DNA from: a virus
Virus record (IMG/VR): IMGVR_UViG_3300028800_000040
Span: 1 to 38,964 of that record
Strand: one strand, 5' to 3'
Length of the DNA stretch: 38,964 nt
How positions within the stretch are numbered: the stretch's first letter is position 1; each line of letters opens with the position of its first letter. Shown here piece by piece: positions 1 through 38,964 of the stretch. Below the pieces are notes generated by a model. The model made no database searches. It saw only the letters and a program-made list of their open reading frames with translations, and was not told the origin of the DNA. The position numbers and the translations under genes are program-made.

Positions 1-127
1 AACATTGAGCGCTTCATCGATGAGTGGGTTGCGTGGGCCGAGGCTAACGATGCCCTTGTTCCAGATGGAAACGGCAACGATATTCGCCTCAATGTCTTCA
101 ACGGAGTTTTCGACAGCGAGGATAATC
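1..127. repeat. Terminal overlap of circular assembly (left copy)
   Basis: These 127 bases are identical to the last 127 bases of the window (38838-38964). The tail-tip reading frame runs through the junction without a break: position 1 is the first base of a codon in the frame that opens at 37086. An exact 127-base overlap is what a de Bruijn assembler leaves on a circular contig at k=127. I read it as an assembly signature, not a biological terminal repeat. Confidence 0.95.
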
Positions 128-2943
128 TCTGGAATCAAGTACAGGCTGTGGGGCGCATGTCTCGTGCGTGCGTCATTCCGATGGGCCGCGACTACGGCGT
201 ATTCGTCAATCAGGACGATGTACCGGTGCAGATGTTCTCTGTGGGAAACATCAAGCAGGATAGCTTCGAGGAAACGTGGCTGGCACTTGATGACCGCGCC
301 AATCAGGTAGAAGTGGAGTTCACAGACTCAACCCGCTACTATCGCACAGACAATCCTCTCGTCTACATGGACCCGGCCGATCAGGCTGCCGGTGTGATTG
401 TCAAGAATACGCGCGTCAAGGGTCAGGGGATTACGATACCAGCTCAGGCGTGGCACTACGGCCATTTCCTCGGCGTCTGTAATAAGCTCTTGCTGCGCAC
501 TGGAAAATTTGAGTGCGATGTGGACGCGGTTGCCTGCCGTCCCGGAAACCTAATCATCCTGCAGCACGATGTTCCGCAGTGGGGATGGGGCGGCCGCACA
601 TTGACCAACTCTACCGCGAATACGGTAAATGTGGATCGGAACGATCTGCCTTGGGATGGAACCACGGCCTATAACGTGATCGTGTTGTTCCCTTCGATCC
701 AGCGCTACACCGGAACTGTAACCGCCGTCACACCTAGTGTCGATTCCACGGGTCTGACTGTCGGTACGCTATTGGGACTCTCCAGCTTTGATAACGCGAA
801 TCGCGTTACACGTGCGGTGGTTGCCGGCCAGGATTGCGCGATCCTACAGTCAGCGCTTGGGCAGATTCTAATCACCCTTCCACCGGGCTTCGCGGCGGCC
901 ACAGGGCAACCGTACATCCTCTACGACACCGATGTACTGGAGACTGCCACAGTGGCCGCCGTGGCCGCCGGAGACAATAACACTCAGGTGCTTACGCTCG
1001 GGACTCCATTCAGCCAGGCTCCGGAAGACTTTTCGGTGTATTTCTACGGTGAGCCGGGCAGTCAGAAGATTGTGCGCGTCACGAATATTCGCAGGCAGAG
1101 CGAAGAGCGCCGCGTGATCGAGTGGATTGACGAGGACGCCGATTGCTATGCGGTGGAAACTCCTGTGGTTGGAGAAACGAGTGCGCAGATCACAACGAAC
1201 CCAGGCGTGACGAATCTAACAGGCGTTGAAGTGTTCGACATTCTGCAAAGCGGAAGCTATTCCGACGCCGTCTCGCTCACATGGAAAAACGGGCAGAATA
1301 CAGAGGGTGTATCGATCTATGGGAGCTATCCCGGCCTTAATGCGCCGAAGATGCTGGCGCGCCTCACTGGCCGCGTTACCGCATGGCGCTTCGAGGTATC
1401 GCCCGGCGTCGAGTGGACATTTACGGTTGTGGGTTTCGATGCAAACAATAACTATGCTGCGTTCTCGACGGCCCCAAGTGTGACGCTTACTGCGGCGGGT
1501 ATCACACAGAACCTGCTCACGGGATCGAGTTTCGTCTCGGGTTTCACTTTCTGGAATACCTCTCCACGAGCCGGGGATACGCTCGCTCCGACGCTTACCG
1601 ACGATGGTCAGGCCGTCTATACGGTAAATGGATCAGCCTTCACGGCGGCCGCCACGTTGCTCACTCAGGTTATTCCTGCAGCCAAGTGGAGCATCGGCAC
1701 AGAGCTCATGCTTTCAGCGTATTTTGAAACCACGGGAACACCTACCGGAAATCTGGTAGCCGATATTTGCTTTCAAAATACATCTGGAACGGCAATCAGC
1801 ACAGCGCGAGCGGTGTTGATTATGGCAGGCTCTGCGGCTGGCCTTACGCGCGTCAATACGCCGATTACGGCTGTACCTGCAGGGTGTGCGCAGGTTTCAG
1901 TTCGCATTCTTGTAGACGGCGGATCGATTAATCTGCCGGTTGGCACCACGTTGACCGCAAGCCATCTCCTACTAGAGATCGGGGCGTCAGGCCAAACTGA
2001 GCCTAGCGTGTGGGCTGATCTCGATGTGAAGGGTAATGTGCTTGATGTGTTTCAGGCTGGATCGAGCGCGGGCCTGCGCAGTCAGGCGTCCACTCTTCCG
2101 GTAGTCACTGGAAGCCTCGCCTACACTTCCGCCGTCAATAGCCTCACGGTGTCTTGGACCAATCTCGTCATACTATGGCCGGATGGCGGTGTCACGTTTA
2201 TTCAGGATGGGTCTCTGCCTGCGATTACCGGCTTAGCTGCCTCAACGAATTATTGGGGGTATTTCTACTGGGATGTAGTGAACGCACAAGTGGTTGCTGC
2301 CGTTCCCGCAACGCCTCTTGGAACCCCTGCGGTGCTTTCTGCGGCAGCGGATGCGGCCGCTCTCGCTGCATGTAAACAGGATGGCCGCGTATCTCTCACG
2401 CCCAACGGTATGGAGATGACCACTACAGCGAGCGGCACGGGCGGCGGCACGGGCGGCGGCACGGGCGGCACAGGCTTGGGGCCTGTTGCCTGCACGGCGC
2501 GCGGGACGGTACTGCAGACTGAGCTAGGGCCGCTTCCTAACACCGCTATTAAAGTTGCGTTTGACCGGTGTGCGGATAAGGGCGAGCCCTTCCGGTTGCT
2601 TACACCAGAGGGCGATTTAGAGGCAATCCACACCGCAGAATGGGTGGCAGTTGATCACGTTTATCGCATTGCGGTTGATGGATTCGAGCCTTTCTTTGCC
2701 TCCGCAACGCACACTCTCTTCGTTGAGGGCGAAGAGAGAGAGAGACCGTGCTACTCAATTGCATCCGGCTCTTACGTGGCAACAGTAAGCGGATATAGGG
2801 AGGCGTTAATTGAGAGAGTTGCGCGGCCTGCTCAGGTGTTACGTATTGAGATGTGCGGTCCAAGCCGAAAGTATCTTGTAGTGGGTGGAGTGTGGACACA
2901 TAACAAGCTTAATCCGGTTAGTGGCGGCGGTTATCTGACTTAA
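1..2943 (+). CDS. Tail tip / host-specificity protein J, C-terminal part
   Basis: This is the continuation of the gene that opens at 37086. Across the circle it is 4,695 nt and 1,564 residues, in the size range of large lambda gpJ-type central tail-tip proteins that contact the receptor. This part (about residues 585-1564) begins inside the conserved tip region, then shows Thr/Val-rich beta domains of fibronectin/carbohydrate-binding character. A Gly-rich linker of GTGG-type repeats follows (about residues 1396-1413), and the protein ends in a Hint-like domain. The frame is open from base 1, so the apparent ATG at 148 is internal and not the start. The fibre gene follows after 38 nt. J-like identity rests on position after the M-, L- and K-like genes, length and architecture. 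Confidence 0.88.
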   Translation, partial: NIERFIDEWVAWAEANDALVPDGNGNDIRLNVFNGVFDSEDNLWNQVQAVGRMSRACVIPMGRDYGVFVNQDDVPVQMFSVGNIKQDSFEETWLALDDRANQVEVEFTDSTRYYRTDNPLVYMDPADQAAGVIVKNTRVKGQGITIPAQAWHYGHFLGVCNKLLLRTGKFECDVDAVACRPGNLIILQHDVPQWGWGGRTLTNSTANTVNVDRNDLPWDGTTAYNVIVLFPSIQRYTGTVTAVTPSVDSTGLTVGTLLGLSSFDNANRVTRAVVAGQDCAILQSALGQILITLPPGFAAATGQPYILYDTDVLETATVAAVAAGDNNTQVLTLGTPFSQAPEDFSVYFYGEPGSQKIVRVTNIRRQSEERRVIEWIDEDADCYAVETPVVGETSAQITTNPGVTNLTGVEVFDILQSGSYSDAVSLTWKNGQNTEGVSIYGSYPGLNAPKMLARLTGRVTAWRFEVSPGVEWTFTVVGFDANNNYAAFSTAPSVTLTAAGITQNLLTGSSFVSGFTFWNTSPRAGDTLAPTLTDDGQAVYTVNGSAFTAAATLLTQVIPAAKWSIGTELMLSAYFETTGTPTGNLVADICFQNTSGTAISTARAVLIMAGSAAGLTRVNTPITAVPAGCAQVSVRILVDGGSINLPVGTTLTASHLLLEIGASGQTEPSVWADLDVKGNVLDVFQAGSSAGLRSQASTLPVVTGSLAYTSAVNSLTVSWTNLVILWPDGGVTFIQDGSLPAITGLAASTNYWGYFYWDVVNAQVVAAVPATPLGTPAVLSAAADAAALAACKQDGRVSLTPNGMEMTTTASGTGGGTGGGTGGTGLGPVACTARGTVLQTELGPLPNTAIKVAFDRCADKGEPFRLLTPEGDLEAIHTAEWVAVDHVYRIAVDGFEPFFASATHTLFVEGEERERPCYSIASGSYVATVSGYREALIERVARPAQVLRIEMCGPSRKYLVVGGVWTHNKLNPVSGGGYLT
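2491..2943 (+). other. Hint (hedgehog/intein-type) domain at the tail-tip C-terminus
   Basis: This is a protein-domain feature, residues about 1415-1564 of the tail-tip protein. It starts with a Cys in the block-A-like context ACTARGTVLQT. It then has a block-B-like segment with SATHTLFV (an S/TxxH motif) and ends with a block F/G-like segment YLVVGGVWTHNK, with His-Asn at 2899-2904. Order and spacing match an intein-like fold of about 140 residues with no homing endonuclease. The residue after Asn is Lys, not Cys/Ser/Thr, so full splicing is not expected. Bacterial intein-like domains of this kind cleave at one or both ends. Twelve residues follow the Asn. The domain call is from motif order only. 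Confidence 0.72.
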
Positions 2944-2967
2944 AGTGGCCCGATTTTTCTAACTAAC

Positions 2968-3000
2968 CACATAGTGAACGCATGAAGCGTTCACTATGTG
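2968..3000 (+). promoter_or_regulatory. Perfect hairpin enclosing the fibre start codon
   Basis: The 14-base arm CACATAGTGAACGC (2968-2981) is the exact reverse complement of 2987-3000. The 5-base loop ATGAA (2982-2986) contains the start codon of the fibre gene. No Shine-Dalgarno sequence is visible upstream, and no U-tract follows the stem, so it does not look like an intrinsic terminator. In RNA it would form a stable stem presenting the AUG in the loop, which suggests translational control. It could instead be a protein-binding dyad. Confidence 0.8.
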
Positions 3001-5414
3001 TTATCGTCGCATTGCTCGCTGTTTTTACGGCGGTTTCCTGGGCTACTTCGCCGGCTGTTACCTTAACAGCGTCATATATAAACGTCGGTGGCGGAACCCC
3101 ATTGGTAAATGGGATGCTTTGTGTTACCCCCGTGGATGCCGCAAATCATCCACTTCCGGCCAGCCGTCGCGGTGGAAGTTGGGGTGGCGCGCTCACGTCA
3201 GAAGCTTCGTGCGCAAGCATCACTAATGGCGTACTTGCGAGCGGTTTTCAGGTTGCCGATACCGCGCTGACAACTCCCACGAATATCTGCTTGCGCATTA
3301 CGATCACGGATGCAAATCAGAACAACCGCCAAGTATACATGGCTCCATGTGTGCAGCCGGCAAGCACGGGTCAGAGTTCATGGTGCTCCACGTCCGGTGG
3401 CTCTACGACCTGTAACTTCGATAATTATCAGCCGAATCTTGCGCCTCTGGCTCTCGTTCAGGTGGGCCCTCAAGGAGATACCGGAGCTCCAGGACCTAAT
3501 TGCGCCGCTGATTCACCTCCGGGAACATGTGTATTGTCTAACGTCCAAGCATCTCTGATCGCAGTAGATGCACTTGTGTCATCAAAGGTATCGCCGATCC
3601 CCTACCATTCCGCACTCGTGTTTGCGGGCGATTCGATTTGCTCTAACGCGGTAGGCCTTCGTTGGACAGATTTACTTATGTCAATGAGTCAGTTTGTGGG
3701 ACGGATTGACGCTAACCATAATACGTGTGTTAGCGGAAGGACTATTGAGCAAGTAGCTTCCGCTTATACCGCAGAAGTCTATCCGCTCAGGCCGTCTGTT
3801 ACCGGAATATCGCCCACATTTCTGTTTGTAGAGGCGGGGTCTAATAGCTTACAGGACAGCGGGGATACTCCGGCCGCCGCATACGCCGCGATTGCGGCGT
3901 ATTGGGCGCAAGCGCAGAGCGACGGATTTACTGTAATAGCGATGACGGTCCTTCCCCGCGGCAGTTCGAGCTTAGGTTCTTATACATCCGATAAAATCGA
4001 AACCTACAATAGCCTCGTCCGAGCCGCCCTCGCTCCCGGCGCGGATTATGCCGCCGCGCCGCCGAGCTCGCCACTTTATTCCTATCTGTGGGATATTAAC
4101 AAATATTTCTCCGATCCTTACGACCCAATCATTTTCAGCACGGAGAACGGGATGTATGTGCATCCGACCTACGCTGGCCAGCGTATGATCGCTCAAGATG
4201 TGAATCACTTTTTCGGGGGCGACGATGTTCCGGTCGCGGTGTTTACTGGGCGAAGGGGCATATATAGCTTTACTTGCGATACTAGCGGCCTTTCGCCCGC
4301 GAATAATACCGGACAATTCAACACCTCTTGCGGGGTTAATGTGCTCGACAATAATACCTCGGGCAGCTATAATGCGTCGTTTGGCGCGGCTGCGCTTAGC
4401 GCTAACACCTCGGGATCGAATAACACCGCTACAGGAGCGCAAGCGGCGTGGCAAGTTACAACAGGATCAAATCTAGCAGCTTTTGGTATGCAGGCTCTCT
4501 ACTCAGAAATTTCCGGTTCAAACAGCACTGCGTTTGGCTATAAGGCACTTTTTTACGACACCGTTGGCGGCAATACGGCGGTTGGCGAGGAATCTCTCTA
4601 TTTAGATACAACGGGTACAAATAACACGGCCGTGGGAGTGCTTTCCGGATACGGCAATACCACAGGCAGCGACAATACGTCTATTGGCAACCAGGCGCAA
4701 CAAGGCAATCAAACAGGAGCCGATAATACTGCGGTAGGTAATCTAGCGCTGTATGCGAACACCTCTAGCTCCGCAAATACGGCAGTGGGTTCTGGTGCGC
4801 TCAAAGCAAGTACAGGGGCGGCAAGTGTGGGGGTTGGTTATGAGGCGGCGTATAAAGCTACGAGCGCCGCTCACAATGTGGCTATTGGTCAGTTAGCCCT
4901 GGCCGGGACAACAACAGGGGGAAATAACGTCGCCGTAGGCAATCAGGCCGGTGAATACCAGGCCAACGGAAGCACAGACCTTGTGCCTAATAATTCTATC
5001 TACATCGGAGCAGGCGCGAAGGGAAATTCCAACAGCGATTCAAACTCAATAGTTATCGGGTATAACGCTATAGGTCTTGGCGCGAACACGACAGTAATTG
5101 GAACGCCATCTACGACAGAAACGTTGATCTACGGAATAGAAGCCTATCCATCGCAAACTGCGATAGCGTCAGCAACGACCATTACTCCTACGGCTCGGTT
5201 TTTTCACATCACTGGGACAACAGCTATCAATACGATCACGGCTCCTGCGGCTTGTACGGGTACAGGAACCATGTGCCAGATAACGGTTATCCCAGATGGA
5301 ATCTGGACCACAACTGTATCTGGAAATATTGCTCTTGCATCAACGGCTGTGGTGGGTAAAGCATTACTTTTTACCTATGACTCATCCACAGGTAAATGGT
5401 ACCCTAGCTATTGA
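2982..5414 (+). CDS. Tail fibre/adhesin with signal peptide, SGNH hydrolase domain and YadA-like head repeats
   Basis: 810 residues. Residues 1-21 form a classic Sec signal peptide (MKRS, hydrophobic core, AVSWA cleavage region). A Cys-rich beta domain follows, then a short collagen-like stretch (GPQGDTGAPGP, about 162-172). Residues about 210-411 look like an SGNH/GDSL hydrolase: GDS at 216-218 (nucleophile S218), SG at 251-252, GSN at 286-288 and HP at 394-395. The usual Asp three residues before the His is replaced by Met391. About 430-705 holds degenerate NTAxG repeats (NNTAVG, DNTSIG, DNTAVG) like YadA-type trimeric beta-roll heads. The C-terminal ~90 residues resemble receptor-binding tips. 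The position after the tail tip fits a fibre with glycan deacetylase/esterase activity. A signal peptide is unexpected for a virion protein. The in-frame stop at 2964 leaves ATG 2982 as the start. Confidence 0.8.
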   Translation: MKRSLCVIVALLAVFTAVSWATSPAVTLTASYINVGGGTPLVNGMLCVTPVDAANHPLPASRRGGSWGGALTSEASCASITNGVLASGFQVADTALTTPTNICLRITITDANQNNRQVYMAPCVQPASTGQSSWCSTSGGSTTCNFDNYQPNLAPLALVQVGPQGDTGAPGPNCAADSPPGTCVLSNVQASLIAVDALVSSKVSPIPYHSALVFAGDSICSNAVGLRWTDLLMSMSQFVGRIDANHNTCVSGRTIEQVASAYTAEVYPLRPSVTGISPTFLFVEAGSNSLQDSGDTPAAAYAAIAAYWAQAQSDGFTVIAMTVLPRGSSSLGSYTSDKIETYNSLVRAALAPGADYAAAPPSSPLYSYLWDINKYFSDPYDPIIFSTENGMYVHPTYAGQRMIAQDVNHFFGGDDVPVAVFTGRRGIYSFTCDTSGLSPANNTGQFNTSCGVNVLDNNTSGSYNASFGAAALSANTSGSNNTATGAQAAWQVTTGSNLAAFGMQALYSEISGSNSTAFGYKALFYDTVGGNTAVGEESLYLDTTGTNNTAVGVLSGYGNTTGSDNTSIGNQAQQGNQTGADNTAVGNLALYANTSSSANTAVGSGALKASTGAASVGVGYEAAYKATSAAHNVAIGQLALAGTTTGGNNVAVGNQAGEYQANGSTDLVPNNSIYIGAGAKGNSNSDSNSIVIGYNAIGLGANTTVIGTPSTTETLIYGIEAYPSQTAIASATTITPTARFFHITGTTAINTITAPAACTGTGTMCQITVIPDGIWTTTVSGNIALASTAVVGKALLFTYDSSTGKWYPSY

Positions 5415-5547
5415 GCATATTATACCAGTTTACATGATACGCGAGCGCTCTCGATAAGGCGGCGTGAACCTATTAACGCTTTCGTGGTCCCATGTTAGGT
5501 GTTTCGACATTACCTGCGCACCTCCTTAAGGATGTCACTTCTTTTAT

Positions 5548-5580
5548 AAAAAATGGCCCGGTCTATAAAGATCGGGCCAT
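5548..5580 (-). terminator. Intrinsic terminator, best oriented on the minus strand
   Basis: A 12-bp stem (ATGGCCCGGTCT at 5553-5564 against 5569-5580, one G-U pair) has an ATAA loop. On the minus strand the stem is followed by a run of six T (5553-5548). On the plus strand only CATTTTG follows, a weaker tail. It may act in both directions: ending the fibre transcript and blocking antisense transcription through the lysis genes. The rest of the 185-base gap between fibre and endolysin shows no gene. It holds a small AGGTG/CACCT inverted repeat near 5495-5523. Confidence 0.7.
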
Positions 5581-5599
5581 GCTCATTTTGAGGTGAAAT

Positions 5600-6043
5600 A
5601 TGGAGCTAAGCGCAGTAGGTCTCGATTTGATCAAGCGCTGTGAAGGGTTCCGCTCTGATACCTATCTGGATGTGGCGGGGTTACCTACAATTGGATACGG
5701 TCATCGACTCACAGAGGGCGAGCAGTTTCCGGCCGGGATCACTGAAGCTCAGGCCGAGGTGATACTCAAATGGGACACGAATGAGGCTGCATCAGCGGTA
5801 ACGCGACTTGTGAAGGTGCCCCTTACGCAGGGGCAGTTCGATGCGCTTGTAGACTTCACCTTCAATCTAGGATCGGCGCGACTGCGCAACTCAACACTGC
5901 TGACCTATCTCAATGCAGGCAGATATTCCGATGCCAGTTTGGAATTGCTGCGCTGGAATCATGCCGGCCAGAAAGTGGTTGAGGGACTTACAAAGCGCCG
6001 CCAGGCGGAATTTAATCTGTGGCATGGAAGAGCTGCCGCGTGA
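5600..6043 (+). CDS. Endolysin, T4-lysozyme type (GH24 muramidase)
   Basis: 147 residues. It cleaves the beta-1,4 bond between N-acetylmuramic acid and N-acetylglucosamine in peptidoglycan at the end of infection. The N-terminus carries the GH24 signature CEGFRSDTYLD followed by PTIGYGH. E15, D24 and T30 have exactly the spacing of the T4 lysozyme catalytic E11/D20/T26. The length is normal for the family. There is no signal peptide or N-terminal anchor, so it should need a holin to reach the wall. AGGTG lies just upstream of ATG 5600. It opens the lysis cassette and overlaps the next start by GTGA. Confidence 0.95.
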   Translation: MELSAVGLDLIKRCEGFRSDTYLDVAGLPTIGYGHRLTEGEQFPAGITEAQAEVILKWDTNEAASAVTRLVKVPLTQGQFDALVDFTFNLGSARLRNSTLLTYLNAGRYSDASLELLRWNHAGQKVVEGLTKRRQAEFNLWHGRAAA

Positions 6044-6384
6044 GGCGCTGGGCGCTCTACGCGCTACTAGCGGTCATATGGATATGCCGTGGCTGCGTCT
6101 ATGTTGAGCCTGTTACCGCAGAGCCATCACGAGCCGAGCTGCAGTCTGTTCACGACGCGCTTATAGCGCGGTTCTATGTGGCTACGCCCGAGCAACAACG
6201 CCAGATCGATGTGCAACTTGATGAGATCGATTGTGAATTATTGGCTATCTCGCAGGCCGAGATGCACGCCCGCACTCAGCCGATGATTGGTGGCTCTGTG
6301 GTTGCCGAGATCGGCGCTCAGGAGTTGCGAAGCGCACGGCGTCCATTCAGAATTGCTCGATTTTTTAAGCATAGCGCACGATGA
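6040..6384 (+). CDS. Small lipoprotein-like membrane protein, possible spanin
   Basis: 114 residues from GTG 6040, which overlaps the endolysin stop as GTGA and has GGAAGAG upstream. An upstream in-frame ATG at 6019 is less likely because it lies inside the endolysin. The N-terminus is MRRW followed by a hydrophobic stretch ending in ICRGC, an imperfect lipobox (the -1 Gly is good, the -2 Arg unusual). The rest is a charged helical region (about residues 35-75). Position directly after the endolysin suggests an outer-membrane or periplasmic lysis accessory such as a spanin component. No family was recognised, so the role is inference. Confidence 0.55.
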   Translation: MRRWALYALLAVIWICRGCVYVEPVTAEPSRAELQSVHDALIARFYVATPEQQRQIDVQLDEIDCELLAISQAEMHARTQPMIGGSVVAEIGAQELRSARRPFRIARFFKHSAR

Positions 6385-6402
6385 CGTTGAGAGGGGGAAC
6401 CG

Positions 6403-6585
6403 ATGTTTAACGCCATCCCGGACAATGGCTATGCTTTCCTGCTCTTTATCGTTGCCGCCGGGCTCGCCATGCTGGCCCATTTCGGTGGAGATAAGGACCT
6501 TTTCACGTTCGCAGGGACGGTGGCCATGACTGGCGCTGCCCTGTTTCACGGCAAGTCAGATAAAGACAAAGACGCCGCGAAGTAG
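6403..6585 (+). CDS. Holin candidate, two transmembrane segments
   Basis: 60 residues. Two hydrophobic helices (about 11-27 and 34-49) are separated by a short charged turn (GGDKD) and followed by a charged tail, KSDKDKDAAK. This is the layout of class II holins, which permeabilise the inner membrane to release the endolysin. GAGGGGGA precedes ATG 6403. The position, two genes after the endolysin, supports the call. Holins are too diverse in sequence to be sure, and other small membrane proteins in this cluster are alternatives. Confidence 0.6.
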   Translation: MFNAIPDNGYAFLLFIVAAGLAMLAHFGGDKDLFTFAGTVAMTGAALFHGKSDKDKDAAK

Positions 6586-6646
6586 TCGCGCTGAAACTGG
6601 CTGCGCCGATCAACTCAAAACCCAAAGCGCCGTCTCGGCGGCAGAA

Positions 6647-7114
6647 ATGGACAATCAAGTTATGTTCTCGGAAATCATCGCAAAGGTAGAAGGCGCTGAG
6701 AAAACCTTCGTTGGCTGGATCGCGAAAGAATACAAGGCGCTTTACAGCAAAGAGCCGGAGATCGAGCAGGTGGTTGACGCCACCATCGATTATGTTGAGC
6801 CTGCTCTTGTGATCGTGCTCGATGCGGTTGGGGCTGGCGGTCTGACTCCAGAAGTGGTCAGCGTGATCAACGAAGCGCAGGCCGACCTCAAAGTAGTGAG
6901 CGCTCTGATCTACGACTTTGGGCCGACTCCCACAGCCGCATCGATTGCCGCAAGCGTGGCTTCGAACCTCGCATCGATTGAGTCCGCTGGCCACATCAAA
7001 GACACAGCGACTCAGGCCAAGTTCGCGCTGATCGTCAAGGCTGTCGGCACGCTCGCCACATCGATTGCGAACCTGGTAGCATCGCAGGCCGCAAAGTCTG
7101 CGCAGGCGGCTTAA
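6647..7114 (+). CDS. Hypothetical Ala-rich helical protein in the lysis region
   Basis: 155 residues, almost entirely helical and rich in Ala, Val and Ile. There is an amphipathic or weakly hydrophobic stretch at about 49-70 (VEPALVIVLDAVGAGG) and another near the C-terminus. No catalytic motif was recognised. The second in-frame ATG (6662) is an alternative start, and neither has a strong ribosome-binding site. It sits between the holin candidate and a membrane-anchored coiled-coil protein, with only 2 nt to the next gene. A membrane-associated or virion role is possible but not supported by a motif. Confidence 0.6.
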   Translation: MDNQVMFSEIIAKVEGAEKTFVGWIAKEYKALYSKEPEIEQVVDATIDYVEPALVIVLDAVGAGGLTPEVVSVINEAQADLKVVSALIYDFGPTPTAASIAASVASNLASIESAGHIKDTATQAKFALIVKAVGTLATSIANLVASQAAKSAQAA

Positions 7115-7116
7115 CT

Positions 7117-7821
7117 ATGTACGGCTGGCTTAAACTCGTAGCCGGCGTTGTCATCGCAGCCCTACTCGGCGTTGCCGTGTGGGGCTGCTTTGGCATTGCG
7201 CATCATCTCATTGTGGCAGTTGATCGTTTCGGGGATGCCGGCGCGGGCTTGGCGGAGACTACCGCTAAACTCAACGGACGCCACGGCACTATCGCTATGG
7301 CCGATGAGGATGTGGGCGCGGTCAAAAGCCTCATCGTCCATGCAGACCTGGCGGCCCGCCATGAGCAGCAACAGATGACCACATGGGACACGCGCGGTGC
7401 TATTCTCTTCGCCAACCTTAACGGTGGCGTATCTGATTTGCGTGGCACCGTGCGTAAATCTACTGATGCGGTGAGCGAAGTGCAGGAAACTGCGCGAGCC
7501 GCTACAGGTCTCCTGAATACGGCCAACACTGCACTCGATCAGCTTAATGATGACAAGGATGGCCTTTCGCCTGTGATGCGCACTTATCTGAATACAGGCA
7601 ACGATCTGGATGCTTTGCTCAAACGTAAAGCTGTGAGCGATATTCTCGACCATGCCGCCGGCATCACGCTCTCCGCAGATGGCATTCTTGCGGATGGTAA
7701 GAGGGTCGCAGATAAGGCGAGTGCGGATTACCTTACGCCCAAGCCTTGGTACATCAAGGCGCGCAATTATGCCGGAGACACCTACGATCTCGCTGCACTC
7801 TTCGCGCGTCACACTCCGTAA
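7117..7821 (+). CDS. Membrane-anchored coiled-coil protein of unknown function
   Basis: 234 residues. One N-terminal transmembrane helix (about residues 6-29) leads into a long hydrophilic helical region with heptad-like Ala/Leu spacing (about 40-205), which would face the periplasm. It ends in a conserved-looking segment, PWYIKARNYAGDTYDLAALF. It starts 2 nt after the preceding stop, with no clear Shine-Dalgarno, so translation is probably coupled. Layout is like spanin-type or chemoreceptor-like anchored helices, but no family is recognised. Confidence 0.65.
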   Translation: MYGWLKLVAGVVIAALLGVAVWGCFGIAHHLIVAVDRFGDAGAGLAETTAKLNGRHGTIAMADEDVGAVKSLIVHADLAARHEQQQMTTWDTRGAILFANLNGGVSDLRGTVRKSTDAVSEVQETARAATGLLNTANTALDQLNDDKDGLSPVMRTYLNTGNDLDALLKRKAVSDILDHAAGITLSADGILADGKRVADKASADYLTPKPWYIKARNYAGDTYDLAALFARHTP

Positions 7822-7865
7822 ATGGCGTGTCTCCTGATTTCGCCTGCATAGTGATTTCAGGAGAT

Positions 7866-8156
7866 ATGCCTGTGTCGCCGAGCGAATTCCACGCCATAGC
7901 TGATCTAACTGAAGAGATACGCGGGTATCGGCGTGATATTGCCGTTCTGCATACCAAGCTATTTGGCGATGAGAAATCGGAAAACCCTCAGGGCCGCGTG
8001 CCGAAACTGGAGGCGCACTGCGAGAACTTGGCGATCCGTCTGCGGCGTTATGAAAAGCGCGAATGGATGGTGAGGGGTATGGCGGTGCTGATCGGCGCGA
8101 TTGTGACAGCAGCCGGATTTCTCTACGAAGTGACCAATATCAACAGGGGGCATTGA
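7866..8156 (+). CDS. Small tail-anchored membrane protein, XhlA-like layout
   Basis: 96 residues from ATG 7866 (GTG 7872 has better spacing from AGGAG at 7859-7863 and may be the true start). Residues about 6-70 are charged and helical. A single C-terminal transmembrane segment follows (about 71-90, MAVLIGAIVTAAGFLYEV). Size and N-terminal coiled coil plus C-terminal anchor match the layout of haemolysin XhlA-type phage proteins, which act with holins. Similarity is architectural only. An open frame extends upstream to 7746 but overlaps the previous gene and has no start signal. The stop overlaps the next ATG. Confidence 0.6.
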   Translation: MPVSPSEFHAIADLTEEIRGYRRDIAVLHTKLFGDEKSENPQGRVPKLEAHCENLAIRLRRYEKREWMVRGMAVLIGAIVTAAGFLYEVTNINRGH

Positions 8157-9283
8157 TGGCAACAGCTATTCCCGTTGCGCAGCAAAAAGAGATTGCGGCG
8201 CGCGTTAAGCGCGGCCAGTCCTACCGGAGCATCGGTAAGGATTTGGGCATTCATTTCAGTATTTGCCAGCGCTATAAAGACGGTCCCAAGTTGCCGGTAC
8301 CGCAGACTTCGGAGCAGGTTGAGGCGGCGATCCGCGCGGTACTAAAACGCGGCCCATCTACAGCCGCAGACCTGGCTGCAAAGCTCTGCATTCCGATCCG
8401 CACCGTACGCCGCTTTATCGATGCCATGCAGAGCCGCGGCAACATGATCATGGAGTATGCCGGCGGCGTTTATGAGATGGCTTCGACGATGAATCTTGAG
8501 CCGGGCCGACATGAAGTGAAAGGCGACACCAAAGGTGAATGGACGCATCACTTCGGCCTTACCTCAGACAATCACCTTTGTAATCGGCAGAGCCGTCTCG
8601 ACGTGCTGAATGCCGCTTACGATCATTTTGCACGTCAAGGCATCACGACGGTATTCAATGCCGGGAACTGGATTGATGGTGAAGCGCGTTTCAATAAGAC
8701 GGAGCTCCTGACGGCTCCCGGCATGGACAATCAGATGGACTATTTGATTGACAAGTGGCCAGTCCGCGATGGCCTCACCACGCATTACATCGCTGGCGAT
8801 GATCATGAGGGTTGGTACGCTCAGCGCGAGGGCATCGAGGTTGGGAAGTACCTGCAAATGCGCGCCGAAGATCAGGGTCGCCACGATCTGAAATACCTCG
8901 GGTATGCGGAGTGTGACGTAGCGCTAAAGTGCGGATCGCATTCTGCAGTGATGCGCGTATTACATCCTGGCGGTGGATCGGCCTATGCCACGAGCTATAC
9001 AGCCCAAAAGATCGTAGAGAGTTATCAGGGAGGGGAGAAGCCTCAAGTACTCATCATTGGCCACTACCACAAGGCGGAATATGGATACCCGCGAGAGGTG
9101 CACTGTATTCAGGCTGGATGCACCGAAGATCAAAGCCTTTTCATGCGCAAGAAAAAAATCGCGGCGCATGTGGGTTTTTGGGAGCTCAAGATCAAACAGA
9201 ACGCGCAAGGCATCATCACGCGCGTGGCAGTTGAGTGGTTTCCGTTCTTTGATCGCGGCTTCTACGAGCGGCGGTATCGATAG
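8156..9283 (+). CDS. HTH-metallophosphoesterase fusion
   Basis: 375 residues from ATG 8156, with AGGGGG upstream and overlap with the preceding TGA. Residues about 10-40 form a small helix-turn-helix and about 54-100 a winged helix. Residues about 130-350 carry calcineurin-like phosphoesterase motifs in order: D138-x-H140, GNxxD at 170-174, GDDHE at 214-218 and GHYH near 308-311. These should bind two metal ions and hydrolyse a phosphoester. The second and third motifs differ from the canonical GDxxD and GNHD. A DNA-binding phosphoesterase suggests nucleic acid processing. It lies just before the dNMP kinase. Confidence 0.8.
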   Translation: MATAIPVAQQKEIAARVKRGQSYRSIGKDLGIHFSICQRYKDGPKLPVPQTSEQVEAAIRAVLKRGPSTAADLAAKLCIPIRTVRRFIDAMQSRGNMIMEYAGGVYEMASTMNLEPGRHEVKGDTKGEWTHHFGLTSDNHLCNRQSRLDVLNAAYDHFARQGITTVFNAGNWIDGEARFNKTELLTAPGMDNQMDYLIDKWPVRDGLTTHYIAGDDHEGWYAQREGIEVGKYLQMRAEDQGRHDLKYLGYAECDVALKCGSHSAVMRVLHPGGGSAYATSYTAQKIVESYQGGEKPQVLIIGHYHKAEYGYPREVHCIQAGCTEDQSLFMRKKKIAAHVGFWELKIKQNAQGIITRVAVEWFPFFDRGFYERRYR

Positions 9284-9285
9284 AC

Positions 9286-9378
9286 ATGTACGAGGTTGAT
9301 TGGCTATGGGATGACGAGGATTCTCTCGTTTTCTTTGGCGAGTCGTGCACTAAAAGCAGGGATCATGCAGACAGTTAA
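9286..9378 (+). CDS. Possible 30-residue leader peptide before the dNMP kinase
   Basis: ATG 9286 opens a 30-codon acidic frame (begins MYEVDWLWDDED) that stops at 9378, overlapping the kinase start by 14 nt. It begins 2 nt after the phosphoesterase stop. It may be a coupling leader for the kinase or chance. No ribosome-binding site is evident beyond the upstream gene's own flow. Confidence 0.3.
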   Translation: MYEVDWLWDDEDSLVFFGESCTKSRDHADS

Positions 9379-10012
9379 AATCGGATTTGGATACAAGGCG
9401 CGCCGCGGCAAAGATACGGCGTGCAAGGCCATCGTGCAGCGCCTCGGCGGCCTCGTGAACGTGCGGCAATATGCGTTTGCGGGTGAGTTGCGGGCAGAGG
9501 TGAACGCGGCGATTTTTGACCGCTGGGTGCAGGATTTCCCCAATCAGGACTTTGAACCTCAAAGCGCCGTGCGGCATCTTTGTGAATGGGCCGGTGTATC
9601 GTACGATCCACACGCGCCGCACAGCTCGGAATATCCGCACGGCAAGCAGCGCCAGCTTTGCCAATGGTGGGGCACAGAGTACCGGCGCACGCAGGACAAC
9701 GATTATTGGGTGAAGCGCCTGGCGGAGCGCATCAAGCGCGAGGCTCCGGCGTTCGCCGTAATTTCCGATATGCGTTTTTTTAATGAGTTTGAGTTTTGCG
9801 ATCACCGCATCCGTATAGATCGGCCCGGCTTTGAGATCGCAGACGGCACGCACCACATATCGGAAATCCAACTCGATGCGCTGCCGGAGTCGCGCTGGGA
9901 TGCCGTGATCGAGGCGGATACGCCAGAAGTAGTGGAGCGCCTTGCGGTGCGCCAGTTCTGGCGTATCTTCGCAGCTACGCCGTACGCCGTGCAGCGCGCG
10001 GCTGTGGCCTAG
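9365..10012 (+). CDS. Deoxynucleoside monophosphate kinase-like P-loop protein
   Basis: 215 residues from ATG 9365 (CAGGG upstream; an in-frame GTG/ATG-poor extension to 9296 is less likely). The N-terminus IGFGYKARRGKDT is a P-loop of the type seen in phage dNMP kinases (T4 gp1-like), which phosphorylate dNMPs for phage DNA synthesis. The middle has SDMRFFNEFE, matching the D-x-R-F-x-x-E segment usual in this family. Its 3' end overlaps the convergent integrase gene by 38 nt. Confidence 0.75.
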   Translation: MQTVKIGFGYKARRGKDTACKAIVQRLGGLVNVRQYAFAGELRAEVNAAIFDRWVQDFPNQDFEPQSAVRHLCEWAGVSYDPHAPHSSEYPHGKQRQLCQWWGTEYRRTQDNDYWVKRLAERIKREAPAFAVISDMRFFNEFEFCDHRIRIDRPGFEIADGTHHISEIQLDALPESRWDAVIEADTPEVVERLAVRQFWRIFAATPYAVQRAAVA

Positions 10013-11129
10013 CCTTCCGGTTTCCGTCTAACTCAATAGCCATTACCGCATCGTACTTCGCTTGACGCCGTTGATGGCTGTAGTACCACATCATCTGCTC
10101 GGTTACGTGGCCCGCAATAGCGCGCACCGTCTCAGGGTTGACGCCATTTTCCAGCATCCGTGTGATGCATTGATGCCGGAGATCGTGAGGGTTGAGTGTG
10201 GCGAACCCCGTAGCGGCGCGCAGCTTATCCCAACTTTTGCGCAGAAACCACCGGGATGCCTGGCGCTCGGGGTTCCATAGCTTCCTGTTGATGCGAAAAG
10301 GAAACAGGTAGTGATGGGGCTGGCATGACCCCAACTCCAATGCCCGGCGCAAGCATTGCTGAACCGCCCATCGCGCCGTTCGATTAAGTGCGATCTTTCT
10401 TGGGCGGCTAGAATTCTTCACTGCGTCTTCCGGAATATATATCTCCGAAATCTCAGGCGGTTCGCGCAGTAGAAGGTGCTTCAGGCGCAGCCCACGCAGC
10501 TCACAGCCGGCCGCAGTGGTGTTGTTGGTGATGCAGGCTACCCAATAAGCAAGTTGCGCCTCAGGGTGGCCTGCTGCCTTGCTAAACAACTCTTCCTCGT
10601 CCTCTTCGCTTAGCACGTCACGCGGGCTCCACTTGGGGATTGCCAGCGGAAAATAGTAAGGCTGTAGCTTGGACCACAGCCTGCAGTGCTTGAGCATCTG
10701 GGCCAGAAACGAGAGCTCGTGATTGATAAGAGAGTGCCCCGCCGCTAGCCTCCAGGTGTGCAGCTCTCTCCCATCAATATGGCCGATGACCGGATTCTGA
10801 GTTCGCAGCAATTGATACTCGCGCAAATGACCGGCTGTTATATCGCAAAGCCGGAGAGCGCCGAAGAATTTATGTAATGCAGCTATGTAGCCGAGGTTGG
10901 TTTCGTGAGTTCTAGCTTTCAGGTGTCCGCGGCGGCGAAGCTCCATCCATACCGGCGCGGCCTGCTCAAAAGAGAGCCGCGATAAGTCTAGGTCCATCTG
11001 TATCAACTGCAAGTCAGCCTCGATACACGCAGGGCAATCTATATGGCCAGCGCTATGGCGCAAACCGTCTGCGCGGGCGCTCTCGCCGGCCGCCGTTCCT
11101 GGGGTAAAGTGTTTCTGATTACCACTCAA
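9975..11129 (-). CDS. int: Tyrosine recombinase integrase (first)
   Basis: 384 residues on the minus strand. It starts at TTG 11129, preceded by a strong GGAGG six bases upstream. The N-terminal region has a CPAC pair (32-35) and a SAM-like core-binding domain (about 55-155). The catalytic domain has the first Arg in ELRGLR (about 212-215), a basic beta-hairpin KNSSRPRK, HDLR at 315-318, H341 and Tyr at 349/350 (WYYSHQ). It should integrate and excise the phage at the tRNA-Arg attP, about 470 bp upstream of its start. It is divergent from the ribbon-helix-helix gene. The 3' end overlaps the dNMP kinase convergently. Confidence 0.92.
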   Translation of the reverse strand: MSGNQKHFTPGTAAGESARADGLRHSAGHIDCPACIEADLQLIQMDLDLSRLSFEQAAPVWMELRRRGHLKARTHETNLGYIAALHKFFGALRLCDITAGHLREYQLLRTQNPVIGHIDGRELHTWRLAAGHSLINHELSFLAQMLKHCRLWSKLQPYYFPLAIPKWSPRDVLSEEDEEELFSKAAGHPEAQLAYWVACITNNTTAAGCELRGLRLKHLLLREPPEISEIYIPEDAVKNSSRPRKIALNRTARWAVQQCLRRALELGSCQPHHYLFPFRINRKLWNPERQASRWFLRKSWDKLRAATGFATLNPHDLRHQCITRMLENGVNPETVRAIAGHVTEQMMWYYSHQRRQAKYDAVMAIELDGNRKARPQPRAARRTA

Positions 11130-11247
11130 TTGTAGCCTCCGGAAATGCCTTGTTTAGCCCCTTAACGCGCATAAAGGCGTCAGACGCGCATCTTTGAAAC
11201 GCTTCTATGCACCTCACGGCGCACGAGATAACCGCTAGAATTTGCCT
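11130..11247. promoter_or_regulatory. Divergent control region between integrase and RHH gene
   Basis: 118 bp between divergent starts. It holds a direct repeat ACGCGCAT at 11165-11172 and 11184-11191, 19 bp (about two helical turns) apart, which would suit binding of a small repressor to one face of DNA. TAGAAT at 11235-11240 resembles a -10 element only six bases before the RHH ATG, which would imply a leaderless mRNA. I could not find a matching -35. Confidence 0.4.
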
Positions 11248-11415
11248 ATGGCTTCGAGACGAATCAACTTCGCGATGGCACCCGCCATGCTCAAAAATCT
11301 TGATAAGTTGGCGCTGAAAATCGGGCTTGATAGGACGAATGCGATCCGCTACTGCATTGCACGAACCTGCGAAATCGAGCTAGCGGTTGCGAGTAAAGAG
11401 GAATCACGAAAGTAA
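11248..11415 (+). CDS. Small ribbon-helix-helix DNA-binding protein
   Basis: 55 residues. The pattern RRINFAMAPAMLKNLDKLA then LDRTNAIRYCIA is that of Arc/MetJ/CopG-type ribbon-helix-helix proteins: one beta-strand that enters the major groove, then two helices, working as a dimer. It lies between the integrase and attP and is divergent from the integrase. A role in controlling integrase transcription, or as an excision directionality factor, is likely by position. No Shine-Dalgarno is visible. This is the only clear regulator-like gene in the lysogeny region; no CI-type repressor was recognised. Confidence 0.75.
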   Translation: MASRRINFAMAPAMLKNLDKLALKIGLDRTNAIRYCIARTCEIELAVASKEESRK

Positions 11416-11546
11416 CGTGCCGGGTAAAATAATTAAGTTGCAGCAATACGGCTTGGGCGTACTCTGTCATCACATTCACCTGTAACCCTCCATCGTTCAA
11501 ACCTTGGGAGTTACAGGCCATCTTGACCACGAAACATACAGAGATC

Positions 11547-11666
11547 AAGATTGCCAGCAGGATGCCGGTGTTAGAGCACCGGCCCGAATCGAATCAACCA
11601 CCGGCCTTCTAAGCCGGTGGTTGCAGGTTCAAGCCCTGCCTCGCCTACCAAGGTATTGGCAATCTT
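11547..11666. repeat. 10-bp inverted repeat flanking the attP core
   Basis: AAGATTGCCA (11547-11556) is the exact reverse complement of TGGCAATCTT (11657-11666). Between them lie three further hairpins: GCCGGTG/CACCGGC (11563-11582), the attP core dyad (11595-11623) and the tRNA T-arm (11623-11639). A 14-base direct repeat, TTAGAGCACCGGCC, occurs at 11571-11584 and again at 11713-11726. These are candidate arm-type or accessory-factor sites for integrase. A structured RNA is the alternative. The stretch 11416-11546 holds nothing else I can identify. Confidence 0.6.
11595..11650 (+). other. attP: attP core with 3' half of tRNA-Arg(UCU)
   Basis: Bases 11601-11650 are a canonical tRNA 3' half: anticodon stem CCGGC/GCCGG, 7-nt loop CTTCTAA with anticodon TCT, 5-nt variable region, T-arm GCAGG-TTCAAGC-CCTGC, seven acceptor bases, discriminator A and encoded CCA. 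No matching D-arm or 5' acceptor (AGGCGAG) lies upstream, so it is not a complete tRNA gene. The anticodon loop sits inside a perfect 11-bp inverted repeat, CAACCACCGGC/GCCGGTGGTTG (11595-11605, 11613-11623), with a 7-bp centre. That is the layout of a tyrosine-integrase core site crossing over in the anticodon loop. Integration would restore the host tRNA gene. Confidence 0.82.
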
Positions 11667-11690
11667 CTGATTTCAAAAGGAGATTGTCAA

Positions 11691-12203
11691 GTGCCTGCCC
11701 TCGAAAATGCCCTTAGAGCACCGGCCGAAGAGCTTCCTTCAGGCCAAAGTGCGTGGCTTGCCAAGATTGTGGACGTGCTGTTGTGGCCGTTCACGCGTTG
11801 CCGGCATAGCAATACCAGCCGCCCATACAGCGATACGCAGATTTGCTTCGATTGTGGATCGTGGCGCAGCTATCGCTTTGGCATGTGGGGTGTCCGCGCC
11901 GGAAAATGGCAGAAGCCTCATGCGCTTGATCCACGCAACGGCACGATTACTGAAACGATCCGCCATGCCGTTGCGGAGCCGCCGCAACCAATCAAGTTGC
12001 CACGCGTGCGAGTGAACGTTTGCATCGACTGCGGCAAGCAGCTCGATCACTTCGGCGCATGTCCCTCCGCTACCCCCCTCGATATGACACTGCAGACCGC
12101 TCCGGTCTTTTGTGGCAAGCCTGCTCAGTCCGAGCTCTCGCGTGTCAGCGCGGCCGCTTATCGCATTACAGATAAGCACCTAGGGACGGAGGTGCGGGGA
12201 TGA
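11691..12203 (+). CDS. Cys-rich putative zinc-binding protein
   Basis: 170 residues from GTG 11691, with AAGGAG eight bases upstream. Two Cys clusters are visible: CRH...CFDCG (about residues 37-56) and CIDCG...C (about 112-125). These suggest two zinc-ribbon-like sites. The first matches the layout of small phage proteins ending in a CLDCG motif. Function unknown. It opens the rightward early operon and overlaps the next gene by ATGA. The attP-side direct repeat copy (11713-11726) lies within its first codons. Confidence 0.7.
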   Translation: MPALENALRAPAEELPSGQSAWLAKIVDVLLWPFTRCRHSNTSRPYSDTQICFDCGSWRSYRFGMWGVRAGKWQKPHALDPRNGTITETIRHAVAEPPQPIKLPRVRVNVCIDCGKQLDHFGACPSATPLDMTLQTAPVFCGKPAQSELSRVSAAAYRITDKHLGTEVRG

Positions 12204-12409
12204 CAATTCTCACTCGCAATGCTCGCATTGAGCGGCGCAAGACTAAGGCCGCCGCACTGTGTGCGATGGAGGATCACCTTTACCGCACAGTGTGGGGGAA
12301 GTACCACGCTCGGCCGTCACAGATCAAAGCCGGGGCCCGCAAATTGCTCGATGTTCTGATGGCCATCAGCCGCCGCGCCGCGCGCACAGCTCAGGCGGTG
12401 CAGGGATGA
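12200..12409 (+). CDS. Small basic hypothetical protein
   Basis: 69 residues, basic and helical, begins MTILTRNARIERRK. ATGA overlap with the gene before and after; GGAGGTGCGGGG precedes the start. No family recognised. Its place in the coupled early operon suggests a nucleic-acid-binding or regulatory role, which is inference only. Confidence 0.6.
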   Translation: MTILTRNARIERRKTKAAALCAMEDHLYRTVWGKYHARPSQIKAGARKLLDVLMAISRRAARTAQAVQG

Positions 12410-12645
12410 CGACTCTTACGCCGGCAATTAAAGGTCAGTTGACGAAGGCTGTAAACGCAATGACAGCCCGCGATGCCTGCCCCGCAACGAAGTTTGTAAC
12501 CATCCGCAGCATCTTTCGTCGTTGCATGCCGCGCGAACAAGCCAAGCATGCTACGCGTAAATATCTGAGGGGGGGCAGGCATGAGAAAGCCACGCCGCCG
12601 TTACCAACCCTCCAGCGGACACAAATTGGTGCTGCTCGTGAGTAA
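12406..12645 (+). CDS. Small basic hypothetical protein ending in a G7-tract overlap
   Basis: 79 residues from ATG 12406 (ATGA overlap). Residues 1-58 look like a genuine basic protein. The last ~20 codons, after the G7 tract (12569-12575), overlap the next gene in another frame and look less protein-like. Losing one G would fuse this frame to the next gene (reading ...KYLRGAGMRKPRR). Either there are two overlapping genes, or one gene with a length-variable or mis-assembled tract. Confidence 0.5.
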   Translation: MTTLTPAIKGQLTKAVNAMTARDACPATKFVTIRSIFRRCMPREQAKHATRKYLRGGRHEKATPPLPTLQRTQIGAARE

Positions 12646-12841
12646 TCCTATGGGACTGCGCACGCAACGGCACATCACTCGCCAGGTACTCGAAAGCAAG
12701 CGGCCGGTAATTGCCAATCTTGCTGGATATGCTGGCGCAGAATGGGCAATCGATCAGCTTATTGAGTTGCCCGCGACCATCAAGCCAGGTTGGCCTAACC
12801 CCTGCAAGGCGGCTCGCGCCAAGCTGAGAAAGGCGGCGTGA
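12581..12841 (+). CDS. Small basic hypothetical protein
   Basis: 86 residues, strongly basic at both ends (MRKPRRRYQPSSGHK at the start, KAARAKLRKAA at the end), with a mixed alpha/beta centre. GAGGGGGG lies 6-12 bases upstream of ATG 12581 and could serve as the ribosome-binding site. It overlaps the previous frame by 65 nt. No family recognised. Confidence 0.6.
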   Translation: MRKPRRRYQPSSGHKLVLLVSNPMGLRTQRHITRQVLESKRPVIANLAGYAGAEWAIDQLIELPATIKPGWPNPCKAARAKLRKAA

Positions 12842-12842
12842 C

Positions 12843-13193
12843 TTGGGACGCTTAGCGCTCAACCACAATCCCCTGCAGAATTCTCTTATCCCCGAGCTTC
12901 ACGAGCCCGCCGCCATCTTTGGCGAGCCGGTGAGCGCGGCAGACGTACACATAATGAACGGTCAACGTGCGCAGGTAGAAGCCATCATGGCCGATGGGTT
13001 CTGGCACACGCTGCCCAGCCTGCGCGCCGATTTGAAACGAAGGTTTGGCCGATTGTATGCCGAAACTTCTATCAGCGCTCGTATCCGCGGTCTGCGGCGC
13101 GCGGGATACACAGTAGAGCATCGGCGCACACATGTTGGTTCGAGCCTATATGAATATCGCGCGATGAGGACGGGTAGTGAGGTGGCCGCATGA
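12843..13193 (+). CDS. Winged-helix DNA-binding protein
   Basis: 116 residues if TTG 12843 is the start, which sits at the previous stop; ATG 12954 is a shorter alternative (79 residues). The region FWHTLPSLRADLKRRFG followed by SISARIRGLRRAGYTVEHRR is the helix-turn-helix plus wing pattern common in small phage proteins whose recognition helix reads (S)xSARLRDLR. Probably an early-region regulator. The stop overlaps the GIY-YIG gene's ATG. Confidence 0.6.
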   Translation: MGRLALNHNPLQNSLIPELHEPAAIFGEPVSAADVHIMNGQRAQVEAIMADGFWHTLPSLRADLKRRFGRLYAETSISARIRGLRRAGYTVEHRRTHVGSSLYEYRAMRTGSEVAA

Positions 13194-13588
13194 TCATCTA
13201 CCTCATCCGCAACACCGTCAACGGCAAGTGCTATGTCGGCAAAACATCGCGTAGCCTTAGCGCCCGGTGGCATGAGCATCTGCGCGATGCACGCAACCGT
13301 CATCGTACAGGGCCGCTTTATGACGATCTGAGCACCTACCAGCGTCACTGCTTTGAGACGGAGGTGCTAAGCACCGCTAAAGACTCGCGCCGCCTGGCGC
13401 AGCTCGAACGCAAGTTTATCCGCATCTTTCATGCCGTAGAGAGCGGATACAACCGCGCAGAGTGCAGCTTTGGTGGCCGCATTCGCAAGCGGCGCGCCGT
13501 GCCAAGCGCGCCACGTTCGCCCGAACAAAAGCTCAAGATCGCATCGTCCGTGCGGCGTGCGTGGCTTGAGCGGAAAGAGGCCGCATGA
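13190..13588 (+). CDS. GIY-YIG family endonuclease
   Basis: 132 residues. The GIY-YIG signature is IIYLIRN...KCYVGKT (Y4, Y15-V-G), followed by the conserved Arg (R26) and catalytic Glu (E73 in QLERKFI). The basic C-terminus (about 96-132, SPEQKLKIASSVRRAW) resembles NUMOD3-type DNA-binding motifs of homing endonucleases. It should nick or cut DNA using a single metal ion. It is free-standing in the early operon and overlaps both neighbours by 4 nt, so it is either integrated as an operon member or a settled homing element. Confidence 0.85.
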   Translation: MIIYLIRNTVNGKCYVGKTSRSLSARWHEHLRDARNRHRTGPLYDDLSTYQRHCFETEVLSTAKDSRRLAQLERKFIRIFHAVESGYNRAECSFGGRIRKRRAVPSAPRSPEQKLKIASSVRRAWLERKEAA

Positions 13589-14241
13589 CGATCACGTCTT
13601 TTGTCTACGCAGAAGTCGCGCCGGAGCGCACGGAGCACAACTTCACGCGGACCTATACCGGTCGTATGTTCTGGCCACTAAACCCGCATGCAGAAGATAT
13701 TGACGTTCTGGATGTGGCGCACCATCTCAGCAACGAATGCCGCTTCAATGGCGCGACATATCGTCACTACTCCGTGGCCCAACATGCTGTTCTCGTGAGT
13801 CACCTGGCGGCGAGGATTGCGCTCGCTCAGAGCCGTAGCCGTGGCCGCTTCGATTACGCGCGTGAGATCGCGCTGTGGGGCCTGCACCACGACGACTCAG
13901 AGGCGTACTTACGCGACATGATCCGGCCTATCAAGAAAGCGCCAGGCCTCGGTGATGTCTATAAAGTGATCGAACGTCGCATGATGGTTGCGGTAATCGA
14001 GCGCTTTGATCTAACACCGCACGAGCCCTCCATCGTCAAGATCGCCGACGAAATTATAGGCGACTCTGAAGGCCGTGATTTAGTGCGCGGATACATCGTG
14101 AAGCCTAATGCTGAAACTCTCCCTGAAACCATCGTGCCACTCAGGCCAGAGGATGCAGAGGCTGCATATCTGCGCCGGCATTATGCACTGATCAATGCGC
14201 GCTCGGCCGCTCAGATCGCAAAGGAGCTGGACGCATGCTGA
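13585..14241 (+). CDS. HD-domain phosphohydrolase, 5'-deoxynucleotidase-like
   Basis: 218 residues. The HD motif is LHHDDSEAYL (H102-D103), with an upstream conserved segment YRHYSVAQHAVLVS (H67) and a downstream metal Asp near IADEIIGDSE. This order matches YfbR/YedJ-type HD phosphohydrolases that remove phosphate from deoxynucleoside monophosphates. Together with the dNMP kinase it suggests the phage manages the dNTP pool. ATGA overlap with the nuclease gene. Confidence 0.78.
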   Translation: MTITSFVYAEVAPERTEHNFTRTYTGRMFWPLNPHAEDIDVLDVAHHLSNECRFNGATYRHYSVAQHAVLVSHLAARIALAQSRSRGRFDYAREIALWGLHHDDSEAYLRDMIRPIKKAPGLGDVYKVIERRMMVAVIERFDLTPHEPSIVKIADEIIGDSEGRDLVRGYIVKPNAETLPETIVPLRPEDAEAAYLRRHYALINARSAAQIAKELDAC

Positions 14242-14429
14242 TTCTGCATTGCATTGAGTTCTGCGGTCTGATCGCCGCTGCCGTGGCGGGAGTCTGTTTG
14301 ATTGCCGGAATTGTGGTATCGATCTCGCTGTGGAACATCGCGAGGCGAGACCGCGCATCGCTTAACCGATGGCTTAGCCCTCAAGATGCGCAGAATTTAA
14401 GCGCATTCTCTGACCAAATAGCTCGCTAA
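14235..14429 (+). CDS. Small single-pass membrane protein
   Basis: 64 residues with one hydrophobic helix (about 10-33, ending VVSISLW) and a basic then acidic cytoplasmic-looking tail. It overlaps the HD gene by 7 nt. Function unknown. A membrane protein in an early operon could be an exclusion or regulatory protein, but nothing in the sequence shows this. Confidence 0.5.
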   Translation: MLILHCIEFCGLIAAAVAGVCLIAGIVVSISLWNIARRDRASLNRWLSPQDAQNLSAFSDQIAR

Positions 14430-14490
14430 CTGTTCGGCAAACACCAGTCACCATAACCCAGCAGCGGGAGAGCTGCGTCAAGGATGCTTT

Positions 14491-15636
14491 ATGACTGAAG
14501 TCGCAGACAAAACAGAGATAGATGCGCAGAAATCCTCCATCTCTCTCGCGAGCCTCAAGCATGCCCTCAAGGTATGCAGGGTGGCCAATAGTAAAGCAAA
14601 TCTCATCCCGATTCTGTCGGGAGTACGCATTGAGCAGATTGAAAGCGGGTTGGCGCTTGAAGCGACCGATCTTGAGCTGTATATCCGCGTCGTAATCCCG
14701 GAGCTCGCAGGTCCAACAAGGGCCATCGTCACTCCGGCTGAAAAGTTCGCAGCCTGGACACAGCTTCTCAGCGGAGAGACTGTACAGATCAGCGCAACGC
14801 AGAAACGCGCCACCGTTAAGTGTGGCAGGGGCAAGGCAACGCTGCCATTGCTCTCGGCGACAGATTGGCCCGCGAACGATGTGTATGCGCTGCAGGGCGC
14901 GACTACGACCCTTACACAGGGTGCGTTTGCTCGCGCTCTGCGCTTTGCTCAGATCACGCTCGGCGAGGACAATCCGCGCCTTGCCCTCAACGGCGTAAAG
15001 GTGATTGGCGATGGAACGCGCCTGCGCCTTGTGTCTACCGATGGGCACTGCCTTGTGCTCTACACGCTTCCCAGCGAGGAAAAGATCGACCTGTTGCTTC
15101 CTGCCCGCATGGTCAAGGCGATATTACCGCTGATAACTGACGAAGCCGGCGGCGTAGATGTGGTGTTTGATAGCCGGCGCATTCTTGCCAGCATCGACGC
15201 GGATGTAAAGACCTACGTGGGTGGCAATCAGATGACCGGTCAATATCCCCGTTGGGAAGCGATCATGCCTACCGACAAACGCTCGAATGTCACGGTGAAT
15301 GCAGCAGATTTACTGGCTAGCCTGGAACGTTGTTTTGTAATGAGCGACGAAAGGACCTCTGCCATCGATGTCACGTTTTCTGGCGGCGAAATCACACTTC
15401 ACGCCGCCGACGTGGCGCATGGCGAAGCCGATGAGACGGTTCCCTTCTCTGGTGACTTTACCGGCGAATTGCGGACGCGGATCAACGGTTCGTTTTTAAA
15501 GGTCCTTCTTCGCAAACTCGATAGCGAGCTCGTTATCGCCCTTCCTGACAACAACAGCAAAGCGCTTCTTTTTAAAGCGCAGCCGCACGAGGGCGAAACT
15601 CTTGATTACATCATCATGCCCATGCGAAGGGACTGA
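14491..15636 (+). CDS. dnaN: DNA polymerase III beta sliding clamp
   Basis: 381 residues, the normal length for a bacterial beta clamp. It has three repeated clamp folds, with family signatures ALEATDLELYI (about 54-65), LRLVSTDGHCLVLY (about 175-188) and the C-terminal YIIMPMRRD, which forms part of the partner-binding pocket. The protein encircles DNA as a dimer and tethers polymerases and other factors. The phage encodes no DNA polymerase that I can find, so the clamp probably recruits the host polymerase or a phage partner. AAGGA precedes ATG 14491. Confidence 0.93.
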   Translation: MTEVADKTEIDAQKSSISLASLKHALKVCRVANSKANLIPILSGVRIEQIESGLALEATDLELYIRVVIPELAGPTRAIVTPAEKFAAWTQLLSGETVQISATQKRATVKCGRGKATLPLLSATDWPANDVYALQGATTTLTQGAFARALRFAQITLGEDNPRLALNGVKVIGDGTRLRLVSTDGHCLVLYTLPSEEKIDLLLPARMVKAILPLITDEAGGVDVVFDSRRILASIDADVKTYVGGNQMTGQYPRWEAIMPTDKRSNVTVNAADLLASLERCFVMSDERTSAIDVTFSGGEITLHAADVAHGEADETVPFSGDFTGELRTRINGSFLKVLLRKLDSELVIALPDNNSKALLFKAQPHEGETLDYIIMPMRRD

Positions 15637-15637
15637 C

Positions 15638-15952
15638 ATGGGTAAGCATTTCAGATGGACGCCGGAGGCGTTGAAGCGCCTCCGGCAGTTAGCCGGCAAA
15701 ACCACCTCAACCAAGATAGCCGCACACCTTGGATGCTCGGTTAACTCTGTCAACTGCAAGATTTCGGAACTTAGGCTACGGGGATGGCGGCACGGTGGAT
15801 CACAAGCGCCGCATATAACTCTCTCCTCTTTTGACGAGTTAGAAGAACAGGAAAAGACAAAGCGCGCATCGCGAATTGAGCGCATGCAACATCTTTCGGA
15901 AAGGATCATGCAATGCAGGAAATTCCTAGCGCAGACACGCACGGCACAATGA
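15638..15952 (+). CDS. Helix-turn-helix regulator, GcrA/Myb-like N-terminus
   Basis: 104 residues from ATG 15638 (AAGG upstream, 1 nt after the clamp stop). Residues 4-45, FRWTPEALKRLRQLAG...TKIAAHLGCSVNSVNCKI, form a three-helix DNA-binding domain like those of GcrA or Myb/SANT proteins, in which a Trp-containing helix precedes the helix-turn-helix. The C-terminal half is a charged helix. Likely an early or middle transcription regulator. Overlaps the next gene by 40 nt. Confidence 0.65.
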   Translation: MGKHFRWTPEALKRLRQLAGKTTSTKIAAHLGCSVNSVNCKISELRLRGWRHGGSQAPHITLSSFDELEEQEKTKRASRIERMQHLSERIMQCRKFLAQTRTAQ

Positions 15953-16440
15953 TGCAATATCGCCGCGGGTGCCGCTGCGTTCGCTGCCGGATGGCCGCCT
16001 CTGACGTTGCGCGACTTAAGCGCCAGCGCGTGAAAAATGGCACTGCCGATTTTCACGTGAGCGCGGAATTAGCTGCAGCGCACCTACGCGAGCTATCCAA
16101 AAACGGAATGGGCCTGAGAGCTATTGAGGAATGTACAGGCATCCAACGTGCGCGCTTACGGGCTATCAAGTATTGCCGGAAGCGGATCAGGCAGAGCACT
16201 GAGCAGCGGATCATGGCGCTGCATGCATCCGCAAAATCCGGCGGCGCGTGGATGTATGCCACCTTTGCCAACGCGATGGTTGAGGAAATGCTAGGGGCCG
16301 GATGGTCAAGGGCGCGGATCGCCCGTGCGATGGGAAATAAGTGCGGGCGACTTGCTTGGTATGGCCGCAAGAAAATCCGCGTGAGCACACGGGTGCGATT
16401 CAGCGCCGTTTATGAGCAGTTCAAAAGAGAGGCCGCATAA
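15913..16440 (+). CDS. DNA-binding protein with Cys cluster and two HTH repeats
   Basis: 175 residues. The N-terminus HGTMMQYRRGCRCVRCRMA is the HGT-Y-x-x-GCRC-x-x-C motif found in many small phage proteins, probably metal-binding. Two similar helix-turn-helix units follow (about 50-100 and 120-170). Each has an ALA-rich helix, a turn and a segment of the form RIRQST / KIRVST, so the protein looks internally duplicated. Likely a DNA-binding regulator in the replication operon. Confidence 0.7.
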   Translation: MQEIPSADTHGTMMQYRRGCRCVRCRMAASDVARLKRQRVKNGTADFHVSAELAAAHLRELSKNGMGLRAIEECTGIQRARLRAIKYCRKRIRQSTEQRIMALHASAKSGGAWMYATFANAMVEEMLGAGWSRARIARAMGNKCGRLAWYGRKKIRVSTRVRFSAVYEQFKREAA

Positions 16441-16442
16441 CA

Positions 16443-17273
16443 ATGGCGCTGAGAGCAGTACCGGATCACCCAAAATTCGCTGATTTGAAGGCCAGATTGA
16501 ACCGCCCAAAGTACGTAGCACTCGGGTGCCTGGAGGCAATCTGGCACTTTGCCGGCCGCTTTACACCTCAGGGAAATATCGGTAAGTACACGGATCATGC
16601 CATCGAAGCTTGGGTTGAATGGGACGGCGCGCCGGGAGAGCTCATTGACGCCCTGCGCGGCGCGGGATGGATAGATACGGACCCGGTTCATCGGCTATTG
16701 GTTCACGATTGGGCGCAGCACGCGGATAAAGCCACAAAGCAATCTCTTGGCCGCGTGAAATTGAAATTCTGTGTTCCAACCGTACACACACAGGGAGAAC
16801 ACTTGGAACACGTTACGCCAAACAATGGCACACCGTACTCACCTCTTGTACCAGTACCAGTACCTGTACCTGTACCAGAGCCAAGAGCAAAGACTTGCAC
16901 AGAGGCAAGCTCTGCGCCAGCTCTTGGGATGGACGGCAAGCCGCTATTACTCCCGCTGATCAACGGAAAAGACTGGAACGTTCCAGCCGCCGATTGCCTG
17001 GAATGGGCGGCTGCGTACCCAGCGGTAGACGTGCACGAGCAACTGCTCAAGATGCGCGTGTGGCTGGCTGCAAACCCTAAGAATCGCAAAACACCAAACG
17101 GCGTGCGGCGCTTTGTTGTGTCATGGCTGGCGCGCTCGCAGGATTCAGCACGGCCAACGGGGGGAAGCAATGGACACGTCAATCGTGGGCAGGCCCGCAC
17201 AGACAGCAATCGCGCAGCCGCTATCGAAGCAGCGGAGCGTATCGCTGCTAAAGCAACTGATGGTGTTGGCTGA
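16443..17273 (+). CDS. Phage replication initiator-like protein with Pro-Val linker
   Basis: 276 residues. The N-terminal ~110 residues (HPKFADLKARLNRPKYVALGC... GWID...VHDWAQHADK) form a winged-helix-like domain common in phage replisome organiser or DnaD/O-type proteins. Residues about 138-150 are a Pro-Val repeat encoded by tandem GTACCA/GTACCT hexamers (16850-16878). The C-terminal ~90 residues form a second helical domain (LEWAAAYPAVD... RRFVVSWLARSQ) typical of replication proteins that bind the host helicase or loader. Role in origin recognition is inferred from layout and from the loader-like gene that follows. Confidence 0.65.
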   Translation: MALRAVPDHPKFADLKARLNRPKYVALGCLEAIWHFAGRFTPQGNIGKYTDHAIEAWVEWDGAPGELIDALRGAGWIDTDPVHRLLVHDWAQHADKATKQSLGRVKLKFCVPTVHTQGEHLEHVTPNNGTPYSPLVPVPVPVPVPEPRAKTCTEASSAPALGMDGKPLLLPLINGKDWNVPAADCLEWAAAYPAVDVHEQLLKMRVWLAANPKNRKTPNGVRRFVVSWLARSQDSARPTGGSNGHVNRGQARTDSNRAAAIEAAERIAAKATDGVG

Positions 17274-17610
17274 GGCTCGTGGCGCGGATGTGAGCGCTGA
17301 GGCTTATGAGCTCTATGCCACGGTGCTGGCCGAGTTTGCCGACGAAGACATACGCGCCGTGATTGGCGGGATGGCGCGCAGCAGGCGTGGTGAGTTTGAA
17401 AAACCTTGGCCACCGCTGGGCGATCTGATCGAGCCGTTGCGCACGATGCGCCGGCGACGGATAGAAGCCCAGCGCGCGACGGAAGACAAGGAGGCGCGGA
17501 TCACGGCGTTTTGGCAGTGGGCCGATGAGTGGATGAAAGTAACCGGCAACGATGAGGCGGAGTTACTAGATCGCTTTCCAACATACAGGGGCACGAAACC
17601 GAGGGGATGA
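17170..17610 (+). CDS. Helicase loader/inhibitor-like small protein
   Basis: 146 residues from ATG 17170 (GGGGGAAG upstream), overlapping the initiator gene by 104 nt. Residues about 15-90 are helical with the pattern AYELYATVLAEF...IRAVIGGMARSRRGEFEKPWPPLGDL. This resembles the G39P-type loader/inhibitor family, in which a small helical protein scans to a Pro-rich site. An origin for theta replication often lies in or near such an initiator/loader pair, but no iteron array was seen. Moderate confidence only. Confidence 0.55.
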   Translation: MDTSIVGRPAQTAIAQPLSKQRSVSLLKQLMVLAEARGADVSAEAYELYATVLAEFADEDIRAVIGGMARSRRGEFEKPWPPLGDLIEPLRTMRRRRIEAQRATEDKEARITAFWQWADEWMKVTGNDEAELLDRFPTYRGTKPRG

Positions 17611-18125
17611 CGATGGCAGATACAAGCGTAAACAGCACAACAGAGGGACCGCGCCAATGGAACTATTGCCCCGTTATGCAGTTTTTCGCGCGAGTAATCA
17701 ACGTGGCGCTGATTGATTGCAAGTGCGTGTTGGCGGTGGCCTCGGTATCTCACGGGACTCTGGTTGCGTTGCCATTGTCGGGCATGGCACCTGTCGTAAT
17801 CGGTCCGAAAGAGCGTCCGACTGACGAGGCATTGCTTGCCCGCGATTGGATCGCACGATCTATCAGCCCACTCGATGGCCGCCAGCGCAGGTATGTGAGT
17901 TTTCCTGAGTGCTGCGCCCAGCTCGGCGTAGATGCTGAGGCTTCGCGCTTATCGCTACTCGCGGTAATCGATGATGTTGCTGATTACGACAATGACAACG
18001 CGGATGAGCGCCTGGAAGCTCTGAGTGCGGCTGAGTTGCCGGACGATGACGAGCCTCTTTTCGATGCGCCACGGATTGTCCCGGTGCTTGATCAGCTTTC
18101 GCTGCTCGATGGTGTGATCTCGTGA
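17607..18125 (+). CDS. Hypothetical protein ending in a clamp-binding-like motif
   Basis: 172 residues, ATGA overlap; ATG 17613 is an alternative start. No family recognised. The acidic C-terminal region ends DQLSLLDGVIS. QLSLL at residues 163-167 (18093-18107) is close to the beta-clamp-binding consensus QL(S/D)LF used by clamp loaders, polymerases and Hda. A disordered acidic tail followed by such a peptide at the extreme C-terminus is typical for clamp ligands. Since this phage encodes its own clamp 2.5 kb upstream, the two may interact. The motif is short and could be chance. Confidence 0.6.
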   Translation: MTMADTSVNSTTEGPRQWNYCPVMQFFARVINVALIDCKCVLAVASVSHGTLVALPLSGMAPVVIGPKERPTDEALLARDWIARSISPLDGRQRRYVSFPECCAQLGVDAEASRLSLLAVIDDVADYDNDNADERLEALSAAELPDDDEPLFDAPRIVPVLDQLSLLDGVIS

Positions 18126-18289
18126 CGCCACAAGAGCAGAAGCAATACGACAAAGAGTGTCTTTTGGAACGCGCAGCAATTATCGAGTTTTGCGGAAACG
18201 TGCCACGTGTTGAAGCAGAGCGCATGGCAATCGAGCAATTTAACAAGCAGCGCTCTGCTGAGCGTGCCGCTAACCAAAAACAAGGATAG
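18122..18289 (+). CDS. 55-residue hypothetical protein
   Basis: GTG 18122 overlaps the previous stop as GTGA and the frame stops at 18289. The sequence is charged and helical, with a segment ERAAIIEFCGNVPRVEAERM. This resembles a short motif (ERAAI-EYDGG-xRxEAE) seen in small phage and bacterial proteins. Function unknown. It is the last gene of the coupled replication operon, 7 nt before the repeat gene. Confidence 0.6.
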   Translation: MTPQEQKQYDKECLLERAAIIEFCGNVPRVEAERMAIEQFNKQRSAERAANQKQG

Positions 18290-18296
18290 GTGAGAG

Positions 18297-19616
18297 ATGA
18301 AGGGATACAAAGGGTTCAACGAAAAGCTTCAGTGCACGCCAGATGGCAAGGTGTTTCAGTTTGAAGTCGGCAAGGAATACAAGCACAAAGGCGCAGCAAA
18401 GCTATGCTCAACAGGTTTTCATTTTGTAGAAAATCCACTCGCGGCGCTGCGGTATTATCCGCCAACGGGAAGGTTTGCGGAAGTTGATGGAGATGAGGTA
18501 GCTCAAGAAACTGACGAGTCTACGAAGCGCGTTGCGAAAATCCTGCGCATCCATACCGAGATTTCGCTTTCACAGCTTATTGCCGGCGGCGTGAAGTTCA
18601 TTTTGGAAAAGGTTGATTTCGTCAATGCGAAAGAATCAAACACCGGCGACGGCTCGGCGGCCACAAACACCGGCGACGGCTCGGCGGCCACAAACACCGG
18701 CGACGGCTCGGCGGCCACAAACACCGGCGACAGATCGGCGGCCACAAACACCGGCGACAGATCGGCGGCCACAAACACCGGCTACAGCTCGGCGGCCACA
18801 AACACCGGCTACGGCTCGGCGGCCACAAACACCGGCGACAGCTCGGCGGCCACAAACACCGGCGACAGCTCGGCGGCCACAAACACCGGCGACGGCTCGG
18901 CGGCCACAAACACCGGCTACAGCTCGGCGGCCACAAACACCGGCTACAGCTCGGCGGCCACAAACACCGGCTACAGCTCGGCGGCCACAAACACCGGCGA
19001 CAGCTCGGCGGCCACAAACACCGGCGTCAGATCGGCGGCCACAAACACCGGCGACAGCTCGGCGGCCACAAACACCGGCGTCAGATCGGCGGCCACAAAC
19101 ACCGGCGTCAGATCGGCGGCCACAAACACCGGCGACAGATCGGCGGCCACAAACACCAGCTACAGCTCGGCGGCCACAAACACCGGCTACAGCTCGGCGG
19201 CCACAAACACCGGCGACAGCTCGGCGGCCACAAACACCGGCGACAGATCGGCGGCCACAAACACCGGCGTCAGATCGGCGGCCACAAACACCGGCGACAG
19301 ATCGGCGGCCACAAACACCGGCTACAGCTCGGCGGCCACAAACACCGGCGTCAGATCGGCGGCCACAAACACCGGCGACAGATCGGCGGCCACAAACACC
19401 GGCTACGAAGGCTGCGCAATATCGCTTGGCATTGACGGTGTAGCACGAGGCTCGAAAGGATGCTGGTTAACGTTGGCTGAGTGGAAACAAGACAAGGAAT
19501 ACATCTGGCATCGCGTAGACGTTCGCACTGTCCGTGTGGATGGAAAGAAAATCAAGCCAGACACGTTCTATAAACTTCAAGGCGGAAAGTTCGTAGAAAC
19601 CACCCGGGAAATGTAA
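18297..19616 (+). CDS. DUF7666-like protein with 28 nonapeptide repeats
   Basis: 439 residues. The N-terminal ~110 residues (MKGYKGFNEKL... EVGKEYKHKG...CSTGFHFVENPL) match the small domain that often heads phage proteins containing tandem repeats. Residues about 115-366 are 28 copies of a 9-residue unit, NTG-x-x-SAAT, in which only the two x positions vary (Asp/Tyr/Val then Gly/Arg/Ser). Such short-period repeats would fold as a regular beta-solenoid with the variable pair on one face. A non-repetitive C-terminal cap of ~70 residues closes the protein. Function unknown; binding or anti-defence decoy roles are speculation. GGTGAG precedes ATG 18297. The gene sits between the replication genes and the second integrase. 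Confidence 0.85.
   Translation: MKGYKGFNEKLQCTPDGKVFQFEVGKEYKHKGAAKLCSTGFHFVENPLAALRYYPPTGRFAEVDGDEVAQETDESTKRVAKILRIHTEISLSQLIAGGVKFILEKVDFVNAKESNTGDGSAATNTGDGSAATNTGDGSAATNTGDRSAATNTGDRSAATNTGYSSAATNTGYGSAATNTGDSSAATNTGDSSAATNTGDGSAATNTGYSSAATNTGYSSAATNTGYSSAATNTGDSSAATNTGVRSAATNTGDSSAATNTGVRSAATNTGVRSAATNTGDRSAATNTSYSSAATNTGYSSAATNTGDSSAATNTGDRSAATNTGVRSAATNTGDRSAATNTGYSSAATNTGVRSAATNTGDRSAATNTGYEGCAISLGIDGVARGSKGCWLTLAEWKQDKEYIWHRVDVRTVRVDGKKIKPDTFYKLQGGKFVETTREM
18639..19394 (+). repeat. 28 tandem copies of a 27-bp coding repeat
   Basis: Each unit reads AACACCGGC, two variable codons, then TCGGCGGCCACA. The first variable codon is GAC, TAC or GTC and the second GGC, AGA or AGC. Only six of the nine pairings occur (DG, DR, DS, YS, YG, VR). 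Outside these codons the copies are almost identical even at silent positions, with one exception (GGC to AGC in unit 20). This points to recent expansion or ongoing homogenisation. A degenerate 29th unit follows. Because the period is a multiple of three, other frames also stay open here and give spurious ORFs. Confidence 0.97.
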
Positions 19617-19623
19617 TCAAGGC

Positions 19624-19649
19624 GAGGCTCTGCGCATGCGTGGAGCCTC
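19624..19649 (+). terminator. Hairpin after the repeat gene, possible terminator
   Basis: GAGGCTC (19624-19630) pairs perfectly with GAGCCTC (19643-19649) around a 12-base loop, 8 bases after the repeat gene stop. The tail ATCTTGCG is a weak U-tract, so termination may be partial. Further on, TTTCTA-TTCC-TAGAAA (19671-19686) is a short dyad upstream of the second integrase and may be an operator. Confidence 0.5.
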
Positions 19650-19764
19650 ATCTTGCGCGAATCCTGAGATTTTCTATTCCTAGAAATGGCGGGGCAAACA
19701 AAACACTGAATTTGTTGCGTGAAATTTGCGTATAACCACAGGTTTGACCACACGATCTCAAAAG

Positions 19765-20928
19765 ATGCCTTTATCTAACGCCAAAATTCGCGCAATCAAG
19801 CCACAGTCCAAACGCTTCATGCTCTCGGATGGCAATGGGCTGCGTTTGCTGGTTAGACCAACTGGAAAAATGGCGTGGATTTACCGGTATTCGCTCCGTG
19901 GCGCGCCCGGCGAGGTAACTTTGGGCAGATTCCCTGCCTTAGGTCTCGCCGAAGCGCGCACGAGGCGCGCAGTGCTCGCGGCGGCCATTGAAAAAGGCAA
20001 GTCTCCAGATGATTTGCGGCGCAGTGAAAAACTTGCTGCAGAGCGCGGCGAAACAGTGAGAGTCTTCGGAAATCGGTATTTGAGTGCGCACGTCTCGCGC
20101 GTACGTCAAGACGTTGCTCCGATCCGCCGCTATCTTGAACGCGATGTGTATCCGGCGATTGGAGATCGAGTGATTGCCGAGGTTACGGCAGGCGATGTAC
20201 GGGAATTGATTTTCAAGCGCCTCGAAGACGGTAAGCCGCAAAGCGCCCTCGCGCTGCGCAACCTATTAAAACGCTTATGGGACTACGCGTTAGTCCGTGG
20301 CGTTGTCGATAAGAATCCGCTCGCAGCAATTCCAGCGAAGTACGTTGCAGCGGTGAGTAGCCGTACACGCTCATTGCAGCCGGCGGAAATTAGGTCTTTT
20401 TTGCGCGCTCTGAAAATCGCCAAAATCAAGCAAAAACACAAGATAGCTTTGGAGTTGATTTTGCTCACATTGACACGTAAAGGCGAGATGCGCCTTGCGC
20501 GCTGGGAAGAATTCAACCTTGACCGCGGCGAATGGGAGATTCCTGAATCGCACAGCAAGACAACTGCGCAGATTGTCTACTTAAGCCGCCAAGCTGTGGC
20601 CCTGCTGGAGCAGATCGCGCCGCCACAGCAGCGTTACGGTTGCGTTTTCCCGGCGATCAATGGCGTTGACACACCTATGAGCGCGAGCACTCTGAATCAT
20701 GCGCTGAGTAGAGTGCCAGTGAAGATCAATCATTTTACGGTCCACGACTTGAGGCGCACTGCAGCTACCAACCTGAGCGAGCAAGAGTACAGCGCTGATT
20801 GGATAGAAAAGGCTCTCAACCACAAAATTAAGGGCGTACGAGGCGTATACAACCGCGCGCAGTATGCCAAGCAGCGCGCCGGAATGCTTCAGGCATGGGC
20901 CGATTGGCTGGAGGGATTATGCGTGTAA
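19765..20928 (+). CDS. int: Tyrosine recombinase integrase, P4-type (second)
   Basis: 387 residues from ATG 19765. An upstream in-frame TTG (19726) is less likely because this family starts MPLSxAKIRxxKP. The N-terminal ~85 residues are the DUF4102 arm-binding domain (LSDGNGLRLLV... WIYRYSLRG... LGRFPALGLAEAR). A core-binding domain follows (about 95-190), then a catalytic domain with R238 in LTRKGE, a Lys-containing hairpin (SHSKTTAQIVYLS), HDLRR, LNHKIKG and Tyr in VYNRAQY. The catalytic set looks complete. P4-type integrases usually insert into tRNA genes, but I found no attP candidate beside this gene. It lies directly before the terminase genes. Confidence 0.92.
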   Translation: MPLSNAKIRAIKPQSKRFMLSDGNGLRLLVRPTGKMAWIYRYSLRGAPGEVTLGRFPALGLAEARTRRAVLAAAIEKGKSPDDLRRSEKLAAERGETVRVFGNRYLSAHVSRVRQDVAPIRRYLERDVYPAIGDRVIAEVTAGDVRELIFKRLEDGKPQSALALRNLLKRLWDYALVRGVVDKNPLAAIPAKYVAAVSSRTRSLQPAEIRSFLRALKIAKIKQKHKIALELILLTLTRKGEMRLARWEEFNLDRGEWEIPESHSKTTAQIVYLSRQAVALLEQIAPPQQRYGCVFPAINGVDTPMSASTLNHALSRVPVKINHFTVHDLRRTAATNLSEQEYSADWIEKALNHKIKGVRGVYNRAQYAKQRAGMLQAWADWLEGLCV

Positions 20929-21251
20929 ATTGGCGCGGTTTTCAAGGTGGACTGCACTCTGAGGATGTGAGGACGCTGCGGATCGGGCGCAGTCTGGAGT
21001 CTAGGCTGTAGGCGATTGCCATGCCGAATGATCAGATTCCCAAACGGGCCAGCGTCCAAGCCTATTGTTATGAGGTGAGTATCGAATAGCGCAAGATGAA
21101 GTGACAGGCCGCAAAGGCTATGCGATGGATGGTCCCTCAGCGGCTTTTGGCTCGTCGGGTCCTTCCGCCATCAGCGCCGCTACGGGTGACGCGCCACCCC
21201 ACGTGTGCCCTAGCGCCAGCGTTTTTGTGCGTTTGTTCCGGTTCCGCAAGT
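20929..21251. other. Gene-free stretch before small terminase; expected place for cos
   Basis: 323 bases with no gene I trust. Open frames here have no start signal; the upstream extension of the small-terminase frame to 21120 does not look like protein. In lambda-like phages with Nu1/GpA-type terminases, cos lies just upstream of the small terminase, so this is the likely packaging site. I cannot point to a cosN or to repeated small-terminase binding sites. The only structure noted is a short hairpin, CTGCG/CGCAG, at 20976-20992. Confidence 0.35.
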
Positions 21252-21815
21252 ATGGCCAAAGACGAAAACTCGAAAAGCTTTGCCGTAATGAGCGTTGTGG
21301 ATGTTGCGGAACTGCTTGGGGTGACGGATCGGGGAGTTCGTAAGTGGATTAAAGAGAAAGGTTTACCTGCTAAGCCTGATCCTCGCGGCTTCATCCTCGA
21401 TTGGCCATCCGTTCTGCGCTGGTATGTCGAGTACAAGATCGCTGAAAACGGCGGAACTGGCGGAACTGGAGCCCCCGGAACGGCCGGAATTGAGCCTGTG
21501 GAGGACTACGATCAGGCGCTCGCTCGGAAGACGCGCGCAGAGGCTGATCTCAAAGAGCTCCAACTTGCCCGTGAGCGTAGCGAGGTGGCGGCCATCGCCG
21601 ACGTTGAGAAGGTGATGAGCAATTCCGCTAAATCGATACAGACATTGCTTTTAGCTCTAGCATCCAGTCTAACTCCAAAGCTGATCGGCGTCACGGATCG
21701 CAATAAGATTTTCGCGGAGATAGATCGCGCGGTGCGCGCCGCTCTTGGGAACCTCCCAAACGTCAACGCCGTTCGCGAAGCGCGCAAGGAAGCCGTCGAG
21801 GAAGACTCCGAATGA
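21252..21815 (+). CDS. terS: Terminase small subunit, Nu1-like
   Basis: 187 residues from ATG 21252, close to lambda Nu1 (181). Residues about 15-60 (VVDVAELLGVTDRGVRKWIKEKGLP...DWPSVLRWYVEY) are the MerR-like winged helix that binds cos DNA. A Gly-rich linker follows, then a helical dimerisation region with Arg/Glu-rich coiled coil and a C-terminal segment for large-subunit contact. A longer frame opens at 21120, but its N-terminus is not protein-like. ATGA overlap with the methyltransferase. Confidence 0.88.
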   Translation: MAKDENSKSFAVMSVVDVAELLGVTDRGVRKWIKEKGLPAKPDPRGFILDWPSVLRWYVEYKIAENGGTGGTGAPGTAGIEPVEDYDQALARKTRAEADLKELQLARERSEVAAIADVEKVMSNSAKSIQTLLLALASSLTPKLIGVTDRNKIFAEIDRAVRAALGNLPNVNAVREARKEAVEEDSE

Positions 21816-22891
21816 TCTATGCCTCTGTGTGCTCCGGTATCGAAGCGGCCACGGTGGCCTGGCATTCGCTAGGCTGGCAGCCGCGCCTCTTTGCTGAGAT
21901 CGATAAATTTCCCAGCCTGGTGCTGGCTCATCACTACCCACAGGTGCCCAATGTCGGCGACTTCACGAAGATCACAAAAGAGCAATGCGGACCAATTGAC
22001 CTGCTTGCCGGCGGAACCCCCTGCCAGGACTTCAGCATCGCCGGACTTAGAGCGGGAATGGCAGGAGAGCGCGGCCACCTCACAGTTGAGTTTGCTCAAC
22101 TTGCTGGCCGTCTACGGCCCCGCTGGCTGGTATGGGAGAACGTGCCCGGCGTCTTGTCAATCGAGGGGGGGGCAGCCTTTGGAACCTTCCTCGGGATGCT
22201 GGGGCAACTCGGGTATGGGTTCGCCTACCGAGTTCTTGACGCTCAATACTTTGGAGTTCCACAGCGCCGCCGGCGCGTCTTCGTTGTCGGACATTTTGGA
22301 GACTGGAGACGTGCCGCCGCAGTACTTTTTGAGCGCCACAGCATGTCGGGGGATACTCCGCCGCGCCGCGAAGCGGGGCAAAGTATTACCGGAAGCCTTG
22401 CAGCTCGCACTGCGGCCGGCGGCGGCCTAGGCACTGACTTTGAGTGCATGGGGGGGGTAATTCCGCAGTATGGGGGTATCTTTGACGACGCAATAGCTCC
22501 GGCGTTATCTGCATCTGGGCATGGAACGTCTCGCGCCGGAGATTCGCGCGGTCAAGACTGCCTGATTGCTAGTACTGGCGAAGTTTCACACTGCCTGAAC
22601 GGGGGGGGCATGCGCCGTCAGGACTACGAAACAGAAACGCTGATCTCACACTCGCTGCGCGGAGGTGGCTTTGACGCGAGCGAGGATGGCACCGGAAGAG
22701 GTACGCCGCGGATGGCCGCTCGCCGCCTCACTCCGCGCGAGTGCGAGCGCCTGCAGGGCTTTCCCGATAACTACACGCTCATCTCACCCAAGACGGCAGA
22801 TGCCCCGCGCTATAAAGCACTCGGCAACAGCATGGCGGTGCCAGTCATGTGTTGGATCGGTGAGCGCATTGCAATGGTGGATGCGCTATGA
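21812..22891 (+). CDS. DNA (cytosine-5) methyltransferase
   Basis: 359 residues. The C5-methyltransferase motifs are in order: motif I SVCSGIEAA (5-13), motif IV GGTPCQDFS with catalytic C71, motif VI ENVPG (109-113), motif VIII QRRRRVFVVG (151-160), a target-recognition region (about 175-300), RECERLQGFPDNY, and motif X GNSMAVPV. It should transfer a methyl group from SAM to cytosine, probably to protect phage DNA from host restriction. No partner endonuclease is present. It is coupled by 4-nt overlaps to both terminase genes. Three G8 tracts lie in the coding sequence (22165-22172, 22450-22457, 22601-22608). Confidence 0.95.
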   Translation: MIYASVCSGIEAATVAWHSLGWQPRLFAEIDKFPSLVLAHHYPQVPNVGDFTKITKEQCGPIDLLAGGTPCQDFSIAGLRAGMAGERGHLTVEFAQLAGRLRPRWLVWENVPGVLSIEGGAAFGTFLGMLGQLGYGFAYRVLDAQYFGVPQRRRRVFVVGHFGDWRRAAAVLFERHSMSGDTPPRREAGQSITGSLAARTAAGGGLGTDFECMGGVIPQYGGIFDDAIAPALSASGHGTSRAGDSRGQDCLIASTGEVSHCLNGGGMRRQDYETETLISHSLRGGGFDASEDGTGRGTPRMAARRLTPRECERLQGFPDNYTLISPKTADAPRYKALGNSMAVPVMCWIGERIAMVDAL

Positions 22892-24993
22892 GTGGAGCTC
22901 GCCAGGCCTACGCCACATCCTCAGAGGGTATGAGCGCCCTGAGCGCCGCCGTAGAGCGCTCACTGAAGCTGTACGAGCCGCCGCCCAATCTCACACTCTC
23001 TCAGTGGTCAGACCGGTACGCATACATCCCCAAAGAGGCAGGCGCGTTTCCCGGCAAGTTCCATACTGACTTTGCGGAGTATCAGCGTGGCCTGCAGGAC
23101 GCCATCACCGATCCTGACGTTGAGACAGTGGTGATGATGCTGTGCGCGCAATCCGGTAAGACACAGGCAGAGCTTAATGCGGTTGGCTTTTATAGCCACT
23201 GGGAACCATCGCCGATTCTCTTCGTGCAGGCGTCTCTTGCCGAGGCCGAGAAATTCTCGAAGAATCGCATCGCCAAGATGATTCGCGACACTCCGATGTT
23301 GCGCAAGGTGTTCCCTTCCCCTAAGACGCGCGATAGCGGCAACACTCTGCTCAATAAGGAATTCATGGGCGGTGTGCTGATCCTCGCCGGAGCTAATGCG
23401 CCGGCCGGTCTGGCATCTATGCCGATCCGCATCCTCATTATGGATGAGGTAGATCGCTATGAGGAGAGCGCCGGCACTGAAGGCGATCCGTGCGATCTGG
23501 CAGGCAAGCGCACGACTACATTTTGGAACCGCAAGAAAATCCTCTCTTCCACGCCAGGCATTAAGTACAAGAGCCGCATCGAAAAGGCGTATCAATCCAG
23601 CGATCAGCGTAAGTATTTTGTGCCATGTCCGCACTGTGGGGAGATGCAGACGTTGGAGTGGAAACGGCTGCATTGGAAGACGCAGGACATGGGGCCCACA
23701 AGCCGCCCGCGCGTAACAGAGTGGCACTATGTGTGCGTCAACGGCTGCGTGATCGAGGAGCAGAGTAAGTACGACATGATCCGCCACGGTAAGTGGCGCG
23801 CTACCTCTGTGAGCCATGATGGCAAGACGGCCGGATTTCAACTCAACGCGCTGTACTCGCCGGTAGTGGATTGGCTCAAGCTCATCCATGAATGGCTGGA
23901 TGCCAAGGGAAGCCTCGAAGCGATGAAGGTGTTCATCAACACCAACCTCGCCGAGACCTGGGAGATTCGCGGCACGGGCGCAGATGTTCACGATCTCGAA
24001 AAGCGAGATCGCTTTAGCCGCGAATTGCTTCCCAGTGGAGTGTTGTTCTTGACCGCCGGCGTTGACGTGCAGGATAACCGGCTGGAGGTATCGATATGGG
24101 GATGGGGCCTCAATGATGAGCGTTGGGTGATCGATCATCGCGTGTTTCCCGGTGATCCGTCACTGCCTGACACCGATCCCGGCAGTCCGTGGGCGGCTTT
24201 GCGTGATTACCTTTTACTGTCGTGGGAGCATACGGGCGGCGGCGAAGGCGCGCGCTTATTGATGCACGTTGTCTGCGCTCTGGTTGACTCGGGCGGTCAT
24301 CATACAGAACGGGTATACGAATTCACGCGCAAACACGAGTTGCGCCGCTGGCACGCCATCGTGGGCCGCGCCGGCATCGGTAAGCCGCTCGTGGGCACGC
24401 GCAGCGAGGTCGGACCTCACAAGACACCGCTGTATACCGTGGGTGTGGACACGGCCAAAGAGGACATATTCACGTCGTTTCGTGTCAAAGAGGTTGGCTC
24501 TGGATATTGCCACTTCAGCGACGATCTGCCGCCCGAATACTTCCGCCAGGTGACAGCGGAAAAGATGGTGACCACGGTCCGCGATTTTCAGACCACAATG
24601 GTCTGGAAGAAAACAAGCGAGCGTAATGAAGCGCTGGATTGTGCTGTGTATGCGCGGGCGGCAGTAGCCGTGCTTCGCCCCAACTTCCGCCAGGTCGCCG
24701 CGAATCTGTTCAAGGCAGTTGAGAAGCGCCGCGCGCAGCGCAACCCTACACCCGCAAAGGTGACGCTCGGCGCGCCGGAAGAGAAAGCCGTCGCGATTAA
24801 TGAGGACGAAGCTCGGCATAACCGGGAAGAGATTCACAAAGACGAAAAGGCCGCAGCGGAGAAGAAACGCAAAGAGCTCTATGGTCACACCCACGAACCC
24901 TTGAAACCCGCGCCGGAGGACTCTGGCCGCCCCCGGCCCGCGAATTTTCCTCGCTCGCGCCCTAGACCTGGATTTGTCGGGGGATGGCGGTGA
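22888..24993 (+). CDS. terL: Terminase large subunit, GpA family
   Basis: 701 residues, similar to lambda GpA (641) plus a charged C-terminal tail. The packaging ATPase shows a Walker-A-like CAQSGKTQ (K91) and Walker B ILIMDE (E187). A zinc-ribbon-like CPHCGEMQ and a later CVNGC lie in the middle. The nuclease domain begins at TAGVDVQDNRLE. The tail (about 610-701) is rich in Lys, Glu and Pro. It cuts concatemers at cos and drives DNA into the prohead. GpA-type terminases imply cohesive ends. ATGA overlap with the methyltransferase. Confidence 0.96.
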   Translation: MSGARQAYATSSEGMSALSAAVERSLKLYEPPPNLTLSQWSDRYAYIPKEAGAFPGKFHTDFAEYQRGLQDAITDPDVETVVMMLCAQSGKTQAELNAVGFYSHWEPSPILFVQASLAEAEKFSKNRIAKMIRDTPMLRKVFPSPKTRDSGNTLLNKEFMGGVLILAGANAPAGLASMPIRILIMDEVDRYEESAGTEGDPCDLAGKRTTTFWNRKKILSSTPGIKYKSRIEKAYQSSDQRKYFVPCPHCGEMQTLEWKRLHWKTQDMGPTSRPRVTEWHYVCVNGCVIEEQSKYDMIRHGKWRATSVSHDGKTAGFQLNALYSPVVDWLKLIHEWLDAKGSLEAMKVFINTNLAETWEIRGTGADVHDLEKRDRFSRELLPSGVLFLTAGVDVQDNRLEVSIWGWGLNDERWVIDHRVFPGDPSLPDTDPGSPWAALRDYLLLSWEHTGGGEGARLLMHVVCALVDSGGHHTERVYEFTRKHELRRWHAIVGRAGIGKPLVGTRSEVGPHKTPLYTVGVDTAKEDIFTSFRVKEVGSGYCHFSDDLPPEYFRQVTAEKMVTTVRDFQTTMVWKKTSERNEALDCAVYARAAVAVLRPNFRQVAANLFKAVEKRRAQRNPTPAKVTLGAPEEKAVAINEDEARHNREEIHKDEKAAAEKKRKELYGHTHEPLKPAPEDSGRPRPANFPRSRPRPGFVGGWR

Positions 24994-25070
24994 GCTAACG
25001 AGCGCTATTTGCCACTAAATTAGCATAAATGGTGCTTAATTCAGCTTGACTGATACTTGTAACGTACGAT

Positions 25071-25106
25071 GCGCGCGTGCCCAAGTTGGCGCGCTTTCTC
25101 GTTTTC
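25071..25106 (+). terminator. Weak hairpin with T-rich tail after large terminase
   Basis: GCGCGC (25071-25076) can pair with GCGCGC (25089-25094) around a 12-base loop, followed by TTTCTCGTTTT. It lies in the 129-base gap between the large terminase and the connector gene, so partial termination or processing is possible. The stem is short and self-complementary. Confidence 0.3.
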
Positions 25107-25122
25107 GCGGCACTAATAGATC

Positions 25123-25734
25123 GTGAGCACCTTTCCGATTGATTTCGATCCTCTCGCGATCCCTGATCCTCCGCAACCTGAGCCGCGAGAGATTCGCGCC
25201 GGCGACACGGTAAAGTGGCAGCGACCGTGGAATGACTATCCGCCTACCGATCCGGCCGGGTACTCGCTCAGTTATGCCATCGTGGGCCGCGCTGCCACTT
25301 ATGCGGTGAACGGCGGCATGGTGACGGCAGGGCCTCAGAATTTTGAGGTGATTGTGCCGGCGGCCACCACGGCCGCATGGTTGCCGGGCTGGTATCGCTG
25401 GCAGGCATATATCGGCGATACGGCTGGAAACCGATACACCATCGCCGAGGGAAAGCTGCAGGTTTTGCCTAATCTGCAAGCGCAAACTACTGGCTTCGAT
25501 GATCGTGAGCCGGATGAGATAGTCCTCGACAATATCAACGCCATGATCCTGGCAAAGAGCACGCAGGATGTAGAGAGCTATCGCGTGTTCGAGCGCGAGC
25601 TGCGCCTTTATTCGTGGGCAGACGTGCTCAATGCAAAGTCTGTCTATGAAGAGCGTGTGCGTGCGATCCGCATTCGCCGCGGAGAAAAACTCCCCAAACG
25701 AACCATTGGAGTGACTTTCAATTATGGCTATTGA
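25123..25734 (+). CDS. Head-tail connector-like protein with gpW-like C-terminus
   Basis: 203 residues from GTG 25123. Residues about 20-118 form a beta-sandwich (IRAGDTVKWQRPWNDYP... GWYRWQAYIGD... KLQVLPNL). Residues about 128-203 (LDNINAMILAKSTQDVESYRVFERELRLYSWADVLNAKSVYEERV) match the gpW-like pattern of an alpha-helical neck protein. The position between large terminase and portal is that of gpW in lambda. The fusion of a beta domain to a gpW-like region is known from related prophages by recall, not verified here. Overlaps the portal by 11 nt. Confidence 0.7.
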   Translation: MSTFPIDFDPLAIPDPPQPEPREIRAGDTVKWQRPWNDYPPTDPAGYSLSYAIVGRAATYAVNGGMVTAGPQNFEVIVPAATTAAWLPGWYRWQAYIGDTAGNRYTIAEGKLQVLPNLQAQTTGFDDREPDEIVLDNINAMILAKSTQDVESYRVFERELRLYSWADVLNAKSVYEERVRAIRIRRGEKLPKRTIGVTFNYGY

Positions 25735-27268
25735 GGCGCTTGACCTGACAGAAGCCAAAATGGCAGTGGCCGCGCGCTATGCCGCATTGGCGCGGAAGAG
25801 CGGGCCGGTACAGTCCGGGTCGCGCCTTTTCTCGGCCGCGCAGATGGGCCGACTCACGTTCGATTGGGCGATGTCTATTCTTTCGCGAGATCAGAAGTTG
25901 TGGACCGATCTGCGTAAGTTGCGTTCTCGCTCGCGAGAGCTCGCCGATAATGATCCAACTGCGGCCAAGTTCTTATCGCTCTGCGAAGCCAATGTGATCG
26001 GCAAGCATGGCGTGCGGATGCAGCCGCAAGTCAAGAATTTGCGGGGCAATGGATTAACCGATGCGCTCAATAAGCAGATCAAGGATGAGTGGGGTAAATG
26101 GTGCAAGGCCGGCAACTGCACCGTTGATGGCAAGCAGAGCTTTGATGAGCTAGAACGCCTATTGATTCGCACTGCGGCGATGGACGGCGAATTCATTGTC
26201 ATTAAGCGGGCCGTCAGTAATCCGTGGGGATTCTCGCTGCAGCGCATGGATATGGATCAGCTAGACCACACATTCTTTTTGGAGCAGACGACGCGCGGCA
26301 CAGAGATTCGCATGGGCGTTGAGGTTGACAAAGATATGCGCCCAGTTGCATATCACCTGTGGAACCGTCATCCAAATGAGTGGAGCGCGCGGCCTAATGA
26401 CCGCGTGCGCGTGCCGGCGGATATTGTTGTCCACGCCTTCCGTATGGACTCGGCATCACAGACACGTGGTGTGCCGTGGATGGCTCCCGCAATGTTTCAG
26501 ATGAACATGCTGCGCGGATACATGGAGGCCGAGGTGACGGCTGCTCGTGTAGGCGCGTGCCAGATGGGTATTATCACGTCGAAAAATGGCGCAGGGGAGT
26601 ATACGGCGGAAGAGCGCAATGCCGACGGAACAATTGATATGGAGGCTACGCCTGGCGGATTCCTGAACATTGGAGCCGGCCATGAGTTTAGCGAATTCAA
26701 GCCGGACCACCCGAATACTGCGTTCGGCAACTTCGTGAAAGAGGTAAAGCGCGGCATCGCGGCAAGTCTCGGCGTCTCTTATAACTCTCTGGCCGAAGAT
26801 TTGGAGAGCGTCAATTTCTCCAGTATTCGCGCAGGCTTACTCAATGAACGTGACATGTGGCGCGTGAGACAGAAATGGATGATTGAAACATTCCATAAAC
26901 CTGTGTTCGCGCAATGGCTGGAAAATTCCGTATTAGCGGGCCGGATTGATATTGGTGCACGCGATATAGATACGGTGATCGAGCAGATCAAGTGGCATCC
27001 GCGCGGCTGGCCGTGGGTCGATCCCGTTAAGGATCAACAGGCCAATGCCTTGGGCGTACAGAACGGGTTTACGACACGTCATCGCCTGGTAGCTGAAACG
27101 GGCTACGACTTCGAGGATACGCTTGACGAGCTCGCCGAAGAAGAAAAGATGATCAACGCCCGCGGTCTTAAGTTGGGAACCGACGCTAAAGGCGTGGCCG
27201 ATGCGCCGGAGGACTCGAAAGAGGGCGATGCGGAAAAGTCGAAAGGTGGCTCTGGCGGGTCTGTTTGA
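25724..27268 (+). CDS. Portal protein, lambda gpB family
   Basis: 514 residues, near lambda gpB (533). Family features include DLRKLRSRSRELADNDPTAAKF near the N-terminus, MDGEFIV, and the segment FGNFVKEVKRGIAASLGVSYNSLAEDLESVNFSSIRAGLLNERD, all conserved in lambda-type portals. As a dodecamer it forms the DNA channel at the head vertex. The C-terminus is Gly/Glu/Lys-rich. No scaffold or protease gene follows separately; both protease and capsid are in the next gene. A terminator lies between. Confidence 0.93.
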   Translation: MAIEALDLTEAKMAVAARYAALARKSGPVQSGSRLFSAAQMGRLTFDWAMSILSRDQKLWTDLRKLRSRSRELADNDPTAAKFLSLCEANVIGKHGVRMQPQVKNLRGNGLTDALNKQIKDEWGKWCKAGNCTVDGKQSFDELERLLIRTAAMDGEFIVIKRAVSNPWGFSLQRMDMDQLDHTFFLEQTTRGTEIRMGVEVDKDMRPVAYHLWNRHPNEWSARPNDRVRVPADIVVHAFRMDSASQTRGVPWMAPAMFQMNMLRGYMEAEVTAARVGACQMGIITSKNGAGEYTAEERNADGTIDMEATPGGFLNIGAGHEFSEFKPDHPNTAFGNFVKEVKRGIAASLGVSYNSLAEDLESVNFSSIRAGLLNERDMWRVRQKWMIETFHKPVFAQWLENSVLAGRIDIGARDIDTVIEQIKWHPRGWPWVDPVKDQQANALGVQNGFTTRHRLVAETGYDFEDTLDELAEEEKMINARGLKLGTDAKGVADAPEDSKEGDAEKSKGGSGGSV

Positions 27269-27296
27269 GAATTACAGACCAACACGCACATGGAAA

Positions 27297-27319
27297 GTCC
27301 GCGAAATTAGCGGGCTTTT
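27297..27319 (+). terminator. Intrinsic terminator between portal and protease-capsid gene
   Basis: GTCCGC (27297-27302) pairs with GCGGGC (27310-27315, one G-U pair) around GAAATTA, followed by TTTTCTGTTT. It lies 28 nt after the portal stop and 25 nt before the protease-capsid start. A terminator here implies partial read-through, antitermination, or a separate capsid promoter, none of which I could identify. Confidence 0.6.
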
Positions 27320-27343
27320 CTGTTTCGCGCGCATAACTGAGCT

Positions 27344-29431
27344 ATGAGCAATGAGAAGCGTATTCCCGCGTCACTGCCCGTGCAATTTCGCGCGGCGACT
27401 GTAGAGAGCGTGGATACGGAAAAACGCACCGTGACGTTTGCGCTTACCTCTGAGCAGCCGGTGCAGAGGTGGTGGGGCGCGGAGATTCTTGACCACAAAC
27501 CGGCGTCGATTCGGCAAGATCGGCTCAAGCGTGGCGTGCCCTTGCTGTTCGGTCATGACACGAATCAGCATATCGGCCGTATCGAAAGTTACGGAATCAA
27601 GGATGGCAAGCTCACCGTAACTGCGCGCTTCGGTAATTCTGCGCTGGCGGATGAGAAGTTCCGCGATGTGCAGGACAGAATTCTTGTAGATGCCAGTGGC
27701 GGATACATCATCCACGCTTATCAGCTCGAAAGCAGTGATGACGAAAAAGGCGAAACCTATCGGATCACCGATTGGGAGCCGGTAGAGGGTTCCCTTGTGC
27801 CTATCCCCGCCGATCCCACCGTTGGCGTGGGCCGCGAACTGCCGAAAGGCACGCCTGTCTATCCTGCGCGCCGCCTTGGCTTGCAGCGCGATAACGATGA
27901 TGACGATTGCGAGTGTGATTGCCCTGAGTGCGAGGCGGGTAACTGCGCAGACTGCAGTGATGCGGATTGCGACGATCCCAATTGCCGATGCGCCGATGCG
28001 CGCGCATTAAAAACCCCAACCATTAACCCGGCTCCGGCCGAGAATTCGGAGAATCGCAGCATGTCCACACCTGCCACCTCCGCCGGTACTCCGGCGATTG
28101 AAGTAAGCAATAACGATGCAATCGTTGCGGAGCGTTCCCGTGTCGCGGAAATCAGCGACCTGGCCGCGCGCTACCCCAAGCAGATCACCCGCGATCAGGC
28201 GGAGAAGTTCATCAACGATGGCACTGCGGCCGCCAGCGTTCGCAAGCACATCCTTGACGTGCAGATTGACAATGCCAAGGCCAATGAGGTACGCAATCTC
28301 AACATCGCGGGATTGTCGGAGAAGGAAAAGGAGAATTACTCGATCCTGCGCGCCCTGAGCACCGCCGCGATGGGGAACCGCTGCTTTGAGCTGGAAGTGC
28401 ACGAAGAGATCAGCAAGAAACTCGGCCGCTCGGCGCGCGCCACGTCTGCCGGCGAAGGCATCTTCATCCCGATGGACATCAAGATGCGCGCCAGCGATAA
28501 CGAACGGGCAATGCGCGGTTCTGGCATGTATGGCATGAGCCAGCGCACGGGCCTAGATTCGAATAGCGGCGCTACCGGCGCGAACACCATCTTTACCGAG
28601 TACGTTTCGCTGATCGAGCTGCTCCGCAATAAAATGAAGGTCCGCGCACTGGGCGCAACTGTGCTGAGCGGCTTGCAGGACACCATTGCGTTTCCAAAGC
28701 AAGCGACGGCAGGCACTGCAACCTGGGTGGCTGATAACCCCGGTGCGGATGTTGCGGATTCCAACCTCACGTTTGCACAGATCAGCCTCTCGCCCAAGCT
28801 CATCCAGAGCACCACGGGATTCAGCCGTAAGCTGCTTCTGCAGTCTTCCGTGGACGTCGAGGCGCTTGTGCGCAATGATCTGACGCTGATCACCGCACTT
28901 GCAATCGATCTGGCCGCGCTCAACGGCACTGGCTTGAACAATCAGCCGCTCGGCATCTTCGGGCAGACCGGTGTGGGGTCGGTGCTCACTGCCAATGCCG
29001 CGCTCTCCAAGTCTCCGTTCGTGGATATGGAAACGCTGGTTGCGAATGCCAACGCGGATGAGCTTGGCCCGATGGCTTATCTGATGACGCCGAGTGTGCG
29101 CGGCAAGCTCAAAAAGACTCCCGAGCTGGGTAACACCATCGCGCTTCCGATCTTCTACAAGGGCGAGGTGAACGACTATCGCGCCGAGGTTTCCAAACAG
29201 GTGCCCACGTTCGCCATTACCACTCCAACCAACTACACCGGCCACGGCATTGTGTTTGGTGCGTGGAATCAGCTCTTGGTTGGCGAGTGGGGCGCTCTGG
29301 AAGTGATCGTTGATCCGTATCGCCTCAAGAAACAGGGCATGATCGAAGTTACCACCTATGACACGTGCGATGTGAACGTGCGCCACCCCGAAGCGTTCGC
29401 GGTTTGCACGGATGCCAACCCGCTGAGCTAA
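27344..29431 (+). CDS. HK97-type prohead protease fused to major capsid protein
   Basis: 695 residues. Residues about 10-165 are the prohead protease (S78 type) with H71 (FGHD) and S150 (EGSLVPIPAD) as catalytic residues. Residues 183-216 form an Asp- and Cys-rich linker with nine Cys (189, 191, 193, 196, 201, 204, 209, 214, 216). From about 240 on is the capsid protein: a helical delta/scaffold-like region to about 350, then an HK97 fold (TEYVSLIELLRNKMKVRALGA... STTGFSRKLLLQSS... LVGEWGALEVIVDPY). The protease normally cleaves the delta domain during maturation. An internal start could yield capsid alone. Confidence 0.93.
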   Translation: MSNEKRIPASLPVQFRAATVESVDTEKRTVTFALTSEQPVQRWWGAEILDHKPASIRQDRLKRGVPLLFGHDTNQHIGRIESYGIKDGKLTVTARFGNSALADEKFRDVQDRILVDASGGYIIHAYQLESSDDEKGETYRITDWEPVEGSLVPIPADPTVGVGRELPKGTPVYPARRLGLQRDNDDDDCECDCPECEAGNCADCSDADCDDPNCRCADARALKTPTINPAPAENSENRSMSTPATSAGTPAIEVSNNDAIVAERSRVAEISDLAARYPKQITRDQAEKFINDGTAAASVRKHILDVQIDNAKANEVRNLNIAGLSEKEKENYSILRALSTAAMGNRCFELEVHEEISKKLGRSARATSAGEGIFIPMDIKMRASDNERAMRGSGMYGMSQRTGLDSNSGATGANTIFTEYVSLIELLRNKMKVRALGATVLSGLQDTIAFPKQATAGTATWVADNPGADVADSNLTFAQISLSPKLIQSTTGFSRKLLLQSSVDVEALVRNDLTLITALAIDLAALNGTGLNNQPLGIFGQTGVGSVLTANAALSKSPFVDMETLVANANADELGPMAYLMTPSVRGKLKKTPELGNTIALPIFYKGEVNDYRAEVSKQVPTFAITTPTNYTGHGIVFGAWNQLLVGEWGALEVIVDPYRLKKQGMIEVTTYDTCDVNVRHPEAFAVCTDANPLS
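28061..29431 (+). CDS. Nested in-frame start for unfused major capsid protein
   Basis: ATG 28061 (residue M240 of the fusion) has GGAG at 28048-28051 with 9-nt spacing, and it sits exactly between the Cys-rich linker and the delta/capsid region. Translation here would give a 456-residue capsid precursor beginning MSTPATSAGTPAIEV. That would solve the stoichiometry problem, since far fewer proteases than capsid subunits are needed. It is analogous in logic to the nested C/Nu3 genes of lambda. The start is inferred from sequence only. Confidence 0.5.
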   Translation: MSTPATSAGTPAIEVSNNDAIVAERSRVAEISDLAARYPKQITRDQAEKFINDGTAAASVRKHILDVQIDNAKANEVRNLNIAGLSEKEKENYSILRALSTAAMGNRCFELEVHEEISKKLGRSARATSAGEGIFIPMDIKMRASDNERAMRGSGMYGMSQRTGLDSNSGATGANTIFTEYVSLIELLRNKMKVRALGATVLSGLQDTIAFPKQATAGTATWVADNPGADVADSNLTFAQISLSPKLIQSTTGFSRKLLLQSSVDVEALVRNDLTLITALAIDLAALNGTGLNNQPLGIFGQTGVGSVLTANAALSKSPFVDMETLVANANADELGPMAYLMTPSVRGKLKKTPELGNTIALPIFYKGEVNDYRAEVSKQVPTFAITTPTNYTGHGIVFGAWNQLLVGEWGALEVIVDPYRLKKQGMIEVTTYDTCDVNVRHPEAFAVCTDANPLS

Positions 29432-29468
29432 TCGCCGGCCTCACATTACAACCAACGCAGAGCAACAC

Positions 29469-29509
29469 GCACCGCGCCATTTACTCAAACCTGAGATGTG
29501 GCGCGGTGC
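29469..29509 (+). terminator. Long hairpin after the capsid gene
   Basis: An 11-bp perfect stem, GCACCGCGCCA (29469-29479) with 29499-29509, contains a further 4-bp stem (CTCA/TGAG) at its tip. It lies 38 nt after the capsid stop. Only CTTAA follows, so it lacks a U-tract. It is more likely an mRNA 3'-end stabiliser or processing site than a strong terminator. Confidence 0.5.
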
Positions 29510-29534
29510 TTAACCCGAGAAAGGTGATGCGATC

Positions 29535-29723
29535 ATGCCAGTTGAGTTTGTCAAGGTGACACCTGGAAAGGTGCGCAAGGTGAAGATTACCGCCGCGACC
29601 CGCGTGTGTGGCCGCCATGTGGATGAGGGTCAGACCGTAGAAATTCCTGAGAGCGATGCATACACCCTCGTGCATATGGACAAGGCAGAATTTGTGACAA
29701 CTGCGGCCAAGTCTGAGAAATAG
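29535..29723 (+). CDS. Small post-capsid protein
   Basis: 62 residues, begins MPVEFVKVTPGKVRKVKITAAT and is beta-rich. Its pattern (VCGRHVDEGQTVEIPESDAYTLVHMDKAEFV) resembles small proteins often encoded just after the capsid in siphoviruses. It could be a minor head or decoration component. AGGTGA precedes ATG 29535. No function is assigned with confidence. Confidence 0.6.
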   Translation: MPVEFVKVTPGKVRKVKITAATRVCGRHVDEGQTVEIPESDAYTLVHMDKAEFVTTAAKSEK

Positions 29724-29787
29724 GTGGGTCGAATCATGCTCACCGCGTATCAAGATCGAATGCTGACTCCTGTAAGCGAGGAATGCG

Positions 29788-30177
29788 ATGGGAAAATCTG
29801 TAAACCGCGTGACGTTGTTAGGGAATGTGGGCAACCCTCCCGAAACGCGCACGTTGACAAAGAGTGGAACGTTGCTGACGACGGTCTCCATAGCTACCAA
29901 CGACCGATTCAAGCAGGGTGATGAATGGAAAGATCGCACTGAATGGCATTCGGTGCTCTTCTACGGCCGCCTGGCGGAGATCGCACGCGACTACCTGCGT
30001 AAGGGTTCAAAGGTGTACGTGGAAGGCCGCCTGCGCACGGATAGCTGGGAAGATGACCATCAGCAAAAGCGCTGGCGCACAAACATCGTGGCCGCCGATC
30101 TGGTGTTGCTAGACGTGCGCGATAGCAGGCCGCCGGAGACTCCTACGGAGGCGCTAGACGATGATGTTCCGTTCTAG
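29788..30177 (+). CDS. ssb: Single-stranded DNA-binding protein
   Basis: 129 residues. The OB-fold starts MGKSVNRVTLLGNVGNPPETR, with TEWHSVLFYGRLAEIARDYLRKGSKVYVEGRLRTDSWED as the conserved core. It ends in the acidic tip DDDVPF (124-129), which in bacterial SSBs recruits replication and repair proteins. It binds ssDNA as a tetramer. Its position, between capsid and head-tail genes, is far from the replication block. AGGA lies 7 nt upstream of ATG 29788. Its end overlaps the next gene by 17 nt. Confidence 0.95.
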   Translation: MGKSVNRVTLLGNVGNPPETRTLTKSGTLLTTVSIATNDRFKQGDEWKDRTEWHSVLFYGRLAEIARDYLRKGSKVYVEGRLRTDSWEDDHQQKRWRTNIVAADLVLLDVRDSRPPETPTEALDDDVPF

Positions 30178-30463
30178 CGATCTTGCGATGATGTTCTCGG
30201 CTTTTGGTGTGGATGTGCAGTACGGCTCCGCAACCGCTAAAGGCATCTTCGATCAGCCCGAGGTGATCCGCCTGGCCGATCACGGCTTTGGCGGCGTCGA
30301 GGCTGCTAATCCGGCCATCAAGCTTCCGTTTAACGCGTTCGCGCCGATGCCAGCAAACACCGAAGTGCTCGTGGTGGACGGCGAGACATACACCGTCATC
30401 GATCACACCGCAGATGGTGATGGTGCAATCGTAACCTACGCGCTGAAGGGGCCAATATCGTGA
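30161..30463 (+). CDS. Head-tail joining protein, FII-like
   Basis: 100 residues; ATG 30161, or 30164 as the second Met. The beta-rich sequence (MMFSAFGVDVQYGS... AIKLPFNAFAP... VLVVDGETYTVIDHTADGDGAIVTYALKG) matches the lambda gpFII-type head completion proteins that join head to tail. Position and length (FII is 117) agree. It overlaps the ssb gene upstream and the tail terminator gene downstream. Confidence 0.75.
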   Translation: MMFRSSDLAMMFSAFGVDVQYGSATAKGIFDQPEVIRLADHGFGGVEAANPAIKLPFNAFAPMPANTEVLVVDGETYTVIDHTADGDGAIVTYALKGPIS

Positions 30464-30915
30464 GCGCAACGATTCAGTCTCAGGTGCTTGACGCAGCGGT
30501 TGCGCTGCTTAACACTGCCGGCGCGGGCATGGCTCCAATGGTCAATGCCTATCGGACGCGCGTGGAGGCGTTTGAGGCCGCACAACTACCCGCCTGGAAT
30601 GTGATTCCAGATGAGGGCGAGCCTGATCCGGCAAAGTCCTACTCAGGCGCAACGGCGCACGTGTTTCGTTTTTGCGTGCGTTGCACAGTATCTGTCAATA
30701 ATCAGGCAGACAAAGCCGCCGATCCGCTGTATGCGGCTGCTGTGACTGCTCTGTTGAGTGATCCCACGCTGGGCGGACTCGTGCTGTTTATCCGTGAAGG
30801 CGCGCAGAAGTGGGAAAGAGACGGCACGGCGGCTAACGATAACCTCGCGCTCGTGGTGACGTTTGAAACCGAATTCGCGACAGCTCGCACCAATCCGACA
30901 GTTGCGATGCCATAA
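30460..30915 (+). CDS. Tail terminator / minor tail protein U-like
   Basis: 151 residues from GTG 30460 (GTGA overlap). The pattern of an N-terminal helix, a Pro-rich loop with PDEGEPDP, then a beta strand (FRFCVRCTVSV) and a long helix is typical of lambda gpU-type proteins. These cap the tail tube and set its end. Length is close to gpU (131). Position before the tube gene agrees. A gpZ homologue is missing from the usual place between FII and U. Confidence 0.72.
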   Translation: MSATIQSQVLDAAVALLNTAGAGMAPMVNAYRTRVEAFEAAQLPAWNVIPDEGEPDPAKSYSGATAHVFRFCVRCTVSVNNQADKAADPLYAAAVTALLSDPTLGGLVLFIREGAQKWERDGTAANDNLALVVTFETEFATARTNPTVAMP

Positions 30916-30936
30916 CAGGCCAAAGGAGGCCTAACG

Positions 30937-31398
30937 ATGACCGCACCCGCAGCAACACGACTTACCGGCGATCTCGCACAAACGTCCACGGGATTGACCG
31001 GCTCTGAAACGCAGTTGATCGGCCTGCAGGAATGGACGATTGACCGCAAGCTCAAGACGGTGGACTCAACCACAACCGACGATGCCGGCAATGAAACCTC
31101 ACTCGCCTCAACGGTGAGTTGGACGGCTAGCGCCAAGTATGCCTACATCGACGCCGATCCTTCGCAGGCCGCGCAGATTTTCAACGGCATTTCCAGCGGC
31201 CAGAGCGCAGTGCAGTGGAATTTCTTCCCGGATGCTGTGTTGGGCCGGGGCGCATGGAGCGGCAAAGGATACATCGATAGCTACAAAATCACGGGCGGCG
31301 TTGGCAAGATGTTCGCCGTCGATGTGACGATCAAGGGAACTGGCCCGCTTGCGTTCGGTGCGCAGCTCGTGCCGGCGGCTGGCGTAGCTGAGGACTAA
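30937..31398 (+). CDS. Major tail tube protein
   Basis: 153 residues, beta-rich, with the tail-tube-like segments LQEWTIDRKLKTVDSTTTDDAGNE, SWTASAKYAYID and a C-terminal KMFAVDVTIKGTGPLAFG. It polymerises into the tube around the tape measure. A strong AAAGGAGG precedes ATG 30937 and an intrinsic terminator follows, consistent with very high expression of this gene. It lacks the extra C-terminal Ig domain of lambda gpV. Confidence 0.82.
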   Translation: MTAPAATRLTGDLAQTSTGLTGSETQLIGLQEWTIDRKLKTVDSTTTDDAGNETSLASTVSWTASAKYAYIDADPSQAAQIFNGISSGQSAVQWNFFPDAVLGRGAWSGKGYIDSYKITGGVGKMFAVDVTIKGTGPLAFGAQLVPAAGVAED

Positions 31399-31418
31399 GG
31401 GCGACTTTACCGAGGGAA

Positions 31419-31451
31419 GGGCGGTTCCTTTGCCGGGGCCGCCCATTTTTT
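31419..31451 (+). terminator. Strong intrinsic terminator after the tail tube gene
   Basis: GGGCGGTTCC (31419-31428) pairs over 10 bp with 31435-31444 (two G-U pairs) around TTTGCC, followed by A and six T. It ends the tube message 21 nt after its stop and 12 nt before the chaperone start. Partial read-through would lower expression of the downstream minor tail genes. Confidence 0.85.
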
Positions 31452-31462
31452 AGGGGGATCAA

Positions 31463-31873
31463 ATGGAAAACATAGAGTCCAAGTTTATTGGCGAGCAGCC
31501 TGATCTCGCCCGATTCTTTATCCCGGTAGAGTTGGATCGTCCTCGCGTGCTCGCTTTCGACAGCCGTGCGACTTTTCTTGTGCATCAGAAATATGGCAAT
31601 CGGTTCCTGCTGGAGTTATACGAACGAGACCCGGACGCGCCGGAGCCAGAGAAAGGCAAGCCGCACACACTGCGCTTGCGCTCACATGACACACTGGTAT
31701 TCTTTTTGTGGGCGGCGCTACAGCGTGATGCTCGCTGCGCGCAAGAGGTGCTTAGTTTAGAGCAGGCCGCCGATCTGATTGCACCTGACACTATAGGGGA
31801 ACTGGCTGGATCGCTCGCGCTCGCGCTCGCGGCCACCCGGCGGCCGCACAAGGCCGAACCAAAAAACGCCTAA
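31463..31873 (+). CDS. Tail assembly chaperone G-like
   Basis: 136 residues, close to lambda gpG (140). It precedes the tape measure, as expected for the chaperone that coats it. AGGGGG precedes ATG 31463. The gene ends ...GAA CCA AAA AAC GCC TAA, which contains a canonical -1 slippery heptamer just before the stop. Most ribosomes make G; a few shift to make GT. This genetic organisation is nearly universal in long-tailed phages. Confidence 0.88.
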   Translation: MENIESKFIGEQPDLARFFIPVELDRPRVLAFDSRATFLVHQKYGNRFLLELYERDPDAPEPEKGKPHTLRLRSHDTLVFFLWAALQRDARCAQEVLSLEQAADLIAPDTIGELAGSLALALAATRRPHKAEPKNA

Positions 31874-31899
31874 AGGGTCGCGGCTCACGCCGGCGGCCC
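31861..31899 (+). promoter_or_regulatory. Programmed -1 ribosomal frameshift site
   Basis: A AAA AAC (31861-31867) lies in the G frame with the correct phase. Seven bases later a 10-bp stem with one bulged G begins (GGGTCGCGGC, 31875-31884, against 31889-31899) with a TCAC loop, a suitable stimulator. The G stop lies at 31871-31873, four bases after the heptamer. After a -1 shift the frame reads AAA AAA CGC CTA and stays open to 32283. Confidence 0.92.
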
Positions 31900-32283
31900 A
31901 AATCGATAGCGGATCAGGAATGGGATTGGGAAGCTGCCCAGCGCCGCGCCTACAGCCTCCACAGGCTCACGCCGTCCGAGTTTTGGGGCATGACACCCCG
32001 CGAGTGGTGTCTGCTTGAAGACGGGGCAGCCGAGGCTGAGCAGCGGTATCTGCGCATAGCCACGCGCATGCTTTCTCCGCTCATTTCTGCAACTGCGGGC
32101 CAGTCGTTTCCGCCATCGAGCGTGGCCGCCGCCGCGGGTATGGGGTTGATTGCTTCGCAATTGCTCGATGAAGAGAAATCCTCTGATACTGCAAATAGCG
32201 GTGTTTCTGCGCAGCGAGCCGCAGCGCGGCGATACAAGGTCATGATGCGCAAGATTGCCAGGCGCGCAAAGAAAGGCAAGTAA
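31867..32283 (+). CDS. T extension of the GT frameshift chaperone
   Basis: Entered by the -1 shift (C at 31867 is read twice). It adds 138 residues to the 135 read in the G frame, giving a GT fusion of 273 residues, against 279 for lambda GT. ATG 31990 inside it has no ribosome-binding site and is unlikely to be used. The T part has a basic C-terminus (RRYKVMMRKIARRAKKGK) and a hydrophobic middle. In lambda, GT bridges the tape measure and the tube subunits. Its stop overlaps the tape-measure ATG. Confidence 0.88.
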   Translation, partial: RLKGRGSRRRPKSIADQEWDWEAAQRRAYSLHRLTPSEFWGMTPREWCLLEDGAAEAEQRYLRIATRMLSPLISATAGQSFPPSSVAAAAGMGLIASQLLDEEKSSDTANSGVSAQRAAARRYKVMMRKIARRAKKGK

Positions 32284-34238
32284 TGCCAGGAATTGTCATT
32301 CAGATCACCGGTGATGGTGCGGGCGCTGCTGAGGCTATGCGCGTGATTGAAGAGCGCATGCAGGAAACAGCGAAGCGCGGCGAAGAGATGAGCAGCCGCT
32401 TGGAGGCTGCCGGAGAGAAGTTGCGCTCAGCCTTCGAGATGGTAGGTATCGGTGTAGGCATTGAGCAGGCTATCGACAAAATGAAAGAGATGGTGAATCA
32501 GTCGATAGAGTTAGGTGTGGAGCTCGGGCACCTGTCAGAGCAGACCGGAATCAGCGCCGAGAATTTGTCTACGCTCAAATATGTGAGCGATCAGAGCGGA
32601 GTAAGTTTTGAGTCTCTGTCAAAAGGATTCAAGAAACTATCGACCGATCTATTTGAAATCGGAAACGGCGCAAAAGAGCCGCTGCAGGCATTCAACGCTA
32701 TCGGGATAAGCGAAAAGCAGTTGACTGCAACGGGCGGCGATCTATTTAAGGTGATGGAACTTGTAGCGCAGCGTTTTCAGACGATGCCGGATGGGGCCAC
32801 AAAGAATGCAGTGGCAACACAGCTCTTTGGCCGCGCCGGTCAGGAGCTTATCCCAATTCTGAATGAAGGCTCTGATGGGCTTGAGGAGTACCGCAAAAAG
32901 GCTGAAGCTCTCGGAATCGTCCTCGATAAGAGCGGCATCGAGAAGATGGAGGGATTACATAAGAGCCTTGTGGACGTGAAGGCGGCTTTTGAGGGTGCCG
33001 GGTTGAGCATCACAAACGCACTCGCGCCAGCGTTGCAGGCTCTCGCCAGAGAGACACTTGAAGTACTGGGCATAGGTAATGGCCCGCATGGCGGAGATTT
33101 TGGAGCCGGAATTCAGGCAATCGACGATTGGGCGGATGAGTGGGTACACGCAATCGCTCGCATTATGCCGGCGCTTGCCGGTCTTGGAGATCAGTTCGAT
33201 AAGGCATTTCCAGGTGACACTTCAGATGTGCGTGCACGCCGCCGTTCGGGAAATATTAAGCAAGATTTAGATTATTTCAATCAGCCAGCTCAACGCGGCG
33301 CAGGAGATAGCGATCGTGCAATACATGATGACGGAATGGTCACTATTCCTCTTTCTCAAACAATTTTGCAGTATCGCATGGCGCAACTAAATGCGCTGAT
33401 CGCCTCAAATAAAGCCGATCAGATTGCAGCCGAGCAGGCTACAGAGGATGCGGCAAAGGCCCAGCAGGATACCGCCGAAAAAGTAGCTATGCTCGATGCA
33501 TTTAAGACGCAAACACCAAGCGTACGCGTCGATCCTGACGCCTATAAGCAACAGGCGCTTATGGCAGAGATACAGCGCCGCGTACAGGAGCAGGAAGATG
33601 AAAACGCTGAAGGGGCGGCTAATAAAAGCGGGCTGAATGCTGAAGCTGCACGCCAGGCGGCGGGAACAATTGGAAGCTTCGCAGATCAACTTACCGATCA
33701 AGCGGTTCGTGGAAAGCTTAGCTTCAAGAGCCTTGTGGATTCGGCTATTTCTGACTTAGAGCGATTTGCCATGAAAGTCATGGAAGAGCGCGCGCTGATT
33801 CCGGCGCTCAACTCGCTGTTTGGGCTGGGAGCTGGCGCGGGTGCTGCAGCGAATGCGCCAAGCTCGTATGCGGATGTAATGAGTACGGACACTGGCCTGC
33901 AGATTCCAATGGATGCCGGCGGTGGAGATATTGCCGATGGCGGCATGGCGGTTGTGGGTGACGGTGGAGACGGATCAGGATCAGAGCTGTTTGCACCAAA
34001 AGGGCCTGGCACTATACTTCCACACGATGTTCTTGAGGGTGTAGCTAAGGGTGGCGGATCGCGCGGTGGTGCGCCTAGCGTGATGATCAATAATGTAAAT
34101 AATTCGAGTCAGCCGGTGGAGATGAAGCAAGGAGGTACGAGTTGGGATGCCGATGCCAAACAATTCATCATCCACACCGTATTGGAGGATATGGCCAGCG
34201 GGGGTGCTCTAGCTCAAGCGCAGGGCGGAACGCGATAA
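32283..34238 (+). CDS. Tape measure protein
   Basis: 651 residues. An N-terminal helical coiled-coil region contains the tape-measure motif LSEQTGISAENLSTLKYVSDQSGVSFESL (about 79-107) and TQLFGRAGQELIPIL. A central helical stretch with weak hydrophobic segments follows, then a Gly-rich C-terminus (GGGDIADGGMAVVGDGG, LFAPKGPGTIL). Length sets tail length; at about 1.5 angstrom per residue it predicts a tail near 100 nm, shorter than lambda's (853 residues). It ends 6 bp from the convergent immunity gene. Confidence 0.92.
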   Translation: MPGIVIQITGDGAGAAEAMRVIEERMQETAKRGEEMSSRLEAAGEKLRSAFEMVGIGVGIEQAIDKMKEMVNQSIELGVELGHLSEQTGISAENLSTLKYVSDQSGVSFESLSKGFKKLSTDLFEIGNGAKEPLQAFNAIGISEKQLTATGGDLFKVMELVAQRFQTMPDGATKNAVATQLFGRAGQELIPILNEGSDGLEEYRKKAEALGIVLDKSGIEKMEGLHKSLVDVKAAFEGAGLSITNALAPALQALARETLEVLGIGNGPHGGDFGAGIQAIDDWADEWVHAIARIMPALAGLGDQFDKAFPGDTSDVRARRRSGNIKQDLDYFNQPAQRGAGDSDRAIHDDGMVTIPLSQTILQYRMAQLNALIASNKADQIAAEQATEDAAKAQQDTAEKVAMLDAFKTQTPSVRVDPDAYKQQALMAEIQRRVQEQEDENAEGAANKSGLNAEAARQAAGTIGSFADQLTDQAVRGKLSFKSLVDSAISDLERFAMKVMEERALIPALNSLFGLGAGAGAAANAPSSYADVMSTDTGLQIPMDAGGGDIADGGMAVVGDGGDGSGSELFAPKGPGTILPHDVLEGVAKGGGSRGGAPSVMINNVNNSSQPVEMKQGGTSWDADAKQFIIHTVLEDMASGGALAQAQGGTR

Positions 34239-34244
34239 ATCTAA

Positions 34245-34481
34245 TTACATCCAAGGTTGTCTCTGATCTGCAATAGGCGCAGTGGATACTGCCGTCTGCG
34301 CCGCTTTAACTTTTCCGCTGGCCGCCCAAGCTAGGGCTACTACCCATCCTATAAACGTCCATCCGAGAAATATATTGACCACCGCAATACCGGCGGTGGC
34401 TTCACAGTTTCGGTGGGCCGCAACAGCAAGTGGCATAATGTACGCAATCATCGCCAGTGAAAACAAGATCGCCCCGAACAT
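34245..34481 (-). CDS. Superinfection immunity-like membrane protein
   Basis: 78 residues, minus strand. Two transmembrane helices (about 4-22 and 31-54) include VVNIFLGWTFIGWVVALAWAAS, which matches the NxxxGWTxIGWxxALxWA core of superinfection immunity proteins (Imm-type, Pfam Imm_superinfect). These block DNA injection by related phages. AGGAG lies 6 nt before ATG 34481. It is read from the strand opposite to the tail genes, downstream of a gpZ-like gene with a 19-nt gap. It could therefore be expressed from the prophage as a lysogenic conversion gene. Confidence 0.8.
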   Translation of the reverse strand: MFGAILFSLAMIAYIMPLAVAAHRNCEATAGIAVVNIFLGWTFIGWVVALAWAASGKVKAAQTAVSTAPIADQRQPWM

Positions 34482-34500
34482 AGATTACTCCTGAAAGCGA

Positions 34501-35226
34501 TCACAGCTTAACACGCAACCCGCTGCCTCGCAAGAGATCATTGCCGATGGTCTCGATAGCCGCATTCCTAAAGTTATCTCCGAAGCGGGCCTGCACTACA
34601 TCTTGCACTGTTTGGAGCATAGGAAAGATCGCCTTGAGATGCGCCTCGGGGATCAGAACGTACAGAGGATAGGCGCGCTTATCCGTGATGTACCGGCCAT
34701 ATATGGCAGGGCTCCCACCTGGCAGTCTCTGTAAAAAAAACACCATACCGCGAATAGCCGCAGACTGCCCGCGCAGGCCGCCGCGCCGTGTTTGACGCTT
34801 ACCGCCAAGCTCGGCATACTGCAGCATCGCCTTAGGGCGCAGCTCATCGGGAATCACGCCTGGACACATCCTGCGCAAGTAGGTAGTTGGCACTGCGCGG
34901 TGCATGCGGCCACCTACAGGTACTCGCTCGCCGCCGCTCTGCTGATCCCCTAAGAAATCCGGTGCGCCCGTCTTCCGATTACCCGTGTCGGTAAAGACTT
35001 CGGCTACAAGTGCTGTTTTTTGCGCAGGCTTAATTCTTGTGTTGCGCGTCACCCAATCGTTGCGGAGTTTGAACACGCGGCGCTCCACGTCTACCGTGGC
35101 GGCCCGAGCGTCCTGCGCTGTCTTGGTAAGCGCCCGTGCGATTGTCCACGGCAACTGCTCGCGCCTCAGGCCGCCAAATGCGGCCATCGGCCCACTGATG
35201 TCTACCTTCATACCGAGGATCGCCAT
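34501..35226 (-). CDS. Minor tail protein Z-like, on the opposite strand
   Basis: 241 residues, minus strand. The N-terminal LRREQLPWTIARALTKTAQDARAA then VERRVFKLRNDWVTRNTRI resembles gpZ-type tail completion proteins (ALNKTA...ARTA pattern). There is a Gly/Arg-rich middle and a C-terminal helix near LKAIFPMLQTVQDVV. The usual gpZ slot between FII and U is empty. ATG 35226 has GAGGT immediately before it (poor spacing), and the second Met (codon 6) is an alternative. It is co-directional with the immunity gene and opposite to all other structural genes. Family assignment is tentative. Confidence 0.55.
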   Translation of the reverse strand: MAILGMKVDISGPMAAFGGLRREQLPWTIARALTKTAQDARAATVDVERRVFKLRNDWVTRNTRIKPAQKTALVAEVFTDTGNRKTGAPDFLGDQQSGGERVPVGGRMHRAVPTTYLRRMCPGVIPDELRPKAMLQYAELGGKRQTRRGGLRGQSAAIRGMVFFLQRLPGGSPAIYGRYITDKRAYPLYVLIPEAHLKAIFPMLQTVQDVVQARFGDNFRNAAIETIGNDLLRGSGLRVKL

Positions 35227-35246
35227 ACCTCAAGTATGCGCCGATT

Positions 35247-35263
35247 GGCGCGCTTTACGCGCC
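35247..35263. promoter_or_regulatory. Hairpin in the divergent gap between gpZ-like and M-like genes
   Basis: GGCGCG (35247-35252) and CGCGCC (35258-35263) form a 6-bp perfect dyad with a CTTTA loop in the 55-bp region between divergent starts (35226 minus, 35282 plus). It has no U-tract. It may be an operator or merely separate the two transcripts. A minus-strand promoter must lie at or beyond here, but none is clear. Confidence 0.35.
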
Positions 35264-35281
35264 TAGCCGCACGCTGAAAAG

Positions 35282-35683
35282 GTGAGCACGTATCCCGCAT
35301 TCCCTGAGATTTCGCGCGCCTTCTCTCTCAAGCAGAGCGAGCAGTCGGTTGACCCAACTCTTCGTGATCCGATGGAAAACGGGATGGAGACAACGCGCGC
35401 CCGTTCGACACGCCAGCGCCGGACATTCAACATGTCCATCGATCTGATTGGTGAGGCAGACAAGCAGACGCTCGATACGTTTTTCACGGACATGAAAGGC
35501 GGCTCTGCCTTCGGCGCGCTTCCCTTCACCGTTACCGATCCGCGTTATCAGCTCAACCCGCAAACATACTTAGTGCGCTTTGCCTCGCTTCCCAAGTATG
35601 TCGATTGCGGGTGGATAGGGCCGGACGATCAAACGCCGACAGGATACCGCTGGAATTGCACATTTCAAGTGAGGGAGATATGA
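35282..35683 (+). CDS. Minor tail protein M-like
   Basis: 133 residues from GTG 35282 (AAAAGG upstream). It is a beta-rich tip protein with the lambda gpM-type pattern: N-terminal YPAFPEISRAFSLKQSEQS, a middle FNMSIDLIGEADKQTLDTFF and a C-terminal PTGYRWNCTFQVREI. Together with the L- and K-like genes it forms the tail-tip assembly at the distal end of the tape measure. Order after the tape measure matches lambda apart from the minus-strand insertion. Confidence 0.75.
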   Translation: MSTYPAFPEISRAFSLKQSEQSVDPTLRDPMENGMETTRARSTRQRRTFNMSIDLIGEADKQTLDTFFTDMKGGSAFGALPFTVTDPRYQLNPQTYLVRFASLPKYVDCGWIGPDDQTPTGYRWNCTFQVREI

Positions 35684-35895
35684 AAGCGCTCTTCCTTGTA
35701 GGAAAATTTATCGCTGAGACTTCAGAAGGAATCGCATGGGAGTTTCAAGGGGTATTTAGTTCGCGCGAAAAGGCGATTGCAGCGTGCCGGACGCCAATGT
35801 ATTGCATCATGCCTATCGAACTCGACGCGGACATTCCTGATGCACCGCATGAGTTTCCGATCTGCGAGTACCCGCTTGCGGAGATGCGCATATGA
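35680..35895 (+). CDS. Small hypothetical protein between M- and L-like genes
   Basis: 71 residues from ATG 35680 (GAGGGAG upstream, ATGA overlap). It contains FLVGKF, WEFQGVFSSREKAIAAC and PICEYPLAEM, a pattern I associate with small phage proteins of unknown function that track the tail-tip genes. It has no signal peptide. Function unknown; its fully coupled place suggests a role in tail-tip assembly or an embedded moron. Confidence 0.65.
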   Translation: MKALFLVGKFIAETSEGIAWEFQGVFSSREKAIAACRTPMYCIMPIELDADIPDAPHEFPICEYPLAEMRI

Positions 35896-36584
35896 GCACC
35901 ACGCGGCCGCCATTTTCTCTCTTGTCTGTGATGGCGAACATCGAGCGCCACAAGATCGCCAGCGGTGAGCCGTGGCTGTTGCTGATGCAGATCGTGTGGC
36001 CTGGCCAGGCAGCGCCCGGCGTGACTACTCAAACAATCTGCTTTGTGCGCGATGTGAGCCCGTTCACGTTTGATTGCGGTGATGGGAATGGCCCGCAAGT
36101 GTATCAGCCCTTCAACTTCTCTATGGGGGAGCTAAAGATCGGCAGTGATGGCAGCATGCCGGAGGTGACGATCACCGCCTCGAACGTCATGCGCGTACTG
36201 CAAGGTGTGATCGAGGAATACGGCGGCGTGGTAGGGGCTGATCTCTTTCTGTATGCAGTGAACACGGCTAACCCGGCCGGTGAGCCCGATCTCGCCTTGC
36301 AGTTCACGATCAAGCAGACCGTATGCAACGCCAAGACGGTGCAAATCAAATGCGGAGCGGCCAGCCCCCTACGCCGCCTCTTTCCGATCTTCAAGTTTTT
36401 TCCGAATAGTTGCCAGTGGCAATACAAGAGCCCGCAGTGTGGATACACCGGAGCGATGACGACATGCTCTAAGACGATTGATGGCGCGACGGGTTGTAAG
36501 GCGCACTTTCCCGGCCAGACGCTTCGCGGCTTATTCTTTCCCGGCATCGATACGAACGGCATCAGTGCCGCTGGAGTTGTATGA
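35892..36584 (+). CDS. Minor tail protein L-like with Cys cluster
   Basis: 230 residues, close to lambda gpL (232). The N-terminal two-thirds is beta-rich (PFTFDCGDGNGPQVYQPFNFS...). The C-terminal region shows CQWQYKSPQCGYTG, CSKT and GCKAHF, four Cys in the spacing of the gpL family, where they bind an iron-sulphur cluster. It ends in FFPGI. It forms part of the tail tip with M, K and J. ATGA overlaps on both sides. Confidence 0.88.
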   Translation: MSTTRPPFSLLSVMANIERHKIASGEPWLLLMQIVWPGQAAPGVTTQTICFVRDVSPFTFDCGDGNGPQVYQPFNFSMGELKIGSDGSMPEVTITASNVMRVLQGVIEEYGGVVGADLFLYAVNTANPAGEPDLALQFTIKQTVCNAKTVQIKCGAASPLRRLFPIFKFFPNSCQWQYKSPQCGYTGAMTTCSKTIDGATGCKAHFPGQTLRGLFFPGIDTNGISAAGVV

Positions 36585-37063
36585 GTCGCCTCGTTCAGGC
36601 CGTAGTCAAACCCCTGCGCGCTGCGCCCACTACGGCCCGCGTGTCGTTCGAGTCTGCGCGGCAATCGCTCGGCGGTCATGCAATACCCCAAAATGTCTAC
36701 TCCGATCTCTTAGGTAAACCGTTTGCACCTTCGGCGCGGGGCCCCGAGAGCTTTGATTGTGTTGGGATAGCACTGGAGATCGCAAAGAGGCTGGGTAAGC
36801 AATTGCCGGCCTTCGTCTCAAGCGAGGCCGAGCTGCACGCACAGCTTGGCGCGGGCAATGCGTCCCTAGCCGATCTCCCGCAGATCGCACGCCCCGTGCC
36901 GGGGTGCATTGTCCTGCTGCGCATCTCTCCATCGGAGCACCACGTAGCGTTCATGATCGATGAATACCGCATGATCCACACCATGAAAGGCATCAATTGC
37001 TCGATAGAGCGCATTAACTCCAGCCTGTGGCAACGTAGGGTTATAGGCTTCTATCGCCTGTAA
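36581..37063 (+). CDS. Tail tip NlpC/P60 peptidase, K-like
   Basis: 160 residues. The catalytic Cys lies in ESFDCVGIA (C60) and the His in SEHHVAFMI (H120 or H121). These are the NlpC/P60 cysteine peptidase signatures that in lambda gpK accompany a Mov34-type domain. Here only the NlpC/P60 half is present, so it is shorter than gpK. It probably opens the peptide cross-links of the host wall during DNA entry or assists tip assembly. ATGA overlap with the L-like gene. Confidence 0.85.
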   Translation: MSRLVQAVVKPLRAAPTTARVSFESARQSLGGHAIPQNVYSDLLGKPFAPSARGPESFDCVGIALEIAKRLGKQLPAFVSSEAELHAQLGAGNASLADLPQIARPVPGCIVLLRISPSEHHVAFMIDEYRMIHTMKGINCSIERINSSLWQRRVIGFYRL

Positions 37064-37085
37064 CTGCCAAGGTTGAGGGTGTTAA

Positions 37086-38964
37086 GTGAGCGCTGAGATT
37101 ATTCCGTTTCAATCGTACGATACAAAGGTTGCGGCGGAGACAAAAGATGCCGCTGCGCTTGCTTCGCTTATTCATCTTGTTCGCGTGCAAAACGCGCTGA
37201 TGCCATCGGCATCGCGGTCCGAGCAATCGTTGCTGTGGGAGCAATGCAAGACTGTAGCAAACTACCTCGACGAGGCATTGCGGCCGGAATGGCGTCTCTT
37301 GTCGGTATCGCTCAACGGCCGTATTCTTTCCGCCGTCGAGCGTGAGCACGTGTTACCGCGCGCCGGCGATTGGATTGTAGTAACGCCACAGGTGCAAGGC
37401 GGATCGGTATGGCGCACGCTTGCACAGGTGGCCGTGATGGCGGCCGCCGTCGCGGCTACAGTGTTCTTGGGGCCGGAATTCGCGACGCTGTTCGGTGTCT
37501 CGATGGCAATGGGCCAGGCTATGGCCGCCGTCACTGCCGGCCTGATCAGCATCGGCGGCAATCTCCTGATCAACACATTCATGGGGGCAACGCCCGCGAG
37601 CCGCGCTCAAACCCCGAGTTGGGCATTCGACGGGCCGCAATCACTCGCTCAGCCTGGCATCGTAATTCCAAAGGGATACGGGACTTTCCAGCCTGGCGGC
37701 AACGTCATCGCATCCTTTGTTGACGTAGAAGGCTCGAACCAATACATCAATGCGCTCATGTGTTACGGTTTTGGGCCTGCGCGCAGCATCTCGGCTATCC
37801 AGATCAACGGCAAAGATATTGGCACGTATCAGAATGCGCAGTATTGGATACGTCTCGGCACAAACGATCAGACTGCGATCCCCGCCTTTAATCGCATCGT
37901 AAATGGATACCCACAGCAAGTGCAGGTAACGTGCGCTGGCGGTCCTGTGGTCGTTCCGGGAACGGGTGATCTAACCCAAGCCCTGCAGGTTGATGTGCAG
38001 TTTCCTGTGGGCGTGTATTACGTGTCGGGGGCCGGCAATAATCTCCCATGCAAAGTGATCTACAAGGTGGAGTATGCGGTCAGCGGTACAGGTGCCTGGA
38101 AATCTGTTCTCCAGCCGAACGAAACGCAAGACGTTGTGATCTATAACGGCGATGGCACTGTTTCTGATTCCACGCCGAAATGGGGGTTGATGTGGACTGG
38201 ATGTGCGCCTAACTCGGGAATCGTGCTTAAGGCGGACAATGGATCACATAAGCCCGGCGATCCCGGCAGTGTCACAGAGGACGTGACGCTCTATAACCCG
38301 GACGGATCGCACACCACAAGTAGCCAGACGTTTCAGGGCGAGTGGCAGCCGATTGATACGACGATCAATCAGGTTCTCGTCAACAGTTGGATGGATGGCT
38401 GGGTACAGTACGTCAACGATACGACGCAGGCTGTTTACAACCGCACATCGATCTATGGACTCGCACCAAACAAGTACGATGTGCGCGTGACAAAGTATGG
38501 CAGCAATAATGCCGACAACACTGTGACTCAGGGTGATTTCGATAGTCCGAAGCGCGGGCAAGAGCTGTGGATTCACTCGGTCAATGAGATCACCTATCAG
38601 GACTTGAACTATCCGAACATGATCCTTGTGGGTGTGCGCGCCCTGGCCACCAATCAGCTCTCTGGCGCAAATATCAACATCACCGCGCAAATTGAATTCG
38701 GACTGCGCACACTCGACGAAAATATTTTGCCGGCTGCGCTGCAGAGCTTCGAGGAAGACAATCCGGCCCTCGTGGCAGCGGACATGATGCTCGATCCCCT
38801 TTACGGTGGAGGCGCTTATCCCGGCATCCTGCCGACGAACATTGAGCGCTTCATCGATGAGTGGGTTGCGTGGGCCGAGGCTAACGATGCCCTTGTTCCA
38901 GATGGAAACGGCAACGATATTCGCCTCAATGTCTTCAACGGAGTTTTCGACAGCGAGGATAATC
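37086..38964 (+). CDS. Tail tip / host-specificity protein J, N-terminal part (I-J fusion)
   Basis: GTG 37086 with GAGGGT upstream. The frame continues through the window end into base 1 (see 1..2943). This part holds residues 1-626, the last 42 codons being the duplicated terminal overlap. Residues about 1-165 look like lambda gpI: a beta-grasp-like start, VTPQVQGGSVWRT, and a long hydrophobic Ala/Val/Gly region (about 113-163). From about 175 (PSWAFDGPQSLAQPGIVIPKGYG) the canonical J-type tip fold begins, including FGPARSISAIQINGKDI, SWMDGW, YDVRVT and GVRALATNQLSGANINITAQIEFG. No separate I gene exists, so I infer an I-J fusion. It forms the tail tip hub and receptor-contact protein. Confidence 0.9.
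   Translation, partial: MSAEIIPFQSYDTKVAAETKDAAALASLIHLVRVQNALMPSASRSEQSLLWEQCKTVANYLDEALRPEWRLLSVSLNGRILSAVEREHVLPRAGDWIVVTPQVQGGSVWRTLAQVAVMAAAVAATVFLGPEFATLFGVSMAMGQAMAAVTAGLISIGGNLLINTFMGATPASRAQTPSWAFDGPQSLAQPGIVIPKGYGTFQPGGNVIASFVDVEGSNQYINALMCYGFGPARSISAIQINGKDIGTYQNAQYWIRLGTNDQTAIPAFNRIVNGYPQQVQVTCAGGPVVVPGTGDLTQALQVDVQFPVGVYYVSGAGNNLPCKVIYKVEYAVSGTGAWKSVLQPNETQDVVIYNGDGTVSDSTPKWGLMWTGCAPNSGIVLKADNGSHKPGDPGSVTEDVTLYNPDGSHTTSSQTFQGEWQPIDTTINQVLVNSWMDGWVQYVNDTTQAVYNRTSIYGLAPNKYDVRVTKYGSNNADNTVTQGDFDSPKRGQELWIHSVNEITYQDLNYPNMILVGVRALATNQLSGANINITAQIEFGLRTLDENILPAALQSFEEDNPALVAADMMLDPLYGGGAYPGILPTNIERFIDEWVAWAEANDALVPDGNGNDIRLNVFNGVFDSEDN
38838..38964. repeat. Terminal overlap of circular assembly (right copy)
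   Basis: Exact second copy of bases 1-127. Removing one copy gives a 38,837-bp circle and joins the two parts of the tail-tip gene. The physical ends of the packaged genome are not here. They are more likely at a cos site near the terminase genes. Confidence 0.95.

What the first reader, a model, noticed from the sequence alone, without database searches (positions are those of the whole stretch)
2491..2943. Intein-like Hint domain at the C-terminus of the tail-tip protein
The 1,564-residue tail-tip protein ends in a Gly-rich linker and a domain with the Hint order: starting Cys, SxxH block B, and terminal HN. The residue after Asn is Lys, so splicing is unlikely, while cleavage at the Cys or Asn is plausible. 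Self-processing on a host-recognition protein could mature the tip, attach it covalently to a partner through the thioester, or release a C-terminal piece. It directly precedes the fibre gene. I know of Hint domains in bacterial secreted toxins and BIL proteins, but not as an established feature of lambda-type tail tips.
Basis: partly seen in the sequence, partly recalled or inferred. Interest (0 to 1): 0.78.

Follow-up and report, generated by a model that had tools for sequence, protein, structure and literature searches.

The report
Self-processing Hint domain on phage tail tip
The tail-tip protein of an uncultured phage ends in a domain with the fold and catalytic residues of self-cleaving inteins, a swappable module found on about a third of its relatives' tips, which suggests that these phages process or chemically activate their host-recognition protein, though no activity has been shown.

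Summary
The window is a 38,964-base virus record with a 127-bp end repeat. The joined tail-tip gene encodes 1,564 aa and ends in a Gly-rich linker plus a 138-residue domain (2491-2904) with Cys1, SxxH and terminal HN. Sequence-profile libraries miss the domain, but an AlphaFold2 model (pLDDT 84) gives only inteins and BIL/Hint domains among its 50 best PDB matches. Relatives show it is real: 9 of 25 distinct tips carry it, under purifying selection. Cys1 and THN are invariant; no member has a +1 nucleophile. The other 16 tips lack it, many ending just after the same linker, and it moves between tip backgrounds. Best reading: a cleavage-type Hint of the type-A BIL kind, making a thioester at Cys1415 and probably trimming the tip back to its linker. 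Splicing is unlikely; so is release of a useful C-terminal piece (post-Asn tail only 4-13 variable residues). Covalent capture of a partner remains possible. All six copies keeping the block-B His precede a fibre gene with a Sec-type signal peptide; all three that lost it precede a fibre without one (p=0.012, not phylogeny-corrected). Catalysis is untested.

The parts
37086..38964 (+). 5' part of the tail-tip (J-like) gene; GTG start; runs over the record end (last 127 bp repeat the first 127)
1..2943 (+). 3' part of the tail-tip gene; whole protein 1,564 aa
2431..2490 (+). Gly-rich linker (SGTGGGTGGGTGGTGLGPVA); several Hint-less relatives' tips end just after the corresponding linker
2491..2904 (+). 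Hint domain, 138 aa, Cys1415 to Asn1552
2491..2508 (+). Block A: CTARGT; CTxRGT invariant in nine homologues
2701..2712 (+). Block B: SATH; Ser invariant, His in 6 of 9 homologues
2896..2904 (+). Block G: Thr-His-Asn, invariant in nine homologues
2905..2940 (+). 12-residue tail after Asn (KLNPVSGGGYLT), variable in length and sequence among homologues; no +1 nucleophile
2982..5414 (+). Fibre gene, 810 aa: Sec-type signal peptide (about 2982-3044), N-terminal domain with six conserved Cys in its family, SGNH/GDSL hydrolase, tail-spike-like repeats

Best explanation
The last 150 residues of the tail-tip protein are a Hint (Hedgehog/intein) domain of the cleavage type, working like a type-A bacterial intein-like (BIL) domain but placed at the extreme C-terminus, so that almost nothing follows it. 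Shown here: the homologous family, the Hint fold (predicted), invariant Cys1 and Thr-His-Asn, no +1 nucleophile, purifying selection, modular presence or absence after a Gly-rich linker. Inferred: Cys1415, helped by the block-B His, attacks the preceding peptide bond (N-S acyl shift) to give a thioester with the tip body. The thioester is then hydrolysed, leaving a tip that ends at the Gly-rich linker just as many Hint-less relatives do, or is captured by a nucleophile on a partner such as the fibre or another tail protein. Asn1552 cyclisation may clip the short tail. Estimates: Hint fold about 0.97; N-terminal self-cleavage in the intact-His members about 0.6; covalent capture of a partner about 0.15.
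For: Model pLDDT 83.8, pTM 0.77. All 50 listed PDB matches are inteins, BILs or mini-inteins (VidaL 6vgv E=5.3e-7; MchDnaB-1 6riy TM 0.70/0.84; C. thermocellum BIL 2lwy TM 0.67/0.76; BIL2 6y75); named viral matches are Hint proteins or intein-bearing enzymes. The sequence profile's best PDB hit is VidaL, in register from before block B to the C-terminus, though only E=0.17. Cys1, CTxRGT and THN are invariant in nine copies. The residue after Asn is K, W, M, M, M, L, F, A or Q. dN/dS 0.11-0.16 for four pairs with finite dS. The domain sits on 9 of 25 distinct tips and is absent from near relatives whose tips end after the same linker. Literature: type-A BILs end in His-Asn, lack the +1 nucleophile, and cleavage products dominate (PMC4031507); BILs sit in variable regions of non-conserved proteins (PMC5874633, PMC7765530).
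Against: No activity measured. No Pfam, NCBIfam or PHROG Hint model matches. Three of nine copies lack the block-B His (SESM, SGSL, SASL), although Tko CDC21-1 uses a Lys instead (PMC7765530). The block-F Asp position is not conserved by alignment. The window's own copy departs at two otherwise well-conserved positions (RWC to RPC; GPxHxY to GPSRKY). L019, a near copy of L018, is frameshifted inside the domain, which, if not an assembly error, would mean the domain is dispensable.
Confidence: 0.6

Rival explanations
1. Thioester coupling device: the Hint activates the C-terminal carboxyl of the tip so that it is joined covalently to a partner, most likely the signal-peptide fibre encoded next, at or after lysis when cytoplasm and periplasm mix.
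For: Intact-His Hints are followed by a signal-peptide fibre in 6 of 6 cases; His-lost Hints by a fibre without signal peptide in 3 of 3 (Fisher 0.012). L035 has a Hint of the same subtype as the His-lost ones but keeps both the His and the signal-peptide fibre. L018 acquired Hint plus signal-peptide fibre on a tip core nearly identical to Hint-less relatives with another fibre.
Against: The two genes are adjacent, so co-transfer needs no functional link. Six signal-peptide fibres follow Hint-less tips (L003, L005, L026, L027, L030, L046). Phylogeny-corrected pairs are too few: 2 same, 0 opposite on average. No partner nucleophile identified; the expected mature fibre N-terminus is mostly Gln, not Cys.
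Confidence: 0.13
2. Structural remnant: an old intein or BIL that lost its C-extein and activity and is kept as a folded end-cap or adhesin on the tip.
For: Three of nine lack the block-B His; no block-F Asp; no +1 nucleophile; terminal position. In L005, L027 and L030 a different C-terminal extension, Ig-like by eye, occupies the same slot (no Pfam match).
Against: Cys1 and THN stay invariant while other positions diverge to about 37% identity; a mere scaffold would not need exactly these.
Confidence: 0.2
3. Active intein whose C-extein is supplied elsewhere (split or trans-splicing), or in-frame fusion of tip and fibre by recoding.
For: In L002, L004 and L007 the fibre reading frame is open across the tip stop; VidaL, the best structural hit, is a split intein.
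Against: In the window and L018 stops separate the frames. No +1 Cys/Ser/Thr in nine copies. No second Hint piece in the window.
Confidence: 0.02
4. Chance motif match in an unrelated beta-rich tail domain.
For: No curated Hint profile matches.
Against: Structure search and nine homologues with invariant catalytic residues.
Confidence: 0.03

Closest known systems
Type-A bacterial intein-like (BIL) domains (e.g. C. thermocellum BIL, PDB 2lwy)
   Same: Hint fold, Cys1, terminal His-Asn, no +1 nucleophile, sits in the variable part of a surface or recognition protein
   Different: At the extreme C-terminus with a 4-13 residue tail, so no real C-flank to ligate; on a tail tip; His of block B lost in a third of members; too diverged for Pfam/NCBIfam profiles
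Class 1 inteins and mini-inteins (VidaL, gp41-1, SspDnaB)
   Same: Fold, blocks A, B and G
   Different: No C-extein nucleophile; not in a conserved enzyme active site; no homing endonuclease; block-F Asp not conserved
Hedgehog Hog domain
   Same: C-terminal Hint that processes the N-terminal body through a Cys thioester
   Different: Keeps His-Asn end; no sterol-recognition region
HINT processing domains of polymorphic and CDI toxins (PMC3482391)
   Same: Hint near the end of a long cell-surface protein
   Different: There Hint stands before a toxin that it frees; here no domain follows. No toxin found
Lambda tail-tip protein J
   Same: Tip body belongs to the J family (PHROG 31, NF040662-related)
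   Different: I know of no J protein with a C-terminal Hint; five literature searches for Hint, intein or BIL with phage tail or tip terms found none

Membership tests
Hint (Hedgehog/intein) superfamily | Horseshoe all-beta Hint fold | tested here: met
   AlphaFold2 model plus Foldseek: all 50 listed PDB matches are Hint
Hint (Hedgehog/intein) superfamily | Match to a curated Hint/intein profile | tested here: not met
   No Pfam or NCBIfam hit for any of eight members; weak in-register VidaL hit E=0.17
Type-A BIL | Cys1 nucleophile | tested here: met
   Invariant in nine copies
Type-A BIL | Terminal His-Asn | tested here: met
   Invariant THN
Type-A BIL | No +1 Cys/Ser/Thr | tested here: met
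   K, W, M, M, M, L, F, A, Q
Type-A BIL | Block-B His | tested here: inconclusive
   Present in window and 5 others; lost in L024, L032, L051
Type-A BIL | Self-cleavage or splicing activity | not testable with these tools
   Needs expression
Type-A BIL | Closer to known type-A BILs than to other Hint classes in sequence | not tested
   No BIL alignment available; structural ranks of inteins and BILs are close
Class 1 intein | C-extein with +1 nucleophile | tested here: not met
   Variable 4-13 residue tails, no nucleophile
Class 3 intein | WCT motif and no Cys/Ser at position 1 | tested here: not met
   Cys1 present; residue two after the block-B His is Leu, not Trp, in the window copy (PMC7664689)
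Polymorphic-toxin HINT | Toxin domain after Hint | tested here: not met
   Tail of 4-13 residues
Lambda J tail tip | J-family body | tested here: met
   PHROG 31 E=7e-34; Pfam FNIII-A_GpJ above cut-off; NF040662 hit is below its cut-off

The most novel reading that the evidence does not exclude
These phages export a disulfide-bonded fibre through the host Sec pathway and join it, at or after lysis, to the tail tip through a Hint-generated thioester: a covalent, post-assembly way to mount a receptor-binding protein.
Probability: 0.08. Interest if true: 0.9.

Novelty: new variant of a known kind. Interest (0 to 1): 0.6.

Why it matters
A self-processing Hint at the end of a J-type tail tip would be, as far as I could find, a new home for this chemistry: not a parasitic insert in an enzyme and not a toxin releaser, but a removable or reactive end on the protein that recognises the host. 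Its scattered presence, and its exchange together with the adjacent fibre, tie it to host-range modules. The two natural classes, with and without the block-B His, make a direct experimental comparison easy. The signal peptides on the adjacent fibres raise a separate question about how such fibres reach the virion.

Tried and rejected
Profile searches of the domain in Pfam, NCBIfam, PHROGs and PDB sequences: nothing significant. tblastn of two copies in named phages: none. Two scans of bacterial and archaeal genomes, with the Hint and the tip alignment: none, so the host is unknown. More distant J tips (last viral scan) hold no further Hint. Splicing rejected (no +1 nucleophile). Class 3 mechanism rejected (Cys1 present, no WCT). 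Recoded tip-fibre fusion rejected (stops in window and L018). Functional C-terminal product rejected (tail unconserved). Fold search of the fibre N-terminal domain: no reliable match. The C-terminal extension that replaces the Hint in L005, L027 and L030 looks Ig-like but matched no Pfam model. A profile-profile comparison with a known BIL alignment was not done because none was at hand.

Full report
What is there. The window is a complete IMG/VR virus record of 38,964 bases whose first and last 127 bases are identical, so it is probably a circular or circularly permuted assembly. The tail-tip gene runs over the join: 37086-38964 plus 128-2943 gives one open frame of 1,564 codons. Its body belongs to the lambda J family (PHROG 31, E=7e-34; NF040662 E=5.5e-16, below its curated cut-off; Pfam FNIII-A_GpJ above cut-off). 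The protein ends in a Gly-rich stretch (2431-2490), Cys1415 (2491), a block-B-like SATH (2701-2712), THN (2896-2904), then KLNPVSGGGYLT and stop. Every number in the finding checks.

Is it a Hint? Curated profiles do not see it. Relatives do show it. A scan of IMG/VR with the tip body gave 16 loci; L002, L004, L007 and L017 end in a homologous domain, while others with 53-71% identical bodies stop just after the Gly-rich linker. More scans raised the number to nine distinct carriers: window, L002, L004, L007, L018, L024, L032, L035 and L051. Several further loci are copies of the same contigs or the same sequence from other metagenomes. Across the nine, CTxRGT at the start and THN at the end are invariant. 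An AlphaFold2 model from the first four sequences has pLDDT 83.8 and pTM 0.77. Foldseek returns only inteins, BILs and mini-inteins among the 50 listed PDB matches, TM up to 0.70 by query length and 0.85 by target length, and Hint proteins or intein-bearing enzymes among the named viral models. With eight sequences, the best PDB sequence hit is the VidaL intein, in register up to the C-terminus but weak (E=0.17). I take the Hint fold as established to prediction standard.

How it probably works. The first step of intein chemistry needs Cys1 and usually the block-B His; the last needs the terminal His-Asn; ligation needs a +1 Cys/Ser/Thr. The window copy has the first three and lacks the fourth, and none of nine copies has it (K, W, M, M, M, L, F, A, Q). 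That is the defining pattern of type-A BIL domains, in which cleavage dominates (PMC4031507). What follows Asn is 4-13 residues, variable except for a Lys, usually at +2, so a functional C-terminal product is unlikely. What precedes Cys1 is the linker at which many Hint-less tips naturally end, so loss of the Hint by cleavage at Cys1 would produce an ordinary tip. Synonymous changes exceed replacement changes (dN/dS 0.11-0.16 in the L002-L004, window-L002, L007-L018 and L002-L018 pairs; other pairs 0.30-0.47 with poorer dS), so the domain is maintained. These steps are shown; cleavage itself and the fate of the thioester are inferred.

Mobility. On a tip-body tree of 25 distinct loci the Hint is scattered, with at least four supported changes. 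L018 shares a tip body, 86-100% identical in most 50-residue windows up to about residue 1000, with L042 and L044, which have no Hint and a different fibre; identity then falls away towards the C-terminus, where L018 carries the Hint and a signal-peptide fibre. L018's Hint is about 60% identical to the window's although the tip bodies share only 35%. The Hint therefore moves with the host-range end of the tip module.

The neighbour. The window's fibre starts with a classic Sec signal peptide (MKRSLCVIVALLAVFTAVSWA). Twelve of the 25 loci have one; others have the homologous N-terminal domain without it. In one alignment of ten signal-peptide fibres six Cys are invariant or nearly so. Counted over 12 signal-peptide and 10 other fibres, the domain holds 2-6 versus 0-2 Cys (p=1e-4 uncorrected), which suggests that the signal peptide is used and the domain is oxidised in the periplasm. 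All six Hints with block-B His precede a signal-peptide fibre; all three that lost it precede a fibre without one (Fisher 0.012, not corrected for shared ancestry; corrected pairs agree in direction but are too few). Since six signal-peptide fibres follow Hint-less tips, the Hint is not required for such fibres. This is a lead, not a demonstration. The statistic was formed after seeing the data.

Limits. The domain's own sequence evidence is a small family from one kind of habitat record; the host is unknown; named phages and sequenced bacterial genomes gave nothing. The window's copy departs from its family at two positions (RWC to RPC; GPxHxY to GPSRKY), so it may be less active than L018 or L004. 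L019, a near copy of L018, is frameshifted inside the domain, either an assembly error or a sign that the domain can be lost.

Verdict. Of the three proposed roles, maturation by trimming is best supported, covalent attachment remains open, and release of a useful C-terminal piece is not supported. It is a new variant of a known kind: a BIL-like Hint as a C-terminal, swappable module of a J-type tail tip.

Noticed in passing
window 2982-5414; L002 10952, L004 9611, L007 10975, L018 8347, L035 10861, L003 5679, L005 4570, L026 8039, L027 10769, L030 10762, L046 10146: Tail-fibre genes beginning with a Sec-type signal peptide, with extra conserved Cys compared with homologous fibres lacking it. 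How an exported fibre joins a virion built in the cytoplasm is unexplained.
   Followed up: partly
L059, L060, L061 (downstream of a different upstream gene in L061): Signal-peptide fibres of the same domain family also occur in phages without a recognisable J-type tip of this family in the fetched stretch.
   Followed up: partly
L005 end 4531, L027 end 10727, L030 end 10721: In the slot where others carry the Hint, these tips have a different C-terminal extension, Ig-like by eye, with no Pfam match.
   Followed up: partly
window 2982-5414: Fibre combines an SGNH/GDSL hydrolase domain with tail-spike-like repeats resembling YadA heads.
   Followed up: no
window 27344-29431: Prohead protease (S78) and major capsid protein are fused in one 695-aa gene.
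   Followed up: no
window 18297-19616: 439-aa protein with DUF7666 and about ten matches to one PHROG profile (27197), suggesting internal repeats.
   Followed up: no
L019 5621-6088: Near copy of the L018 tip with a frameshift inside the Hint domain.
   Followed up: no
L002, L007, L009, L024, L051 just upstream of the fibre start: TTGAC-like sequence recurs in the tip-fibre gap, possibly a separate fibre promoter.
   Followed up: no
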